Notes under the pieces: generated by a model | The model's input: only the letters and a program-made list of their open reading frames with translations | The model's database searches: none | Told to the model about the DNA's origin: nothing | NCBI GenBank assembly: GCA_947625935.1 | Contig: CANQQE010000003.1 | Location: 1 to 64,000 of the forward strand | DNA: 64,000 nucleotides | Reading direction: 5' to 3' | Source of the DNA: an uncultured Muribaculaceae bacterium | GTDB taxonomy: Bacteria; Bacteroidota; Bacteroidia; Bacteroidales; Muribaculaceae | In this document: positions 1 through 64,000 of the stretch, in pieces | How positions within the stretch are numbered: the stretch's first letter is position 1 | Layout of the letters: each line of letters begins with the position of its first letter | Program-made: the position numbers and the translations under genes

Positions 1-96
1 TTTAGCCTGCTTAAACTATAAAAAGAACCATAAAAAGAACTATAAAAAGAGACTGCCCAAACTTGTTAGACAGTCTCCTACCGGGCAATAGCCCCA

Positions 97-139
97 TGAT
101 GGGTGGCGGTGAAGCAGGGGTGTCGTGATGGGTGGCGGT
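97..139. repeat. 14-bp direct repeat pair
   Basis: TGATGGGTGGCGGT occurs at 97-110 and again at 126-139, 29 bp apart start to start, in otherwise non-coding DNA. This was read directly. The function is unknown; it could be an operator pair or a duplication scar. Confidence 0.6.
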
Positions 140-180
140 CGATTGTCGGCGAAAAAAACTGTGATAAAGTCGTTATATTT

Positions 181-210
181 TTGTTGGCTGAGAAAGTTTC
201 ACTATTTTTG
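181..210 (+). promoter_or_regulatory. Candidate Bacteroidota promoter for the first MurK-like kinase
   Basis: TTG at 181-183, a 19-nt spacer and TATTTTTG at 203-210 match the TTG/TAnnTTTG consensus. Transcription would start near 216, giving a leader of about 100 nt before the ATG at 320. Confidence 0.45.
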
Positions 211-319
211 TGTGTCGTAAGCGTTTATTCAGAATGCTGCAGGGTTTCGTGCATGGCCTTGTGAGAAATAAGGACTGATTGATTAAACGCGTAATGTAAA
301 TCAATACCTGTTGAAATAG

Positions 320-1168
320 ATGAAAATAATAGCTGAAAGTAGTTCCACCCGCACAGAATGGACGCTCGTTGACGGCGCGACGATAGTCGAGCACGCGTTT
401 ACCGAGGGGCTTAATCCTTATTTCCAGAGCCGCCGCGAAATCAGCCATAGCATCAGATTGGAGTTGCCCGACGCGTTTTTCAGAAAACGTTGGGAGCACG
501 TTTATTTCTATGGGGCCGGGTGTGCCAATGTGGAAAAGAACAAAATCATGGAGTCGTCGCTTGTGGCCCAGTTCAAGACTCCTGTTACGGTGGAGAGTGA
601 CCTTCTGGGTGCTGCACGCGGCCTTTTGGTGCGTCAGCCCGGATTGGCCTGTATCTTAGGTACCGGTTCCAACTCCTGTATGTATGACGGTAAGACGATA
701 GTCGCCAATGTCAAGCCTGCGGGCTTCATACTCGGCGATGAGGGTTCGGGCGCGAATTTGGGGAAAATCTTTGTGGCTGATTGTCTGAAGGGTATAGCTC
801 CGAAGCAGCTTGTCGAGGAGTTTTATGATAAGTACCGCATCACGAGCGATAATGTGATGGATGCCGTCTACACCGATCCATTGCCCAACCGCTCGCTGTC
901 GACCTATTCGTTTTTCCTGTCGGAGCATCTTGACAACGAGTATGTGTATCAACTGGTCTATACCGCATTCATGCAGTTTTTCACCCGTAACATAGCTTCG
1001 TATGATTACAAAGGGGTGCCTATCTGCTTTGTGGGGTCGACGGCTTGTAACTATTCGGACGTGCTCAGGCGCGTGGCTTCGGATTTCGGAGCTGAGATTT
1101 CAATGATAGTGCGTTGCTCGATGCCCGGCCTTGTGGAGTACCACTCGACAGATGCTGCGGAAAGATGA
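320..1168 (+). CDS. BadF/BadG-type sugar kinase, MurK-like paralogue with altered phosphate-1 motif
   Basis: A 282-residue actin-fold kinase of the BadF/BadG/BcrA family, which includes GlcNAc kinase and MurK (MurNAc/GlcNAc 6-kinase). Seen: family blocks GTGSNSC near residue 115, GDEGSGA near 140 and FVGS near 240, with the candidate catalytic Asp in the ESDLLGAARG block. It is a clear paralogue of the kinase at 15153. The N-terminal phosphate-1 loop, normally D-S-G-S-T-K, reads E-S-S-S-T-R, so ATP binding or catalysis may be altered. It lies alone upstream of the amidase gene with its own candidate promoter. Family is certain. Activity and substrate (amino sugar) are inferred, and a non-catalytic role is possible. 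Confidence 0.8.
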   Translation: MKIIAESSSTRTEWTLVDGATIVEHAFTEGLNPYFQSRREISHSIRLELPDAFFRKRWEHVYFYGAGCANVEKNKIMESSLVAQFKTPVTVESDLLGAARGLLVRQPGLACILGTGSNSCMYDGKTIVANVKPAGFILGDEGSGANLGKIFVADCLKGIAPKQLVEEFYDKYRITSDNVMDAVYTDPLPNRSLSTYSFFLSEHLDNEYVYQLVYTAFMQFFTRNIASYDYKGVPICFVGSTACNYSDVLRRVASDFGAEISMIVRCSMPGLVEYHSTDAAER

Positions 1169-1249
1169 TGTGGGATGTTTATATCTGAAAAAATATATTT
1201 AAATATTAAATATTGTTGAATTTGGCTTAATGAGGGGTTAAAACAGTAG

Positions 1250-1277
1250 TTTTATCAAAAGGTTTATATTAACTTTG
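1250..1277 (+). promoter_or_regulatory. Candidate promoter for the amidase gene
   Basis: TAACTTTG at 1270-1277 is a perfect -7 element. The -33 element is weak (TTT at 1250-1252, 17-nt spacer). Transcription would start about 30 nt before the ATG at 1316. Confidence 0.45.
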
Positions 1278-1315
1278 TCGAATACCAATTTGCCTTTTGC
1301 ATAAAACACAGTTTG

Positions 1316-4096
1316 ATGACCTTAAAACATTCAATTCTTACGATCGGAATCGCGCTCAGCGCAACCGCACACGGTGGAGGCTTGGACGGTTTAACGTTCA
1401 ACCGTCCGACCGAGAGTGTGGCGTTTGTCGCGCGCGTCGGTGAGCCATCGGCCCCCAAGGGGCTTGATGGTAAGAATATCGCTGTGTGGCAGAGTCACGG
1501 GTGGTATTTTGAGCCGAAGCTGAACCGCTGGGAGTGGCAGCGGGCGCGTATATTCCAGACAGTAGAAGACCTCTATACACAAAGTTACGTTATCCCTTAC
1601 CTGATGCCGATGCTTGAGAACGCCGGGGCGTATGTGATGAGTCCCCGCGAGCGCGACACGTCGGTCTTCGAGGCTGTAGTGGACAATGACGGGGGTCTGT
1701 CAACGGGCCGTTACACGGAGAGCAACGCCGTGAATCGTTGGGCTGACACGGGGATGAAGGGGTTCGCTTATAAGAAATCGCCGCTTAAAAACGGAGACAA
1801 TCCCTTTACTGACGGTAGTTCGCGCCGTGTCGCCGCAGTCGGCGACCGCAGCGGAGCGTCGACGGCAGTCTGGTCGGCCGATATTCCCGCCGCCGGGGAT
1901 TACGCGGTCTATGTGTCGTATGCGACACTACCTAACAGCGTCGATGACGCACATTATACGGTCAATACCGCCGCGGGGCCAAAAGAGTTCAGGGTCAACC
2001 AGCGTATGGGTGGCGGAACGTGGGTCTATTTAGGGCATTTTCCGCTGTCGGCGGGTAGTGATCTCCCGATAGTGGAATTGACAAATGTTTCGTCGGGGGA
2101 TGGGGTCGTAACCGCGGACGCCGTCAAAATCGGCGGCGGCATGGGGAATGTGGCCCGCATCGTCAAGGAGCCTCTTGACGATATCGACTATCAATATGTG
2201 GTGAGCGGCTATCCCCGTTTCACCGAGGGTGCGCGCTATTGGTTGCAATGGGCGGGCGTCCCGGACAGTGTCTATACCCCGTCGGGGAATGTCAATGACT
2301 ATACCGACGACTATAAGTGCCGCGGGGAATGGGTCAATTATCTCGCGGGCGGTTCCTCGGTGCTTCCCGGCCGCAAGGGCCTCAATATCCCGATAGACTT
2401 GTCGTTAGCTTTTCATTCCGACGCCGGCACGACCCGCAACGATTCAATCATAGGCACGTTGGGCATCTATTTCACCGACAAGGGGGGAAAATATGCCAAC
2501 GGAACAGACCGCAAGGTTTCGGGTGTGCTGACAGATATGGTCATGTCGTCGATAGTCAATGATGTCAGAGCCACTTATGAGCCTAAGTGGACCCGCCGGC
2601 AGATGTGGGACAAGAGCTACTATGAGGCGCGTGTGCCGGAGGTGCCAGCGATGTTGCTCGAACTGTTGTCGCATCAGAATTTCGCCGACATGAAATATGG
2701 GCTTGACCCGGGTTTCCGTTTCACGGTGAGCCGCGCCATCTATAAGGGTATGCTGCGTTTCCTCGCCGAGCGTGACGGGCGCCCCTATGTGGTGCAGCCG
2801 TTGCCGGTGGGAGGAATGGAGATTGCCGTAGCGGGCGACGGGATTTACCGTCTCTCGTGGAAGGCGACCGTCGACAGCCTTGAACCGTCGGCAATGCCGA
2901 CACGCTATATCGTTGAGGAGCGCGTGGGCAACGGCGCTTTCCGCCGCGCCGCCGAGGTCGATACCGAGGCATGGGCGTTCAGCGTCAAAGATGATGAAAT
3001 CCATTCATTCCGCGTTGTCGCCGTCAATGACGGGGGCCGCAGCTTCCCGGGGGAGACGCTCGCCATGTGCGCGTGGCCGTCGGACAAGACCCCGGTGCTT
3101 ATAGTGAACGGTTTCACCCGCATCTCAGGACCGGATACGTTTGATTCGGGGGATATAGCGGGCTTTTATGACGCCCGTGACCACGGGGTGCCGTATATCC
3201 GCGACATAAGTTTCATCGGCTCGCAGTTTGAGTTCAGGCGGGATATCCCGTGGATGGATGACGACGCTGCCGGATTCGGGGCGAGCCGCGCCAATTATGA
3301 AACGGAAGTGATCGCCGGAAACACGCTGGACTATGTGCTGACCCACGGTGAAGCTATCCGCGCCGCAGGTTATCCGTTTATCTCCATGAGTCTTGAAGCC
3401 TATATGGACAGCCGTCCGCAACCATCGGTGGGTGTGCTTGACCTGATTCTGGGCAAGCAGAAGGAGATTGTCGCAGGTCGCGGTGTTTATGGGTCGCGCT
3501 ACAAGACATTTCCGCTCGCGCTACAAAACAAGCTGACGGAATTTTCAAAATCGGGCGGCGACATATTTGTCACAGGCTCATACATAGCAAGTGATTTGTG
3601 GGACAATGACCTGTCATCGCCTGAAGTCAAGAAGGCCGACCAGGCATTCGCCGCCGATATTTTAGGATATAAATGGAGGGTCGGACAGGCTTCGGTTACC
3701 GGGGGTGCATATCAGGTGCCGACCCGCTTCAAGTCGTTCGGGTCGGGGAGGTATGAGTTCAGCAACACGCTTAACGCCGACTGCTATGCCGTCGAGTCGC
3801 CCGATTCGTTCTATCCCGCCGACAAAACCGTGGGCTGCACCTTCATGAGGTACACGGAAAACAACCTCATAGCGGGGACCGCATTGGACGACGGCGTACG
3901 CAAGGTTGTGGCTATCGGCTTCCCGTTTGAGACCATAAAATCGCGTGACGAGCGCAACAATCTGATGAGGCAGGTTCTGTCGTTTTTCTCGTCGGCCCAC
4001 CGCTCGAAGGTTGTGAGCCCGAATGATGGCTCCAAAGTCGGCAAAACGTCGAAAGGGGCGAAGTCAAAATCAAAAAAGAAGAAAAAGAAAAAATAA
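1316..4096 (+). CDS. Secreted N-acetylmuramoyl-L-alanine amidase-like protein with inserted golvesin-like domain
   Basis: About 926 residues. ATG at 1316 is preferred over the in-frame TTG at 1313. A short hydrophobic N-terminus (about residues 5-20) looks like a signal peptide. The fold resembles a zinc amidase (Amidase_3 type) split by an insert: His in QSHGW (about 61), Glu in QTVEDL (about 84), His in AFHSDAG (about 367) and Glu in MLLELL (about 449). Between them, about 175-275, lies a golvesin C-terminal-like beta domain (SGASTAVWSADIP to the TADAVKIGG region). A fibronectin-III-like stretch follows (about 495-590), then a C-terminal domain of unclear fold and a tail of near-uninterrupted lysines. 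The expected reaction is cutting the stem peptide from MurNAc in the periplasm, which fits the salvage genes downstream. Such proteins are sometimes labelled xanthan lyase; the amidase reading is my inference from the metal-site spacing. Confidence 0.7.
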   Translation: MTLKHSILTIGIALSATAHGGGLDGLTFNRPTESVAFVARVGEPSAPKGLDGKNIAVWQSHGWYFEPKLNRWEWQRARIFQTVEDLYTQSYVIPYLMPMLENAGAYVMSPRERDTSVFEAVVDNDGGLSTGRYTESNAVNRWADTGMKGFAYKKSPLKNGDNPFTDGSSRRVAAVGDRSGASTAVWSADIPAAGDYAVYVSYATLPNSVDDAHYTVNTAAGPKEFRVNQRMGGGTWVYLGHFPLSAGSDLPIVELTNVSSGDGVVTADAVKIGGGMGNVARIVKEPLDDIDYQYVVSGYPRFTEGARYWLQWAGVPDSVYTPSGNVNDYTDDYKCRGEWVNYLAGGSSVLPGRKGLNIPIDLSLAFHSDAGTTRNDSIIGTLGIYFTDKGGKYANGTDRKVSGVLTDMVMSSIVNDVRATYEPKWTRRQMWDKSYYEARVPEVPAMLLELLSHQNFADMKYGLDPGFRFTVSRAIYKGMLRFLAERDGRPYVVQPLPVGGMEIAVAGDGIYRLSWKATVDSLEPSAMPTRYIVEERVGNGAFRRAAEVDTEAWAFSVKDDEIHSFRVVAVNDGGRSFPGETLAMCAWPSDKTPVLIVNGFTRISGPDTFDSGDIAGFYDARDHGVPYIRDISFIGSQFEFRRDIPWMDDDAAGFGASRANYETEVIAGNTLDYVLTHGEAIRAAGYPFISMSLEAYMDSRPQPSVGVLDLILGKQKEIVAGRGVYGSRYKTFPLALQNKLTEFSKSGGDIFVTGSYIASDLWDNDLSSPEVKKADQAFAADILGYKWRVGQASVTGGAYQVPTRFKSFGSGRYEFSNTLNADCYAVESPDSFYPADKTVGCTFMRYTENNLIAGTALDDGVRKVVAIGFPFETIKSRDERNNLMRQVLSFFSSAHRSKVVSPNDGSKVGKTSKGAKSKSKKKKKKK

Positions 4097-4120
4097 ATAA
4101 TCAAACTTTAAACAATTATC

Positions 4121-5593
4121 ATGATGGACGCTATTATCACCTGTTTCATCCCATATGCCGACGCATCGCAGGCGCAAGGCACAGTAGCACAGCTCAAAGA
4201 ATCGGCTTTAGTGGACAAAATATACCTGTTGACCACGGATTCGGCTACCACGCCTATAGACGGGTGCGAGCTGATTGTCATCGACACGCTCAACAGCTCG
4301 GCCACGATGAAAAAAATAGCAGAAGCCTCAACGGGTAAATATACCCTGCTTTACACGAAACATAACCAACTCGTTCTGGGCTACCTGTCGCTCGAGCGTT
4401 TCGTAGCCTTAGCCGAGGATTCAATGGCCTCCATGCTTTATGCCGACCACTACGCCGTGGCCGATGGCAAGCGCGTGAACGCTCCCGTTATCGACTATCA
4501 AACGGGTTCGCTTCGCGATGACTTCGATTTCGGGTCGCTGCTGTTCATCTGCACCCGTTGCCTGAAAGCCGCCGCTGCCGGCATCGACAAAGAATATAAG
4601 GCCGCCGGACTCTATGACTTGCGCCTAAGGCTGTCGCGCCAGGCTCCGATAGTCCACATCAACGAATACCTCTATGACGATGTAGAGCTTGACAATCGCT
4701 GCAGCGGAGAGAAAATATTTGATTATGTAGACCCTAAGAACCGCGGCGTGCAGATAGAGATGGAGGAGGCTTGCACCGCACATCTCAAAGCCGTCGGGGG
4801 CTACCTTGAGCCGGTGTTTGAGAAGATAGATTTCAATCAGGGTGACTTCGAGTATGAGGCATCGGTGGTGATTCCCGTGAGGAACCGCGTGCGCACCATC
4901 CGCGACGCCATCGAGTGTGTCCTCGCCCAAAAGACCGATTTTCCATTCAACCTGATTGTCGTGGACAATCACAGCACCGACGGCACGACAGAGGCGATAG
5001 ATGAGTACAAGGATGACCCGCGTCTGATACATATCGTCCCCGAACGTAAAGACCTCGGCATCGGGGGTTGCTGGAATGTCGGGGCGCATCACCCCAAGTG
5101 CGGCAAGTTTGCCGTCCAGCTTGACAGCGACGACGTTTATGCCGACGAGAATACGCTCGCAACCGTTGTCAAGGCTTTCCATGAACAGAACTGCGGCATG
5201 GTTGTGGGTACCTATATGCTCACAGACATAAACAAGCAGATGATTCCGCCGGGTGTCATCGACCACAAGGAGTGGACTCCTGAGAACGGTCGCAACAACG
5301 CCTTGCGCATCAACGGGCTTGGCGCGCCGCGCGCTTTCTATACCCCTCTGCTGCGCCGTCTGCCGATACCCAACACAAGCTATGGGGAGGACTACGCAGA
5401 GGGATTGGCCGTGTCGCGTAACTATCAGATAGGCCGCATCTGGCATCCCATCTATCTTTGCCGCCGCTGGGAAGATAACTCGGACGCCGTGTTGGACCGC
5501 AACAAAATGAACGCCAACAATCTCTATAAAGACCGCATACGCACCTGGGAGCTTCAGGCCCGTATATCAAAAAACAAGCGTGATGGCAAGTAA
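4121..5593 (+). CDS. Family 2 glycosyltransferase with two GT-A-like modules
   Basis: 490 residues, no signal peptide. The C-terminal half is a standard GT2 domain: SVVIPVRNR from about 248, VVDNHSTDGT, and the metal-binding DSDD at about 334-337. The N-terminal 240 residues also look like a GT-A fold, with YADHY near residue 108 in the place of a DxD, so the protein may be a tandem enzyme or carry a regulatory pseudo-domain. The coding end overlaps the next start by 11 nt, indicating translational coupling to the DUF4922 gene. It begins 24 nt after the amidase stop. Donor and acceptor cannot be read from the sequence; envelope glycan work is likely. Confidence 0.8.
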   Translation: MMDAIITCFIPYADASQAQGTVAQLKESALVDKIYLLTTDSATTPIDGCELIVIDTLNSSATMKKIAEASTGKYTLLYTKHNQLVLGYLSLERFVALAEDSMASMLYADHYAVADGKRVNAPVIDYQTGSLRDDFDFGSLLFICTRCLKAAAAGIDKEYKAAGLYDLRLRLSRQAPIVHINEYLYDDVELDNRCSGEKIFDYVDPKNRGVQIEMEEACTAHLKAVGGYLEPVFEKIDFNQGDFEYEASVVIPVRNRVRTIRDAIECVLAQKTDFPFNLIVVDNHSTDGTTEAIDEYKDDPRLIHIVPERKDLGIGGCWNVGAHHPKCGKFAVQLDSDDVYADENTLATVVKAFHEQNCGMVVGTYMLTDINKQMIPPGVIDHKEWTPENGRNNALRINGLGAPRAFYTPLLRRLPIPNTSYGEDYAEGLAVSRNYQIGRIWHPIYLCRRWEDNSDAVLDRNKMNANNLYKDRIRTWELQARISKNKRDGK

Positions 5594-6527
5594 AAAGTTA
5601 CTTCACGACGTAGAGAAGCTGATAGCGTCGCAGCTCGTAGAGTGGCCGCAGGCGGCAGATAACTACAAGGCTCTCGCCGGAGTTAAGGTGAAGACGCTCG
5701 ATGTCGACGGGATGAAGGTCAAGGTGCAGTTCAACCCCGCCAGGATAGTGTCGTCGTCGGCCAAAGTCGACGCGAAATCGCTCAAAGAGCGCAAATGCTT
5801 CCTATGCGAGGCTAACCGCCCCGCAGTGCAGTCGGGGATAGAGTGGTGCGACTATGTGGTCTTGATCAACCCGTTCCCTATTTTCCCTCGTCATCTCACC
5901 ATCCCGGACCGAAGCCATGTGGACCAGCTAATCAAAGGCCGCGTGGCCGATATGATGAGGCTGGCTTGTGAACTTGAGGGTTACACGGTGTTCTACAACG
6001 GCCCGAAATGCGGGGCTTCGGCACCCGACCATATGCACTTTCAGGCTGGAAATTCGGATTTCCTGACCCTTGCCGATGCGCTGAAAATCAGTTCCCGCAA
6101 TCCTATCATCGTGGACAGACGCGGCAATCTGTCGGCTCTACGCGGGTTACCGCTAAATATGTTTCTGATCAGCGCGATTGATTTCGAGTATGGCCAGAAG
6201 CTGTTTGACCGACTGTATGACGCGCTGCCTGTGCCGGCGGGTGAGGCGGAACCGATGATGAATCTATTGTGTTTCAAGCAGGGTGACACGGTCAACCTGG
6301 CTGTCATACCCCGCAAACGCCACCGTCCGTCGTTCTACGGGACAGAGGGGGAGGGGTGTATGCTGCTCAGCCCGGCCTCGGTCGATATGGGTGGAGTGTT
6401 TATCACACCGCTCGAAAAAGATTTCAAACGCATGGACGCCGATTTGGTCAGAAAGATATATGATGAGCTATGCTTGGACCTCCATGATGTGGCCGATATT
6501 GTCGACAGACTGAAATCTAAAATGTAA
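5583..6527 (+). CDS. DUF4922 protein, GalT/Ap4A-phosphorylase-like nucleotidyltransferase of the HIT superfamily
   Basis: 314 residues from the ATG at 5583 (a GTG lies one codon earlier). The motif H-M-H-F-Q at 150-154 is the HxHxQ signature of the nucleotidyltransferase/phosphorylase branch of the HIT superfamily (GalT, Ap4A phosphorylase, GDP-galactose phosphorylase). The second His is the usual nucleotide-accepting nucleophile. CFLC near residue 61 may be part of a metal site. Coupled to the glycosyltransferase and followed 36 nt later by spoIID. Known: the branch transfers NMP between phosphates or sugars. Inferred: it makes or recovers a nucleotide sugar used by the partner glycosyltransferase or in muropeptide recycling. 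The exact substrate is unknown. Confidence 0.75.
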   Translation: MASKKLLHDVEKLIASQLVEWPQAADNYKALAGVKVKTLDVDGMKVKVQFNPARIVSSSAKVDAKSLKERKCFLCEANRPAVQSGIEWCDYVVLINPFPIFPRHLTIPDRSHVDQLIKGRVADMMRLACELEGYTVFYNGPKCGASAPDHMHFQAGNSDFLTLADALKISSRNPIIVDRRGNLSALRGLPLNMFLISAIDFEYGQKLFDRLYDALPVPAGEAEPMMNLLCFKQGDTVNLAVIPRKRHRPSFYGTEGEGCMLLSPASVDMGGVFITPLEKDFKRMDADLVRKIYDELCLDLHDVADIVDRLKSKM

Positions 6528-6563
6528 AATAGTTCAATAAGAAAGATAATCGGACAGGATAGA

Positions 6564-7883
6564 ATGGAAGAACCTAAGATAAAGGTCGGTATAGTCAGCG
6601 GGGCTGAGATAAAGTTTTCGCTGCTCGGCGGCTTCAGCCATGAGGGGTCGGAAGTCGGCGGCGAAATGGTTGCCCGGTTTGAGGATGGAGGCATCACCAT
6701 CGGTGGTGACCACCGTTGCGATTTCATGTTTGAGCCATCGTCGGAGGACTCTCTGATAGAGCTGCGCGACGTGACCATAGGGGTCAACTTCCATTGGGAA
6801 CGCCGCGAGACACAACTGTTTACCGGCGCACTCCACCTGATCGCCGAGGATGGGAAAGTCACGGCCGTCAACGTGCTCCCGCTTGAGGATTATCTGCGCA
6901 GTGTCATCTCGTCGGAGATGAGCGCGACGGCATCGCTTGAGCTGCTGAAGGCCCACGCCGTCATATCGCGCAGCTGGCTTCTCGCCCAAATCGAGAAGCG
7001 AAACCGGGGCGCGGAGGATAGCCATTGCGATCACATCGCCCCAGAGAGCAGCGACACGGAAGAGCTGATCAGGTGGTATGACCGCGAGGATCATAAGAAT
7101 TTTGATGTGTGCGCCGACGACCACTGCCAGCGTTACCAGGGGGTGACGCGCCAGACTACCCCTGCAGTGGCGGAAGCCGTCGACGCTACCCGCGGGGAGG
7201 TGCTACAGTATCAGGGGGAGCTTTGCGACGCACGTTTCTCCAAGTGCTGCGGCGGCGTTTTCGAGCGTTTCGAGAATTGCTGGGAGGTGGTCGAGCATCC
7301 TTACCTTCAACCGCGGCGCGACGGCGAGAACAGCGAGGAATTTCCCGACCTTACAATCGAAAGAAACGCCGAGGAATGGATTCTGGGCCGTCCGTCAGCA
7401 TTTTGTGATACCGTCTCGAGGGAGATACTCGGCCAGGTGCTTAACAATTATGACCAGGAGACCACCGATTTCTACAGGTGGCAGGTCAGCTACACCCAGG
7501 ATGAGCTCTCGGAACTGATAAGGAACAGGTCGGGAATCGACTTTGGGCGTATAAAGGACTTAGTCCCCGTGAGCCGCGGCACTTCGGGCCGATTATGGAA
7601 ACTTGAAATAGTCGGGACCAAGCGTTCGCTGGTGATCGGCAAAGAGCTTGAGATACGCCGCACGTTATCACCGTCGCACCTGTACAGCTCGGCGTTTGTA
7701 GTGGAAAAATCCGCGCCTGACGCTGACGGAATCCCATCGAGGTTCACCCTGCATGGCGCGGGGTGGGGGCACGGGGTCGGCCTATGCCAGATAGGTGCCG
7801 CCGTCATGGGCGCCAAGGGTTATGGCTACCGAGAAATTTTGTCGCACTATTTCATAGACGCAGAGTGCAGCCGCCTCTATTAA
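6564..7883 (+). CDS. SpoIID/LytB-domain protein, lytic-transglycosylase-like, no visible signal peptide
   Basis: 439 residues. The SpoIID domain runs from about 95 to the end: LPLEDYLRSVISSEM with the likely catalytic Glu at 118, LKAHAVISRSW, then C-terminal GAGWGHGVGLCQIGA. SpoIID enzymes cleave de-N-acetylated or denuded glycan strands as lytic transglycosylases. The ATG at 6564 starts MEEPKIKVGIVSG with no hydrophobic leader. The in-frame codon chain upstream reaches a stop at 6525-6527 without another start, so a missed signal peptide is unlikely. It sits just upstream of the AmpG-like permease gene. A cytosolic or non-classically exported role is therefore possible. Confidence 0.85.
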   Translation: MEEPKIKVGIVSGAEIKFSLLGGFSHEGSEVGGEMVARFEDGGITIGGDHRCDFMFEPSSEDSLIELRDVTIGVNFHWERRETQLFTGALHLIAEDGKVTAVNVLPLEDYLRSVISSEMSATASLELLKAHAVISRSWLLAQIEKRNRGAEDSHCDHIAPESSDTEELIRWYDREDHKNFDVCADDHCQRYQGVTRQTTPAVAEAVDATRGEVLQYQGELCDARFSKCCGGVFERFENCWEVVEHPYLQPRRDGENSEEFPDLTIERNAEEWILGRPSAFCDTVSREILGQVLNNYDQETTDFYRWQVSYTQDELSELIRNRSGIDFGRIKDLVPVSRGTSGRLWKLEIVGTKRSLVIGKELEIRRTLSPSHLYSSAFVVEKSAPDADGIPSRFTLHGAGWGHGVGLCQIGAAVMGAKGYGYREILSHYFIDAECSRLY

Positions 7884-7920
7884 CTTTAAAATCTAAAACC
7901 AATCACCGTAAATCACCGCA

Positions 7921-9843
7921 ATGAAATCAACAAAAAAACGTTCGCCGTGGGCATGGATTCCCACTCTTTACTTCGCGCAGGGTCTTCCCTATGTCGCCGT
8001 GATGACAATCTCGGTCATCATGTACAAGCGTCTGGGGATATCCAACACTGACATCGCCCTGTACACGGGATGGCTCTATCTCCCTTGGGTAATCAAGCCG
8101 TTCTGGAGCCCGTTTGTGGACATCATACGCACCAAACGCTGGTGGACTCTGTCGATGCAGTGGATTCTGGCGTTCGCTCTTGCGGGTATCGCCTTCACCA
8201 TCCCGACGCCGTTTTTCTTTCAGGTCACGCTCGCCATATTCTGGTTGGTGGGTTTCACTTCGGCCACCCACGACATCGCGGCCGACGGCTACTATATGCT
8301 TGCACTGACGGAGCATGAGCAGTCGCTCTACGTCGGGATACGCTCGACATTCTACCGCGTGGCTACCGTGGCCGGCCAGGGTCTTCTGGTGATTATCGCC
8401 GGACTGATCGAGACAAATTCGGGTCTGGCTCCCGTGGACATGAGTGTCAACGCCAACCCGGAAGTGGAATGGTCGCCGAACACACTGACGGCTATAGCGT
8501 CAACGCCGGCGGATGATGCGGGGGAGGTGCAATTTCTCTACACCCATCCACGGGCCGATGTCGCCACCAAAGCTCCGGCAACCGTAGCATTAAACATCAA
8601 CGGGGCCGACACGGTGATTCCGTTCAGAGCGTATGCCGCCATGATGCGCGACTCAGTGGCCATGATGAACGAGGCCAACGGTTTTGTAGTGGCCGAGCGT
8701 AAAGCCGACAAGCCTACAGAATCAACGCAGTCTGAGGCCGGGGGATGGCTGAGCAATCTCGGCGACAGCTTCACCAACTGGGTGAGGGATAACTTCGGCG
8801 AGGAGCGCGAGGCTGTAGACGAGGTGCCCAACAATTTCGCCATCGCTGGCGTGAGACTGAACAAGGCACCCGCCGACGGGGAGACCTATATACTTAACGT
8901 GACTTACAAGGAGGGAGACCAAAGCGTCAAACTCGAACAAAACAAACTCTCCACTCGCTTTGAGTTCAATAAGGACAACTGGGACAAGACCGCCTATCTC
9001 TACTATGAGATAGACCATAAACTCACGTCGGCGGCCACCGCCACTTTCACCGGGGCATCGGGCAATATACCGTTCGCATGGCTTGTCGTGTTTCTGACGC
9101 TGTCGATATTTTTCTTCGCTGTGGCATTTTATCACAGTTGGGTGCTGCCGCGGCCCGCGAGTGACGGCAACCGAGAGAACGGCGCATCGGCCGGCTCGAT
9201 TTTCCGTGAGTTCATAGAGACGTTCCGCACTTTCTTCCAGAAACCTCAGGCTTGGGTGGCTATCGCGTTCATGCTTCTCTACCGCCTGCCTGAAGCGCAG
9301 TTGGTGAAACTTATCAACCCGTTCCTTTTAGACCCGATCGACAAGGGTGGTCTGGGTCTTACCACGAGTCAGGTGGGTTTCGTGTATGGCACCGTGGGCA
9401 TCATCGGTCTCACGATCGGCGGTATCATCGGCGGCATCGTGGCCGCCCGCGGCGGTCTGAAAAAATGGTTGTGGCCCATGGCATGGAGTATGTCGCTGAC
9501 CTGTCTGACATTTGTGTATCTGAGCTATTTCCAGGATCACTCGCTGTTGACGGTGAACATCTGCGTGTTCATAGAGCAGTTTGGCTACGGGTTCGGATTC
9601 ACGGCCTATATGCTTTATCTGATATATTTCTCGGAAGGGAAGTACAAGACGGCTCACTATGCCATCTGCACCGGTTTCATGGCACTCGGCATGATGCTGC
9701 CGGGCATGGCCGCGGGTTGGCTGCAGGAGACAATAGGGTATCTGCATTTCTTTATCTGGACGATGATCTGTTGCGCCGCCACCATCGGGGTGTGCGCGTT
9801 CCTGAAAATCGACCCCAATTTCGGCCGCAAGGTCGAGAAGTGA
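7921..9843 (+). CDS. AmpG-like MFS permease with a large extramembrane insert
   Basis: 640 residues, versus about 430-490 for a usual AmpG. The N-terminal helices (WIPTLYFAQGLPYVAVMTISVIMYKRLG region) match the AmpG/acetyl-CoA-transporter branch of the major facilitator superfamily, which imports muropeptides or GlcNAc-anhydroMurNAc. About six helices are followed by a polar insert at about residues 168-382 that includes a beta-rich part, then six more helices from FAWLVVFLTLS to FFIWTMICC. It lies between spoIID and the NamZ gene on the same strand with short gaps. Transport of cell-wall turnover products is inferred from family and context. The insert has no function I recognise. Confidence 0.8.
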   Translation: MKSTKKRSPWAWIPTLYFAQGLPYVAVMTISVIMYKRLGISNTDIALYTGWLYLPWVIKPFWSPFVDIIRTKRWWTLSMQWILAFALAGIAFTIPTPFFFQVTLAIFWLVGFTSATHDIAADGYYMLALTEHEQSLYVGIRSTFYRVATVAGQGLLVIIAGLIETNSGLAPVDMSVNANPEVEWSPNTLTAIASTPADDAGEVQFLYTHPRADVATKAPATVALNINGADTVIPFRAYAAMMRDSVAMMNEANGFVVAERKADKPTESTQSEAGGWLSNLGDSFTNWVRDNFGEEREAVDEVPNNFAIAGVRLNKAPADGETYILNVTYKEGDQSVKLEQNKLSTRFEFNKDNWDKTAYLYYEIDHKLTSAATATFTGASGNIPFAWLVVFLTLSIFFFAVAFYHSWVLPRPASDGNRENGASAGSIFREFIETFRTFFQKPQAWVAIAFMLLYRLPEAQLVKLINPFLLDPIDKGGLGLTTSQVGFVYGTVGIIGLTIGGIIGGIVAARGGLKKWLWPMAWSMSLTCLTFVYLSYFQDHSLLTVNICVFIEQFGYGFGFTAYMLYLIYFSEGKYKTAHYAICTGFMALGMMLPGMAAGWLQETIGYLHFFIWTMICCAATIGVCAFLKIDPNFGRKVEK

Positions 9844-9887
9844 CCGCAAGTACATAATATTCAAACAAAACAGAGAAAACAGCAAAA

Positions 9888-11129
9888 ATGATGAAACTGA
9901 AAAATATATTTATGACCGCCGCCTCGCTGGCGATAGGAATGATGACGATGACCGCGCAGGTGAAACCGGGTATAGAGGTGCTTCGCGACAATGGCTTCGC
10001 CTCGCTCCAAGGGAAACGGGTGGGGCTCATCACGAACCCAACGGGGATCGACAACAATTTCAAATCGACTGTCGACATACTCCATGAGGCCCCCGGGGTC
10101 AAACTCACCGCACTGTTCGCCCCTGAGCATGGCGTGAGGGGCGATGTTCACGCCGGAGACAACGTGGAGAATATGGTTGACGCCGCCACCGGCGTCCCGG
10201 TCTACTCCATATTCGGGAAGACCCACAAGCCTACGCCCGAGATGCTAAAAGATGTGGATGTGCTGATATATGACATCCAGGATATAGGCTGCCGCTCCTA
10301 CACATTCATCTCGTCGATGGGTGAGGCTATGGACGCTTGCGCCGAGCTTGGGAAGGATTTCATGGTGCTCGACCGCCCGAATCCCGTGGGTGGCAACAAG
10401 GTGGAGGGTAACCTCGTGGAGAAAGGGTATGAGTCATTCGTCAGCCGTTTCCCTATCCCTTATCTCTATGGGCTTACGCCCGGCGAGCTGGCCATGTATC
10501 TCAACGAGGAGGGTCTGCTCGACAGCGGCAAGAAAGTGAATCTTGAGGTTGTCCCCATGGAGGGCTGGACCCGCGACATGACTTTCGCCGAGACCGGTAT
10601 GCCTTGGGTGCTTCCGTCGCCTCATATCCCTAACGCGGAGATAGGGCTGCTTTATCCCGTGACCGGCATACTCGGCGAGCTTTATTGTATGTCAATCGGG
10701 GTTGGATACACGCTTCCGTTCAAGTTGGTGGCCGCGCCATGGGTCGACGGTCAGGAGCTTGCGCGCCGTCTCAACGCACTGAAACTACCGGGCCTTTATT
10801 TCCGTCCAATTTCAGTCAAGCCGTTCTATTCGACGTTCAAAGGTGAAAACATATCGGGTGTGGAAATCTACATCACCGACAAGGAATCGGCCCCGCTATC
10901 GCTGACCCAATTCTACATCATGCAGGAACTGGCTCAGATGTATCCCGACAAAAAACCGTTTGAAATCTGCGACAGCAAGCGATTCTCGACCTTTGACAAG
11001 GTGACGGGTTCGCCCGAAATACGCAAACGTTTCACAAAGAACTATAAGGTGGACGACATCTTCGACTACTGGACTAAAGATGACGCTAAATTCAAAATGA
11101 AGAAGTCGCGCTACCATCTTTATAAATAA
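9888..11129 (+). CDS. namZ: DUF1343 exo-beta-N-acetylmuramidase, NamZ family (GH171)
   Basis: 413 residues (ATG at 9888 or 9891) with a signal peptide ending near TAQ (residue 24). Family hallmarks are LITNPTGID, FAPEHGVRG with a candidate catalytic Glu near residue 80, DIQDIGCRSYT and DRPNPVGG. NamZ enzymes remove terminal MurNAc from the non-reducing end of peptidoglycan fragments, as shown for the Bacillus subtilis and Tannerella forsythia proteins. Here it would act in the periplasm and supply MurNAc to the MurT/MurK/MurQ route encoded 3 kb downstream. Part of the same plus-strand run as the AmpG-like gene. Confidence 0.88.
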   Translation: MMKLKNIFMTAASLAIGMMTMTAQVKPGIEVLRDNGFASLQGKRVGLITNPTGIDNNFKSTVDILHEAPGVKLTALFAPEHGVRGDVHAGDNVENMVDAATGVPVYSIFGKTHKPTPEMLKDVDVLIYDIQDIGCRSYTFISSMGEAMDACAELGKDFMVLDRPNPVGGNKVEGNLVEKGYESFVSRFPIPYLYGLTPGELAMYLNEEGLLDSGKKVNLEVVPMEGWTRDMTFAETGMPWVLPSPHIPNAEIGLLYPVTGILGELYCMSIGVGYTLPFKLVAAPWVDGQELARRLNALKLPGLYFRPISVKPFYSTFKGENISGVEIYITDKESAPLSLTQFYIMQELAQMYPDKKPFEICDSKRFSTFDKVTGSPEIRKRFTKNYKVDDIFDYWTKDDAKFKMKKSRYHLYK

Positions 11130-11167
11130 TGGCAATCAAACCTAATCATGATTCGTAGAAATTGCTA

Positions 11168-13969
11168 ATGGATAAAAAGTATAAATTGTTTTTGGAACGC
11201 ATCGGTGAGTTTGTGGATTCAGAGAGAGTCTACACTGATGACTTGCGCTGTCTTGCGTGGGGCACCGATGCGGGATTCTACCGTCTGATTCCCAAAATTG
11301 TTGTGCGTTCGGTCGATGAGACCGAGGTTTCGCGGTTGTTGGCAACCGCATCGGGGCTTGGCCTTGCGGTTACATTCCGCGCCGCAGGTACGAGCCTGTC
11401 AGGACAGGCCATTAGTGATTCGATTCTGATTGTGGCCGGGAAGAACTGGGAAAGGTACACGATAGCGCCCGACGGGTTGACGATAACGATGCAACCGGGC
11501 ATAATAGGGGCGCGTGTCAGCCAGTATCTCGCCCCTTACGGGCGTATCTTCTCGCCCGATCCGGCATCAAAAAATTCGGCGATGGTTGGTGGTATCGTAA
11601 TCAACAACGCTTCGGGCATGAATTGCGGCACGCACGCCAACAGCGACAAGGTCGTAGAGTCGATGCGCATAGTTCTCGCCGACGGTGCTGTAGTCGATAC
11701 CGGCGACGCGTCCTCGCGGGAGGAATTTCGCAAGTCGCACCCGGAGTTCATAGCGTCCATAGAGGAAATGCGCGACGACATCAGAGCCGACAAAGAGCTT
11801 GTGGACCGCATCAATTATAAATACAGCATCAAGAATGTCACGGGCCTGAATCTGCTTCCGTTCGTGAGATATGATGACCCGTTTGATATCATGGCCCATT
11901 GCATGGTGGGCTCGGAGGGTACGCTCGCGTTTATGAGTGAGGTTACAGCCCGGACTGCCCATTTGTATCCCTGCTCGGCCAGCGCGATGCTTTATTTCGA
12001 TGACATCCGCACGGCCTGCGAGGCGGTGGTGGCGATGAAGAAAGGCCCAGTCCACGGGGCGGAGCTGCTCGACAAAAAATCGCTTTCGGCGGTAAACGAC
12101 ACTACCGGCGAGGGGCTTACGGCAATTTTGACAGAAACCAAGGCTGATAGCCCTGAGGAGCTGCAACGCAACATCGACGAGATTTTAGAGATTCTGAAAC
12201 CGTTCAAGCTGTATACTCCGGCCCGTTTCACTTCTGACCCGAAAGAATATGGGAAGTACTGGAAGATACGCTCCGGCATTTTCCCCTCGGTCGGGGGTAC
12301 CCGCCGTCTTGGCACGACGGTGCTGATAGAGGATGTGGCGTTCCATATCGAGGATTTGCCCGACGCCACGGCTGATCTTCAGCAATTGCTTATAGACTGC
12401 GGATATGACGATGCCTGCATCTATGGCCACGCGCTTGAAGGAAATTACCATTTCATCATAGCCCAGGGTTTTGAGACGCAAGATGATATCAAACGCTATC
12501 AGCAACTGATGAAATCGGTGGAAAAACTTGTGGTGGACAAGTATGACGGCTCTTTGAAGGCCGAGCATGGCACAGGCCGCAATATGGCACCGTTTGTCAA
12601 AAATGAATGGGGCACCACCGCATGGGAATATATGCGCCGGCTGAAGGATATTTTCGATCCCAAGCGGATACTCAATCCCGGTGTGATCTTCAACAACAAT
12701 CCTAATTGTTATATCGTCGGCATGAAACCTATGCCGATGACCAATCCCAACGTGGACCGCTGCATCGAGTGCGGTTTCTGTGAGGTCAATTGTGTGAGCT
12801 GCGGTTTCACGCTCTCGGCACGCCAGCGCATAGTGGCGCAACGAGAAATCTCTCGCTTGAAAGCCACAGGTGAGGATGATGAGCGCCTACGTCGCCTTGA
12901 GAAGCAATTCCGTTTTTTGGGAGAGGAGAGTTGCGCCGGCGACGGGTTATGCAGCACTTCGTGCCCGATGGGAATCAATACCGCCGATCTGATACATGAC
13001 CTTCGCAACGAACATCTGACCCGTGCGGGTTACATGATAGGGCGCGTTGCCGCCCGAGACCTGCGTGCTATCAAAGGGGTGCTTCGCCCCGTGCTGTCGA
13101 TGGCTTCGGCGACCCGAAGCGTGATAGGAGACAAGGCAGTCACCGCGATAGGGAAGGGTCTGCATAAAATCGGCGCGCCCTTATGGACTCCTGCATTGCC
13201 GACAGCGGCTCACGCACCCAAGGCTGCCGGGGGCAGTGGTGATGTTTTGCCGCGTAAGGTGGTCTATTTCCCGAGTTGCATCAACCAGACTATGGGGGTA
13301 ACTCCCCGGAAGGGGGAGAAACATCAGGAAAACTTGATGGCGGTGATAAAAAGGCTTTGCGCTAAAGCCGGGTATGAGATTGTTTTCCCCGAAGGTATGC
13401 AGCACCTCTGCTGTGGCATGATATGGGAAAGCAAGGGAATGCCTGATATCGCCGACTCAAAGCTCCGCGAATTGGAGCAGGCTTTGCTCGCAGCCTCGGA
13501 GGGCGGCAAATATCCCGTCATGTGTGACCAAAGCCCCTGTCTACACCGTATGCGCGACCATATAAAGTCTATGCCGCTTTATGAGCCTGTGGAGTTTATC
13601 AACGATTTTCTCGCCCCATATCTCACGTTCACTCCAATTAATGAGACGGTCGCCATCCACATAACCTGTTCAAGCCGACGGATGGGTCTTGCCGACAAGA
13701 TGATAAATCTGGCCGGGAGGTGCGCTACCAAGGTCATTGTGCCGGCTGAGGTGGGCTGCTGCGGATTTGCGGGCGACAAGGGCTTCACGCTTCCTGAGCT
13801 TAACCGCTACGGGTTGCGCAAACTGCGCCCGCAGATTGTGGCCTCGGGAGCTACGCGGGGCTTTTCAAACAGCCGCACCTGTGAGATAGGTCTGACGACC
13901 AACAGCGGGATACCGTATCAGTCGATAGCTTATCTCGTTGATGAATGTACGGTAAGCAAAAAACAGTAA
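11168..13969 (+). CDS. FAD-linked oxidase fused to 4Fe-4S domains, probable D-lactate dehydrogenase
   Basis: 933 residues from the ATG at 11168 (the upstream in-frame TTG is less likely). Order: FAD_binding_4 (about 30-240; PGIIGARVSQYL, DPASKNSAMVGGIV), FAD-oxidase C-terminal (about 270-510), a ferredoxin pair (CIECGFCEVNC about 532 and CAGDGLCSTSCP about 589), then a CCG/GlpC-type domain (HLCCGM about 747, GCCGFAGDKG about 864). This is the architecture of glycolate-oxidase or Dld-II-type respiratory D-lactate dehydrogenases. It lies directly before murT-murK-murQ, and MurQ releases D-lactate, so oxidising D-lactate to pyruvate is the natural role. Substrate is inferred; D-2-hydroxyglutarate or glycolate are alternatives. 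Confidence 0.82.
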   Translation: MDKKYKLFLERIGEFVDSERVYTDDLRCLAWGTDAGFYRLIPKIVVRSVDETEVSRLLATASGLGLAVTFRAAGTSLSGQAISDSILIVAGKNWERYTIAPDGLTITMQPGIIGARVSQYLAPYGRIFSPDPASKNSAMVGGIVINNASGMNCGTHANSDKVVESMRIVLADGAVVDTGDASSREEFRKSHPEFIASIEEMRDDIRADKELVDRINYKYSIKNVTGLNLLPFVRYDDPFDIMAHCMVGSEGTLAFMSEVTARTAHLYPCSASAMLYFDDIRTACEAVVAMKKGPVHGAELLDKKSLSAVNDTTGEGLTAILTETKADSPEELQRNIDEILEILKPFKLYTPARFTSDPKEYGKYWKIRSGIFPSVGGTRRLGTTVLIEDVAFHIEDLPDATADLQQLLIDCGYDDACIYGHALEGNYHFIIAQGFETQDDIKRYQQLMKSVEKLVVDKYDGSLKAEHGTGRNMAPFVKNEWGTTAWEYMRRLKDIFDPKRILNPGVIFNNNPNCYIVGMKPMPMTNPNVDRCIECGFCEVNCVSCGFTLSARQRIVAQREISRLKATGEDDERLRRLEKQFRFLGEESCAGDGLCSTSCPMGINTADLIHDLRNEHLTRAGYMIGRVAARDLRAIKGVLRPVLSMASATRSVIGDKAVTAIGKGLHKIGAPLWTPALPTAAHAPKAAGGSGDVLPRKVVYFPSCINQTMGVTPRKGEKHQENLMAVIKRLCAKAGYEIVFPEGMQHLCCGMIWESKGMPDIADSKLRELEQALLAASEGGKYPVMCDQSPCLHRMRDHIKSMPLYEPVEFINDFLAPYLTFTPINETVAIHITCSSRRMGLADKMINLAGRCATKVIVPAEVGCCGFAGDKGFTLPELNRYGLRKLRPQIVASGATRGFSNSRTCEIGLTTNSGIPYQSIAYLVDECTVSKKQ

Positions 13970-13974
13970 TAGCC

Positions 13975-15156
13975 ATGAATGAAACAAACAGTAAAACCAA
14001 AGCGAAACAGGGTGGCGGAAACCGCTTGCTCGCTCTCGACATATTGCGCGGCATCACCATAGCCGGGATGATTCTTGTGAATAATCCCGGCTCGTGGGGG
14101 CATATCTACGCTCCACTTGAACACGCGTCGTGGAACGGTCTTACGCCGACCGACCTTGTGTTCCCGTTTTTTATGTTCATAATGGGAATTTCCACATATT
14201 TCTCGCTTCGTAAATTCAACTTCGCCTGGAGCGGCCCGACATTATGGAAGATAGTGCGCCGCACGGTGGTCATCTTCGCCATAGGTCTTGCCATCGCATG
14301 GTTCAGCCTGTTCATGCGCGGCATAGTCAACGAGGCCACGTTCTGGGAGGCTGTGCTTAATTTTGACCATATACGCATACTCGGTGTGATGCCTCGGTTG
14401 GCCATCTGCTATTGCGCCGCGTCGCTTGTGGCATTGATTCTGAATCACCGTTATCTGCCGGGTTTTATCGTGCTTCTGCTTGTTGTCTATGCAGTTATAC
14501 TGCTGACAGGCAACGGGTTTGAGTTTGCCGACCATAACGTTATCTCGGTTATCGACCGTAAGGTGCTCGGCCCTGACCATATGTATAAGGACACTATAGA
14601 CGGCTTGACTCTCCATTTTGATCCTGAGGGTCTTCTTAGCACTATCCCTTCGATCGCCCATGTGTTGATAGGCTTTTGGTGCGGTATGCTTATCACCGGC
14701 ACGCGCGACAATAATTCGCGCATCAACAAGCTGTTTATTTTGGGAACAATTCTTACCTTTGTCGGGTTTTTGCTCGACTTCGGGATACCCATCAATAAAA
14801 AAGTGTGGTCTCCGACTTTCGTATTGACCACCTGTGGGTTGGCTTCGAGCTTCCTTGGCCTGTTGATATGGATTATCGACATAAAAGGTAAAAAAGGATG
14901 GTGCCGTTTTTTTGAATCGTTCGGTATCAATCCGCTGTTCATGTATGTGCTTGGCGCCGTGGTGAGTATTTTGATTAGCAATATAAAGGTCAGTGACAAA
15001 CTGTCGGTGAAAGGGTGGATCTACACCGAGCAACTCATGCCGATGTGTGGCGGTGACGCTACTTTGGCATCGTTGATATTCGCTCTCGGCTTTGTCTTTG
15101 TGATCTGGTGTTTCGGATATGTACTATATAAGAAAAAAATATATATAAAGATATGA
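13975..15156 (+). CDS. murT: DUF5009 / HGSNAT-like membrane protein, MurNAc transporter MurT candidate
   Basis: 393 residues from the ATG at 13975; an earlier start at 13945 would overlap the upstream gene. The N-terminus LLALDILRGITIAGMILVNNPG and GLTPTDLVFPFFMFIMG match the heparan-alpha-glucosaminide acetyltransferase-like DUF5009 family, with about ten membrane helices. In Tannerella forsythia a protein annotated this way, MurT, was reported as the inner-membrane MurNAc transporter encoded with murK and murQ. The same order occurs here, and the end overlaps the kinase start by 4 nt. Function by synteny and family; an acyltransferase activity is the alternative. Confidence 0.78.
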   Translation: MNETNSKTKAKQGGGNRLLALDILRGITIAGMILVNNPGSWGHIYAPLEHASWNGLTPTDLVFPFFMFIMGISTYFSLRKFNFAWSGPTLWKIVRRTVVIFAIGLAIAWFSLFMRGIVNEATFWEAVLNFDHIRILGVMPRLAICYCAASLVALILNHRYLPGFIVLLLVVYAVILLTGNGFEFADHNVISVIDRKVLGPDHMYKDTIDGLTLHFDPEGLLSTIPSIAHVLIGFWCGMLITGTRDNNSRINKLFILGTILTFVGFLLDFGIPINKKVWSPTFVLTTCGLASSFLGLLIWIIDIKGKKGWCRFFESFGINPLFMYVLGAVVSILISNIKVSDKLSVKGWIYTEQLMPMCGGDATLASLIFALGFVFVIWCFGYVLYKKKIYIKI

Positions 15157-15995
15157 TACTAATAGCTGACAGTGGTAGCACCAAGATAGACTGGTGCCTT
15201 GTTGACGAGGGTAAAATCGTCAAACAGATTTTTACTTGTGGAATGAACGCCCTGCTATTGACCGAGGAGGAGATGGAGCTGCGCGTCGCGAGTGAGCTGG
15301 CTCCGCAAATCGCCGACTATTCGGTCGATGAGGTGTACTACTACGGAGCGGGATGCGTTAGCGATGAGGTGTGTGGCAATGTACGCCAAGCCATATCGAA
15401 GAGCATCAAGGCCGATATAATCGAGGTCCACACCGACCTTCTGGCCGCTGCCCGCGCTCTGTGCGGCCATCGCCCCGGCATCGCCTGTATTCTCGGCACC
15501 GGGTCCAACTCATGTTATTACGACGGTAACACCATAGTCGATAATGTGTCGCCATTAGGCTACATACTCGGCGACGAGGGTAGTGGCGCGGTTCTCGGCA
15601 AACTTCTTGTCGGCGATGTCCTTAAAAACCAGTTACCCCGCGAGCTGTGCAACAAGTTTCTCGCCCAATATGAGCTTGACCGCATGACCATAATACGCCG
15701 CGTTTACAAGGAGCCTCAACCCAACCGCTTCCTTGCATCGGTCAGCCGGTTCTTGATTGAGAACATCGAGGAGCCTTCAATCCATCGTTTGGTGCTCAAC
15801 TCGTTTAAATCGTTTTTCGTTCGCAACATAGCCAACTACGCCGATTACCGCAACCATCAGGTTAACTTCGTAGGGTCTGTCGCCTATTTTTACCGCGATG
15901 TACTGAGTGAGGCCGCGTCGGCGATGGACTGCACCATAGGCACAATAATACAATCGCCGATGGAGGGCTTAGTCAAGTATCATTCCCAACACTAA
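15153..15995 (+). CDS. murK: MurNAc/amino-sugar kinase MurK (BadF/BadG family)
   Basis: 280 residues. The intact phosphate-1 loop ADSGSTK starts at residue 5. The HTDLLAAARA catalytic-Asp block, GTGSNSC near 115 and GDEGSGA near 140 follow. MurK-type kinases phosphorylate MurNAc, and in Clostridium also GlcNAc, at O6. The ATG overlaps the murT stop (ATGA), so the two are translationally coupled, and murQ follows after 45 nt. Compared with its paralogue at 320 it keeps all canonical ATP-site residues, so it is the better candidate for the working kinase of the pathway. Confidence 0.85.
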   Translation: MILIADSGSTKIDWCLVDEGKIVKQIFTCGMNALLLTEEEMELRVASELAPQIADYSVDEVYYYGAGCVSDEVCGNVRQAISKSIKADIIEVHTDLLAAARALCGHRPGIACILGTGSNSCYYDGNTIVDNVSPLGYILGDEGSGAVLGKLLVGDVLKNQLPRELCNKFLAQYELDRMTIIRRVYKEPQPNRFLASVSRFLIENIEEPSIHRLVLNSFKSFFVRNIANYADYRNHQVNFVGSVAYFYRDVLSEAASAMDCTIGTIIQSPMEGLVKYHSQH

Positions 15996-16040
15996 ACAAC
16001 TGATATACTCGCTGAACAACACATTTAACTATAACACATC

Positions 16041-16859
16041 ATGGCATTTGAAAAAATAAGTGAGCGTGCGTCGCTATATAACGATCTTGAGAAGAAATCG
16101 GTGAGCGAACTGCTCCATGACATAAACACCGAGGATAAGAAAGTGGCATTGGCCGTAGAGAAGGCAATACCCCAGATTGAGAAACTTGTGACGCAAATAG
16201 TGCAGCGCATGAAACGCGGAGGGCGCATTTTCTATATGGGCGCCGGCACCTCCGGCCGTCTCGGGGTGCTGGACGCATCGGAGATTCCGCCGACATTCGG
16301 CATGGATCCCTCGTGGGTTGTGGGGCTTATCGCCGGCGGCGACACCGCTTTGCGCAACCCGGTGGAGAATGCCGAGGATGATACCGAGCAAGGATGGAAA
16401 GACTTGCAGGAATTCGGGGTCAACGAACGTGACACCGTCATAGGTATCGCCGCTTCGGGGACTACCCCCTACGTCATCGGCGCGCTCAACACTTGCCGCG
16501 AGCATGGGATTCTGACCGCGGCTATAACCAGCAATCCCGACGCTCCTGTTTCGCACGCGGCTGACATCGCCATAGAGATGATTGTCGGCCCTGAATATGT
16601 CACCGGGAGCTCACGGATGAAATCGGGCACCGGCCAAAAAATGATTTGCAACATGATTACCACCTCTGTTATGATCCAGATGGGTCGCGTCAAAGGTAAC
16701 AAGATGGTAAATATGCAATTGTCTAACGCCAAGCTCGTTGACCGCGGCACCCGAATGGTTTCAGAGGAGCTTGGCCTGCCTTATGATGAGGCCAAACGAT
16801 TGCTGCTTATGCACGGTTCAGTTAAAAAAGCGGTTGACGCTTATCGCGAACATCAATAA
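16041..16859 (+). CDS. murQ: N-acetylmuramic acid 6-phosphate etherase
   Basis: 272 residues, the normal MurQ length. The SIS-fold sugar-phosphate motif GAGTSGRLGVLDASE is at about 67-81, followed by GLIAGGDTALRNPVE, GIAASGTTPYV and GSSRMKSGT. It cleaves the lactyl ether of MurNAc-6-phosphate, giving GlcNAc-6-phosphate and D-lactate in the cytoplasm. Third gene of the murT-murK-murQ set. The D-lactate it releases matches the FAD/Fe-S oxidase gene upstream. Confidence 0.95.
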   Translation: MAFEKISERASLYNDLEKKSVSELLHDINTEDKKVALAVEKAIPQIEKLVTQIVQRMKRGGRIFYMGAGTSGRLGVLDASEIPPTFGMDPSWVVGLIAGGDTALRNPVENAEDDTEQGWKDLQEFGVNERDTVIGIAASGTTPYVIGALNTCREHGILTAAITSNPDAPVSHAADIAIEMIVGPEYVTGSSRMKSGTGQKMICNMITTSVMIQMGRVKGNKMVNMQLSNAKLVDRGTRMVSEELGLPYDEAKRLLLMHGSVKKAVDAYREHQ

Positions 16860-16876
16860 TAATGCCTAATTTTGCA

Positions 16877-17539
16877 ATGAAAAAGATATTTTTAACCGCA
16901 TTATCGCTTGTCGTTTCAATGATGGCTTTTGCCGATGAACCTTATAAATACAATGAGCTTTACTATCAGCGGGCGAGTCTGTTTGATAAACTTCCGGTGG
17001 AGGAGGATGACATTGTGTTTGTCGGCAACAGTCTGACTCAGATCTGTGAATGGCATGAGCTTTTCGGCAATCCCAAAATCAAAAACCGGGGCATCATAGG
17101 CGATGTAGTGCAGGGTATACGCGACCGCATCGACTGTGTTGTCAACGGACACCCCCGCAAGATATTCCTGCTATGCGGCACCAACGATGTGTCGCACAAT
17201 CTCACCGCCGACTCAATCGCCACCGCTTTGGGTAATCTCATAGATTACATCAGGGTGTCGTCACCGCAGTCGAAGCTCTATGTCCAGTCACTGCTACCAG
17301 TCAACGATACCTTTGGCCGTTACAAGGCCATGACCGGTAAGAATCCGGTGATTCTCGACATCAACCGTCAATTGGCTGCAATGGCCAAGGATAAGGGTTT
17401 CACATGGATTGACGCTCATTCCATTTTCGCGGACGGAGAAGGGAATCTTGACCGCCGATATACCAATGACGGACTCCATGTGATGGGTGACGGCTATCTT
17501 CGTTGGCGCGACTTGCTATTGCCTTATATCAACGAGTAG
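16877..17539 (+). CDS. Secreted SGNH/GDSL-family esterase
   Basis: 220 residues from ATG 16877 (start MKKIFLTALS; an ATG at 16862 adds five residues). Signal peptide cleaved near MAFA. SGNH blocks: GNSLT with the Ser nucleophile at about 51, GIIGD, GTND, and the Asp/His pair in DGLH at about 198-201. It starts 17 nt after the murQ stop, so probably in the same transcript. Bacteroidota relatives are acetyl esterases and acyl hydrolases. Removal of O-acetyl groups from muropeptide sugars would fit this place but is inference. Confidence 0.8.
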   Translation: MKKIFLTALSLVVSMMAFADEPYKYNELYYQRASLFDKLPVEEDDIVFVGNSLTQICEWHELFGNPKIKNRGIIGDVVQGIRDRIDCVVNGHPRKIFLLCGTNDVSHNLTADSIATALGNLIDYIRVSSPQSKLYVQSLLPVNDTFGRYKAMTGKNPVILDINRQLAAMAKDKGFTWIDAHSIFADGEGNLDRRYTNDGLHVMGDGYLRWRDLLLPYINE

Positions 17540-17541
17540 AA

Positions 17542-18777
17542 ATGAAAGATGAACCAAAATTAGAACTGATTCTCATAAATATCTCGGGTTATGACCGCCC
17601 GGGCGTTACATCGGCATTGACCGCGATTCTCGCGCGTTACGACGCCGCTATTCTCGACATAGGCCAGGCTGACATCCACCACACGCTGTCGCTTGGCATA
17701 TTGTTCAAGACCTATAGCGATGTGTCGGGCGACATAATGAAGGACCTTCTGTTCAAAGCCTATGAGCTGAATGTCAAAATCCGTTTCACGCCAGTAGCAA
17801 TCGACGAGTATAACCGCTGGGTTTCGCTACAGGGTAAAAACCGCTGGATCATAACCATCCTCGGCCGTCGCCTGACGGCGCGCCATATCGCTTTGGTCAC
17901 CGATGAAATATGCCGTCAGAATCTGAACATCGACGGAATACAGCGTCTTACCGGCCGTCAGCCTCTGACCGATGCCGACACCCCCAAATCGAAATCGTGT
18001 GTGGAGTTTTCGGTCCGCGGCAATCCATTAGACCATCAGGCTATGCAGAAGCGTTTCATGCAGCTCGCTTCGGAGGGTGAGTTTGACATCTCTCTGCAGG
18101 AGGATACCCTCTACCGCCGTTGTCGCCGTTTAGTGTGCTTCGATATGGACTCCACGCTAATCGAGACTGAGGTCATCGACGAGCTTGCCGAGCGCGCCGG
18201 GGTGGGCGCCGAGGTGCGCGCCATCACCGAGCGGGCCATGCGCGGGGAGATAGACTTCTGTGAGAGTTTCACCGAGCGCGTCGCCCTGCTTAAAGGTCTT
18301 GACGAAAGCGTCATGAAAGAAATCGCGGAAAACCTTCCCATCACCGAGGGGGTGGAGCGCATGATGCAGGTGTTGAAACGCGCCGGTTACAAGACTGCGA
18401 TACTGTCGGGCGGTTTCACCTATTTTGGAAATTATCTGAAACAGAAGTATGGCATAGATTATGTGTATGCCAACGAGCTTGAAATAGTCGACGGCAAGCT
18501 CACCGGCCGTTATCTCGGTGAGATAGTCGACGGCAAACGTAAGGCTGAACTTCTGAAACTCATAGCGCAGGTGGAGAATGTCAACATAGCCCAGACCATA
18601 GCGGTAGGCGACGGGGCTAACGATTTGCCGATGCTCGCCACGGCAGGACTCGGGATTGCTTTTCATGCCAAGCCCAAGGTGAAACAGACCGCCGAGCAGT
18701 CAATCTCGACTATCGGTCTTGACGGTGTGCTTTATTTCATAGGGTTTAAGGATTCGTTTATCACCGACAGCCATTGA
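17542..18777 (+). CDS. serB: Phosphoserine phosphatase SerB with N-terminal ACT domains
   Basis: 411 residues from ATG 17542, 2 nt after the esterase stop; the longer frame from 17503 would run into that gene. The N-terminal about 190 residues hold two ACT-like modules (ELILINISGYDRPGVTSAL; RWIITILGRRLTARHIALV), giving possible serine feedback sensing. The HAD phosphatase core begins CFDMDSTLIETEVIDELA with catalytic Asp at 200 and 202, followed by LSGGF and GDGANDLPML. Makes L-serine from phosphoserine. Its tight spacing suggests co-transcription with the salvage genes, although the pathway is unrelated. Confidence 0.92.
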   Translation: MKDEPKLELILINISGYDRPGVTSALTAILARYDAAILDIGQADIHHTLSLGILFKTYSDVSGDIMKDLLFKAYELNVKIRFTPVAIDEYNRWVSLQGKNRWIITILGRRLTARHIALVTDEICRQNLNIDGIQRLTGRQPLTDADTPKSKSCVEFSVRGNPLDHQAMQKRFMQLASEGEFDISLQEDTLYRRCRRLVCFDMDSTLIETEVIDELAERAGVGAEVRAITERAMRGEIDFCESFTERVALLKGLDESVMKEIAENLPITEGVERMMQVLKRAGYKTAILSGGFTYFGNYLKQKYGIDYVYANELEIVDGKLTGRYLGEIVDGKRKAELLKLIAQVENVNIAQTIAVGDGANDLPMLATAGLGIAFHAKPKVKQTAEQSISTIGLDGVLYFIGFKDSFITDSH

Positions 18778-18888
18778 CCTCGGAGGCCGTATACCCGCGA
18801 AAATCATAACGACACGGGGTGAGGTAGCGCGATGTCGGCGCACAACCAAAACCCCATGTCGTTTGTTGTTTCTGTAAGCTGTATATTT

Positions 18889-21195
18889 ATGAGATTGAAA
18901 ATATTATTCCTTACATTGGCGGCGATTGTCGGTTATATGCTGCCGTCAGCCGCCGACCGCCATCAGTCGGTAGGTCTCGTATTGAGTGGCGGGGGAGCGA
19001 AGGGAATCGCGCATATTGGCGTGATTCAGGCTTTGGAAGATAATGATATTCCGATAGATTACATTACCGGGACGTCGATGGGCGCTATTGTTGGCGGTCT
19101 GTACTCTGCCGGCTATACCCCCGACGAGATGATGAAACTGATTCTTTCCAAAGGGTTTGCCGACTGGTCGACAGGGAAGATTGACGAGAACCTTGTCTAT
19201 TATTTCTCAAAGCCCTCGCCAACGCCGGCATTGATTTCAGTTCCGATTTCCAAAAGCGATTCGACCCGTGTCAACTCGATAATCCCGACAAGCATGATTT
19301 CACCGCTGCCGATGAATTTCGCGTTCATGGATCTGTTTTCGGCCTATACGGCCCAGTGTGGCGGCGATTTCAATAATCTTTATGTGCCGTTTCGCTGTGT
19401 GACCTCAGATGTCTATGCCAAGCATAAGATAGTATGTTCCAGCGGCAGCTTGGGTGACGCCATCAGGGCCTCCATGAGTTTTCCGACGGTTTTCGAGCCG
19501 ATAGAGATGGACGGAGTGCTTGTCTATGACGGAGGAATCTATGATAACTTTCCGGTCGACGTCATGCGCGAGGATTTCGCCCCCGACATAATGATCGGTG
19601 TAGATGTGTCGTCGCCCGACGGCAAGCCTAAGGCCGGCGACCTCATCGACCAGCTTGAGGATATGATTATCCAGAACAACGATTATGCGCTGCCGGCCGA
19701 CGAAGGTATCAAAATCAAGATAAACCTTGAGGAGTTCAGCCTTCTTGATTTCCCTAAGGCAAAGGCAATCTATAAGGTGGGTTATGACCATGCGATGTCG
19801 ATGATGGACTCCATCAAGAGCCGCGTTACGAGCCGTGTCCCGGCTCAGGCCCGTACGCTTAGCCGTCGAGTGTTCAAGTCGAAGACTCCTTACGTCCGCT
19901 TTGACTCGGTGAAAGTGGAGGGCGGCAGCCGTAGCCAGGACGCTTATCTGCGTTATCTGTTCACCAAAAACCGACCTGATACCTTCGGAATCGCGAAGGC
20001 GCGCGCATCGTACTACCAGGCCATCACACCTGGTAACCTGCGCAATCTGGTCCCCCGCGCAGTTTACAATGAGGAGACGGGGCTGTTCACCCTTGACCTT
20101 AAAGCGACGGTCAAGGATAATTTCAAGGTGGGCTTCGGCGGCTATATCACCTCGTCGACCAACAGCATGATTTTTCTGTCGGGGGGCTACAACACTTTGT
20201 CGTTTCGCGGAGTTGAGGCCAATATCAACGGTTGGATAGGTCAGAGCTATATGGCCGGCGCGCTCAACGCCCGGATGTTTATCCCGACCCATAATCCGTC
20301 GGCGATAGAGGGGCAGTTTGTGGTTTCGCGCCAGAAGTTCTATGAGAGCGCATCGCTGTTTTATGAGGACAAGATGCCGACTTTCATACTTAACACGGAG
20401 GTGTTCGGGCGCGTGTTGTACAGCATGGCTGCGGGACGGTCGGGAAAGGTTTCTTTAGGTTTCGGCGGCGGTCACCTTTTTGACAGTTTCTACCAGAACA
20501 ACCGCGGCGATTATCACGATTCGGGACGCGACCGCACGGTGTACAATCTTGCGGAAATCAGGCTGAACTATCAGAGCAATACCTTAAACAACAACAGTTT
20601 CCCGACCAGCGGGCACTACTATGACATAACGGCCACGGGTGTTGCGGGAAAGTATCACTACACGCCTTATCATGCCGATATACCGGGGGAGTATTCCAAA
20701 CCGGTGTGGGGCCAGGTTGAGGTCGTAGCCAAAAACTTCTTTAACGTCGGCCGGCGTTTCGCAGTAGGAACTTCTGTCGACATCATGGCATCGACCCGTA
20801 ATCTTGTCGATAACTACAATGCGGCCATAGTCAACGCCCCCGTGTTTCACCCTACTCCGTCGAGCTACAACGCGTTTAATCCGGCGTTCCGGGCCAACTC
20901 GTTTGTGGCCGGCGGCATTATCCCCGTGTGGTCACCTCGCGAGAGCCTGCAACTGAGGGGAGAGTTCCACTGCTTTTTGCCTTACAAGAAAATCATGGTT
21001 GCCGCCGACGGCTACAGCGCGCGATACGGCCATGAGTTTTCAAACCCTCAGTTTTTCGGTGAAATGGCTATAATCTATAATTTCCCGTTCGCATCGCTTA
21101 GTTTTTATGGCAATTATCAGAGCTATCCGGCCCGAAACTGGAATTGCGGTCTGTCGTTCGGCCTGTTTTTCCTTGCTCCGAAGTTCTTGCGTTGA
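18889..21195 (+). CDS. Patatin-like phospholipase with C-terminal beta-barrel (PlpD/type Vd-like)
   Basis: 768 residues from ATG 18889, which begins with a signal peptide (LKILFLTLAAIVGYML); longer starts lack one. Patatin part: oxyanion loop GGGAKG at about 34-39, nucleophile Ser about 63 in GTSMG, and catalytic Asp in DGG at about 214. After a POTRA-like linker (about 340-430), the rest is beta-barrel of the bacterial surface antigen type ending in an aromatic-rich strand. This is the architecture of PlpD/FplA type Vd autotransporters and of RssA-like lipases. Likely outer membrane or surface lipase; whether the lipase is exposed outside is unknown. Confidence 0.85.
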   Translation: MRLKILFLTLAAIVGYMLPSAADRHQSVGLVLSGGGAKGIAHIGVIQALEDNDIPIDYITGTSMGAIVGGLYSAGYTPDEMMKLILSKGFADWSTGKIDENLVYYFSKPSPTPALISVPISKSDSTRVNSIIPTSMISPLPMNFAFMDLFSAYTAQCGGDFNNLYVPFRCVTSDVYAKHKIVCSSGSLGDAIRASMSFPTVFEPIEMDGVLVYDGGIYDNFPVDVMREDFAPDIMIGVDVSSPDGKPKAGDLIDQLEDMIIQNNDYALPADEGIKIKINLEEFSLLDFPKAKAIYKVGYDHAMSMMDSIKSRVTSRVPAQARTLSRRVFKSKTPYVRFDSVKVEGGSRSQDAYLRYLFTKNRPDTFGIAKARASYYQAITPGNLRNLVPRAVYNEETGLFTLDLKATVKDNFKVGFGGYITSSTNSMIFLSGGYNTLSFRGVEANINGWIGQSYMAGALNARMFIPTHNPSAIEGQFVVSRQKFYESASLFYEDKMPTFILNTEVFGRVLYSMAAGRSGKVSLGFGGGHLFDSFYQNNRGDYHDSGRDRTVYNLAEIRLNYQSNTLNNNSFPTSGHYYDITATGVAGKYHYTPYHADIPGEYSKPVWGQVEVVAKNFFNVGRRFAVGTSVDIMASTRNLVDNYNAAIVNAPVFHPTPSSYNAFNPAFRANSFVAGGIIPVWSPRESLQLRGEFHCFLPYKKIMVAADGYSARYGHEFSNPQFFGEMAIIYNFPFASLSFYGNYQSYPARNWNCGLSFGLFFLAPKFLR

Positions 21196-21202
21196 CCGCG
21201 GG

Positions 21203-21234
21203 TTTCATCATTTGCGATTATTTGAGTAACTTCG
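21203..21234 (+). promoter_or_regulatory. Candidate murI promoter
   Basis: TAACTTCG at 21227-21234 with TTT/TTC about 20 nt upstream; one mismatch to TAnnTTTG. It lies 22 nt before the murI ATG. Confidence 0.35.
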
Positions 21235-21255
21235 CGTGAATCATAATCACAAAAG

Positions 21256-22077
21256 ATGAACAGCGGACCAATAGGTGTTTTCGATTCGGGTTACGGCGGC
21301 CTGACAATCTTGCGCGACATTGTCAAGTCGATGCCCGGTTATGACTTCCTGTATCTCGGCGACAATGCCCGCGCGCCTTACGGGACACGCTCGTTTGACA
21401 TCGTTTACCGTTTTACTCTCGAAGCTGTCAGATACCTCTTTGACCGTGGTTGCAATCTGGTGGTGCTCGCCTGTAACACGGCGTCGGCCAAGGCTCTGAG
21501 AACCATTCAGCAGAATGACCTCCCTGAGATCGACCCGTCGCGCCGCGTGCTCGGCATCATACGCCCCACTGTCGAGATGCTGCATGAGCTTACCGCTAAC
21601 GGGCATATCGGGGTTCTCGGAACTCCGGGTACCGTCAACAGCCGCTCTTACAACATCGAGGTCGAGAAGTTCCACCCGGATTACACCGTTACCGGCCACG
21701 GTTGCCCCATGTGGGTCCCGCTTGTGGAAAACCGGGAGGCAGCGTCGGGGGGCGCCGATTATTTCGTAAAGCAGGAGATAGACCGGCTGATGATGGAAGA
21801 CCCTGAGATTGACACTATAGTCTTAGCCTGCACCCATTATCCGCTGCTAATAGACAAAATAGAGCGTTATGTACCCGCCGGAGTGAGGGTGGTGTCGCAG
21901 GGCGCGATCATAGCCGACAGCCTTGTCGATTACCTGCGCCGTCATCCAGAGATGGATGCGCGTTGCTCCCGGGGGGGCACGGTGGAATATCTGACCACGG
22001 AGAGCGCGGCGAAGTTCTCGGAAATGGCCACCATATTTCTCGGACGAGCAGTGAGCGCGGCGCAGATAACATTGTAG
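21256..22077 (+). CDS. murI: Glutamate racemase
   Basis: 273 residues. FDSGYGGLTIL at the N-terminus, the catalytic cysteines at 73 (LACNTAS) and 192 (ACTHYPLL), and the GDNARAPYG loop identify MurI, which makes D-glutamate for peptidoglycan stem peptides. In Bacteroides-type genomes murI commonly follows the bamA-ompH block; here it is about 10 kb away next to the patatin gene, which suggests local rearrangement (recalled synteny, not checked). Confidence 0.95.
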   Translation: MNSGPIGVFDSGYGGLTILRDIVKSMPGYDFLYLGDNARAPYGTRSFDIVYRFTLEAVRYLFDRGCNLVVLACNTASAKALRTIQQNDLPEIDPSRRVLGIIRPTVEMLHELTANGHIGVLGTPGTVNSRSYNIEVEKFHPDYTVTGHGCPMWVPLVENREAASGGADYFVKQEIDRLMMEDPEIDTIVLACTHYPLLIDKIERYVPAGVRVVSQGAIIADSLVDYLRRHPEMDARCSRGGTVEYLTTESAAKFSEMATIFLGRAVSAAQITL

Positions 22078-22082
22078 GGGGA

Positions 22083-22850
22083 ATGGAGCCACAGCGGAAG
22101 TATTGCCTGAATTGCGGGAACGAGGTCAGCGGCAATTATTGCCGTCATTGCGGCCAGCCGACCGCGATAGGGCGTCTTAATTTCAAATCGACGGCGAAGG
22201 ACAGCGTGTCGGCCCTAACCAGAGTTGACCGAGGGTTTCTTTACACGGTTTCGCTGCTTATAACGCGTCCATGGATTGTCATAAGGGATTATATCGGGGG
22301 GCGGCGTGTCGCGTATGCCGCTCCTGTTAAAATGCTGATTGTGCTGTGCCTGTTCTCGCTTCTTGGCGATTCGCTCATCGATAACTCGCCTGAACCGACA
22401 GTGAGTGTCAATGTCGGCGGCGGGATTGGCAGCTTTTGGTCGCGTGCCGCGCAGTCGGCCATCAGTTTTTATTTCGACTCCCTGATTCTGCAGTCGCTTG
22501 TGGTCACAGTCGCGGCTTCGCTTGCGGTCTATGTGGTCTACCTCAGATATAATTCGAGGCGATATAATTTCGCCGAATATTTCACGGCGGGAGTGTATCT
22601 TTGTGACGCTTCGATAGCCATACAGATTCTGTTGTCGCCGTTGTCGCTGTTAGATTCCCGTATTACGACGCCCATACTGTTAGTCTGGTGCGGCGTCATC
22701 GGAGTGCTGTCGGTTGTGCGCGCGTTTCCCATCAGGAATTATGCCGTCGCATTTTTGACATTTATTGTATGGGCCGGGCTATTGGGTTTGTTGCTGGTTC
22801 TTATCCATGTGGTGCCTTTCGCACTGATTTCGGTCGCTCTCGATTTGTGA
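22083..22850 (+). CDS. DUF3667 membrane protein with N-terminal zinc ribbon
   Basis: 255 residues from ATG 22083, 5 nt after the murI stop; upstream in-frame codons overlap murI. The N-terminal ribbon has C8-x2-C11 and C20-x2-C23 (YCLNCGNE, YCRHCGQP). About five hydrophobic helices follow, from MLIVLCLFSLLG onward. This matches the DUF3667/YckD-type zinc-ribbon membrane family. Function unknown; probably co-transcribed with murI. Confidence 0.75.
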   Translation: MEPQRKYCLNCGNEVSGNYCRHCGQPTAIGRLNFKSTAKDSVSALTRVDRGFLYTVSLLITRPWIVIRDYIGGRRVAYAAPVKMLIVLCLFSLLGDSLIDNSPEPTVSVNVGGGIGSFWSRAAQSAISFYFDSLILQSLVVTVAASLAVYVVYLRYNSRRYNFAEYFTAGVYLCDASIAIQILLSPLSLLDSRITTPILLVWCGVIGVLSVVRAFPIRNYAVAFLTFIVWAGLLGLLLVLIHVVPFALISVALDL

Positions 22851-22939
22851 TTATTTAACCCGGTTTGTATCAGGACGTTGAACAAACGGGACGCTAATCT
22901 GTTATCATTATAAGATTAACGAAGAAACTAAGATTAAGT

Positions 22940-23443
22940 ATGATGAAAAAGAGTCTGTTATTTATGTCGGCGGTAGCTGTAGCGTTGCCGCTGTTCTACT
23001 CATGCGACGATGATAATGATAACGATGATGTCAAGGATGTCCCCAAGGAGTACACCGAGGCGTTCCAGTCAAAGTTCCCCGGCGTCAAGGTGTCGGAATG
23101 GGAGCGTAAGATGGGTTATATGGTAGCTGATTTCCGCCGCGACGGCCATGAAATGGAGGCATGGTTCGGCAATGGCGCGTCGTGGGCAATGACTGTCACT
23201 GACTATGACCGCAATGTATCGGCACTGCCTCTCGCCGTCACGGAATCATTCGCTTCGAGCGATTATTCGATGTGGACAGTCGATGATGTTGATTTCTATG
23301 AACGCGTCGCAGACAGTTTCTATGTAATCGAGGTGGAGAAACGCGGCGAGCGTGACACAGACCTCTATTATGCTGTCGACGGTCGGCTCATTAAAACGTC
23401 GACCGACACTGATATGGAGATATTGCCTACGACCGTGCTTTGA
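22940..23443 (+). CDS. PepSY-like lipoprotein
   Basis: 167 residues. The signal peptide ends in a lipobox with Cys22 (LFYSC), followed by an Asp-rich linker. The rest resembles the PepSY-like DUF2874 proteins of gut Bacteroidota: KEYTEAFQSKFPGVKVSEWE, then a second repeat from about residue 85. Such proteins are periplasmic or outer-membrane lipoproteins of unknown role. It stands alone and is convergent with comF. Confidence 0.7.
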   Translation: MMKKSLLFMSAVAVALPLFYSCDDDNDNDDVKDVPKEYTEAFQSKFPGVKVSEWERKMGYMVADFRRDGHEMEAWFGNGASWAMTVTDYDRNVSALPLAVTESFASSDYSMWTVDDVDFYERVADSFYVIEVEKRGERDTDLYYAVDGRLIKTSTDTDMEILPTTVL

Positions 23444-23470
23444 TGCGGGTTATCTTTCCCCTCCGGCATT

Positions 23471-24181
23471 TTAGCTGAGACGGGTCAATGATAAGGCGGC
23501 TACACTGATTTTAGCGGTGGGAGCCGCTTTTTTTATGGCTTGGCAGCAGGCGAGCAGGGTCGCGCCTGTAGTGATGACGTCATCGACGATGAGGAGGTGC
23601 CTGCCTTCTAATTCAGAGCGGCGCACAACCTGATAAATGTTCTGAGCGTTGAGCCATCGGTCGAAGCTGTTTTTCCGCGTCTGAGTCGAGTGGCCTTTTG
23701 CCGCCGTCAGGTTGTCGCCGACGGGCAGTGAGGTCACTTCGGCCATTCCGCGGGCTATCTCCCGGCTTTGGTTGTAGCCGCGGCGGAGCTGCTTCATCCA
23801 GTGGAGCGGTACCGGGATTATCATGTCTATGCCATCGAAAAATCCGTCGCCGACTATTTCCTTGGCATATAGCGCGCCAAGTTTGCGCCCGATGGCAGGA
23901 AGGTTGTTGTACTTGGCTTTATGTATCAGCCGCGTGTAGGGGTTGCCGCGGTAGTAGTAGAAAAACGCTCCGGCGCGCTCGATGGGGGCTCGCCCGGCAA
24001 GCCGCTCATGTATGGCGTTGAAGTTGTCGCTGTGGAGCGATGTACGCGGCAGGTCGATGAGGCATTGCAGGCACATGATGTCTTCGCCCTCGACGAGTGT
24101 CGCGCCACACACCTCGCAGACCCGGGGGAAAACAGCGTCAATGAGGTCGCGACCCCAGCGGGCTAATCCTCCGAGTCCCAT
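23471..24181 (-). CDS. comF: ComF-family phosphoribosyltransferase-like protein
   Basis: 236 residues. An N-terminal zinc finger (CEVC and CLQC near residues 18-40) precedes a type I PRTase domain whose PRPP loop reads LLIVDDVITTGAT at about 194-206. ComF homologues take part in DNA uptake or, in non-competent bacteria, an undefined nucleic-acid role. Last gene of the prmC-recX-comF minus operon; its start overlaps recX by 19 nt. Confidence 0.88.
   Translation of the reverse strand: MGLGGLARWGRDLIDAVFPRVCEVCGATLVEGEDIMCLQCLIDLPRTSLHSDNFNAIHERLAGRAPIERAGAFFYYYRGNPYTRLIHKAKYNNLPAIGRKLGALYAKEIVGDGFFDGIDMIIPVPLHWMKQLRRGYNQSREIARGMAEVTSLPVGDNLTAAKGHSTQTRKNSFDRWLNAQNIYQVVRRSELEGRHLLIVDDVITTGATLLACCQAIKKAAPTAKISVAALSLTRLS
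23513..23535 (+). terminator. Plus-strand terminator for the PepSY lipoprotein, inside the comF 3' end
   Basis: AGCGG (23513-23517), a 6-nt loop, CCGCT (23524-23528) and a run of T residues form a short intrinsic terminator on the plus strand. It lies in the 3' coding end of the convergent comF gene, about 75 nt after the lipoprotein stop. Confidence 0.45.
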
Positions 24182-24648
24182 AAACCGGGTCTGTTAAGGA
24201 GTTTGATGACAGTAGCGCTTTCAAATCCGCGCGACATCATGAACCGCAGTATTTTAGTCTTCCCTTCATAGCTGCCGGGGTCGTCGATAGTTCGGCCCTT
24301 GGCTTTTATAAGCTCCACGATGTTGCGCCGATATGTAGCTCTGTCGATTGTGTCAATGGCCTCGTCGATAATGTGGCGGCTGATGCCTTTCATGTAAAGC
24401 CCGGCTGAGATTTTCCGGCGACCCCAGCGTGCCAATTCGACTTTGTCGTTGACGAATGCGAGAGCAAACCGCCGGTCGTCGATAAACCCGCAATCGACAA
24501 GCGCGCCGACAATCTCCTCGGCTTTGCCGCGCGCCACGCCCCACGAGGTGAGTTTCTTCATAATCTCGGCTTGGGAGTATTCGGCTCTGGCGCATAGGGC
24601 TTCTGCGCGTTCCGCGGCTGCTTCTGCGGAAATCTGTTTCCTTATCAT
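24163..24648 (-). CDS. recX: Regulatory protein RecX
   Basis: 161 residues. Three-helix repeats typical of RecX are visible: ALCARAEYSQAEIMKKL, then GVARGKAEEIVGALVDCGFIDDRRFALAFV, then LARWGRRKISAGLYMKGI. RecX modulates RecA filaments. The ATG overlaps the prmC stop by 4 nt and the end overlaps comF, so the three genes form one transcript. Confidence 0.88.
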   Translation of the reverse strand: MIRKQISAEAAAERAEALCARAEYSQAEIMKKLTSWGVARGKAEEIVGALVDCGFIDDRRFALAFVNDKVELARWGRRKISAGLYMKGISRHIIDEAIDTIDRATYRRNIVELIKAKGRTIDDPGSYEGKTKILRFMMSRGFESATVIKLLNRPGLWDSED

Positions 24649-25520
24649 GATGCAGATGTTGAGATTATAGCGAACCGTTGACGGCCATACATATCCCTTT
24701 CGATGTCGACCTGTGCTTGCGGGAATATGCGCCGTGCGCCGGCCTTGAGATTGTCGGCAAAAAGGGGGTTTATCTCAAAGTAGATTTTACCGCCGGGACG
24801 GAGGGCTTCAGCACCATACTCCATTATGGCGGTGTAGAATATCAGCGGGTCGCTGTCCGGGACAAACAATGCTCCCCGCGGCTCGTGGTCGATGACGTTG
24901 CGGTTCATGGCGTCGCGCTCTTTCCATGCTATGTATGGCGGGTTTGACACGATAATGTCCCACTTTAGCGCGGCCGGTTTGTCAGCGAGGCGGAGGGCAT
25001 CGGCCTTTCGGAATTTCACGTTGGCTTTGAGCGCGGCGGCGTTGGCTGCCGCTGTTTCAAGCGCGGTGTCAGATATGTCGATCCCCTCGACGCAGGCAAA
25101 CCGCAGGTTGCGGGCCAAGGCGATGGCTATGCACCCTGACCCGGTTCCGACGTCGAGCACCCTCAGGTCGCTTCCAGGGTTCTGTTTCACTATCATGTCG
25201 ACGAGTTCCTCGGTCTCGGGGCGGGGTATCAGCACCGCGGGGTTGACAGCTATGCGCATACCGTAGAATGTAGTTTCGCCGAGGATGTATTGAAGCGGCT
25301 CCTCTTTGAGCAGACGGTCGGTTATGGCATTGAGCTGCCCTATACGGAATCCGCTCACGGCCTCGCGGCTTTTCAACACGCGGTCAACCGGGGTGTAGCC
25401 CATAGTGTGCTCGATGGAAATGTCGGTCATGGCGCGCGCTTCGCGCTCGCCGTAAAGGGGAGTGAGCCGCCGGGTCATCCCGGCTGCCACCTCTCTCAGT
25501 GTGTGGGCGTCGTCGTTCAT
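24645..25520 (-). CDS. prmC: Release factor glutamine methyltransferase PrmC
   Basis: 291 residues. The SAM-binding motif VLDVGTGSGCIA is at 121-132 and the catalytic NPPY at 193-196 (IVSNPPYIAW). PrmC N5-methylates the Gln of the GGQ motif in release factors. First gene of the minus operon. The best promoter places the -7 element only 8 nt before the ATG, so the mRNA would be nearly leaderless. Confidence 0.93.
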   Translation of the reverse strand: MNDDAHTLREVAAGMTRRLTPLYGEREARAMTDISIEHTMGYTPVDRVLKSREAVSGFRIGQLNAITDRLLKEEPLQYILGETTFYGMRIAVNPAVLIPRPETEELVDMIVKQNPGSDLRVLDVGTGSGCIAIALARNLRFACVEGIDISDTALETAAANAAALKANVKFRKADALRLADKPAALKWDIIVSNPPYIAWKERDAMNRNVIDHEPRGALFVPDSDPLIFYTAIMEYGAEALRPGGKIYFEINPLFADNLKAGARRIFPQAQVDIERDMYGRQRFAIISTSAS

Positions 25521-25527
25521 GATTCAA

Positions 25528-25558
25528 CAAATTTAAGCAATAATCGCTATATCGCCAA
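25528..25558 (-). promoter_or_regulatory. Promoter for prmC-recX-comF, nearly leaderless
   Basis: On the minus strand TTG (complement of 25556-25558), a 20-nt spacer and TAAATTTG (complement of 25528-25535) form a full consensus promoter. The prmC ATG begins at 25520, so the untranslated leader would be only a few nucleotides. Confidence 0.65.
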
Positions 25559-25614
25559 ATGTTGCCCATGATAAGCGTCGGCATGACGTGGCAATGTGTT
25601 AAACTGATATTTTC

Positions 25615-25645
25615 TTGTTTTATTTCGGAAAATGTGTTAACTTTG
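25615..25645 (+). promoter_or_regulatory. his operon promoter
   Basis: TTG at 25615-25617, a 20-nt spacer and TAACTTTG at 25638-25645 match the Bacteroidota consensus exactly. Transcription would begin near 25651, about 23 nt before the His leader peptide. It is divergent from the prmC promoter about 60 bp away. Confidence 0.75.
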
Positions 25646-25673
25646 CAGCGTTAAACGATGATTTGATAGCAAA

Positions 25674-25739
25674 ATGATTGCGAAATATTCTTTTAACCGT
25701 CACCATTACCATCACCACCACCCGGGTTGCAAAGATTAG
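25674..25739 (+). CDS. hisL: his operon leader peptide (attenuator), His-rich
   Basis: A 21-codon reading frame from ATG 25674 to TAG 25737-25739. Residues 10-16 read H-H-Y-H-H-H-H, six histidines in seven codons (25701-25721), a density hard to explain by chance. It lies between a consensus promoter and a strong terminator, upstream of hisG. Known mechanism of his leaders: uncharged tRNA-His stalls the ribosome on the His codons, freeing an antiterminator. The matching RNA structures are present here. Confidence 0.88.
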   Translation: MIAKYSFNRHHYHHHHPGCKD

Positions 25740-25809
25740 GGAGGCATTGACTGATGTGTGTGTCACGGCTGAAAGAAGAATGTTAAGATATAGTTTGCCG
25801 GTTTCCCTA
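25737..25809 (+). promoter_or_regulatory. Candidate antiterminator of the his attenuator
   Basis: TAGGGA (25737-25742) can pair with TCCCTA (25804-25809), and GGCA (25743-25746) with TGCC (25796-25799). This is a 10-bp helix with a 4-nt bulge that uses the left arm of the terminator. Its 5' arm begins at the leader stop codon: a ribosome that finishes the leader would mask it, while one stalled on the His codons would leave it free. Confidence 0.6.
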
Positions 25810-25844
25810 TAACCACTGCGGGAAACCGGTATTTTTCTTTTTTT
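25798..25844 (+). terminator. Attenuator terminator upstream of hisG
   Basis: A perfect 10-bp stem CCGGTTTCCC (25798-25807) / GGGAAACCGG (25820-25829) with a 12-nt loop, followed by a T-rich tail to 25844. It ends 22 nt before the hisG start, so it would act as a conditional terminator rather than the end of another gene. Confidence 0.85.
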
Positions 25845-25866
25845 AAGAGAATAAAAAATTCAAGAT

Positions 25867-26736
25867 ATGATGGAAACAAGACTAAGGATAGCGGTGCAGT
25901 CAAAGGGCCGCTTGTATGAGGAGACAATGCAGCTCCTGACCGAGGCCGGCATCAAGCTGACGGCGGTTAAACGCACGTTGCTCGTGCCGTCGAGAAACTT
26001 TCCGGTGGAGTTGCTGTTTCTGCGCGACGACGACATCCCCGACGCTGTAGCGACAGGCACCGCCGACATAGGGATTGTGGGTCTTAACGAGGTGATGGAG
26101 AAGGCTAAGGCGGTGGAGGTTCTGAAACCGCTCGGATTCAGCCGTTGCCGCTTGTCGCTGGCCATCCCGCAGCATCTCGACTATCAGGGGCTGTCGTGGT
26201 TCAATAATCGTAAAATAGCGACATCCTATCCCGTGATTCTCGCTGATTTCCTGAGCCGTAACGGTATCAAGGCCGACATCCACGTCATATCAGGTTCTGT
26301 GGAGATAGCACCCGGCATAGGGCTTGCCGATGCGATATTCGACATCGTTTCGTCGGGGTCTACGTTGGTGAGCAACAACCTGATGGAGGTCGAGAAGGTT
26401 ATGGACTCGGAGGCGGTGCTGATAGGCTCGACCGCCAACCCGCTCTCGGCCGAGAAGCGCGCGCTGCTCGACGAGCTGCTGTTCCGTTTCGATGCGGTAA
26501 AGGCTGCCGAAGGTAAGAAATACATACTGATGAATGTCCCCAGGGAAAAACTCGACAGCGTGCTGGCGGTGCTGCCCGGCATAAAAAGCCCCACGGTGTT
26601 GCCGCTGGCCAACGCCGACTGGTGTTCGGTGCACACGGTGCTTGAGGAGAAAAGGTTCTGGGAGATTATCGGTAAACTGAAGGCCGAGGGCGCGGAGGGT
26701 ATTCTCGCGCTTGATATAGAAAAAATGATTTTGTGA
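25867..26736 (+). CDS. hisG: ATP phosphoribosyltransferase (long form)
   Basis: 289 residues, the length of HisG-L enzymes, which carry a C-terminal ACT-like domain for histidine feedback and need no HisZ. Seen: IAVQSKGRLYEET at the N-terminus, TGTADIGIVG, and SGSVEIAPGIGLADAIFDIVSSG, which holds the PRPP-binding loop. First step of histidine synthesis. ATG codons at 25867 and 25870. It overlaps hisD by one base (TGATG). Confidence 0.95.
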   Translation: MMETRLRIAVQSKGRLYEETMQLLTEAGIKLTAVKRTLLVPSRNFPVELLFLRDDDIPDAVATGTADIGIVGLNEVMEKAKAVEVLKPLGFSRCRLSLAIPQHLDYQGLSWFNNRKIATSYPVILADFLSRNGIKADIHVISGSVEIAPGIGLADAIFDIVSSGSTLVSNNLMEVEKVMDSEAVLIGSTANPLSAEKRALLDELLFRFDAVKAAEGKKYILMNVPREKLDSVLAVLPGIKSPTVLPLANADWCSVHTVLEEKRFWEIIGKLKAEGAEGILALDIEKMIL

Positions 26737-28025
26737 TGGAGAGCTATCAGAATCCGCCGCGCGACAGTTGGCGAGGGCTTTGTCAGCGCGCCATGTCCAC
26801 CCAACAGCCCGAAGTGGCCGAGACGGTGGCCGAAATCATCGACAACGTGCGCCGCGGCGACGACACGGCGTTGAAGGAGTATGAGCTGAAATTCACAGGC
26901 GCGCGTCTGACTTCGCTTGCGGTGACTGAGGCTGAGATAGCCGCGGCTGCAGGAGAGGTCTCCGATGAGCTGAAATCGGCTATCGCCACGGCTATCGCCA
27001 ACATATCGAAGTTTCACTCGGCGCAAGTCATGGAGCCTGTCGAGGTCGTAACGACTTCCGGGGTCACCTGCCGGCAGTGCCAGATGCCTGTAGACCGTGT
27101 GGGCCTGTACATTCCCGGCGGCAACTCGCCGTTGTTTTCCACGGTGCTGATGCTTGCCATCCCGGCAAAAATCGCAGGATGCGGGCGTATAGTGCTTTGC
27201 ACCCCCGCCGGTGCCGACGGGAAGGTTCATCCGGCCATTCTTTACGCCGCTTCGGCTGTAGGGGTGACGGAGATTTACAAGACAGGCGGCGCGCAGGCTA
27301 TAGCGGCCATGGCTTTCGGCACGGAGAGCATACCGGCGGTCTACAAAATTTTCGGGCCCGGGAACCGTTATGTCATGGAGGCGAAGCAGCAGGTCACCCG
27401 CTATGGCGTGGCCATCGATATGCCCGCCGGGCCGTCGGAGGTCATGGTCATCGCCGACGAAAAGGCTCCGATCGAGTTTATCGCCGCCGATTTTCTGTCG
27501 CAGGCCGAACATGGTCCCGACAGCCAGTCGATATTGCTCACCTGTTCGGCCGGGGTTGCCGCTGCACTGCCGGCAGAGATAGAGCGTCAGATGTCGTCGC
27601 TTCCGAAACAGGAGCTTATCAGCCGCTCGCTTGAGCATAGCCGCGTCATTACGTTCGACAACCGTGACGAGATGATGGATTTTGCCAACGAGTATGCCCC
27701 CGAGCACCTGATTATCGCCTGTGAGGATTATGAAGCCTTGTCGCGGAAGGTGCGTAACGCCGGGTCGGTGTTCCTCGGTAATTTCACGCCTGAGAGCGCG
27801 GGCGATTATGCTTCAGGGACTAACCACACTCTGCCTACTTCAGGCTACGCCCACAGCTATAGCGGGGTGAACCTCGACAGCTTCTGTAAGAAAATCACTT
27901 TCCAGCATATCACCCCTCAGGGCGCGAGGTCGCTTGGCCCTGCGGTCGAGGCGATGGCCGAGGCGGAGGGGTTGATGGCCCACCGCAATGCGATGTCGCT
28001 GCGTGTCAACTATAACTTGAGGTAG
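26736..28025 (+). CDS. hisD: Histidinol dehydrogenase
   Basis: About 429 residues from ATG 26736, whose A is the last base of the hisG stop. Family blocks: GLYIPGGNSPLFSTVLM, GGAQAIAAMAFGTESIP, GPGNRYVMEAKQQV, DMPAGPSEVMVIAD, and the zinc/catalytic region FLSQAEHGPDSQS. The C-terminus has NHTLPTSGYAHSYSGVN. Oxidises L-histidinol to histidine in two NAD-dependent steps. Second gene of the attenuated operon. Confidence 0.95.
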   Translation: MESYQNPPRDSWRGLCQRAMSTQQPEVAETVAEIIDNVRRGDDTALKEYELKFTGARLTSLAVTEAEIAAAAGEVSDELKSAIATAIANISKFHSAQVMEPVEVVTTSGVTCRQCQMPVDRVGLYIPGGNSPLFSTVLMLAIPAKIAGCGRIVLCTPAGADGKVHPAILYAASAVGVTEIYKTGGAQAIAAMAFGTESIPAVYKIFGPGNRYVMEAKQQVTRYGVAIDMPAGPSEVMVIADEKAPIEFIAADFLSQAEHGPDSQSILLTCSAGVAAALPAEIERQMSSLPKQELISRSLEHSRVITFDNRDEMMDFANEYAPEHLIIACEDYEALSRKVRNAGSVFLGNFTPESAGDYASGTNHTLPTSGYAHSYSGVNLDSFCKKITFQHITPQGARSLGPAVEAMAEAEGLMAHRNAMSLRVNYNLR

Positions 28026-28046
28026 TTCAGAAAAATAATACATTTC

Positions 28047-29081
28047 ATGGATATAAATAAACTTGTGAGGCCCAACATACTGGCTCTTAAACCTTATTCA
28101 TGCGCACGCGACGAGTTCAAAGGGTCGGCACGGGCGTTTCTCGATGCCAACGAGAATGCTTTCATGCACCCCTATAACCGCTATCCCGATCCGCTCAACA
28201 TGGATGTCAAGGAGCTGATCGCCGGTATAAACGGCTGCCGCGGTTCGCAGATATTCCTCGGCGTGGGCAGTGACGAGTGTATCGACATGGTCTACCGCGT
28301 GTTCTGCCGCCCCGGTGTGGATAATGTTGTAGCCATCGACCCGACTTACGGGATGTATTCGGTGTGTGCCGCAATCAACGATGTCGAGTATCGCCCGGTG
28401 CCGCTCAACGCCGATTTCTCGCTTGATGCCGACCGGGTGCTTGCCGCCACCGATTCCAACACCAAAGCTATATGGGTGTGCAGCCCCAACAATCCAACGG
28501 GCAATGCGTTCGCCTATGAGGAATTGCGCGCCCTGCTGGAGCGTTTCGACGGGTTGGTTATAGTCGATGAGGCTTACGGCGATTTCAATGACGGCGAGTC
28601 GATGATTTCCCGTCTCGACGCTCTGCCCGGGCTTATCGTGCTGCGTACATTTTCTAAGGCGTGGGGCAACGCTGCCATACGTCTCGGGATGGCGTTTGCC
28701 TCGGAGACCGTTATAGACCTGTTTAACAAGGTTAAATATCCATATAATATAAATGCCTTGACGCGTTCGCAGGCGATGGATATGCTTGGCAGGGCCGATG
28801 AGGTGGCCGCGCTCGCCGCCGAGATCGTCAAGGTGCGCGGTGACCTTGCCACCCGACTGGCGGCTCTCCCGACTGTGAGGCGCGTCTATCCGTCGCAGGC
28901 CAATTTCCTGCTTGTAAAGGTCGATGACGCCGACGCCCTTTATTCTTATCTGAGCGGTCGCGGAATCGTGGTGAGAAACCGCACTAACGTCAATCTCTGC
29001 GACGATTGTCTGCGCGTGACGGTGGGCACTCCCGAGGAAAACGATTTGTTAATTTCAGCACTTAATGACTATGAACGATAG
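28047..29081 (+). CDS. hisC: Histidinol-phosphate aminotransferase
   Basis: 344 residues, PLP fold-type I. The PLP lysine is at about 204 in [15 protein letters not shown], with [10 protein letters not shown] and IVDEAYGDF upstream. Converts imidazole acetol phosphate to histidinol phosphate. It starts 21 nt after hisD and its end overlaps hisB by 17 nt. Confidence 0.94.
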
Positions 29082-30210
29082 GAAAACCGCACTTTTCATT
29101 GATCGCGACGGGACGCTCATAGTTGAGCCGCCGGTTGATTTTCAGGTCGATTCTCTTGAAAAATTGGAGATGATTCCCGGCGTAATGTCAGGACTGGGAT
29201 TTATCGCCGCAAGGCTCCCGTTTGAATTAGTGATGGTGACCAATCAGGACGGTCTCGGCACCGACGCTTTCCCTGAGGATACTTTTTGGCCGGCTCACAA
29301 CAAAATGCTGACCACGCTGAAAGGGGAGGGGATAGAGTTCGACGACATTGTGATTGACCGCACATTCGAGCATGAGGGTAAGCCGACACGCAAACCGGGA
29401 ACCGCGTTGCTCGGCCGATATACCGGCTGCGACTACGACATGACGCGCTCATGGGTCATCGGAGACCGTCTGACCGATGTGAAACTCGCCCGTAATCTCG
29501 GGTGCCGCGCTATCCTGTTTTCCGATGATAGCCCAGAGGTGAGGCGGTCGTTGGCCGACGAGGGCCTGGCTGATACCGTGGGTCTCGTTACCCGTTCATG
29601 GGACCGCATAGCCGACTTCCTTCAGGGCGGGGAGCGCAAAGCCGCTGTGCGCCGCGTCACCCGGGAGACCGATATTGACATCAATGTCGACCTTGACGGG
29701 TCGGGCACGGGTGACATATCCACCGGTCTCGGTTTTTTTGACCATATGCTTGACCAGATAGCCAAACATTCGGGAATCGACCTCTATGTCAGGGTCAAAG
29801 GGGATCTTCACGTTGACGAGCATCACACCATCGAGGATACCGCCCTCGCCCTCGGCGAGGCGTTGCTTAAAGCCCTCGGCGACAAGCGGGGCATAGAACG
29901 CTACGGCTACGTCCTGCCGATGGACGATTGCCTATGCACCGTGGCGATTGATTTCGGCGGGCGTCCGTGGCTCGTGATGGATGCTGAGTTCCGCCGCGAG
30001 AAAATCGGCGATTTCCCCTGCGAGATGATTCTTCACTTTTTCAAGAGTCTGAGCGATGCCGCCAAGATGAACCTGTTTATCCGCGCCGAGGGAGCCAATG
30101 AGCACCATAAGCTCGAAGGTATCTTCAAAGCTCTCGCCCGCTCAATAAAGATGGCGATTCGTCGCGACCGTTTCCACTACACTCTCCCCTCAACCAAAGG
30201 AACGCTATAA
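29065..30210 (+). CDS. hisB: Bifunctional histidinol-phosphatase / imidazoleglycerol-phosphate dehydratase
   Basis: 381 residues. The N-terminal HAD phosphatase (about 1-165) has the nucleophile pair D13 and D15 in FIDRDGT. The C-terminal IGPD domain (about 190-381) shows [30 protein letters not shown] and [14 protein letters not shown] with the metal-binding His clusters. Carries steps seven and nine of the pathway. Last gene of this hisGDCB block; hisH, A, F and IE are not in the window. A second, PHP-type histidinol-phosphatase lies at 48255. Confidence 0.94.
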
Positions 30211-30231
30211 TGGATTAGTGCATTGGCTGGG

Positions 30232-31644
30232 TTATCGGAAGTTGATGGGGACTGAGTACCAGACGTTGACTGGCTTGCCATATTTTTTACCGGGGGTGAA
30301 CTGCGGTAACGTTTTGATTACTCTGACCGCTTCACGGTCAAGGCTGCGGTTTCCGCTACTGCGTTTGACCATAACCCTACCGATGCTTCCGTCGCTTTTG
30401 ACAATAAAGTCGATGACGACACGACCCTTGGCTCCTTCTTCCTGGGCATCGGGAGGATAATTCAAGTGCTTGGAAATCCATGCTGAGAGGGCTTTGTCGT
30501 CGCCGGGGAACCACGGTTTTAGGTCGACTGCAATATAATCATAGACCATTTCGTTTCCGTCGTCTGTGCTTTTGCTGTAACTCCCTGACACATCTTCGAC
30601 CAATCCGCCGTTAAGTTCCAAGGTTTCACCCTCGGTTATGGTGATCTCCTTGCGTTGTGTCGCATATCCGTCTTTGGAGATTATTATGGTGTGTTTGCCT
30701 GAATGGATGTCGCGGAACACGTCGGGTGTCATTCCCGCTTGTTTTCCGTCAATCTCCACTTTGGCACCCGCCGGGGTGTAGTTGACGTTAAGGTTGCCGA
30801 AGGAGGGGGTGAGCGGGCCTATTTTAATCTCTTTGTATTCGCTTTTGCCAAGTTCCACACTCTCGGCGCGGTCGCGGTAGCCGGGTTTGGAGCACTCCAC
30901 CCGGTATAATCCAGGGGTGAGACGGCCTGTCCAGTGCCCTTCCCCTTTATACTCGCCGTCAATGGATATTTTGCATCCCGGAGTTTCGGGCAAAATGGTG
31001 AGTGTGGCGAGGAGCGAGCGCAGTTTTATATCTTTGATTGTCTTCCCCCCTTTAGTCACGGCGACCTCGCCTGACTGTTGCTCATATCCTTCGGCTTCGA
31101 CCGAGTAGGTGTAGGTGCCGTATTTCAGAAATTTTGACACCGATCCGTCTTTGACTGTCGCCGGCTGGCCGTTGATTTTTACTATTGCTCCGGTTTTAGG
31201 CGTGATGTTGATCACAAGGTAGTTGGCTCCTTCATCCTTCGCCCTGTTGGAGTCGGCCGGGGTCATGGTCTCGATGCGGAGTATGTAGGTTTGTCCGCCT
31301 TTTATCTCATTGATTCCGAAGTCGGCGAAAGTGACAGTCATCGGCAGGTATCCCTCGGGTATGATGTCGATGGAGCGGGTGAAGTTGTCTTTGGCGCAGA
31401 CGTACACCAAATAGGAGCCTTTGACTTTCGCCACGTTGCCGACAATGTCGCCGTTGAACTCGCATGGGATGGCCGACTGCACCTTTATCAGAGCGCAGCG
31501 GTCGCCGTTGCCGTCAAGGCGTTCGCGCACCTGCCCCTCAAGGTCGGTCGGGTCAAGGAAGAAGCGTTGCACCTGTGCTTCCTGGGCCGTGGCGACTATG
31601 GCTATGGATAGCCACACGGCCAGCAATATTGTCCTTAATATCAT
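30232..31644 (-). CDS. Secreted PEGA-repeat protein with TonB C-terminal domain
   Basis: 470 residues with a signal peptide ending near VATAQ (residue 20). Three PEGA-type beta repeats (about 150-205, 215-270, 285-345), each with a G-x-K/C-I-x-I-D/N-G core and a GYR/GY-x-x turn, precede a C-terminal TonB-C domain (about 390-470; GRVVIDFIVKSDGSIGRVMV). It lacks the N-terminal inner-membrane anchor and proline-rich stalk of a true TonB beyond the signal peptide, so it is likely a periplasmic scaffold. Convergent with hisB, only 21 nt away. Confidence 0.75.
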   Translation of the reverse strand: MILRTILLAVWLSIAIVATAQEAQVQRFFLDPTDLEGQVRERLDGNGDRCALIKVQSAIPCEFNGDIVGNVAKVKGSYLVYVCAKDNFTRSIDIIPEGYLPMTVTFADFGINEIKGGQTYILRIETMTPADSNRAKDEGANYLVINITPKTGAIVKINGQPATVKDGSVSKFLKYGTYTYSVEAEGYEQQSGEVAVTKGGKTIKDIKLRSLLATLTILPETPGCKISIDGEYKGEGHWTGRLTPGLYRVECSKPGYRDRAESVELGKSEYKEIKIGPLTPSFGNLNVNYTPAGAKVEIDGKQAGMTPDVFRDIHSGKHTIIISKDGYATQRKEITITEGETLELNGGLVEDVSGSYSKSTDDGNEMVYDYIAVDLKPWFPGDDKALSAWISKHLNYPPDAQEEGAKGRVVIDFIVKSDGSIGRVMVKRSSGNRSLDREAVRVIKTLPQFTPGKKYGKPVNVWYSVPINFR

Positions 31645-31745
31645 TTTAGAGAAAGTGGCCTGATTAGTTGTTTTCCGGGCGCGAATATACGAATAAGCGG
31701 GTAATTCAGAGACATCACCAATGGAGAAATCACGGAAATCTGTAA

Positions 31746-31776
31746 TTGACAGGCATCGGCTATGGTCGTAACTTTG
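31746..31776 (+). promoter_or_regulatory. Promoter of the secreted protein at 31871
   Basis: TTG at 31746-31748, a 20-nt spacer and TAACTTTG at 31769-31776 match the consensus exactly. The leader would be about 90 nt. Confidence 0.7.
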
Positions 31777-31870
31777 CGAAGTTAAGATAGTGGCTGATGT
31801 TTGTCATATGGGTAACAGTGTTACACATCTTACGGAATAATAGAATTTTAACCAATAAAATTAATTACCA

Positions 31871-32446
31871 ATGAAAATCAGAAATTTAGTATCGTCTCTG
31901 CTTTTGGCTGCGCCGTTATTGCATTGCCCTTACTCAAACGCGCAGGGGCTCGGCGGCCTTATCAGGAAAGCCAAGAACACTGCTGAAAAAATAGCGGGTT
32001 CAGAAAAATCAGGTATCAATGTCGTGGCTGTGGGTGAGGCGGGAGCCAACCCGATAGCGCAATTCATGTCGGTGGAGCCTGTTGGGCTTTACGGAGTGTC
32101 GCAGACAGAGAATACGGGCAATCTGTATCTCGTGCTACGGGTTGTCAACAAAACTGAAAAATCGTCGGCAACATTTGGCAGCAGCATCAAAAATCAGAAG
32201 ATGGTTGCAGTGGATCGCAGCGGTCAAGTCTATAACATTGATTCGAGTGGTGCGTTCAGATATGACACACCGCAAGATATCCCTGTCAAGATTGAACTTA
32301 AAGAACCGGGGTTGCAGTTTGTTAATGTTTCAAAGTCACTCGGCATGATGGATGTGGTGAAAATCGGAATCAATATTGACGCTAACCGTCAGGGTAATCT
32401 CACGTTCAACAATGTCCCGATTTTCTGGGATGTTTATCCCGAATAG
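31871..32446 (+). CDS. Secreted protein of unknown function
   Basis: 191 residues with a signal peptide (LVSSLLLAAPLLHCPYSNAQ). I do not recognise the family. After a lysine-rich segment (about 27-45), the rest looks like a beta-sandwich: LYLVLRVVNKTEKSSATFGSS, VYNIDSSGAFRYD, VPIFWDVYPE. It stands alone with its own consensus promoter and a strong bidirectional terminator. Base use is slightly AT-richer than its neighbours. Confidence 0.65.
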   Translation: MKIRNLVSSLLLAAPLLHCPYSNAQGLGGLIRKAKNTAEKIAGSEKSGINVVAVGEAGANPIAQFMSVEPVGLYGVSQTENTGNLYLVLRVVNKTEKSSATFGSSIKNQKMVAVDRSGQVYNIDSSGAFRYDTPQDIPVKIELKEPGLQFVNVSKSLGMMDVVKIGINIDANRQGNLTFNNVPIFWDVYPE

Positions 32447-32525
32447 TAGTCTGCGACAGGATTCGGAATGAGGTCGGATTGTGGCGAAACCGCCTAATCA
32501 CGGCAGTCCCCCGATGGTAGGGCAT

Positions 32526-32576
32526 ATAAAACTTGAGCCTGTGTCATTGCATTTATGACACAGGCTCAAGTTTTAT
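32526..32576. terminator. Perfect 22-bp bidirectional hairpin
   Basis: Arms 32526-32547 and 32555-32576 are perfect reverse complements over 22 bp with a 7-nt loop. The outer ends are A-rich on the left and T-rich on the right (ATAAAA / TTTTAT). It sits between the convergent genes at 31871 (+) and 32598 (-), so it can serve both. Confidence 0.8.
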
Positions 32577-32597
32577 GGGTTGTCGAGGCCGTAGCCT

Positions 32598-33104
32598 TTA
32601 TTTTATGCCGAGTTTGGTTTTTACAAGGGGTGTTACATCCTGAACGTCGGTGCTTTGGTAGGCTGCCACTCCTTCAGGAAGGATGAATGTGAAACCGTTT
32701 TCCTGTCCGACAGCTTTGATAGCGGTCATTATTTTCTCCTCGATGGGCTGCATCAGTTGAGCCTGTTGACGCTGGAGATCCTGCTGTGCTGTCTGAAGGA
32801 ACTGCTGTGCTTTCTTCTGGAGTTCCTGGATTTCTTGCATACGGCGTTCTTTGATAGCGTCGGGAGTCGTCTTGTCCTCGCTCAGTTTCTGAAATTCACC
32901 ATATTTTTTGTCTAACTCCTCGGTGAGTTTTTTGTATTCGTCCTCGTAGGTTTTTGATGCGGTTTCGAGCTGTGTCTGCACGTTTGCGCGCTCGGGCATC
33001 GCTTCAAGGATTGGTTCGACTGTCACTGTGCCAAACTTGGGAGCCTGTGCGGCAACAAGCATGGGAATCGCAATCATGATTGCGGCAATGGTTTTCTTAA
33101 TCAT
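32598..33104 (-). CDS. OmpH/Skp-family periplasmic chaperone (copy 2)
   Basis: 168 residues. Signal peptide (IAAIMIAIPMLVAAQ) followed by FGTVTVEPILEAMPER, then a long charged coiled coil (about 40-120, rich in E, K, Q) and a C-terminal core FILPEGVAAYQSTDVQDVT. Skp/OmpH proteins hold unfolded outer-membrane proteins. Gene order bamA-skp-skp supports the role. Last gene of the minus block. Confidence 0.88.
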   Translation of the reverse strand: MIKKTIAAIMIAIPMLVAAQAPKFGTVTVEPILEAMPERANVQTQLETASKTYEDEYKKLTEELDKKYGEFQKLSEDKTTPDAIKERRMQEIQELQKKAQQFLQTAQQDLQRQQAQLMQPIEEKIMTAIKAVGQENGFTFILPEGVAAYQSTDVQDVTPLVKTKLGIK

Positions 33105-33162
33105 TGTTATTAGTTAAGTTGAGTTATTTGCTGCTTGGTTATTCTCTGCAAAGATAATCCTT

Positions 33163-33678
33163 TTATTTGGAATATCCTAACTTGGCCAGAACCTCGTTGC
33201 TGACATCGATACGGGGTGAGGCGTAGATTATGTTGGCCGACGACGCACGGTCAAAAATAGCCTGATAGCCTCGTTCTTCCGACACTTTTTTAACGGCGTT
33301 GTATATGTCGTCCTGTATGGGTTTCATCAACGACTGACGTTTTTTGTAGAGCTCGCCTTCCGGTCCGAAATATTTATATCGGAGTTCGGTGGCCTCTTTC
33401 TCTTTGGCCACGATTTCCTCCTCTTTTTTCTTTTTCTGCTCATCGGTCAGGAATACCATGTCGGCCTGATAGTTCTTGTAGAGCGTCTCGGCCTCTTTTG
33501 ATTTAGCCTCGACCTCTTTTTGCCAGCGTTGCGAGATCTGGTTCAACTGTTCGTTTGCCATCTCATAGGAAGGCACGTTTTTAAGGATATATTCCATATC
33601 GACCAACGCGAACTTCTGCGCTGCCGCTCCGAAAGCTGTCGCTATCATGAGCATCAGGATGATAGATAATTTCTTCAT
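33163..33678 (-). CDS. OmpH/Skp-family periplasmic chaperone (copy 1)
   Basis: 171 residues. Signal peptide ends at GAAAQ (residue 20), then KFALVDMEYILKNVPSYEMAN, the OmpH start motif, and a coiled coil (about 45-125) with KKKKEEEIVAKEKEA. The C-terminus AIFDRASSANIIYASPRIDVS is typical of the family. It lies 76 nt after bamA and 58 nt before its paralogue. The two copies differ clearly in sequence and so are not a recent duplication. Confidence 0.9.
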   Translation of the reverse strand: MKKLSIILMLMIATAFGAAAQKFALVDMEYILKNVPSYEMANEQLNQISQRWQKEVEAKSKEAETLYKNYQADMVFLTDEQKKKKEEEIVAKEKEATELRYKYFGPEGELYKKRQSLMKPIQDDIYNAVKKVSEERGYQAIFDRASSANIIYASPRIDVSNEVLAKLGYSK

Positions 33679-33754
33679 GTCAAACTTATATTTACTGTTT
33701 AACTATTTAGACAATCTCAACGGCTAAAAGTTTAGTTTTCGCTTAATTGTGGGG

Positions 33755-36361
33755 TTAGAATTCCTGACCGAGTATGAAGTGGAAGTGGCTACCGCCCTTC
33801 ATTCCGTAGACTTTGTCGAAGCCATATGCCCAGTCGATACCCATCATGCCGACCATCGGGAGATAGATGCGCACGCCGGCTCCGGCACTGCGCTTGATGT
33901 CGAACGGCGAGAAGTTTTTAACCTCGGTCCATGCGTTGCCTCCCTCGATAAACGCGAGGCCGTAGATGGTGGTCGTGGGCTGGAGCATGAAGGGGAAGTG
34001 GAGCTCCATGCCGAAGCGGGTGTAGGCGTAGCCCTCTTTGCCCCATGGGGTGAACTGGCCGTTCTCGTAGCCGCGCAAACCGATGGTCTCGGTGGCGTAG
34101 GTGTAGCTGCCGCTCATGCCGTCGCCTCCGACATAGAATGTCTCGAACGGAGATTTGAGATATTTGTTGTAGCTGCCCAAAAGTCCGATGTCGGCGCGGG
34201 TCATGAACACGAGTGTCCACTGTCCGTTGGGATCGGTGAGCGGGGTGTAGGTGCGCGATTTGAAACGCAGCTTCCAGTATTCGATCCAGCGGTAAAGTTC
34301 TTTCTTTGACTCGGTGGTGTTTTCCTCCTTGAGTTTCTTCCAGTTCTTGCCGGGATTGAACAATGATGCCGGCGGGGTCATCTGGAGGTTCAACGAGAAT
34401 GTGCTACCGCTACGGGTGTAGAGCGGGTTGTCGATAGAGTTGCGGGCGAGGGTCAAGCCGAGGACGATGGAGTTTGACGTTCCGTTGTTCATGTAGTAAA
34501 GGTATTCCCAGTTTTTGAGGTAGTACCAGTTGTAGGACAACTCGGCGGTGAACGTGAACCAGTCGTCGGGCCATTTCAGACGTTTACCCAGCCCGACTGT
34601 CACGCCGGCCATCTGTAGCACTTTGTTGGGGTCGTAGGCGTTCTGGTAGCTCGTCTGGTAATAGTCGGAGTTGTAGCCGTATCCGTAGCCGTATCCGTAG
34701 GGGTTTGCCCACGATTTGTTATAGTAGCTTGAGTTGACGCCGGTCTGACGGCTGTAGTAGGCCGATACCTGCAATGAGTTGGGGCGTTTGCCGCCAAACC
34801 ACGGGTCGAGGAACGACACGCTGTAGGCTTGATAGTAGCGTGCGTTGGTCTGCGCGCTGATGTTGAATGTCTGCCCTTCGCCTTGCGGGATTAAACCTTT
34901 GTAGGAACCGGGGTGGAACAGGTTCTTTATCGAGAAGTTGGTGAAGGTCAGCGACAGTTTGCCGATGATACCCGTCTGTCCCCAACCCATGGAGAACTCG
35001 ATTTTGTCGTTGGCTTTTGATTCGAGATTGAAGACGATATCGACCGTGCCGTTCTCTTCGTTAGGCTCGGGGCGTATGTCCATGTTCTCGGGGTTGAAGT
35101 GGCCGGTCTGGGCAATTTCGCGGGCTGAGCGCATCAGGTCGTTTTTGTTGAACAGCTCGCCCGGTCTGATGCGTAATTCTCGGCGTATCACTTTCTCATA
35201 GAGTCGGTCGTTACCGTTGATGATCACTTGGTTGATGCGTGCCTGAGGGCCCTCCATCATGCGCATCTCCAGGTCGATGGAGTCGCCGTGGATGTTTTTC
35301 TCGATCGGGACAAGCTGATAGAAAAGATAGCCTCGGTTCATGTAGAGGTTTGACACTGATTCGTCGTCCTCGCGCATACGTTTTTCGAGCAGTTTCTGGT
35401 TGTAGACCTCGCCGGGCTGTATGCCGAGTATGGCGTCGAGCTGGTCGGTGGTGTAGACTGTGTTTCCCACCCAGTCGATGTTGCTGATATAGTATTTCTT
35501 ACCTTCCTCGACTGTTATGAACACATCGACGGTCTTTTCATCGTAGGGTGCCACGCTGTCGCGGAGTATCTTTGCGTCGCGGTAGCCTTTTTCGTTGTAT
35601 TTCTGAATTATGCGGTTGAGGTCGTCCTCATAGTCGGTCTCGACAAATTTCTTTTGTTTGAACAGGTTGCGCAGCTTCCCTTTCTCGTTGGTTTTTTTCA
35701 TCGCCCCCTTCACAGCGTTGTCGCTCAACACTTCGTTGCCGTCGATGTAAATTTTGTGGACTTTGACTTTTGAGTGCTTGTTGACGTTTATGTCGACAAT
35801 CATCTCGTTCTGATGCGACAGGTCTTCGCGCAGGTCTATTTTGACATCGGCGTTACCGAAGCCCTTGTCGGCATAATATTTTTTCACAATCGAGGTGGCT
35901 CGGTTGACGATGTTCTGGGTTATCTGGTTGCCTTTCATCAGTTGCAGACGTTCCTGAAGGTCTTCGCGCTCACCTTTCTTGACCCCAATGTAGTTGACCT
36001 CGGATATGCGCGGCTGGGTGCGCAGGGCTATTTCGAGCCAAGCCTTGTCGCCCGCGACCTTTTCGATTTTTATCTGAGCCTGAGAGAAGAGTCCTTGTCT
36101 CATCAATCGTTTAGCGGCTGCTGTGATTTCAGCTCCCGGCACTTCCACCCTGTCACCTTTTTTCAGTCCGGCGTAACCGATTACGATGTAGTCGTCATAG
36201 TTTGGTGCGCCCGTCACCTTTATGTCGGCTATTTCGTAGGTTCGGGGCATCCCGTTGAATATCACTGGAGGGTTATAGATGGTGTCAACGCGTTCCTGCG
36301 CATAGCCGCCGATGGCTGAGGCGCAAGTGATCAGGAAAAGTGAAAGTAGCTTATATCGCAT
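33755..36361 (-). CDS. bamA: Outer membrane protein assembly factor BamA
   Basis: 868 residues with a signal peptide (LLSLFLITCASAIGGYAQ). Five POTRA-like domains (about 45-440; IRISEVNYIGVKKGER, KVHKIYIDGNEVL, YYISNIDWVGNTVY, RINQVIINGNDRLYE blocks) precede an Omp85 beta-barrel (about 470-868) with a VxGD-like stretch YVGGDGMSGSY, the conserved lid-lock region, and a C-terminal aromatic strand FHFILGQEF. A Tyr-Gly repeat at about 555-562 is encoded by a 12-bp repeat. Inserts beta-barrel proteins. Between uppS and two skp genes, the usual Bacteroidales order. Confidence 0.95.
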   Translation of the reverse strand: MRYKLLSLFLITCASAIGGYAQERVDTIYNPPVIFNGMPRTYEIADIKVTGAPNYDDYIVIGYAGLKKGDRVEVPGAEITAAAKRLMRQGLFSQAQIKIEKVAGDKAWLEIALRTQPRISEVNYIGVKKGEREDLQERLQLMKGNQITQNIVNRATSIVKKYYADKGFGNADVKIDLREDLSHQNEMIVDINVNKHSKVKVHKIYIDGNEVLSDNAVKGAMKKTNEKGKLRNLFKQKKFVETDYEDDLNRIIQKYNEKGYRDAKILRDSVAPYDEKTVDVFITVEEGKKYYISNIDWVGNTVYTTDQLDAILGIQPGEVYNQKLLEKRMREDDESVSNLYMNRGYLFYQLVPIEKNIHGDSIDLEMRMMEGPQARINQVIINGNDRLYEKVIRRELRIRPGELFNKNDLMRSAREIAQTGHFNPENMDIRPEPNEENGTVDIVFNLESKANDKIEFSMGWGQTGIIGKLSLTFTNFSIKNLFHPGSYKGLIPQGEGQTFNISAQTNARYYQAYSVSFLDPWFGGKRPNSLQVSAYYSRQTGVNSSYYNKSWANPYGYGYGYGYNSDYYQTSYQNAYDPNKVLQMAGVTVGLGKRLKWPDDWFTFTAELSYNWYYLKNWEYLYYMNNGTSNSIVLGLTLARNSIDNPLYTRSGSTFSLNLQMTPPASLFNPGKNWKKLKEENTTESKKELYRWIEYWKLRFKSRTYTPLTDPNGQWTLVFMTRADIGLLGSYNKYLKSPFETFYVGGDGMSGSYTYATETIGLRGYENGQFTPWGKEGYAYTRFGMELHFPFMLQPTTTIYGLAFIEGGNAWTEVKNFSPFDIKRSAGAGVRIYLPMVGMMGIDWAYGFDKVYGMKGGSHFHFILGQEF
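34673..34700 (-). repeat. 12-bp tandem repeat inside bamA encoding Tyr-Gly pairs
   Basis: GTAGCCGTATCC occurs at 34673-34684 and 34685-34696, with a partial third copy to 34700. On the minus strand it encodes alternating Gly-Tyr in a barrel loop. In-frame slippage would change loop length without breaking the gene. Confidence 0.7.
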
Positions 36362-36398
36362 AACGTTGATGTGGTGGATGGTCTATTTTTTGATTGGT

Positions 36399-37145
36399 TT
36401 ATTTCAGTTGTTCGCTCGTCAGCCCGAACCGCCGCTCTCGCCGCTGGTAGTCGATGATTGCCCGGCAGAATTGCTCCTTGCCGAAGTCGGGCCAGAAGGT
36501 TTCGGTGACGAATATCTCGGAGTAGGCAATCTGCCATAACAGGAAGTTGCTCACCCTGAAGTCGCCGCCGGTGCGTATCAGCAGGTCGGGGTCGGGGATG
36601 TCGGCCGTGGTCAGATGCGTTGCCACGGTGTCGTCGTTGATTTCGTCGGGAGTGATATGCCCGGCTATGGCCTCTTGCGCTATCTGCTTGACCGCGCGAG
36701 TTATCTCCCACCGCGCCGAGTAGCTCAGGGCAAGCACGAGTGTCAGACCCGTGCAATGGCTCGTGTCGTCCATGCAACGTGCGAGCCGGTCGCGTGCCTC
36801 ACCCGGCATACGGTCAAAATCGCCTATCATCGTGAGCCTGACGTTGTTTTTAATCAGGTCGGGGGTTTCGCGCTCGATAGCAACGACTATGAGGTGCATG
36901 AGCGCGTCGACCTCTTCTTTCGGGCGGTTCCAGTTTTCGGTCGAGAATGTATAGAGGGTAAGATATTTTATGCCAAGTTCTGAAGCGATTTCCGTGATTT
37001 GCCTGACGGTGTTGACGCCCTCGACATGGCCCGCCGAACGGTCAAGGCCGCGCGATTTGGCCCATCGGCCGTTACCGTCCATTATTATTGCTACATGGGC
37101 GGGCAGCGAGTCGGGGTTAATCTTTTCTTTCAAAGTGCTCAGCAT
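36399..37145 (-). CDS. uppS: Isoprenyl (undecaprenyl) diphosphate synthase
   Basis: 248 residues. The cis-prenyltransferase signature [22 protein letters not shown] has the catalytic Asp at 23, and [20 protein letters not shown] is the C-terminal substrate motif. Makes the polyprenyl carrier for peptidoglycan and glycans. Directly upstream of bamA (37 nt), so envelope lipid-carrier and barrel-assembly genes share a transcript. Confidence 0.95.
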
Positions 37146-37178
37146 ATTGTCTTACTGTCTGTTACTATTTGTCGGTTT

Positions 37179-37892
37179 TTATTCCACATAGTGGCACGTC
37201 TCGCACCGTTTGCCAAATTCGTAGGTCAGCGACACCATGAGCGTGCTGTACCAGTCGGTGTTCTTCATGAACGAGCTTTTGATCGTGTAGAGGTCGGTGA
37301 GCTTATCGCCGTCGACCTTGTCGCCGAACACCTTGGTCATGCAGAACTCGGCCCCGAGATTGAGGCGTTTGCTAAGTTTGTATTTCACTCCGAACGCCAT
37401 CGGTATGTTCGGTGCGAAAAATGAGCTGCCGTCGCATGACGCCATCGTAACTCCGATGCCGAGCGACAGGTAGGGGGTGCAACGGCGCAATTTCTTGTAT
37501 GTCTCGCCGATGCCGTAGGGGAAGAAGTTGAACTCAAACCGTCCGCCGAGGTCAAACACGGTGGATTTGAATGAATAGTTCTGATTTCCCGGCAGCACGT
37601 TGTCCCAGTCGGCGGTGTTGCCGCTCAATGTCATCACCGACAGGATTCCGCGGATTGTCCAGCGGGTGTTGGCGAGGTAGCGGAATGAGATGTTTCCGGC
37701 GAACCCCGGGTGCTTGTACATATTGCTCTCGTTGGCGTCGCCGAGATAGCCGCTCATGCCCAGACCGCCTCCAAGGTCAAACTTGTAGGTGTCTTGCTGC
37801 GCCGAAGTTTCCTGGGCGTAGGCCGTTGCCGCTTGCAGTGAGACCGCAAGCAGCGATAGAGCCTGTATGATGCGTTTGATGCTTATTTTCAT
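37179..37892 (-). CDS. DUF6089 outer-membrane beta-barrel protein
   Basis: 237 residues with a signal peptide ending near TAYAQ (residue 26). The rest is alternating beta strands with aromatic ends (YKFDLGGGLGMSGYLGD, FEFNFFPYG, YLSLGIGVTMAS, LMVSLTYEFG), matching DUF6089 proteins that stand upstream of uppS-bamA in Bacteroidales. Probably a small outer-membrane barrel; function unknown. Cysteines near the C-terminus (CETC) are unusual for a barrel. Confidence 0.8.
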   Translation of the reverse strand: MKISIKRIIQALSLLAVSLQAATAYAQETSAQQDTYKFDLGGGLGMSGYLGDANESNMYKHPGFAGNISFRYLANTRWTIRGILSVMTLSGNTADWDNVLPGNQNYSFKSTVFDLGGRFEFNFFPYGIGETYKKLRRCTPYLSLGIGVTMASCDGSSFFAPNIPMAFGVKYKLSKRLNLGAEFCMTKVFGDKVDGDKLTDLYTIKSSFMKNTDWYSTLMVSLTYEFGKRCETCHYVE

Positions 37893-37926
37893 TATTTGTG
37901 AGAGAGAATGATTCTTTTTAATGCGT

Positions 37927-39432
37927 TTATTGTAGCGGTTTGAAGCTCAATCGGTTGATTACGCCGCGCCACACGGTGTTGTAGAGTGTGCCATCGGCCG
38001 ATCTGCCGCCGAAAAGATAGACGTAGGGGCATTCCCATTCGGTGATGGGTTCGCGGCCGTCAGCGGGACTTGCGGCGATTCGGTACCAGCGAGGCAGCGG
38101 CGACGCAGACAGTTCCTCCCAATGGCTTGACGCTTTGTTGACAGTCAGTGTCGAGTTGGCCACGATGGCCTGTGAGTCAAACATCGCGGGAATGTAGTCG
38201 GGGAGTTGCATCAGAGCGTCGGCCTTTTTCCAGTTCAGCCCCATGTTGAGAGATATGTATACGGTCTTGTCGTTTACACCTGCGGCGTTTTGTCCTCCAA
38301 GAGCCACCAGTGTGGTATAAGCCTTGGTTCTCCAGTTTGTCGAGTCGGTTTTGAAAGTGACGTATGAGAACATTGTCCTCCCTTTGCCGGCCGGGATTTC
38401 CTGTTGGCTGATTTTAGCCCACACACGTCCGTCATAGCCCCACATCGAGCCTGTGAGTTTGCCGTCGGCGGTGACGCCTCCGAGCATATAAGCCTGTTGG
38501 CTGTCGCTCCATTCGTTGGTGAATGTGGCGATTTGGCTTGTACCTTCCACGGGGCATCCATCGGGGACTGCTGTTGCTGTAGTGGCGGGGTAGGTGACGT
38601 GGTAGTATGTCGTTCCGCGTTTCTCGACTGCGAGCAACCGGTTTCCGTATCCTCCGTAAATGTAGTGGAGCGTCAGGTTACAGTCAGTCCACACGGCTCC
38701 GTCGGTCGATCGGTATAGCTTACCTGCCGTGTCGGTGATGTAGAGGGCGTCGGTTGTGGCCGACAAGGTTTCGACGGCGGGTGTGAACGGGAATGTCACC
38801 GCTTGCGTTGTCCAGTTGTCGTCGCCGGGGTTGTCAGCCGTGGCGATGCAATAGTTGGTTCCCGATGCGGTCAGGCACACGGTGTGGTCTTTATAGACAA
38901 CGGTTTTTTGTTTGCCGGGGATTCCTATGCTTGTGGGGAGGTTGCGGCGCGCGGTGCGGTTCCAGTATAGCGAGTCGGGCTTCATTCTGTGCACGTTGAC
39001 GCTGATGTAGTAGTCGCGCTCGGCTTCAAGGTTGGCCGATGCTAAATGCAGTTTCACGCGGCCTATGCTGAAGTCGATTGAGTCCGTGGGGTTTGTGAGG
39101 TAGTTGACCACTGTGTCGGGCTTGTTGGCGCGGCTGAAGTGCAGCTCGGCCACAGAGCATCCCTCAACTCCGATTTTAGGCACAAGACGGCTCACGTCGG
39201 TGCCGTAGGGGAGGGAGTCGGCGTTGAACACCTGAGCCGATGTCAGGTCAATTGAGAAAAACACCGAGTCGAGGCCGGTCAGCACTTTCTCGTCCTTTGA
39301 GAGCGAGAAAGACGACACAACCACGGTCGACGAAGATGAAGTGATAACCCCGCTGTCAGAGTCCTTGTTGCAAGAACCGAGGATTGCCACGGTCACAAGC
39401 GATATGATGAAATAGAGCAGTTTTTTCGACAT
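37927..39432 (-). CDS. DUF6242 lipoprotein, beta-propeller-like
   Basis: 501 residues. Lipobox with Cys21 (ILGSC). N-terminal Ig-like part (about 35-160) and a C-terminal part with repeated short strands such as YKDHTVCLTASGTNYCIATADN, LYRSTDGAVWTDCN and VYISLNMGLNWKKAD, resembling BNR/kelch propeller blades. Matches the DUF6242 family of Bacteroidales surface lipoproteins; no known activity. TAACTTTG on the minus strand (complement of 39454-39461) is a likely -7 element. Confidence 0.75.
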   Translation of the reverse strand: MSKKLLYFIISLVTVAILGSCNKDSDSGVITSSSSTVVVSSFSLSKDEKVLTGLDSVFFSIDLTSAQVFNADSLPYGTDVSRLVPKIGVEGCSVAELHFSRANKPDTVVNYLTNPTDSIDFSIGRVKLHLASANLEAERDYYISVNVHRMKPDSLYWNRTARRNLPTSIGIPGKQKTVVYKDHTVCLTASGTNYCIATADNPGDDNWTTQAVTFPFTPAVETLSATTDALYITDTAGKLYRSTDGAVWTDCNLTLHYIYGGYGNRLLAVEKRGTTYYHVTYPATTATAVPDGCPVEGTSQIATFTNEWSDSQQAYMLGGVTADGKLTGSMWGYDGRVWAKISQQEIPAGKGRTMFSYVTFKTDSTNWRTKAYTTLVALGGQNAAGVNDKTVYISLNMGLNWKKADALMQLPDYIPAMFDSQAIVANSTLTVNKASSHWEELSASPLPRWYRIAASPADGREPITEWECPYVYLFGGRSADGTLYNTVWRGVINRLSFKPLQ

Positions 39433-39766
39433 AAAACATTATTTTTCAACGTGCAAAGTTAGCAACATTTTGTGAACTATGGATGCCTGCGGGCTTCCAA
39501 ATCGCGAAAATGTGGCACCTATGAACCCTACAAAATTAAAACTTAGCCCATTAGCCACAAACGATGCTCGTTGAATTAAAACAAATATATTCATTTTTAT
39601 AAGTTTTTAACTGACAACGGTGAATCCCCGCTATCATCTCCCGGCCGTCTAATTTCACAAACTACACACAAATTGGAAATTTCATTTTGCGCTTTTCAGA
39701 GGAAATGCTTACCTTTGCGCTCTCAAAACGATTGCGGCCGCCTGCTTTGGCGGCGCATGGAAAGAT
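39433..39766. other. AT-rich intergenic region between the DUF6242 gene and tRNA-Arg
   Basis: No open frame here looks like a gene. It contains the -7 element for the DUF6242 gene on the minus strand (39454-39461), a stretch of A/T-rich DNA (about 39530-39610), and the tRNA promoter at 39687-39717. No other structure recognised. Confidence 0.6.
39687..39717 (+). promoter_or_regulatory. tRNA-Arg promoter
   Basis: TTG at 39687-39689, a 20-nt spacer and TACCTTTG at 39710-39717. Transcription would begin near 39723, about 45 nt before the mature tRNA. Confidence 0.75.
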
Positions 39767-39843
39767 GGTCCGGTAGCTCAGCTGGATAGAGCATCTGCCT
39801 TCTAAGCAGACGGTCATGCGTTCGAGTCGCATCCGGATCACCA
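39767..39843 (+). tRNA. tRNA-Arg, anticodon TCT
   Basis: A 77-nt cloverleaf. The acceptor stem GGTCCGG pairs with CCGGATC (39833-39839, one G-T pair). D-arm GCTC...GAGC, anticodon stem TCTGC/GCAGA with loop CTTCTAA placing anticodon TCT at 39801-39803, and the T-arm contains TTCGAGT. Discriminator A and an encoded CCA (39841-39843). Reads AGA codons. Confidence 0.97.
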
Positions 39844-39853
39844 CCGTAAAACA

Positions 39854-39887
39854 GCGAAAAGGTCACCGCGCATGGTGGCCTTTTCGC
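39854..39887 (+). terminator. Terminator after tRNA-Arg
   Basis: GCGAAAAGGTCACC (39854-39867) pairs with GGTGGCCTTTTCGC (39874-39887, one G-T pair) around a 6-nt loop, followed by a short T-rich tail. Confidence 0.75.
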
Positions 39888-39897
39888 TTTCAGACAG

Positions 39898-39934
39898 AGC
39901 CGCGCCAATGAATCTGATCAGTTTTGGCGCGGCT
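39898..39934 (+). terminator. Second terminator downstream of tRNA-Arg
   Basis: AGCCGCGCCAA (39898-39908) pairs with TTGGCGCGGCT (39924-39934), followed by T residues. It backs up the tRNA terminator and may also shield the convergent OmpA gene, whose stop is at 39949. Confidence 0.7.
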
Positions 39935-39948
39935 TTTTGGTTGTATTG

Positions 39949-40818
39949 TTATTTCGTTTCCTCCTGTTGGGGGGCTTTGTCGATCAGGTCGAGGAACTGG
40001 TCGAGTTTAGGCGTGATGATTATTTCGGTTCGGCGGTTGCGCTGACGGCCAAGGTCGGTGGTGTTGTCGGCGATGGGGTTGTACTCCCCGCGGCCGGCCG
40101 CCGACAGACGCGACGGGTTGACATCGAACTTGTTTTGCAGCACTTGCACTACCGATGATGCGCGCAGCGCGCTCAAATCCCAGTTGTTGCGTATGTTAGG
40201 ACGCGATATAGGCACATCGTCGGTGTTCCCTTCGACAAGGACGTCGTAGTCTCGGTAGTCCTTGATGATTTTTGCGATTTTGTCAAGAGTGTCCATTGCC
40301 CGGCTGTTGATTTCATAGCTGCCCGATTTGAACAGCATATTGTCGGCGAGGGAGATGTAGACCACCCCTTTCAGCACTTTGATGTCGACGTCCTGAAGCT
40401 CGTCGCGGCTGAGTGAGCGGGTCAGGTTGTTGGTCAGCACCATGTTGAGCGAGTCGGATTTTGACTTGGCCTCGACAAGCTGTTTGATGTATTTGTTGGA
40501 TGCGTTGATTTCGTCAACGAGTTTCGAGATGTTGATGCTCCCTTGCGTCCCCTGTTTCAGGCTCTGGTCGAGCGATGACTGCAAGGCGGCATAGTCTTCT
40601 TTCAGCTCTTTGTTGCGCTGGCGGGCTTCGTCGAGCATCGCCTGAAGGCTTTGGTTGCCCGTGCGGCTCTCGGCCAGTGATACCTGCGATGCGTTATATT
40701 CCTTGTAGAGCGCGTCGTAGTCGTTTTTGAGAGCGGTGTATTTTTTGTTGCTTACGCAACTCGACATGGCCACTGCGGCACCTAAAGCCACCGCCATTAT
40801 AAATCCTCGTGATCTCAT
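39949..40818 (-). CDS. OmpA-family lipoprotein with coiled-coil stalk
   Basis: 289 residues from ATG 40818. TAATTTTG (complement of 40824-40831) just upstream argues against the longer start at 40848. Lipobox Cys21 (AMSSC). A coiled-coil stalk (about 25-130) leads to a C-terminal OmpA peptidoglycan-binding domain (about 165-275) with LVEGNTDDVPI and NWDLSALRASSVV. Anchors the outer membrane to peptidoglycan, or works as a Pal-like or envelope-spacing protein. Confidence 0.85.
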   Translation of the reverse strand: MRSRGFIMAVALGAAVAMSSCVSNKKYTALKNDYDALYKEYNASQVSLAESRTGNQSLQAMLDEARQRNKELKEDYAALQSSLDQSLKQGTQGSINISKLVDEINASNKYIKQLVEAKSKSDSLNMVLTNNLTRSLSRDELQDVDIKVLKGVVYISLADNMLFKSGSYEINSRAMDTLDKIAKIIKDYRDYDVLVEGNTDDVPISRPNIRNNWDLSALRASSVVQVLQNKFDVNPSRLSAAGRGEYNPIADNTTDLGRQRNRRTEIIITPKLDQFLDLIDKAPQQEETK

Positions 40819-40944
40819 TTTGTCAAAATTATATAGTTGGTTAGACAATCTGTTTATTTATGATGTATGTGATGGCCAAAAGTTTAATCGGCATCACTTA
40901 TTTCTAACGATTAATCTGAGTTTTGGGTTCGTTCGGGCGGTTTA

Positions 40945-41460
40945 TTATCGTCTCATGGCGCGGAGCAACAGGTAGCCGCCGAACACCTGGACCAAAATTC
41001 CCGGGTAGCCGGTGACAAGGTCTTGGATAGCGGCTGTCAGCGAGCCGGTCATGCACCATTCGGCTACGGTGCCTGTGGCTTGATAGCCTATGACCGTCAG
41101 GGCTATGGCGGCGATGGTGACGCTCTTGGTCTTCCGGGCTACTGCCGATGCGATGAAGGCTAACGCAGCCGATTTCACAAGTATCGAAGGCAGCGTTGCC
41201 GCCGCCGGCATCCCGAAAATGGCGCAGTTGATCACCGGCGAGGCGAGGGCGGTAAGCAGCCCGGCTCTCCATCCGTATTTATAGGCTGCGATGAGTGTGA
41301 AAAAATATATCGGAAGCCACCGCGGACCGCCCAATGAGGCGAGGTGGCAGAGCTGCGGCACTGCGATGTTGCCTATGATGAAAAGCGTGGCCAACAGATA
41401 GGTTTTGGCTTCTGAATAGCTCAGATTGTATAGTCTTGCGGTTGATTCGGTCGGTTTCAT
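40945..41460 (-). CDS. ECF-transporter S-component-like membrane protein
   Basis: 171 residues with five or six hydrophobic helices (YLLATLFIIGNIAVPQL, WLPIYFFTLIAAYKYGW, LLTALASPVINCAIFGMP, LPSILVKSAALAFIASAVA, ITVIGYQATG, LVQVFGGYLLLRAM). The pattern fits ECF S components (DUF6580-like). No ATPase genes are nearby, so it would use shared EcfAAT or act alone. Last gene of the minus operon with DUF1893, aldo/keto reductase and polyferredoxin, 17 nt after DUF1893. Substrate unknown. Confidence 0.7.
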   Translation of the reverse strand: MKPTESTARLYNLSYSEAKTYLLATLFIIGNIAVPQLCHLASLGGPRWLPIYFFTLIAAYKYGWRAGLLTALASPVINCAIFGMPAAATLPSILVKSAALAFIASAVARKTKSVTIAAIALTVIGYQATGTVAEWCMTGSLTAAIQDLVTGYPGILVQVFGGYLLLRAMRR

Positions 41461-41477
41461 AAATCGTATGTGCTATT

Positions 41478-41900
41478 TTATTTCTTGGATTGGTTTATAA
41501 ATTCATTTATCAGGGGAAGGCATTCGGCCGCTGTGGCGCAGTCGCGGCACAATCGCTCCACGGGGCACCAACCGTCGCCGGTGCGGTTGACTATATGGTC
41601 AACGATTTTCCCGTACCCGGTCTTGACCTCCGAGTCTTTGAGGAGTGACAAGGCGCCTTTGCTGATCGTGCCTGCGTAAAGATTGACGGCTCCCCCCGCT
41701 ATTATCAGGGCGGCTGCCCCTTTGCCCACTATCTTGTCGGCTACGGTGCCTCCGCGCAGCAGGTCGGGGTCGGTTGTGTAGATTCTGTGGAGATCGGCTA
41801 TGCCGCGTCCATCGAAAAACAGAGTCTGGTCATCGTTGTTTACGGCTAAGGAATGTCGGCCGCCGACCAATTCGTCGTAGAGTCTGCCCGGAGTCGTCAT
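41478..41900 (-). CDS. DUF1893 protein with C-terminal cysteine cluster
   Basis: 140 residues from ATG 41900, which overlaps the reductase stop by 4 nt; a longer frame to 41999 lies inside that gene. The body (GRHSLAVNNDDQTLFFDGRGIADL, KIVGKGAAALIIAGGAV) matches DUF1893, whose known structure has a cytidine-deaminase-like fold. The tail carries four Cys in about 15 residues (WCPVERLCRDCATAAEC), a possible metal or Fe-S site. Function unknown. The coupling to a reductase and a ferredoxin suggests redox or signalling work. Confidence 0.75.
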   Translation of the reverse strand: MTTPGRLYDELVGGRHSLAVNNDDQTLFFDGRGIADLHRIYTTDPDLLRGGTVADKIVGKGAAALIIAGGAVNLYAGTISKGALSLLKDSEVKTGYGKIVDHIVNRTGDGWCPVERLCRDCATAAECLPLINEFINQSKK

Positions 41901-43354
41901 ACGGTGCCTTGTTTCAGCTTTTCGACAAAATCGTTTATGCGGTGCAACACGCGGGGTATCTCGATTGACTGCGGGCAGTGAGGGGCGCATTGGTTGCACC
42001 CTATGCAGTGGTCGGCCTGGCGTAGGCGCGGCACGCTGCGGTCATAGCCCACGAGAAACGCGCGGCGGGCTTCCCGGTAGTTATCGGCCTGTCGGCTTTC
42101 AGGGACGTTGCCCTGGTTGACGCACTTGTTGTAGTGGGTCAGTATTGCCGGTATGTCGATTCCGTAGGGGCATGGCATACAATATTTGCAATCGTTGCAC
42201 GGCACGGTGGGGTACTGTATCATCAGGTCGGCCGTCTCATATAGGAAACTCATCTCCTCCTCGGTCAACGGTTTCAGCGGGCAGAATGAGCGCAGGTTGT
42301 CGAGCAGGTGTTCCATGTAGGTCATGCCGCTCAACACCGTGAGCACCCCGGGGTGGGTGCCGGCGTATCGGAACGCCCATGAGGCCACGCTGCGAGTGGG
42401 TTCGCGCTGTTTCAGCCTCGCCACGATATGGTCGTGAACTTTCGACAGGCGTCCTCCGAGAAGCGGTTCCATGATGACGGCGGGAATGCCGCGTTTCACC
42501 AGCTCGCCGTAGAGATATTCGGCGTCGGTGTTGCGCGGGTTGACGGCTTTGGCGTGTCTCCAGTCCAGGTAGTTGAGCTGTATCTGCACGAAGTCCCATT
42601 TGTATTTGTCATGTTGCGACAGCATCAGGTCAAACACTCTGATGTCACCGTGATAAGAGAACCCGAGGTTGCGTATGCGTCCGGCCTCGCGCTCGGCGAC
42701 GAGGAAGTCGAGTATGCCGTTGTCGATGTAACGCTTGTTGAATGCGTCCATCGCGTCATCGCCCATCCCTATGGCGTGGAGCAGCATATAGTCGATGTAG
42801 TCGGTCCGCAGCTCTCGGAGCGAGTTGTGGTACATATCTATCGATGCTTTGCGGCTCCATGTCTCGGGTGCGAAGTTCGACAGTTTTGTCGCTATGAAAT
42901 ATTTATCGCGGGGGTGGCGGCTCAGGGCTATCCCGGTGGCGTGCTCCGATTCACCCTTGCAGTAGGCGGGCGATGTGTCAAAGTAGTTGACACCGTGTTC
43001 TATGGCGGTGTCGACCAGTCGGTTCACTTCATCCTGGTCTATGACTTCGTCATTTTCGCCGTCACCGGTTTTCTTGGTGGGCCACCTCATGCAGCCATAA
43101 CCCAGTATCGACACCTTGTCGCCTGTCTTTGGGTTGGTGCGGTAGGTCATCTTGTCGTTGGGTATGTCGCTCTGTGCGAGGCTACCGTCGGCACTCGGTG
43201 TGACGTTCTTTGTGTCGCACCCAGTCATGGCTGCGGTGGCTATGGCCGCTCCCGCGCCCATGCGCTTCAGGAATGAGCGGCGGTCTATGTTATTGTCGTT
43301 CTTGGGTTTCATCGCTTTCATGTTTTCGGTATCAGATGGTTCTGTGTCGTTCAT
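41897..43354 (-). CDS. Tat-exported aldo/keto reductase with C-terminal 4Fe-4S domain
   Basis: 485 residues if started at 43354; ATG 43321 (MKAMKPKND) is an alternative that avoids overlap with the upstream gene. A Tat motif RRSFLKRMGAG near the N-terminus precedes a hydrophobic stretch and a TGC lipobox-like sequence. The TIM-barrel aldo/keto reductase tetrad is visible: Asp in NYFDTSPAY, Tyr in the same block, Lys in IATKLSN and His in LLHAIG. The C-terminus has ferredoxin clusters CNDCKYCMPCPYGID and CIGCNQCAPHCPQ. Likely exported, folded, and fed by the membrane polyferredoxin encoded before it. Confidence 0.85.
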   Translation of the reverse strand: MNDTEPSDTENMKAMKPKNDNNIDRRSFLKRMGAGAAIATAAMTGCDTKNVTPSADGSLAQSDIPNDKMTYRTNPKTGDKVSILGYGCMRWPTKKTGDGENDEVIDQDEVNRLVDTAIEHGVNYFDTSPAYCKGESEHATGIALSRHPRDKYFIATKLSNFAPETWSRKASIDMYHNSLRELRTDYIDYMLLHAIGMGDDAMDAFNKRYIDNGILDFLVAEREAGRIRNLGFSYHGDIRVFDLMLSQHDKYKWDFVQIQLNYLDWRHAKAVNPRNTDAEYLYGELVKRGIPAVIMEPLLGGRLSKVHDHIVARLKQREPTRSVASWAFRYAGTHPGVLTVLSGMTYMEHLLDNLRSFCPLKPLTEEEMSFLYETADLMIQYPTVPCNDCKYCMPCPYGIDIPAILTHYNKCVNQGNVPESRQADNYREARRAFLVGYDRSVPRLRQADHCIGCNQCAPHCPQSIEIPRVLHRINDFVEKLKQGTV

Positions 43355-44819
43355 GCCCCTCCACATAAATAGCACTGAACGGGCGGGCGGGACAGAGGTT
43401 TTCGCACGCTCCGCAGCCTATGCAGCGTTCTTCGTTTACCGCGGGAATCTTGGGAGAACTGTCGTTGCCCGGTTCCGACGGTACCATTGTTATCGCTCCG
43501 GCGGGGCAGTGGCGGGCGCAGTTGCCGCATTCCACCCCGTCGGCGAGCGGCACACAGTTTTCCATCACCCACACGGCGTGTCCTATCTGTATTGACGATT
43601 TCTCGGCCCTCGTTATAGGGAGTATGGCTCCTGCGGGGCATACGTCTGAGCAGGCGGTGCACTCCGGGCGGCAGTAGCCGCGCTCATATGACGATTCGGG
43701 TTGCATCAGGCTCTCAAGCCGTGTCGACGGTCTCAACACCCCGTTTGGGCAGGCTGCGACACACAGTTGGCAACCGGTGCAGTGCTCGGCAAGATGTCTC
43801 AGCCCTTGCGCTCCGGGGGGGACAATCGGGGTAACCCGGCGGGGCGCTTTCTTGTCTAAGATTACGGCGAGACCTCCGTCGACTTTCACGCTTTTGGCAT
43901 TTAAGGCGGCTGTGGCGGCTATCACGCCTATACCGGTCAGGAAGCTGCGGCGCGATGTGTCGGTCGCCGATACGTCGGGTTCCTGTTTTTCCTCCTTTCG
44001 GCGTGGACGGTAGCTGATTGCCCCCTGATGGCAGTTGTCGATGCAGTCAAAGCAGGTCACGCAGCGGGTGTAGTCTATGCGGTGTTCCTTGGCATTGATG
44101 CAGGCGGCCTTGCATCGACGGGCGCACAGGCCGCAACCGGTGCACTTGCTTGTGTCGATTACAGGTTTCAGCCAAGAGAAACGGGATAGCGCGCCAAGCA
44201 CCGTTCCTACCGGGCAGATTGTGTTACAGTATGTGCGACCGTTGCGCCAGGCGAGGATGGCTATGGCCACTAACGTCACGGCGGCTATGGTGAATGTCAC
44301 GGAGTTGCGTATCCACACGTCGGTTCGGTAGAACAGATAGCTGTCCCGGCTCTCGGCCAATTTGGCAAGCAGGTTGTTGAACCATCCGTAGATTGGGGCG
44401 AGCAGATTCTGCGCGATTCGTCCGTAGGCTCCATACGGGTCGAGGAGCGCAACTATCGAGCCGATGCCGGCGGCTATGGCGACAATGAGCAGCCCCAGCA
44501 TGGCATATCTGATCCATGGCAGGGAGGGGGAATAGGAATATCGGTTGCGGTTCTTTTTCCCTCGACGTCCCATTCGGGCGATTATGTCCTGCATCACCCC
44601 CAGCGGGCATATGACCGAGCAGTAGACGCGGCCAAACAGCAGCGTGATGGCTACCAGTGCCGCCAACACCACTGCGTTAAGGGCCATCACTGCGGGTAAA
44701 AACTGTATTTTGGCCATCCATCCGAGCCATGCGCGCGTGCATCCCGTTATGTCGAGAAACAGCATGGTGATGGATATGAAAAACACTAAAGCTAATGCGA
44801 TTCTGATTTTTCGTAGCAT
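43332..44819 (-). CDS. Membrane polyferredoxin (NapH-type core fused to periplasmic 4Fe-4S domains)
   Basis: 495 residues from ATG 44819; the promoter at 44868-44898 rules out the longer start. N-terminal membrane helices (about 1-210) with NapH-type Cys motifs YCSVICPLGVMQ and YCNTICPVGTV. They are followed by CTGCGLCARRC, a paired ferredoxin CVTCFDCIDNC, an internal Tat-like RRSFLTGIGVIAA near 300, then CTGCQLCVAACP, CTACSDVCP, CGNCARHCP and CIGCGACENLCP. It reads as an NapH/RsxB-like quinol-linked subunit fused to a NapG-like exported ferredoxin. Probably passes electrons to the aldo/keto reductase downstream. Confidence 0.82.
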   Translation of the reverse strand: MLRKIRIALALVFFISITMLFLDITGCTRAWLGWMAKIQFLPAVMALNAVVLAALVAITLLFGRVYCSVICPLGVMQDIIARMGRRGKKNRNRYSYSPSLPWIRYAMLGLLIVAIAAGIGSIVALLDPYGAYGRIAQNLLAPIYGWFNNLLAKLAESRDSYLFYRTDVWIRNSVTFTIAAVTLVAIAILAWRNGRTYCNTICPVGTVLGALSRFSWLKPVIDTSKCTGCGLCARRCKAACINAKEHRIDYTRCVTCFDCIDNCHQGAISYRPRRKEEKQEPDVSATDTSRRSFLTGIGVIAATAALNAKSVKVDGGLAVILDKKAPRRVTPIVPPGAQGLRHLAEHCTGCQLCVAACPNGVLRPSTRLESLMQPESSYERGYCRPECTACSDVCPAGAILPITRAEKSSIQIGHAVWVMENCVPLADGVECGNCARHCPAGAITMVPSEPGNDSSPKIPAVNEERCIGCGACENLCPARPFSAIYVEGHERHRTI

Positions 44820-44867
44820 ATGTTCGCGGATTCCTTGAGTGGTTGCCTTTATGTTGTAATATAGGCG

Positions 44868-44898
44868 CAAATTTACTATATTACAATCAATTGGACAA
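44868..44898 (-). promoter_or_regulatory. Promoter of the polyferredoxin operon
   Basis: Minus strand: TTG (complement of 44896-44898), 20-nt spacer, TAAATTTG (complement of 44868-44875). It fixes the polyferredoxin start at 44819. The -33 element falls in an 18-bp tandem repeat. Confidence 0.75.
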
Positions 44899-44927
44899 TA
44901 CCATTATTCTGGACAATACCATTATTC
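44892..44927. repeat. 18-bp tandem duplication over the polyferredoxin promoter
   Basis: TGGACAATACCATTATTC occurs twice in direct contact (44892-44909 and 44910-44927). Each copy contains a CAA that could act as a -33 element on the minus strand. Confidence 0.85.
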
Positions 44928-44962
44928 ACGCTATTTAGACCAAAATCACCGATGCGGCTCTG

Positions 44963-47900
44963 TTAATAGCTGAGGTCGGTAGGTTTTCTTTTGCCGTGTG
45001 GGTTGGTCTGGCCCGGTGCGATATGCCCTTCGCGGGCGGCTTTGGTTCCTTCGGTTGTGACCTTGTCGATGTAGTGGAGCATCGACAGGTGGTATGGGGC
45101 TAAGGAATATCGTCTCGCGACCTTCCATGGCTCCAGCTTCGGCCCTGAGAAGTGGATATGGTTATGATGGTTGTGTCGGTCAAACTCAAAACCCCATTTC
45201 CACGGGACGGCTGAATGCAGGAACGCCAGTTTCACGTCTATATCTCCGTTGCCGTTGTCGCTTTCAGAGGCGGCTATCAACCATCCATCGGCATCAATCA
45301 TATAGGGATAGACGTCCATCTCCCCGTCGGCTATCTTTATATCGACGCTTAGTTCCCTGACGGTCAGCGGCCTGTCGCGCTTAGGGAGCAGCTTCTCCCA
45401 TTTCTTTATTTTCTTTATGCCGGTTATTGTCAGTCCGTGCCCTTGAAGCTCTATGTCGCATTTGATTGATTTTTTATTCATACACATAGATGTGTCTATT
45501 AGGGTAGAGCCGGCTATATGCGCGTCAATCATGCCCCCGAAGTCTTTCATCAAAGGCAGTATGGAGTCAACATATGGAATCAGATGCAGCATCTGCTTTA
45601 TGTCGACTTTCTGTAGCTTCGCGTCGGCCCCGAAGCTCATGGCGTCGGCTCTCGGCGCGTCATAAAACGCTTGCAGATTCACGTTGCCCATGTCGGTCAA
45701 TGCCTCTAATCGGCCTATGTCGATTCGTCCGTTGTTGAGAGTTATGTCGCTGCCGAGTTCATAGAGCATCACGTCATAGTACATAATCGCTTTCGTCTCG
45801 AGGTTGACAGCGAGGCTCAGGTTTAAGGGCAGCAGCAGCGGCTTGATTGCGCCGGTGTCGGCTTGCTCCGGGGCGGTAGGCTCGGAAGATGGTGGCGATG
45901 CGCTTTTTGCCGCGAAAGCCACTCTCGCAAGTTGGTTGAGGTCGAGAGTGTCGCTTTTAATGGTCAGCCCGATTTTGAGCGGGGAGCGGTCGTTGACTGA
46001 CAGTGCGCGGCGCAGGTTGCTTATGTTGCCGTCGAGATGGAGGTCACTGTTGCCGGCGTGGCAGTCTATCCCTTTGATCGACACCTCATCGGGGGTGAAA
46101 CTGATGTTGACGGCGGCTACATTGGCCTGTATCGGGAATGATGGGGTGAATATGGTGCCTCGGCTCGCTTTTATGGAACCTTGGGCACCCCATGTGGCGA
46201 TTAGCCGCCTCAGAGTGCGGCTGAGTCCGAAGTCGACGAGGTCTTCACCGATTGGCAGTACATAGCCGGCGGTGTCGGTGCTGAGTCTCGACAGGTGTGC
46301 GTTAACGTCTATTTCGCATGATGCGAGCGTGGCGTTGGCGGCGGTGGTGCGGTAGTCGATGCTGTCGGTACTGAGTCTTAGCGAGAGCAGCGGCAGGGTC
46401 AGTCGGTCATGGTAACGTTTGAGTTCGCTGTGGCAGTCTATGTTTTTGAGCCTAAGCGACGATGCGGTCGCTTTCAGGCTGACACTGTCGGCGTTTATTG
46501 TCACATCGACAGGATTGATTATCGAGCGGTCGGGGCTTGTGGGGGCATCAAGTGTCGCTACACGGCATCTCAGATTGGCTGCGTCGAGCGACAGGTTGCG
46601 TAGCTTTAAACGCCCGTGGTTGACTGACAGATTGGCTCTCAGCAGCGAGTCTCCTGTTTGCGGGTCGGTCGGGGAGCGTAGCGACAACGATGCGCGGTCG
46701 CATCCCACTGTCAGAGTGTCGGCGGGGATGAATGCCGTGAAGCGCGCCAATCGCAGATTCCCGTTGAGCTTTATGCGGTGTAGGCGTTGCAGGCACAGGT
46801 CGCTCATGGAAAATCTGAAATCTGTGGCTCCTGCCATCTCCCCTTTGAGTGACATGGGTAACACTGCTCTTATGAACCTCGGCATTACGTTAAAGTCTAT
46901 GCGTCCGTCGAAATGTCCGTCGAAAGTCACGTCGCTCAGTGGATTGGTTATCGTTGCCTCAATCGAGGCGGTGACACCTCGGCCATTGAGACGCAGACGC
47001 CGCAGGTCGATGGTGGATTTGTCGGGATCGGTTCCGTTGAAACGTCCTGTGGCATGACACTCAAACCGCTCGACGGTGTAGTTGTTGTTGCGCGTGATTT
47101 TCCCCTCGGGGATCGTGATGTCGAAATCCACGGTCGGCAGGTGACCGCTCGATATGGCGTGGGGCTTCACAAGCCTTAGCCGCGCCGATGCCATGAGGTC
47201 GGTTTCCAGATGCCCTATGCTGTATCTGATTTGTTCGGGAAACCATTCGAGCAGCGATTCCAAAGATGCAGGCCCCAGATCGATGTTGAGGGCGGTGACG
47301 GTGACGGGGTCATCGAGCGACAGTTGCAAGGCTCCTTTCAGGTTTACCTCGCCGGCGCGGGCTACAAGTCGGTCTATGTCGATGCGGTAGGGGTCGTCGT
47401 GCCTCCATCTGATGATGCCTTCCAGGCCGAGAGAGATGTTGCTGATGCTGATGCCGCGGGCGGTGGTTGTGATTAGCTTGGCATCGGTCGACAGGTGATA
47501 GTCGGGGGCTGTGGTCGATATTATTTTAGAGTCGGCGAGCAGCAGGCACACTTTAGAGCTGTCGGCGAGGTTGGTGTAGGTGAATGGCCTTGCGGCTGTT
47601 ATCGCGAAATCTCTGAGGGTTATGTCGGGGAATGCGGTTATTTTGCTGTCGGTCAAGTCGATTATGTCGTAGTTGTTGACCGTGTCGTTGACGCTCACCA
47701 TGTTGATGCGGGGGCGTGTGAGCTCCACCCGGTCAATATCTATCTCTCCTGCGACGGCTTTCAGCAGGTCAAACGATCCAGTCAGTCTGCCGAGAGAGGC
47801 GAGAGTATCGACCGATGTGTCGAGCCGCTGGCGGATTGATGGGCCGATGCTGTGGCTTATGAGCACAATCGAGTCTATTTCGACATTGACTTTCGGGAAA

Positions 47901-48136
47901 CGTTTCAACACACTGATTCTTATCTGCCCTGTCTTAATCTCGGCGTTGAGGTGTTTGTCGGCTAAATCGTCGAGCGTTGCCGCCAGACGGCGCGGGGACA
48001 GCAGCCACCCGGCGGTGCCTATGGCCGCGCCGCCTATGGCCGTCACAGTCAGTAAAAACCATCCGATTGTTTTAAGAATGATTTTTGCGGGATGTGTCCG
48101 ATTATTCCCCTCTGTCATATTACGCTCGTTGTTCAA
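44963..48136 (-). CDS. AsmA-family protein, very large
   Basis: 1057 residues (start 48136 or ATG 48118). A single N-terminal membrane helix (about 20-45, TIGWFLLTVTAIGGAAIGTAGWLL) precedes about 1,000 residues of short beta strands. The AsmA signature ADKHLNAEIKTGQIRISVLKRFPKVNVEIDSIVL is near the start, and AsmA-C features VNLQAFYDAPRADAMSFGADAKL lie near 845. Large AsmA-like proteins (YhdP/TamB kin) bridge inner and outer membranes and carry phospholipids. Bacteroidales copies are uncharacterised. Own transcript. Confidence 0.85.
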   Translation of the reverse strand: MNNERNMTEGNNRTHPAKIILKTIGWFLLTVTAIGGAAIGTAGWLLSPRRLAATLDDLADKHLNAEIKTGQIRISVLKRFPKVNVEIDSIVLISHSIGPSIRQRLDTSVDTLASLGRLTGSFDLLKAVAGEIDIDRVELTRPRINMVSVNDTVNNYDIIDLTDSKITAFPDITLRDFAITAARPFTYTNLADSSKVCLLLADSKIISTTAPDYHLSTDAKLITTTARGISISNISLGLEGIIRWRHDDPYRIDIDRLVARAGEVNLKGALQLSLDDPVTVTALNIDLGPASLESLLEWFPEQIRYSIGHLETDLMASARLRLVKPHAISSGHLPTVDFDITIPEGKITRNNNYTVERFECHATGRFNGTDPDKSTIDLRRLRLNGRGVTASIEATITNPLSDVTFDGHFDGRIDFNVMPRFIRAVLPMSLKGEMAGATDFRFSMSDLCLQRLHRIKLNGNLRLARFTAFIPADTLTVGCDRASLSLRSPTDPQTGDSLLRANLSVNHGRLKLRNLSLDAANLRCRVATLDAPTSPDRSIINPVDVTINADSVSLKATASSLRLKNIDCHSELKRYHDRLTLPLLSLRLSTDSIDYRTTAANATLASCEIDVNAHLSRLSTDTAGYVLPIGEDLVDFGLSRTLRRLIATWGAQGSIKASRGTIFTPSFPIQANVAAVNISFTPDEVSIKGIDCHAGNSDLHLDGNISNLRRALSVNDRSPLKIGLTIKSDTLDLNQLARVAFAAKSASPPSSEPTAPEQADTGAIKPLLLPLNLSLAVNLETKAIMYYDVMLYELGSDITLNNGRIDIGRLEALTDMGNVNLQAFYDAPRADAMSFGADAKLQKVDIKQMLHLIPYVDSILPLMKDFGGMIDAHIAGSTLIDTSMCMNKKSIKCDIELQGHGLTITGIKKIKKWEKLLPKRDRPLTVRELSVDIKIADGEMDVYPYMIDADGWLIAASESDNGNGDIDVKLAFLHSAVPWKWGFEFDRHNHHNHIHFSGPKLEPWKVARRYSLAPYHLSMLHYIDKVTTEGTKAAREGHIAPGQTNPHGKRKPTDLSY

Positions 48137-48254
48137 TAGTTATGGGGCGGAACAAATCCGTGCAGTCCGCTCTTTACCTTGAATAACAAACTATGTGGCC
48201 GCGGGGTTTTTGTCCGGTGTGGTTGACCGATTGGTTTGTAAGGTGTGGATATGT

Positions 48255-49082
48255 TTAATTAGTTGCTGAAGCCGCTTCGTCGAGTATCGAGTAGGCTATG
48301 GCTCTTGATGAGTTTATCAACGACGGGAAATGCGCATCGCTGTTGACCAGGATAGGCACCCCTGCGCTGATTAAACGGCTGAGATACCTTGTCGACGGGA
48401 ACATACGTCTGTGGTCTTGCCATGCTTTTGTGTTGACCTCCACGATTACCCCACTGGCGACAACAGCGTCTATGAGCATGTCGACCAGTCTTACATACCA
48501 CGATTCATCCTCTATGCCGGGGGAGTAGTGAGCGGCGTTGTGTCCCACTTTGTCAAGATGCCCAAGTATGTCAAATCCTCCGGCTTCGACCATGTCGATT
48601 GACTGGCGGTAGAATGTATCGACCACATAGCGGATGTCGCGGTAGAAATACTGCTCCATTTTCCCGCGGAAATTCTCGTAGCGGCCATCAATGTCGATAT
48701 ACCGCTCCTCGGGGTTGGGGATGAAGTGTACCGAGCCGATTCGGTAGTCGAGCGGGATTGAGTCGAAGTAGGGGTGAGCGGGTCCCCATTGGGGCCCGAG
48801 ATAATCTATCTCCATCCCGGCGTATAGCTTGATTTTGTCACCGTATGCGGCTCTGAGACGGTCTACTTCGGCGAAATAAGCCGGCACATCGCTTTGCGAC
48901 ATATTGCATGGCGACCGTAACGGCAGCGGTGAGTGAGGCGAGAACCCGTAATGGGTGAATCGCTGTCTCACGGCTTCGCGCACAAATTCCTCCATCGGGG
49001 CTTTCCCGTCGCAAAATTGTGTGTGGGAATGAAAGTTATAGGTTCTTATATGCTGAAACTCGCTGAAATCCATATCGTTCAA
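48255..49082 (-). CDS. PHP-type histidinol-phosphatase-like hydrolase
   Basis: 275 residues. N-terminal PHP metal motif NFHSHTQFCDGKAP (HxH), then DYLGPQ, FDILGHLDKVGHN and a C-terminal DAH (NSDAHFPSL) complete the PHP trinuclear metal site. Related to HisK/HisJ histidinol-phosphatases. Its start overlaps the cstA stop by 4 nt (or begins at ATG 49073), so it follows cstA in the transcript. The his operon already encodes a HAD phosphatase in HisB, so this copy may hydrolyse another phosphate ester. Confidence 0.8.
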   Translation of the reverse strand: MNDMDFSEFQHIRTYNFHSHTQFCDGKAPMEEFVREAVRQRFTHYGFSPHSPLPLRSPCNMSQSDVPAYFAEVDRLRAAYGDKIKLYAGMEIDYLGPQWGPAHPYFDSIPLDYRIGSVHFIPNPEERYIDIDGRYENFRGKMEQYFYRDIRYVVDTFYRQSIDMVEAGGFDILGHLDKVGHNAAHYSPGIEDESWYVRLVDMLIDAVVASGVIVEVNTKAWQDHRRMFPSTRYLSRLISAGVPILVNSDAHFPSLINSSRAIAYSILDEAASATN

Positions 49083-50545
49083 TAGGAGTATTGCGTGGTT
49101 ATCTTATTGGCTCGCAGTCGGCGCAGGTAGGTGAAAAACAACCCGCCGAAAATGGTTGCGGTGAGACATCCCGCGCCAACGGCTATCGACAGGTCAAGAC
49201 CGAAACCTTCGGGGCGGGGCGCATAGAGAATGTATGACACGCTGACCACGGTCATGAACAAGGCCGGAAACAGCGTGATTACATAGGTCTTGCCGTGTCG
49301 GGCGAGGTAGACGGTGACAGCCCACAGCGTGAACACGGCGAGAGTCTGGTTACACCATGCGAAGTAACGCCAAAGCACCATGAAGTCAATCTGCATCACC
49401 AGGTAGCAGAGCGCGAATATCGGCAACGATATCGCAAGACGTTTCCACAGCTTCGACTGGTCAAATTTAAGAAAGTCGGCGGCGATAAGGCGCGCGCTTC
49501 TCAAGGCGGTGTCACCTGTGGTTATCGGTGCGGCCACGACTCCGAGTATGGCGAGTACCCCGCCGACCGCTCCGAGCCATGTGATTGAAATCTGGTTGAC
49601 AAGCAGGCTCGATGAGTCGTTGCCGTGCTCGGCCACATATTGCGCGAGCCCTTCATATCCCCCGGTGAACGCTATGGCGGCTGCAGCCCATATCAAGGCC
49701 ACGATTCCTTCGGCGACCATGGCTCCGTAGAAGACGGGGCGCGCCAGACGCTCGTTTTTGAGACAGCGGGCCATCATCGGCGACTGGGTGGCATGGAAGC
49801 CGGAGATGGCTCCGCAGGCTATGGAAACAAACATCATCGGGAATATAGGATGTGTTCCGGCGGTTTCGGCCGGGTAACGGTTGTGCAGGCCGTCGAGCAA
49901 TCCGTCGGGAATCACGATGTCGCCTACAATCAGCACACCCATGATGCCGACCGCCATAAACAGCAGGGCGAACCCGAAGACGGGGTAAAGCTGGCCGATG
50001 AGCTTGTCAATCGGGAGCATAGTTGCGAGAATGTAGTAGATGAATATAGCCGCCACCCAAAACGTCTTGTCGAGGATATCGGGGGTCAGTGCCGCCACGA
50101 GATTGGCAGGCTGCAGCACAAACACCGCCCCGACAAGTATGAGAAGTGCGAGCGAAAACACACGCATCACCTGTTTGATGCCTCCGCCGAGCTCATGCCC
50201 CACAATCTCGGGTAGCGACGCGCCTCCGGCTCTGATTGAGATCATTCCTGAGATGAAATCGTGTACCGCTCCGGCAAAGATGGTGCCGAGCACTATCCAC
50301 AGGAATGCCGCCGGGCCGAACATTATGCCCATTATGGCCCCGAAAATCGGACCGAGACCCGCTATGTTGAGAAACTGTATCAGAAACACCCTCCATGTCG
50401 GCAGCGGAACATAGTCCACTCCGTCCTGTCGGGTGTAGGCCGGCATAGGCCGGTTTTTGTCTATGCCGAATATTTTTTCTACCAACAGTCCGTAGATGAA
50501 ATATCCACCCACGAGTACTGCCAAGGCTATCAGAAATGATGTCAT
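49079..50545 (-). CDS. cstA: Carbon starvation protein A family transporter
   Basis: 488 residues, mostly hydrophobic with about 12 helices; N-terminal GGYFIYGLLVEKIFGID, GTIFAGAVHDFISGMISIRAGG and GFHATQSPMMARCLKNE are CstA signatures. CstA/BtsT family members take up peptides or pyruvate. This version is shorter than E. coli CstA (about 700), closer to the compact Bacteroidota type. Overlaps the PHP hydrolase start. Confidence 0.88.
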   Translation of the reverse strand: MTSFLIALAVLVGGYFIYGLLVEKIFGIDKNRPMPAYTRQDGVDYVPLPTWRVFLIQFLNIAGLGPIFGAIMGIMFGPAAFLWIVLGTIFAGAVHDFISGMISIRAGGASLPEIVGHELGGGIKQVMRVFSLALLILVGAVFVLQPANLVAALTPDILDKTFWVAAIFIYYILATMLPIDKLIGQLYPVFGFALLFMAVGIMGVLIVGDIVIPDGLLDGLHNRYPAETAGTHPIFPMMFVSIACGAISGFHATQSPMMARCLKNERLARPVFYGAMVAEGIVALIWAAAAIAFTGGYEGLAQYVAEHGNDSSSLLVNQISITWLGAVGGVLAILGVVAAPITTGDTALRSARLIAADFLKFDQSKLWKRLAISLPIFALCYLVMQIDFMVLWRYFAWCNQTLAVFTLWAVTVYLARHGKTYVITLFPALFMTVVSVSYILYAPRPEGFGLDLSIAVGAGCLTATIFGGLFFTYLRRLRANKITTQYSY

Positions 50546-50625
50546 TTTCCTATGGTTTGTTTTTAGATTGGGTTATTCTATAAATTATGTTTGTTAAAAA
50601 ATTCAGGCTTGTCAAATGCAGTCTG

Positions 50626-52047
50626 TTATCGGCCGGTCTCGATTCTGATCACCTCGTTGGCGAGCCGCCGGCTCTCCTCGCTTTGGCTTAACAGGCGGCG
50701 TTCGAGCGTCAAAATGGTTTCGCTTACAGAGTGGTCGCCCTCGGCGTAGCGTTGACGCAGCTCCGACAGTTCATTGCCGGTGGCTTCGGCTTCGGCTTTG
50801 GCATGAAGATACTGACCCATGGCTTCACGCGCGCCTTGCGATTTGAAATCAGACAGCGAGGTGTAAGTCATGCCGCCGGGCATGGCGAACGAGAACGTCG
50901 GGCCGCGATCGGCGCGGCTGTTTGTGCGGTTGTCGGCTCGGCGCATTATCATCGGGTAGGCCGCTCCTTCCTCTTGAGTGTCGCGTATCGACGACAGCCG
51001 GGCGAGTGAGGCTAAGCCGGGGGTGTCGTCAGGATAGTTCACACGGGTATCGGAGGGGACAAAGATGTAGATTGTCACTTTTCCGGGGATGCGGTTGCGG
51101 TCAGTGGCCCACCATCCCAATCCTGTGGTCTCGTCGATGGCGAGCATATAGTCGTCGTAAGGGGAGTTGTAGGGCATACCGATATTCTGTGGTTGCAGGT
51201 ATTTGTCACCGTCATTACGGGTTATGAATATGTCATAGCCGCCCAAGGAGTTCTCGCCGTCATTGGCAAAATAGAGCGTCATGCCGTCGGCCATCATGAA
51301 CGGGTAGTTGGCGTCGCCGCCTTCGTTTATCTCAGTACCGAGTGAATGGGGCTGTTCCCATGACCCGTCGGCGAGCTTTGAGGCCGACATGAGCGTGAAT
51401 GTGCCGTCGGCTCCCGGTGCCGACCACATCATCATGCCGCCGCTTTGCGGAGTGTAGACTACAGTGGGATCCGCCGCTGCGGTCCCGGCGGGAAGCGCCT
51501 CCGAGCTGTGCAGAGAGCCGCTTTCAGGTGACAGTTGGTAGGCGTTGAAGAATGTTGACGCATCAACGACCATACTGTCGATGACGGCTATTTTCTCCAC
51601 TCGCGAGAGCATATTGCGGGTGCGCTCTATGCGGCTTTCCAATTCGTTCAGGCTCTCCGAATCGATTTTTGGTGCGTTTTTGCTCCTTTTCCCGGTGAAG
51701 TGCCGCCGATATTTCTCGATGCTCTCGTCGGCGGCGTCGACCTCGTAGCGGCGCACCGACCATTCGGCAAGCGCGAGCGATGCTTCAGGGATGCCGGCCT
51801 TGACGCCGCGTTCAATAAGTTGCGCTGCGTCGCCATTGTCGCCGGTCTCCATCATCGACACGCCGAGCATATACGCGATGCGCCCGTTTTTGGGGTCGGC
51901 TTCGTTCAGGGCTTTAAGCAGGGGCAGAGCCTCCTCATATATGCCGTCGTCAAAAAGTTCCTTTGCTTTCTCGGCGGTGGTTTGCGCCGAAGCGGTCACG
52001 ACCGTTGTCACAGTCAGTAACAGCAATATTGTCAGTCGTTTGAACAT
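50626..52047 (-). CDS. TPR and PD40 (WD40-like) secreted protein
   Basis: 473 residues with a signal peptide ending near ASAQ (residue 22). TPR helices (about 25-90: AKELFDDGIYEEALPLLKALNEADPKNG), a charged coiled coil (about 105-160), then PD40 propeller blades (about 195-330: GDANYPFMMADGMTLYFANDGENSLGGYDIFIT is the classical PD40 motif). The C-terminus is helical. Such proteins resemble the non-OmpA part of PorE-type envelope proteins, but no OmpA domain follows, so its role is unclear. Confidence 0.75.
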   Translation of the reverse strand: MFKRLTILLLLTVTTVVTASAQTTAEKAKELFDDGIYEEALPLLKALNEADPKNGRIAYMLGVSMMETGDNGDAAQLIERGVKAGIPEASLALAEWSVRRYEVDAADESIEKYRRHFTGKRSKNAPKIDSESLNELESRIERTRNMLSRVEKIAVIDSMVVDASTFFNAYQLSPESGSLHSSEALPAGTAAADPTVVYTPQSGGMMMWSAPGADGTFTLMSASKLADGSWEQPHSLGTEINEGGDANYPFMMADGMTLYFANDGENSLGGYDIFITRNDGDKYLQPQNIGMPYNSPYDDYMLAIDETTGLGWWATDRNRIPGKVTIYIFVPSDTRVNYPDDTPGLASLARLSSIRDTQEEGAAYPMIMRRADNRTNSRADRGPTFSFAMPGGMTYTSLSDFKSQGAREAMGQYLHAKAEAEATGNELSELRQRYAEGDHSVSETILTLERRLLSQSEESRRLANEVIRIETGR

Positions 52048-52068
52048 AGATATGCAAAATTACAACTT

Positions 52069-52098
52069 CAAAATTAGCCATAAATCCGCTAATATCAA
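52069..52098 (-). promoter_or_regulatory. Candidate promoter of the TPR/PD40 gene
   Basis: Minus strand: TTG (complement of 52096-52098), 19-nt spacer, TAATTTTG (complement of 52069-52076). A second TAATTTTG (complement of 52055-52062) lies closer to the ATG. Confidence 0.45.
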
Positions 52099-52125
52099 AA
52101 TTACGATTGTTTTTAGTCCAAAAGT

Positions 52126-52156
52126 TTGTTAAACACAGATTTATTCCATACCTTTC
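52126..52156 (+). promoter_or_regulatory. Candidate promoter of the beta-propeller gene
   Basis: TTG at 52126-52128, a 20-nt spacer and TACCTTTC at 52149-52156 (one mismatch). A perfect TAATTTTG at 52179-52186 without a good -33 is the alternative, which would give a nearly leaderless message. Confidence 0.45.
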
Positions 52157-52197
52157 GGTTGTGATAAATTTCAATACATAATTTTGAGTCTAAAATC

Positions 52198-53325
52198 ATG
52201 AAAAAGTTACAGCTATTATTATTCGCCGGGATGATTGCGATTTCCCCTGCAGCCTCCTCAACAACAATTAATTCAGTTAATGACATAGAGGTGGTAGGCA
52301 ATGATATTTGGCTTGCGCAGGGCGCGACAATTATCAAGCGCGATAAGACCACGGGAGAGCAGTTGAAATATGTGGTCGATGAAGAAAACTCAGATGGACT
52401 TTCATCGGTGCGTAACATAGTGGTTTTGGATGTCGGTGATGTCTGGTTCAGTTGCTCGCGTTCAGGAGTCGGGCACTATGATGGTGAAGGATTTGATGTG
52501 ACAAATCTCAAAGTGGCTGGTTCGAAAACCGTTATATGCCAATATGTGGCAAGTGACAACGATGGCACTCCATGGGTGGCTTGCGGCCTGAAAGGGTTCT
52601 ATAGACTTATTAACGGCAAATGGACAAATGGTTACGATTATCTTGGAAATGAGATGTATGCAGCTTACATCAACACCGGGATGGTCTTTGACGCGGATAA
52701 TCAGTTGTGGTGGACGGCTAATCAACGTATAGACGGATTTGGGTATTGTTGCTTTGCAGACGGATGGCATTGCGTGAGCGGCGAGGATGCGTATAAGGAC
52801 AAATACGGTAGCTGTTCGTATAATTCCATTACTATTGACTCTCAGAACTGTAAATGGCTTGGTCTGCAATATCCTGCTGTGATAAAATATTCGGCGGATG
52901 GCTCGAGTGAATTGTTTGAACTGCCCATAGTGAGTGGTGACGGTATGAAACGCGGGTCTGTGTTCAGTGCGCAAATCGGGCCGGATGGACGCGTTTGGGT
53001 GGCTCACCAAGGCGCCATGTATGCGTTTACCGGCAAGGATGACATAGAACGTATCGAAATTCCGTTTACAGATAGCGATGTGCTTATAAGGAGTTTCAAG
53101 CATGACGGCGACGGAATCTGGATAGGCACCGCTTCCAACGGGCTTTTCTACTGGCATGACGGCCAACTTGACCCGATTGATTTGAATGCCGGTGCGGGGG
53201 ATATTATCGCTGACGACGCTGATGAAACGGACTCTCCAACCTACGACATCATGGGCCGCCGTGTGGAGCGAACAATCCCCGGCAGTGTGTATGTCAAAGC
53301 GGGTCGTAAATTCGTTGCTATGTGA
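52198..53325 (+). CDS. Secreted beta-propeller protein with short sorting-like C-terminus
   Basis: 375 residues, signal peptide LQLLLFAGMIAISPAAS. Repeats such as NDIEVVGNDIWLAQGATII, RNIVVLDVGDVWFSCSR and FKHDGDGIWIGTASNGLFYW resemble two-component-regulator propeller blades (Reg_prop), about five or six of them. The last about 25 residues, YDIMGRRV...YVKAGRKFV, resemble the short C-terminal tails seen on many Prevotella and Muribaculaceae secreted proteins, possibly a T9SS-type signal remnant. More AT-rich than its neighbours. No known function. Confidence 0.65.
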   Translation: MKKLQLLLFAGMIAISPAASSTTINSVNDIEVVGNDIWLAQGATIIKRDKTTGEQLKYVVDEENSDGLSSVRNIVVLDVGDVWFSCSRSGVGHYDGEGFDVTNLKVAGSKTVICQYVASDNDGTPWVACGLKGFYRLINGKWTNGYDYLGNEMYAAYINTGMVFDADNQLWWTANQRIDGFGYCCFADGWHCVSGEDAYKDKYGSCSYNSITIDSQNCKWLGLQYPAVIKYSADGSSELFELPIVSGDGMKRGSVFSAQIGPDGRVWVAHQGAMYAFTGKDDIERIEIPFTDSDVLIRSFKHDGDGIWIGTASNGLFYWHDGQLDPIDLNAGAGDIIADDADETDSPTYDIMGRRVERTIPGSVYVKAGRKFVAM

Positions 53326-53328
53326 AAA

Positions 53329-53360
53329 TTTGGTCGTCGGCGGTCAACGCGCTATTTTTG
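53329..53360 (+). promoter_or_regulatory. Promoter of the DUF4105/Lnb gene
   Basis: TTTG at 53329-53332, a 20-nt spacer and TATTTTTG at 53353-53360, giving a leader of about 20 nt. Confidence 0.7.
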
Positions 53361-53386
53361 CACTCTGATTTAAATCGGTTTGATGT

Positions 53387-54574
53387 ATGATGAGACAATT
53401 GATGGCGTCGTTGGCTTTGCTGGCGTCGGCTGTTTTGGCGGTCGCCGGTGAGACGTTGCCGCGGGTGAGCCTTTTGGTGGCTTCCCCTGGAGCGGAGATA
53501 TATGAACTTGAGGGTCATGCGGGACTAAGGATTGTCGACAGTGACGGAAGCGACTACACGGTCAACTGGGGCCTGTTCGATTTCAATTCTCCGGGTTTCG
53601 TCTACCGTTTCGTGAAGGGGGAGACCGACTATAGCGCGGGTGTGTGCCGCACAGATTATTTCATAGGCGGCTACGCTTTTCACGGAAGGGGAGTGAAAGA
53701 GATACCTCTGAATCTCACGTCGCAGCAGGTGGAGGCGGTGAAGGCGCTCGTGTGGGAGAACCTTAAACCCGAGAACAGGGTGTATCGCTACAATTATGTT
53801 AAGGATAATTGTTCGACACGTCCTCTGAAAATTGTAGAACGCGCTATAGGTGACTCGATTTTGCTGTCGGTCCCGGCTGAATTTGCTGACAGACAGGTTT
53901 CTTTCCGCGACGTGATGCGCCGGTATCACCGTGAATATCCGTGGTATCAGTTTGGTATCGATCTCGCGCTCGGCAGCGGTATAGACCATCCGCTGACATC
54001 TCGTGAATTTGCTTTTGCCCCGGTGCTTTTGCCTGAAATGCTCGCAGGGGCTGTTACCGCCGGAGGAGCGGTTGTGGCTGCAGGCGACGCTGTGGATGTC
54101 GCAGTGGCCGCCGATTCGGTCAGCCCCGGTCCGACACCGTGGTATATGACCCCGTTGGCAGCCGGTGTGCTGCTGCTGGTTATTGCCGTCATAGTGACTG
54201 TCAGGGATATACGCGGACGCAGAGTGAGCCGTTGGTTTGATTGCGTTCTGTTTAGCCTGTATGGGCTAATGGGGTGCGTTTTGACATTCCTTGTGTTTGT
54301 CTCGGTGCATGAGGCCACCAGCCCCAACTGGCTGCTTGCGTGGCTCAACCCTTTCTGTTTCATCGGAGCGTGGGCGGTTTGGTTAAAAAGTTGCCGAAAA
54401 ATGGTTTTATGCTATCATTTTGTTAACTTTGCGGTGCTGATATCGCTGGCGTTGGTCTGGCCGTGGCTCGGTCAAGTTGGCAATGTCGCATTCATCCCTT
54501 TGGTAGCTGCCGACGCAATGCGCTCGGCATCATATGTTTACATAAACCGATGCACCGCAAAGAAACCCGCATAG
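53387..54574 (+). CDS. lnb: Lipoprotein N-acyltransferase Lnb (DUF4105)
   Basis: 395 residues. Signal peptide (about 1-21), then the periplasmic DUF4105/Lnb domain with His44 in LEGHAGLRI and Cys142 in VKDNCSTRP, the pair expected for catalysis, plus YNYVKDN. Four C-terminal membrane helices (about 247-385). Lnb was described in Bacteroides as the enzyme that adds the third acyl chain to lipoproteins, replacing Lnt. No Lnt is in the window. Overlaps the next gene by 25 nt. Confidence 0.82.
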   Translation: MMRQLMASLALLASAVLAVAGETLPRVSLLVASPGAEIYELEGHAGLRIVDSDGSDYTVNWGLFDFNSPGFVYRFVKGETDYSAGVCRTDYFIGGYAFHGRGVKEIPLNLTSQQVEAVKALVWENLKPENRVYRYNYVKDNCSTRPLKIVERAIGDSILLSVPAEFADRQVSFRDVMRRYHREYPWYQFGIDLALGSGIDHPLTSREFAFAPVLLPEMLAGAVTAGGAVVAAGDAVDVAVAADSVSPGPTPWYMTPLAAGVLLLVIAVIVTVRDIRGRRVSRWFDCVLFSLYGLMGCVLTFLVFVSVHEATSPNWLLAWLNPFCFIGAWAVWLKSCRKMVLCYHFVNFAVLISLALVWPWLGQVGNVAFIPLVAADAMRSASYVYINRCTAKKPA

Positions 54575-56154
54575 TTCCCCGTATAGCTTGTGCGCTCGTG
54601 GCCACGATGGTCACGCTGTCACTGTCGGCGTCCCTGCCGGGCAGCCGCCCCAAACTTGTGGTGGGAGTCATGGTCGACGGGCTGTCGATGGATCAGATTG
54701 ATCTGTTGCGCTCGACGTTCGGCCCCGACGGGTTCAACCGATTGCTCCGCGACGGGGTGACAATAGACAATCTCGACTATGGCACATCGCTCGACCCCGC
54801 GGCGGCTACGGCTGTGATATTCACCGGCGCGGCACCCTCGGTCAACGGAGTGGACCGCGCGACGAAGTTTGACACGGAGAAAAAGATACCCGTGTCAGTT
54901 TTCCTGTCTCCGTCAAACAAAGGGGTGTTCACCACCGAAACACTGTCGCCCGGAGCGTTGCTTGTGTCGACGATCAGCGATGAGCTGCGCATCGACGGAG
55001 GCGGCGTGGGAAGTGTGCATTCCATATCGCTTGACCCGCAGCAGGCTTTGATAATGAGCGGCCATGCCGGTAACAGTGCGTTCTGGTTTAACGATAACAC
55101 GGGCAACTGGGCCACCACGACCTACTATAAGGAAATGCCCACGGCTATTCAGTCGCGCAATCATTTCGAGTCGATAGCGAGCCGCATCGACACCATGGCG
55201 TGGACTCCGGCCCTGCCGCTCGACCGATACCCCGACCTGCCGGCGCACCGCAAGGTATATCCGTTCCGCCACACTTTCCCGAAAAACGATACAAACCGCT
55301 TCAAAGCGTTCAAACTGTCGGCAACGGCCAACCGGGAGGTGACATCAGTCGCCACCGATTATATACGTTCCATCTCGCTCGGCAACCATGAGGAGATGGA
55401 TATGCTCAACCTCACCTACACACTTTCACCTTATCCCTACACCAAGGATGGTGACTGGAGGGTGCAGAGGCTTGACAGCTATGTGAGGCTCGACAGCGAT
55501 CTGGCCCGGCTGTTCAAGGCCATAGACGACGGCCCTGGCATGGATAAAACGGTTGTGTTCATCACCGGCACGCCGGCTCCGTCGCGCACGCGGCGCGATG
55601 ATGACCGCTGGAACATACCACACGGCGAGTTCTCGCGCCGCAAGGCGATATCGCTGCTCAATATGTTCCTGATGGCCAAATATGGCAACGGTGACTGGGT
55701 GAGCGGCTACAAGGACGGACAGTTCTACCTCAACCGCACTCTCGTCAAGCAGCGCGGCAGCGACCTCAGCGAGATGAGAAGCGAGGCCGCGGGATTCCTC
55801 GCTCAGATGGCCGGAGTGACGTCGGCGTTGACGCTTGATGACGTCATCGCGGGACGCGGCGGTGAGCGCGGTGAGTCGCTCAGACGCAACACCGCCGTGG
55901 CCAATGCCGGGGATGTGTTTATCGCCCTCGCTCCGGGATGGGGGGTGACCGAGGGGGATGAAGGGGAAGCCGGATTGCGGCTTGTGGAGCGGTCTACGGC
56001 CACCACGGCCCCTGCTTTCATAATGTCTCAGACCGCCGCTCCGCAGCGCATAGAGACGCCTGTCGACGCGCGCGTGATCGCTCCGACGGTCGCCGGATTG
56101 CTTAGAATACGTTCGCCCAATGGGGCGCAATTACCCCCGCTGCGTCTTAAATAA
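54550..56154 (+). CDS. Alkaline-phosphatase-fold protein lacking metal ligands (putative pseudoenzyme)
   Basis: 534 residues from ATG 54550 inside the Lnb end; signal peptide LVATMVTLSLSASLPG. The fold matches the PafA/nucleotide-pyrophosphatase group: VGVMVDGLSMDQIDLLR, IFTGAAPSVNGVDRATKFD and RLDSYVRLDSDLARLFKAID. Expected ligands are absent: the DxxGH block before RLD reads SPYPYTKDGDW, and the DH after the hydrophobic strand reads ITGTPAP. The region around the nucleophile (DPAAATAVIFTG) also departs from the usual pattern. Likely a structural or binding protein co-transcribed with lnb; a minor residual activity cannot be excluded. Confidence 0.7.
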   Translation: MHRKETRIVPRIACALVATMVTLSLSASLPGSRPKLVVGVMVDGLSMDQIDLLRSTFGPDGFNRLLRDGVTIDNLDYGTSLDPAAATAVIFTGAAPSVNGVDRATKFDTEKKIPVSVFLSPSNKGVFTTETLSPGALLVSTISDELRIDGGGVGSVHSISLDPQQALIMSGHAGNSAFWFNDNTGNWATTTYYKEMPTAIQSRNHFESIASRIDTMAWTPALPLDRYPDLPAHRKVYPFRHTFPKNDTNRFKAFKLSATANREVTSVATDYIRSISLGNHEEMDMLNLTYTLSPYPYTKDGDWRVQRLDSYVRLDSDLARLFKAIDDGPGMDKTVVFITGTPAPSRTRRDDDRWNIPHGEFSRRKAISLLNMFLMAKYGNGDWVSGYKDGQFYLNRTLVKQRGSDLSEMRSEAAGFLAQMAGVTSALTLDDVIAGRGGERGESLRRNTAVANAGDVFIALAPGWGVTEGDEGEAGLRLVERSTATTAPAFIMSQTAAPQRIETPVDARVIAPTVAGLLRIRSPNGAQLPPLRLK

Positions 56155-56226
56155 GGTTAAAAAATAACCAACGCGGCAGAAATCGCAATCTGGAAATCGT
56201 ACAAAAAAAGAAAAAATCAAACAAAA

Positions 56227-59200
56227 ATGTCAATAACTTCAGTTCTCAACAAACTGTTTGGCAACAAATCGCAGCGCGACCTCAAGGAAATACGCCCGAT
56301 TGTTGACCAGATCAAGGCTTTAGGGCCTCAAATGCAACAACTCAGCAATGACCAGCTCCGCGACGCCATCACGGCGGTGCGCAAGGATCTCGCCGACAGC
56401 ATAGCCGCCGACGAGCAGGCGATAGCTGAAAACAAAACGAAAATAGATGACCTGCCGTTTGACAAGCGTCAACCGCTGTGGGACCAAATCGACAAGCATG
56501 AGAAGAATATCCTCGACACTCTTGAAAAGAAGCTCAACGAGCATCTGCCGACCGTCTTCGCCGCCATGCGCGAGACCGCGGCCCGCTTCGCCGCCAACGA
56601 GACCGTCGAGGTGACCGCGACCCAGATGGACCGCGACCTGGCCGCCCAGGGGCGCGACTTTGTCACAATAGATGGTGACAAGGCGTTGTGGAAGAACCAC
56701 TGGATCGCCGGCGGCAATGAGATCACATGGGATATGGTGCACTATGACGTGCAGCTCATCGGCGGCGTAGTGTTGCACCAGGGTAAAATCGCCGAGATGG
56801 CCACAGGTGAGGGTAAGACCCTTGTGGCCACGTTGCCGGTGTTCCTGCGCTCGCTTTCAAAACGCGGCGTGCACGTCGTGACGGTCAACGACTACCTCTC
56901 CAAGCGTGACTCGGAGTGGATGGGCCCGCTCTATATGTTCCATGGGTCGACCGTGGATTGCATCGACAAGCATGAGCCGAACACGCCTGCCCGCCGCGCC
57001 GCCTACAACTGCGACATCACATTCGGAACGAACAATGAGTTTGGTTTCGACTATCTCCGCGACAATATGGCGATGGCTCCTCAGGATATGGTGCAGCGCA
57101 AGCATTATTACGCTATTGTCGATGAGGTAGACTCGGTGCTTATCGACGATGCCCGTACGCCTCTCATCATCTCAGGGCCTGTGCCTAAGGGTGATGACCA
57201 ACTGTTCAATGAATACCGCCCCAATGTGGAGAAGGTGGTGCAGGCGCAGCGTAAGCTCGTCACCCAGATTCTCAGCGAGGCCAAGACAAAGCTCGCATCG
57301 GACGACAAGGACACGAAGAAGGAGGGCGCTTTGCTGCTTTTCCGCGCGTTCAAGGGACTTCCAAAGAACAGCGCGCTAATAAAGTTCCTGAGCCAGGAGG
57401 GAATGAAGAACATCATGCTTCAGACCGAGGCTTATTACCTGCAGGACAACAGCCGCGAGATGCCAGTGGTGACCGATCCGCTCTACTTCGTCATCGACGA
57501 GAAAAACCGCAGTGTGGAGCTTACCGACAAGGGTATTGACGAATTGACAGGCAAAACCACCGACCCGCAATTTTTCGTGTTGCCCGACATCGCTGCAGAG
57601 CTTTCGGAGCTTGAGCATATAACTGACCTCGCCGAGCGTCAACAGCGTAAGGATGAGGCGATGCAGAACTATGCCGTCAAGGCGGAGCGCGTGCACACCG
57701 TGACCCAGCTTCTCAAAGCCTATACGCTGTTTGAAAAGGATGTAGAGTATGTCATCGACGACAATAAAATCAAGATCGTCGACGAGCAGACCGGCCGTAT
57801 CATGGAGGGACGCCGCTACAGCGACGGTCTTCATCAGGCCATAGAGGCCAAGGAGGGGGTCAAAGTCGAGGCGGCCACGCAGACTTTCGCCACCATTACG
57901 TTGCAGAACTACTTCAGGATGTATCATAAGCTGGCCGGTATGACCGGTACCGCCGAAACCGAGGCGGGAGAGTTGTGGGACATCTACAAACTTGATGTGG
58001 TGACTATTCCCACCAACCGCCCGGTGGCCCGTATCGATATGAACGACCGCGTCTACAAGACCAAAAAAGAGAAATACGCGGCTGTCATCGAGGAAATCGT
58101 AGGGCTTGTAAAGGGGGGCCGTCCGGTGCTTGTCGGCACCACTTCGGTGGAAATCTCGGAGCTTTTGAGCCGTATGTTGACCATGCGCCATATACCCCAC
58201 AATGTGTTGAACGCCAAGCTGCACCAGAAGGAGGCTGAAATCGTGGCTCTTGCAGGCCGTCCCGGCACCGTGACCATAGCAACCAACATGGCGGGCCGCG
58301 GTACGGACATCAAATTGCCTCAGGAGGTGAAAGATGCCGGCGGTCTGGCAATCATAGGTACTGAGCGCCATGAGTCGCGCCGCGTCGACCGTCAGTTGCG
58401 CGGCCGCGCCGGTCGTCAGGGAGACCCCGGGTCGTCGGTGTTCTTCGTGTCGTTCGAGGACCAGTTGATGCGTCTGTTCGCCACCGACAGGGTAATGAAG
58501 ATGCTCGACACTCTCGGGCTGAAAGAGGGTGAGATGATTGAGTCGAAGATGGTGACCCGCGCCATCGAGAACGCCCAGAAGCGTGTGGAGGAGAACAATT
58601 TCGGTATCCGTAAGCGTCTGCTTGAGTATGACGACGTTATGAACAAGCAGCGTACATATATCTATTCGCGCCGCCACCATGCGTTGCTCGGGGAGCGCGT
58701 GGGTATCGACATCGCCAATATGCTCTATGACACGGTTGAGAATATCGTGAACACATATGACCAACCGACCGATTATGACGATATGTCGCTTGAGTTGCTG
58801 AGGGTGCTCACCATTGAGCCGCCTTTCAGCGAGGAGGAGTTCCGCAACATGAGCAAGGAGGAGATGATCGAGGCTCTCCACGGGGCCGCCAACGCCGCTC
58901 TGCAGCGCAAGAGCGACCGCATCATCGAGATCGCTATGCCTGTCATCAAGGATTGGGTCGAAAACCGCGGTGCAAACGGCCGCATCGCCGTCCCGATTAC
59001 TGACGGCAAGCGCATCTTCAATCTTGTGGTCGATATAACCGAAGCCTATAACACTCAGTGCCGTTCGATTGTTAAGGAGTGGCATAAAGCGATATTGCTT
59101 GTGACTATCGACGAGCTGTGGAAGGAGCACCTGCGCGAGCTTGACCAGTTGAGGCAGTCGGTACAGAATGCGTCGTATGAGCAAAAAGACCCGCTCGTGA

Positions 59201-59589
59201 TCTATAAGGTTGAATCGTTCCATCTTTTTGAGACAATGCTCAACACTCTTAACGTCAAGTCAATGTCGGCGTTGATGAGGGGTCAGATTTATGTTCAGGA
59301 GCGTCCTACAGCCGCATCGGCGACACTTGAGTCGGAGGATAAGCAACCTGCGGAGAAGCAGCCTGAGGTGAAACGCGCTATGCCTGAGCGTCCCAATGAC
59401 TACTCGCGCTACAAGGCGACCAAGGAATCATTGCCGGGTGAAGCTGAGCAGCGGGCAGCGGCGTCGGCACATCAGGGTGAGGCCCAGCGTCCGATGCCTG
59501 CCAAGGCGGCTCCGAAGATTGAGCGCAACGCACCGTGTCCTTGCGGCTCGGGCAAGAAGTATAAGAATTGCCACGGCCGCGGGTTATAA
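56227..59589 (+). CDS. secA: Preprotein translocase ATPase SecA
   Basis: 1120 residues, the long Bacteroidota form. NBD1 with Walker A GEGKT at about 194-199, [15 protein letters not shown], and [16 protein letters not shown] (Walker B). A variable insert of about 100-150 residues (about 325-460) precedes [22 protein letters not shown] and [13 protein letters not shown] of NBD2. The C-terminal linker ends in a zinc domain CPCGSG...CHG. Drives Sec export. Terminator after it at 59622. Confidence 0.97.
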
Positions 59590-59621
59590 TCATGCAGCAT
59601 AAAGATAATCTATTTATACAG

Positions 59622-59658
59622 TTATACAGGGTTTGCCGGAATGGTAAGCCCTGTATAA
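59622..59658 (+). terminator. secA terminator
   Basis: TTATACAGGG (59622-59631) pairs with CCCTGTATAA (59649-59658), extended inward by further pairs (16 in all, some G-T), followed by GTTTTAG. Confidence 0.75.
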
Positions 59659-59699
59659 GTTTTAGGAAGATGTTTTGGCTATTTAAATTGTTTTAGTTT

Positions 59700-60848
59700 A
59701 TGAATAAAGGGTTGTTTGCGCTTGCGTTGGGTACGTTCGCTTTGGGGATAGCGGAGTTCCTGATGATGGGTATACTCAGTAATCTCGCATCGGATCTGGA
59801 CATCAGTATCAGCCGCGCGGGTCATCTCATATCGGCTTACGCGCTCGGGGTGTGCTGCGGCGCGCCTGCGTTGCTGTTCGCGCGGAAGGTGCCTCTGAAA
59901 CTCATCATGCTCACATTGGCCGGAATCATAGCCGCCGGCAATTTGCTGGCTGCGTTGTCTCCTGATTTCTGGTGTCTGTTTGGCGCGCGTTTCATCTCGG
60001 GATTGCCCCACGGGGCTTACTTCGGGGTTGGCGCTATCGTCGCCCGTCGTCTGGCTCGTCCGGGGCGCGAGGTGAGCGCGGTGTCGTTTATGATAGCCGG
60101 AATGACTGTGGCCACTCTCGCCGGTGTCCCCGTCGGGACGTTTCTCACTGATTTCGTGACATGGCGGGCGGCGTTCTTGATTGTCGCTTTGACGGGTTTG
60201 CTGACGTTACTGGCCATAAGGGTGTGGGTGCCGCAGGTCGCGGGGTTGCCCGACATGGGTTTCAAGGGGCAATTCAAGTTTCTGACGACGCTACCGCCGT
60301 GGCTGATATTCGGTGGTGTGCTGTTCGGGCAGATAGGGATGTATTGCTGGTATAGCTACATAGACCCACAGATGACTCACATAGCGGGGTTTTCGGTGGC
60401 CGATATGTCGTGGATAATGGTGCTTGCGGGGTTGGGGATGTTTCTCGGCAACTTGGTAGCGGGGCTGCTGAGTGACCGCTTCAAGCCGAGCGCGGTCGCG
60501 GCGTGGGTGCAGACTTGCGGGATTGCCGTCCTGCTGTCGTTCTATCTCTTTGCCCATATCGCTCCGTTGGCGGTGGCGTTGATGGTGCTCGGCACAGCGG
60601 CGTTGTTCGGGTCGGGAAGCCCTTTGCAGTCATCGATCGTGGGGTATTCGAGAGGTGGTGAAATGCTCGGGGCGGCTTGCATACAGATAGCGTATAACGC
60701 CGGTAACGCCATAGCCGCATGGATCGGGGGGCGTGTGATAGCGGCGGGTTTTGGCTACACGGCACCCGCGCTTGTGGGTATCCCGTTGGTGGCCGTCGGG
60801 AGCACGCTGCTTTTTATACTCTATTTCAGAAATGAGCGGCGGGGATGA
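59700..60848 (+). CDS. MFS exporter, AraJ/sugar-efflux type
   Basis: 382 residues with 12 predicted helices. N-terminal LALGTFALGIAEFLMMGILSNLASDLDIS and GARFISGLPHGAYFGVGAIVARRL match the DHA1 drug/arabinose efflux branch (AraJ, YdhP). Substrate unknown; the family exports sugars, drugs or purines. Own unit, followed by AT-rich DNA that may mark the start of acquired sequence. Confidence 0.82.
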   Translation: MNKGLFALALGTFALGIAEFLMMGILSNLASDLDISISRAGHLISAYALGVCCGAPALLFARKVPLKLIMLTLAGIIAAGNLLAALSPDFWCLFGARFISGLPHGAYFGVGAIVARRLARPGREVSAVSFMIAGMTVATLAGVPVGTFLTDFVTWRAAFLIVALTGLLTLLAIRVWVPQVAGLPDMGFKGQFKFLTTLPPWLIFGGVLFGQIGMYCWYSYIDPQMTHIAGFSVADMSWIMVLAGLGMFLGNLVAGLLSDRFKPSAVAAWVQTCGIAVLLSFYLFAHIAPLAVALMVLGTAALFGSGSPLQSSIVGYSRGGEMLGAACIQIAYNAGNAIAAWIGGRVIAAGFGYTAPALVGIPLVAVGSTLLFILYFRNERRG

Positions 60849-60901
60849 AATTAGATTCTGAAAAAATCCCTGTATTTTACATATGTGTGAAATAAATATC
60901 G

Positions 60902-60909
60902 TATATTTG
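60902..60909 (+). promoter_or_regulatory. Candidate promoter of the HTH regulator
   Basis: TATATTTG is a perfect -7 element; the -33 side is weak (TTT at 60876-60878). It makes the ATG at 60934 the right start, since 60883 would lie upstream of transcription. Confidence 0.4.
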
Positions 60910-60933
60910 CGTTATAATCAAAAGACTAAAGCT

Positions 60934-61197
60934 ATGAATGATATTAGGAACAAACATAGAGAAATGGTTGGTCAGGTGTCACCTGAAATAAAGGAAGAAA
61001 TTAACCTTTCTTTTGCAATATCCAATAAAATCGACGTACTTATGCAAGAGCGCGGACTTTCAAAGAAGCAGTTTGCCGATCAGATAGGGAAACGTCCGAG
61101 CGAAATAACCCGATGGTTGAGCGGACAGCATAATTTCACTGTCTCCACACTTGCCATGCTGTCAGCATTTTTCGGTAAATCCATAATCTCTGTCTAA
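60934..61197 (+). CDS. HTH-XRE regulator, HigA antitoxin-like
   Basis: 87 residues from ATG 60934. The helix-turn-helix is KKQFADQIGKRPSEITRWLSGQHNFTVSTLAMLSAFFGK (about 43-81), close to HigA-type antitoxins and to small XRE regulators. No HigB-like toxin flanks it; instead, 2 nt after its stop, a broken EcoRI-family methylase begins. It could be an orphan antitoxin or a controller protein for the lost restriction-modification set. AT-rich codons compared with secA. Confidence 0.7.
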   Translation: MNDIRNKHREMVGQVSPEIKEEINLSFAISNKIDVLMQERGLSKKQFADQIGKRPSEITRWLSGQHNFTVSTLAMLSAFFGKSIISV

Positions 61198-61199
61198 TC

Positions 61200-61494
61200 A
61201 TGGCCAACGAATCACTGTCGAGGGTGTTTCAGAACTACCGCCAATAAGCCCAAACTCATAGGCGGCTTGCCCATGGGCAAGCCCTACCAGGCTGATTCGC
61301 AGTGATATGTGAATTATTGCGTGACGAGTCAGACATTTGACAGGGAGGTCTGCAATATCCTCAAGAATGATGAGTTCTATACTCAATATTACGATATTGA
61401 GCGTGAGATAAACGCTTATCTCGAATTTGACCCTGATGTGTTCCGTGGAAAAACCGTCCTGTTGCCCTGTGATGACCCGGAATGGAGCAACCTA
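61200..61494 (+). pseudogene. Remnant of an EcoRI-family adenine methyltransferase
   Basis: A short frame MANESLSRVFQNYRQ from 61200 ends at a stop, then after a scrambled stretch with a 20-bp palindrome the frame at 61309-61494 encodes KNDEFYTQYYDIEREINAYL and [18 protein letters not shown], the spacing to CDDP and the IE-x-E-I stretch are the conserved N-terminus of the M.EcoRI family of adenine methyltransferases. The match stops at Ser-Asn-Leu; the rest of the enzyme (over 200 residues) is missing before guaA. Broken copy, or end of a recombination event. Confidence 0.68.
61264..61283. repeat. 20-bp perfect palindrome in the methylase remnant
   Basis: GGCTTGCC-CAT-GGGCAAGCC-type sequence at 61264-61283 equals its own reverse complement over all 20 bases. 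It lies at the break between the two methylase pieces, possibly the scar of a deletion or a small insertion. Confidence 0.7.
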
Positions 61495-61577
61495 AGGAAA
61501 CAAAGACAACAAAAACAAATTTAGTTATCCATGAAATAGTTGCAAGGTTTATGAGAGATATAAGGCGTGATGAAATT

Positions 61578-61607
61578 TTGGGAAACGGAGAAATTGGGTT
61601 AACTTCG
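61578..61607 (+). promoter_or_regulatory. Candidate guaA promoter
   Basis: TTG at 61578-61580, a 19-nt spacer and TAACTTCG at 61600-61607 (one mismatch), giving a leader of about 20 nt to ATG 61632. Confidence 0.5.
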
Positions 61608-61631
61608 CGGCATAATAACCAATCCCACAAT

Positions 61632-63155
61632 ATGCAGGAAAAAATCATCATTCTCGACTTCGGTTCGCAGACGACGCAGCTCATAGGTCGCCGCGTGCGC
61701 GAGCTTAATATGTATTGCGAGATTATCCCTTACAACAAGTTCCCGGAGGATGACCCTTCGGTGATCGGCGTGATATTGTCGGGAAGCCCGTTCTCGGTGT
61801 ACGATGAGCGCGCTTTCAAGATTGAACTTGACAAGATACGCGGTAAATATCCCGTGCTCGGCATCTGCTACGGTGCGCAGTTCATGGCTTATGTGAACGG
61901 CGGCAGCGTTGAACCGGCTGAAAGCCGCGAGTATGGGCGGGCGCATCTGTCGTGGATCGAGACGGGGAATCCGTTGTTCAAGGATATCGAGGTTGGCAGC
62001 CAGGTGTGGATGAGCCACGGCGACACCATCACTTCGATACCAGACAATTTCGAGGTCATAGCCTCGACCGACTCTGTCAAAATCGCGGCTTATCAGGCCA
62101 AAGGTGAGAAGTTGTGGGGGGTGCAGTTCCACCCTGAGGTTTATCACTCGACCGATGGGACTCAATTGTTGAAAAACTTCGTGGTCGATATCTGCGGCGG
62201 TAAGCAGGACTGGACGGCTCAGTCGTTCATTGAGACCACGGTGGCGCGTCTCCGCGAGCAGCTCGGCGATGACAAGGTTGTGCTGGGGTTGAGCGGCGGC
62301 GTGGACTCGTCGGTAGCGGCGGCGTTGCTCAACAAGGCCATAGGGTCTAACCTGACCTGTATCTTCGTTGACCACGGTATGCTGCGCAAGAATGAGTTTG
62401 AGAATGTGTTGAACGATTATAAGTGCATGGGCCTTAACGTGGTCGGGGTTGACGCATCGGCAAAATTCTTTGGAGAGCTTGCCGGGGTTTCGGAGCCTGA
62501 ACGCAAGCGTAAGATTATCGGCAAGGGTTTCATCGATGTGTTTGACGTGGAGGCCCACAAGATAAAAGATGTGAAGTGGCTTGCCCAGGGTACCATCTAT
62601 CCTGATTGCATCGAGTCGCTTTCGATTACCGGCACGACCATCAAGAGCCATCACAATGTGGGCGGTCTGCCGGAAAAGATGAATCTTAAACTTTGCGAGC
62701 CGTTGCGTCTTCTGTTTAAGGATGAGGTGCGCCGTGTGGGGCGGCAGCTCGGTATGCCGGAGCATCTGATAGGGCGCCATCCGTTCCCGGGTCCGGGTCT
62801 GGCTGTGAGGATACTGGGCGACATCACCCCTGAGAAGGTGAGGGTGCTTCAGGACGCTGACGATATTTTCATCACGTCGTTGCGCAAGGCCGGCCTGTAT
62901 GACAAAATATGGCAGGCGGGCGTCATATTGCTCCCCGTGCGGAGCGTCGGCGTGATGGGCGATGAGCGCACTTATGAGCAGGCTGTGGCTTTGCGCGCTG
63001 TTACTTCGACTGACGGCATGACGGCTGACTGGTACCCGCTACCGTATGATTTTATGGCGAAGGTGTCGAACGATATCATCAACAAGGTGCGGGGTGTCAA
63101 CCGCGTATGTTATGACATCTCGTCGAAGCCGCCGGCAACCATCGAGTGGGAATAA
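61632..63155 (+). CDS. guaA: GMP synthase (glutamine-hydrolysing)
   Basis: 507 residues from ATG 61632; the upstream extension overlaps its promoter. The class I GATase has [19 protein letters not shown], the catalytic Cys in LGICYGAQ, and HPEV. The PP-loop [11 protein letters not shown] follows, then the C-terminal dimerisation domain ending IEWE. Makes GMP from XMP. Its conserved 3' end is a known integration site for genomic islands, relevant to the gene downstream. Confidence 0.96.
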
Positions 63156-63204
63156 TTTACCCACTCTGACACTCAGATTAAAATTTATTTTATATCATAT
63201 AAAT

Positions 63205-63244
63205 CAACCACTTAGCGGATAGATTATTTATCGCTAAGTGGTTG
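63205..63244 (+). terminator. guaA terminator
   Basis: CAACCACTTAGCG (63205-63217) pairs perfectly over 13 bp with CGCTAAGTGGTTG (63232-63244) around a 14-nt loop, followed by CTTTC. Confidence 0.75.
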
Positions 63245-63280
63245 CTTTCATAACCAGTTTCCCGAAATTGTACCCTAAAA

Positions 63281-63311
63281 TTGTAGCCGACGGATTTATT
63301 TAGTAATTTTG
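63281..63311 (+). promoter_or_regulatory. Promoter of the EcoRI-like endonuclease gene
   Basis: TTG at 63281-63283, a 20-nt spacer and TAATTTTG at 63304-63311, with the ATG at 63338. The gene therefore appears to be transcribed in its present host. Confidence 0.7.
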
Positions 63312-63337
63312 CTGTTGAATCCGCAATATTACCTGTC

Positions 63338-64000
63338 ATGGCAAAAAAGAATCAATCAAAGAGATTAACCCAACAACACAGAGTTTCGCATGGGGTGGTT
63401 GGGATATTTGGAGATGAAGCCAAATTACATGATATGACAGTCGGGCAGATTTCTCAATTGGTTCTCGACAGATTGCGTACTGATTTCCCTAACCTGTCAT
63501 TCAGACATAGGGATAGTGTCAGAAAAGAGGAGATAAATTTAGCTTTACAAAAGATAGATTTAGAATTAGGACAAACTTTGTTTGTCCCCAATTCGAGTAT
63601 AATTCCCGATGGGGGATTAATTGAGGTTAAAGACGATTATGATAAATGGCGGATTATTTTAGTATCGGAAGCCAAGCATCAAGGTCGGGATATTGAGAAT
63701 ATTAGAGCGGGTAGATTAGTAGGTAAAAATAATGACCAAGATTTGATGGCGGCGGGAAATGCTATCGAAAGATCTCACAAAAATATTTCAGAAATAGCTA
63801 ATTTGATGCTGGGAGAATCGCATTTTCCTTATGAGCTTTTTCTTGAAGGCTCAAATTTTTTGACAAAGACAATAAGCGTTACTCGTCCAGATGGAAGGGT
63901 TGTGGTGCTTGAATATAACTCCGGGATATTAAATATATTAGATCGGTTGACTGCTGCAAATTATGGATTGCCTATAAATACAAATCTTTGTGAAAATCGG
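63338..64000 (+). CDS. EcoRI-type restriction endonuclease, 3' end beyond the window
   Basis: 221 codons, still open at the window end (EcoRI has 277). The protein aligns without gaps to EcoRI as I recall it, at roughly seven residues in ten by my own count. The catalytic set falls at the same numbers: P90-D91, E111, K113 (PDGG; SEAKHQG). The recognition arm MAAGNAIERSHKN is identical, with N141, A142, E144 and R145. Residue 200, Arg in EcoRI, is Ile here (63935-63937). Predicted target GAATTC. AT-rich codons (AGA, ATA, TTA) unlike the chromosomal neighbours point to transfer. The matching methylase is expected just past the window, since EcoRI's methylase follows its endonuclease. Confidence 0.93.
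   Translation, partial: MAKKNQSKRLTQQHRVSHGVVGIFGDEAKLHDMTVGQISQLVLDRLRTDFPNLSFRHRDSVRKEEINLALQKIDLELGQTLFVPNSSIIPDGGLIEVKDDYDKWRIILVSEAKHQGRDIENIRAGRLVGKNNDQDLMAAGNAIERSHKNISEIANLMLGESHFPYELFLEGSNFLTKTISVTRPDGRVVVLEYNSGILNILDRLTAANYGLPINTNLCENR

Follow-up and report, generated by a model that had tools for sequence, protein, structure and literature searches.

An EcoRI-family restriction-modification operon at the 3' end of guaA in an uncultured Muribaculaceae bacterium and its relation to integrase-less units at the same site

The EcoRI-family operon and its surroundings

The stretch of DNA analysed here (the window) is 64,000 nucleotides long and belongs to an uncultured Muribaculaceae genome (G000; other genomes and loci carry G and L numbers). 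At its right edge, just downstream of guaA, lies a gene for an EcoRI-family restriction endonuclease (R), followed by a gene for an EcoRI-type methylase (M). The contig extends to 165,474 bases and its numbering continues that of the window, which holds codons 1-221 of the 279-codon R gene, the remainder being on the same contig. The features are:

61632..63155, + strand: guaA (GMP synthase), an intact open frame of 507 amino acids ending in ...PPATIEWE; apparent integration target
63141..63155, + strand: 3' end of guaA, ATCGAGTGGGAATAA; left copy of the presumed crossover core, with copies at the far end of related elements
63156..63337, + strand: left arm between guaA and R, matching the left ends of the G016 and G120 integrase elements
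63205..63244, + strand: inverted repeat or hairpin within the left arm, folding at -22.0 kcal/mol; perhaps the terminator of guaA
63268..63288, + strand: TTGTACCC doublet with a 13-nt period, presumed integrase arm sites
63304..63311, + strand: TAATTTTG, read from the sequence as a Bacteroides-type -7 element before R
63338..64000 in the window, gene end at 64177 in the contig, + strand: R, open frame
63935..63937, + strand: codon 200 of R, ATA, encoding Ile at a position occupied by Arg in 153 of the 154 other proteins aligned
64187..65194, beyond the window, + strand: M, 335 amino acids, PF13651 with 402.8 bits

Judged by sequence, the membership of R in the EcoRI family is not in doubt, while its activity is. 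R matches PF02963 over its full length (458.6 bits, residues 17-273 on profile positions 1-257 of 257), its closest PDB structures are those of EcoRI (E ~1e-128, residues 1-275 aligned without gaps on 1-275 of 2oxv), and 191 of 277 aligned residues (69.0%) are identical to E. coli EcoRI. P90, D91, E111 and K113 are the same residues at the same positions as in EcoRI, and so is the whole recognition arm 137-149, MAAGNAIERSHKN. The residues used by EcoRI in recognition (M137, the arm to N149 with E144 and R145, R200 and R203) are all kept in R, with R200 as the sole exception. AlphaFold gave a pLDDT of 34.4 from the single sequence, and a pLDDT of 59.6 and pTM of 0.63 with 46 sequences, the recognition region being poorly modelled; all five significant Foldseek matches of the model are EcoRI, and the model is uninformative on residue 200. 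Extending the contig rightward, as an earlier note on the window had proposed, reached the C-terminus at 64177 with the frame unbroken in the last codons and a methylase gene directly 3' of it. The description of R in that note as a close EcoRI homologue without a frame break is thereby borne out.

M starts 9 nt after R, giving the operon order R then M, and was scored as a Type II methyltransferase by PADLOC as well. As a linked cognate N6-adenine methylase is present, the pair would, by its genes, make up an EcoRI-type Type II restriction-modification (R-M) system. Two chromate transporter genes are situated 3' of M. The G+C content of R (37.7%) and M (36.2%), compared with 55.1% in guaA and 49.8% in a 490-kb sample of the genome, fits a foreign origin. 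A remnant of a second, divergent EcoRI_methylase-family gene (61360-61542, + strand, 58.1 bits, two stops) lies just 5' of guaA, so that sequence of this family is found on both flanks of guaA. A small HTH_3 protein, which we presume to be antitoxin-like, is also encoded 5' of guaA (60934-61194, + strand).

The view in the earlier note that EcoRI-type enzymes are known mainly from proteobacterial plasmids is outdated. A protein search with R gave 5,288 homologues at E<=1e-3, and genome_contigs contained 34 R loci, with titles including Bacteroidota, Patescibacteria, Chlamydiales, Fibrobacter and others; R matched 19 plasmid records and one phage record, and was present in 14 of 398 genomes of the window's family and 8 of 393 of its order. 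REBASE held 526 putative EcoRI-like proteins by 2018 (PMC5896346, section 3.8). The 34 loci, the 5,288 homologues, the 14 family genomes and the REBASE count rule out that an EcoRI homologue in a Bacteroidales chromosome is a rarity: the window R is a member of a well-known family, ordinary as an EcoRI homologue and alone of little import. Among characterized relatives, RsrI is ~50% identical to EcoRI and performs the same reaction (PMC4081073), and LraI is also a G/AATTC cutter (PMC5896346). The window operon resembles the EcoRI R-M system (PF02963 and PF13651) in having both genes, in the order of R and M and in the catalytic and recognition-arm residues; it differs in having Ile200 in place of Arg and in being chromosomal at guaA, while the E. 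coli record (L219) is a small plasmid of 3,986 bp. A further EcoRI-type R-M system (L198) was seen on IMG/VR contig IMGVR_UViG_3300013120_000602, outside the guaA-linked clade described below.

Residue 200 and the activity of the window endonuclease

GAATTC is the likeliest reading of the target of R. The earlier statement that R should cut this site is less certain for the window copy owing to Ile200. Residue 200 was compared in 154 other proteins (the other 119 of the best 120 of the 5,288 homologues, the intact loci and one E. coli EcoRI; the window's own protein, P0001, was removed from the conservation count), of which 153 have Arg and one has Lys. Two relatives 99% identical to R have Arg200 and Val166 where R has Ile200 and Glu166. 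Arg200 of EcoRI contacts guanine (PMC3806743), and the R200K mutant has lower activity with unchanged specificity (PMC11755562); Ile200 may weaken GAATTC cutting by the window R. Because R has a single departure at columns conserved at >=97%, which is the median among 155 proteins, we read Ile200 as a caution and not as proof of loss.

Counts of the site itself were considered as a possible footprint of long R activity. GAATTC occurs 39 times in 490 kb of G000 compared with 83.0 expected (O/E 0.47, rank 15 of 64 palindromes); as 14 of the 64 palindromes have a lower ratio, this avoidance is not specific and gives no clear footprint. In the same sample CACGTG was seen 0 times with 39.2 expected, and ATGCAT, AGGCCT, CTTAAG and GCATGC are likewise strongly depleted. 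Given these depleted palindromes, further R-M systems may act in the host of the window.

R-M units and element ends at the 3' end of guaA

The most informative point of the earlier note was its remark that R lies beside guaA. BLAST with R, M, guaA and the chromate transporter revealed R-M genes just 3' of guaA in 11 loci (G000, G082, G125, G194, G234, G239, G400, G404, G420, L008 and L037). Nine of these are among the 14 R-positive genomes of the 398 searched in the family, and the other two come from genome_contigs. The distance from guaA to the R-M genes is 85-182 nt, the window having 182 nt, except for L008 with 740 nt. guaA and the doublet were absent from the other R loci checked, which comprise 44 entries with flanks of limited length, some genomes being entered more than once. 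In trees of M and R, the guaA-linked proteins group as a single clade (95/95 for M, 10 of 41 rows; 96/92 for R, 7 of 35 rows). These trees contain only proteins of >=93% of the query length (35 for R and 41 for M, from 45 loci scanned); L007 and L009 (repeats of G234 and G420) and L025 (a repeat of G046) were left out, L039 and L040 were unused because of short matches, and L037 is in neither tree as both its genes are broken. In this locus, from Prevotella sp. MGM2, R is interrupted by ~1.36 kb (4640-6001) and M is frame-broken. Seven of the 11 guaA-linked copies have an intact R and ten an intact M, G194 being another locus with a broken R.

The identity of M is unrelated to the identity of guaA (Spearman 0.14, p 0.43, 36 pairs from nine carriers): guaA genes 69.0% identical are accompanied by M at 85.2%, and guaA genes 93.9% identical by M at 77.9%. 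Downstream genes mostly differ among carriers, with one gene family in common in G125 and G234, and upstream neighbours are common to the carrier pairs G400/L008 and G082/G404. Because M identity is unrelated to guaA identity, downstream genes mostly differ and the proteins form one clade, the R-M unit has spread horizontally between hosts while staying at guaA.

Integrase elements use the same position. The gene 3' of guaA in L150 encodes a truncated integrase that has an Arm-DNA-bind_5 domain, and relatives of this integrase (type A) were present in four of the 398 family genomes: G016, G120, G195 (the genome of L150) and G281. The integrase is directly 3' of guaA in the first three, while in G281 it begins 207 nt into a contig which starts with GGGAATAA, like the guaA end, and which also carries terminase, portal and amidase genes of a prophage. 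From guaA to the second core, the G016 and G120 elements span 8.2 and 8.9 kb, and their 445-aa integrases are 70-72% identical to the 444-aa one of G281; that of G016 has the domains PF00589, PF17293 and PF13102. The other G016 proteins tested (ParB-like, a second small tyrosine recombinase and unknowns) include none recognised as a conjugation or capsid protein. The 398-genome search found no type-A integrase in G000 itself, and none of these genomes has both the EcoRI R and the type-A integrase. A viral_contigs scan with the integrase gave no relative; the phage collection gave 44 records, the best 20 of the 44 having <=33.2% identity. Two contigs of G281 (L243 and L244) start with the same type-A doublet and core copy and lead into different genes, which may mark either a repeated element or a second site.

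The left arm of the window is closely related to the left ends of these elements. Its first 136 nt are identical to G016 in 115 of 146 columns and to G120 in 113 of 142, with local scores of 149 and 150, whereas 200 shuffles gave at most 29 and 30; among 97 targets the next scores are those of G195/L150 (the same locus, 55) and G281 (43), while EcoRI loci reach at most 35 and all remaining targets at most 33. The doublet, TTGTACCC-N5-TTGTACCC, is found in six of the 11 EcoRI loci and in the integrase locus L150; the remaining 81 guaA loci, of which some are short, lack it, and ~480 kb of G000 searched on both strands contains it once, at 63268. In most EcoRI loci the part shared with the integrase elements on the left side is limited to the core and, in part, the doublet. 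By alignment, a stretch similar to TAATTTTG precedes the integrase gene in G016 and G120, and by eye other carriers have inverted repeats of different sequence at a place similar to that of the window hairpin.

On the other side, reading of the flanks revealed copies of the guaA end after M in several carriers. A scan of 93 guaA loci with the last 16 nt of their own guaA (<=3 mismatches) gave 12 matches compared with 2.5 for shuffled cores. Six are in five of the 11 EcoRI loci and six in six of the 82 others; four of the latter are at the three-mismatch limit and likely due to chance, the clear repeats being those of L142 (exact, 522 nt) and L124 (two mismatches, 2.4 kb). L008 and G082 have tandem core copies, two of those in L008 being 576 nt apart with no R-M between them. 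When the 199 nt before the right core of G016 were aligned with 94 guaA-downstream regions, the ranked matches were L037 (123/141), G120 (122/147), L070 (79/91), L067 (108/141), L075 (90/113) and L071 (72/90). All but G120 belong to the EcoRI loci, and in these the matching stretch directly follows M. Next came the left-arm doublet stretches of L150 (34/39) and of the window locus (30/37), the rest scoring <=36, which is noise. A right end is thus present in five of the 11 EcoRI loci (with a degenerate core in L075), and six are without a recognisable one. Within 400 nt of the window M no significant match to the right core was found (84 of 1000 shuffles score as well). A GAGTGGGCATTA stretch ~58 nt after M is suggestive by eye; it was rejected as right core, as it is not the best match by weight matrix, and the best match is not significant. 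The right-end DNA search gave no match anywhere in G000. The window therefore has the left end of the type-A family (core, arm and doublet) and no right end with a second core, the latter having apparently been lost.

Searched alone against 298 family genomes, the right-end DNA matched in ten (at most two candidates were scored per genome, so copies may be missed). These include the integrase elements G016 and G120, short matches in G195 and G281, the EcoRI cassettes of G082, G194 and G239, and G064, where the contig is cut and a 466-aa protein without Pfam match is encoded. In G198 guaA is followed by an N6_N4 methylase, a PADLOC Type II restriction endonuclease (516 bits), the right end and the core, and in G252 by the doublet, a HindVP-type endonuclease (437.6 bits), a C5 methylase, a second doublet and the core, so that both doublets and both cores are present; neither unit matched the integrase fragment. 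Of the units without integrase, five match the right end strongly, and each of these has Type II R-M genes (with R broken in G194). A second unit in G082, with a weaker right-end match, has only an HTH gene and no R-M. The units are ~2-2.5 kb long and without integrase, and three unrelated R-M systems lie between the same ends, which argues for exchange of R-M cargo between shared ends.

A second family of guaA-site elements (L136, L129 and L167) has a different tyrosine integrase and a serine resolvase (Pfam on L136). L124, L134 and L142 have the same left end, which starts ~22 nt 3' of guaA. L124 carries a C5 methylase and an NgoBV endonuclease, with its core repeat at 2.4 kb, and L134 an N6_N4 methylase and a HindIII-type endonuclease on a cut contig. 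L116 (a D12 methylase and an HTH_39 protein, the latter at a guess a nuclease) and L174 (an N6_N4 methylase and a NotI-like protein) adjoin guaA and, because they have no close core repeat, were assigned to neither family. Methylase genes were found <=2.5 kb from guaA in four of 80 non-carrier loci (L116, L124, L134 and L174) and farther away in L125 only, the scan using similarity to seven methylases of the same loci. Two-gene Type II systems are estimated at ~0.54 per genome (PMC4176335). As a rough judgement, 4 of 80 at one gene end looks far above chance; the 80 loci were chosen among the best guaA matches and are no random sample, several being short, and the queries were drawn from these loci and the carriers. 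No unoccupied site whose flanks match those of a type-A unit was seen; where guaA carries another insert, relatives lacking it have the same downstream genes (L115 and L120 for L116; L146 for L142 and L149). In L125 (G013) guaA is followed by an NTP_transf_2 nucleotidyltransferase-fold protein and then by two methylases, the first sharing 88.5% identity with the L134 methylase and the second of C5 type, which looks like a defence island. In two of three genomes of one genus (L062 and L063, from G002 and G003) a C5 methylase gene faces guaA in convergent orientation, at distances of 19 and 97 nt from the guaA end.

Possible routes of movement and their meaning

We consider it fairly probable that the window holds the decayed form of an R-M cassette which was flanked by att sites, carried no integrase and was formerly moved in trans by a tyrosine recombinase specific for guaA. 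The EcoRI-family operon would have arrived as cargo of a small integrative cassette at the guaA 3' end, from a family which has the ends of tyrosine-integrase elements using the last ~15 bp of guaA, and which carries R-M genes and no integrase. An integrase provided in trans by a related prophage or by an 8-9 kb element would excise and insert the cassette, the joining presumably taking place at ATCGAGTGGGARTRA and leaving guaA unharmed. After entry, R-M addiction, in which M protects and R punishes loss, would hold the cassette in place, and restriction of incoming GAATTC-bearing DNA would also favour its retention. Because the right end is gone and no such integrase was found in the genome, the window copy would now be fixed, and Ile200 hints that its R may be weakening. 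The sequences themselves show the R-M genes, the shared ends, the varied R-M cargo between similar ends and the horizontal spread, while movement in trans, specificity and addiction are inferred. Points against the cassette are the single end of the window copy, the six EcoRI loci without a right end, the two carrier pairs with common upstream neighbours, and the integrase-less units of G082 and L008 that hold no R-M genes.

The ends in common with the 8-9 kb elements, and an integrase found in a prophage as well, could also be explained if the R-M genes had been carried by an element with its own integrase (prophage, satellite or island) and the rest of that element had been deleted separately in every host; CIMEs (cis-mobilizable elements) are defined as such decayed derivatives (PMC7563491). 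This account overlaps with the trans-mobilised cassette and differs from it in origin more than in mode of movement. It seems rather doubtful to us, since none of the four integrase elements found (two of them incomplete) carries R-M genes, and three unrelated R-M systems occur between the same ends in recurrent units of 2.2-2.5 kb, a regularity beyond what independent decay would produce. Still less probable is that an ordinary chromosomal EcoRI R-M spread by homologous recombination via conserved guaA flanks, the similarity of ends marking the first insertion only. guaA is indeed a long conserved flank, there is a single clade at one locus, six of the 11 copies are without a recognisable right end, and two carrier pairs have common upstream neighbours; however, the mostly different downstream flanks leave no common right flank for a double crossover, unrelated R-M systems lie between the same ends in G198 and G252, and the tandem cores of L008 and G082 are better explained by site-specific accretion. 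A single clade at one site, sporadic in several genera of one family, would agree with a single ancestral insertion beside guaA followed by vertical inheritance and loss in most lineages as well, but M identity does not track guaA identity, downstream neighbours mostly differ, and with 384 of 398 genomes lacking an R match, though some of them are incomplete, very many losses would be needed, which makes this origin highly improbable.

Compatible with the integrase-less cassette is the possibility that the window nuclease is functionally dead and that the methylase alone matters, either in protection against other EcoRI-type systems or through residual methylation. Ile200 at a base-contact residue, Glu166 where the 99% identical relatives have Val, and R broken in four of the 11 guaA-linked copies compared with M in one all speak for it. 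On the other hand, the frame is intact, the catalytic residues are present, a single departure at columns conserved at >=97% is the median among 155 proteins, and EcoRI R200K keeps its specificity at lower activity (PMC11755562), so a dead nuclease is for us a tentative suggestion which we do not favour.

Seen more broadly, the guaA 3' end in these Bacteroidales could be a landing pad for interchangeable Type II R-M cassettes, a reading for which we put the chances only slightly above even. At least three unrelated R-M systems (the EcoRI type, the N6_N4 methylase with a PADLOC Type II endonuclease, and the C5 methylase with a HindVP-type endonuclease) lie between ends of one tyrosine-integrase family, and two more (NgoBV and HindIII types) share the left end of the second guaA integrase family; R-M genes would take the place of integrase genes, addiction would retain the cassettes, and integrase would be borrowed from prophages or other guaA elements.

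The guaA 3'-end integration hot spot is reportedly the subject of Song et al. 2012, and Furuta et al. 2010 is said to be the key paper on mobile forms of R-M systems. As regards integron cassettes, which have attC-type sites and an integron integrase, the integrase found here carries PF17293, PF13102 and PF00589 and the repeats are copies of the guaA end. ATE-1, the IncP island and GIsul2 likewise have a tyrosine integrase and the same target (PMC5704250); their hosts are Trueperella, Brucella and Pseudomonas, while the units described here are found in Bacteroidales, are ~2-2.5 kb long and have no integrase. Retained att ends, absent recombination genes and tandem occurrence are shared with CIMEs, as described in a Streptococcus survey (PMC7563491). 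In contrast to CIMEs, the integrase-bearing relatives are a prophage and elements without a recognised conjugation gene among the G016 proteins tested, and Type II R-M genes are present in all five units that lack an integrase and match the right end strongly. Five other EcoRI loci, G198 and G252 would fit the definition of a CIME, with both att sites and without recombination or transfer genes; the window copy, with its left end only, would be at most a decayed relative. R-M systems as movable units are known from plasmids, prophages, transposons, ICEs, integrons and long target duplications (PMC3031569, PMC4176335), and the forms named in the passages of these papers on mobile R-M do not include integrase-less units with tyrosine-integrase-family ends. 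Among the titles listed by searches of open-licence papers, none concerns guaA-site R-M cassettes in Bacteroidales.

Integrase-less units of ~2-2.5 kb would probably escape detectors based on integrases, though their ends are still recognisable. If the units move, seemingly immobile chromosomal R-M genes become testable as trans-mobilised cassettes, and guaA 3' ends are a place to seek new R-M systems. The location at guaA suggests one way in which R-M systems pass between chromosomes and, if the landing-pad reading is true, would offer a concrete route by which R-M systems that are rarely seen on recognised mobile elements turn over fast.
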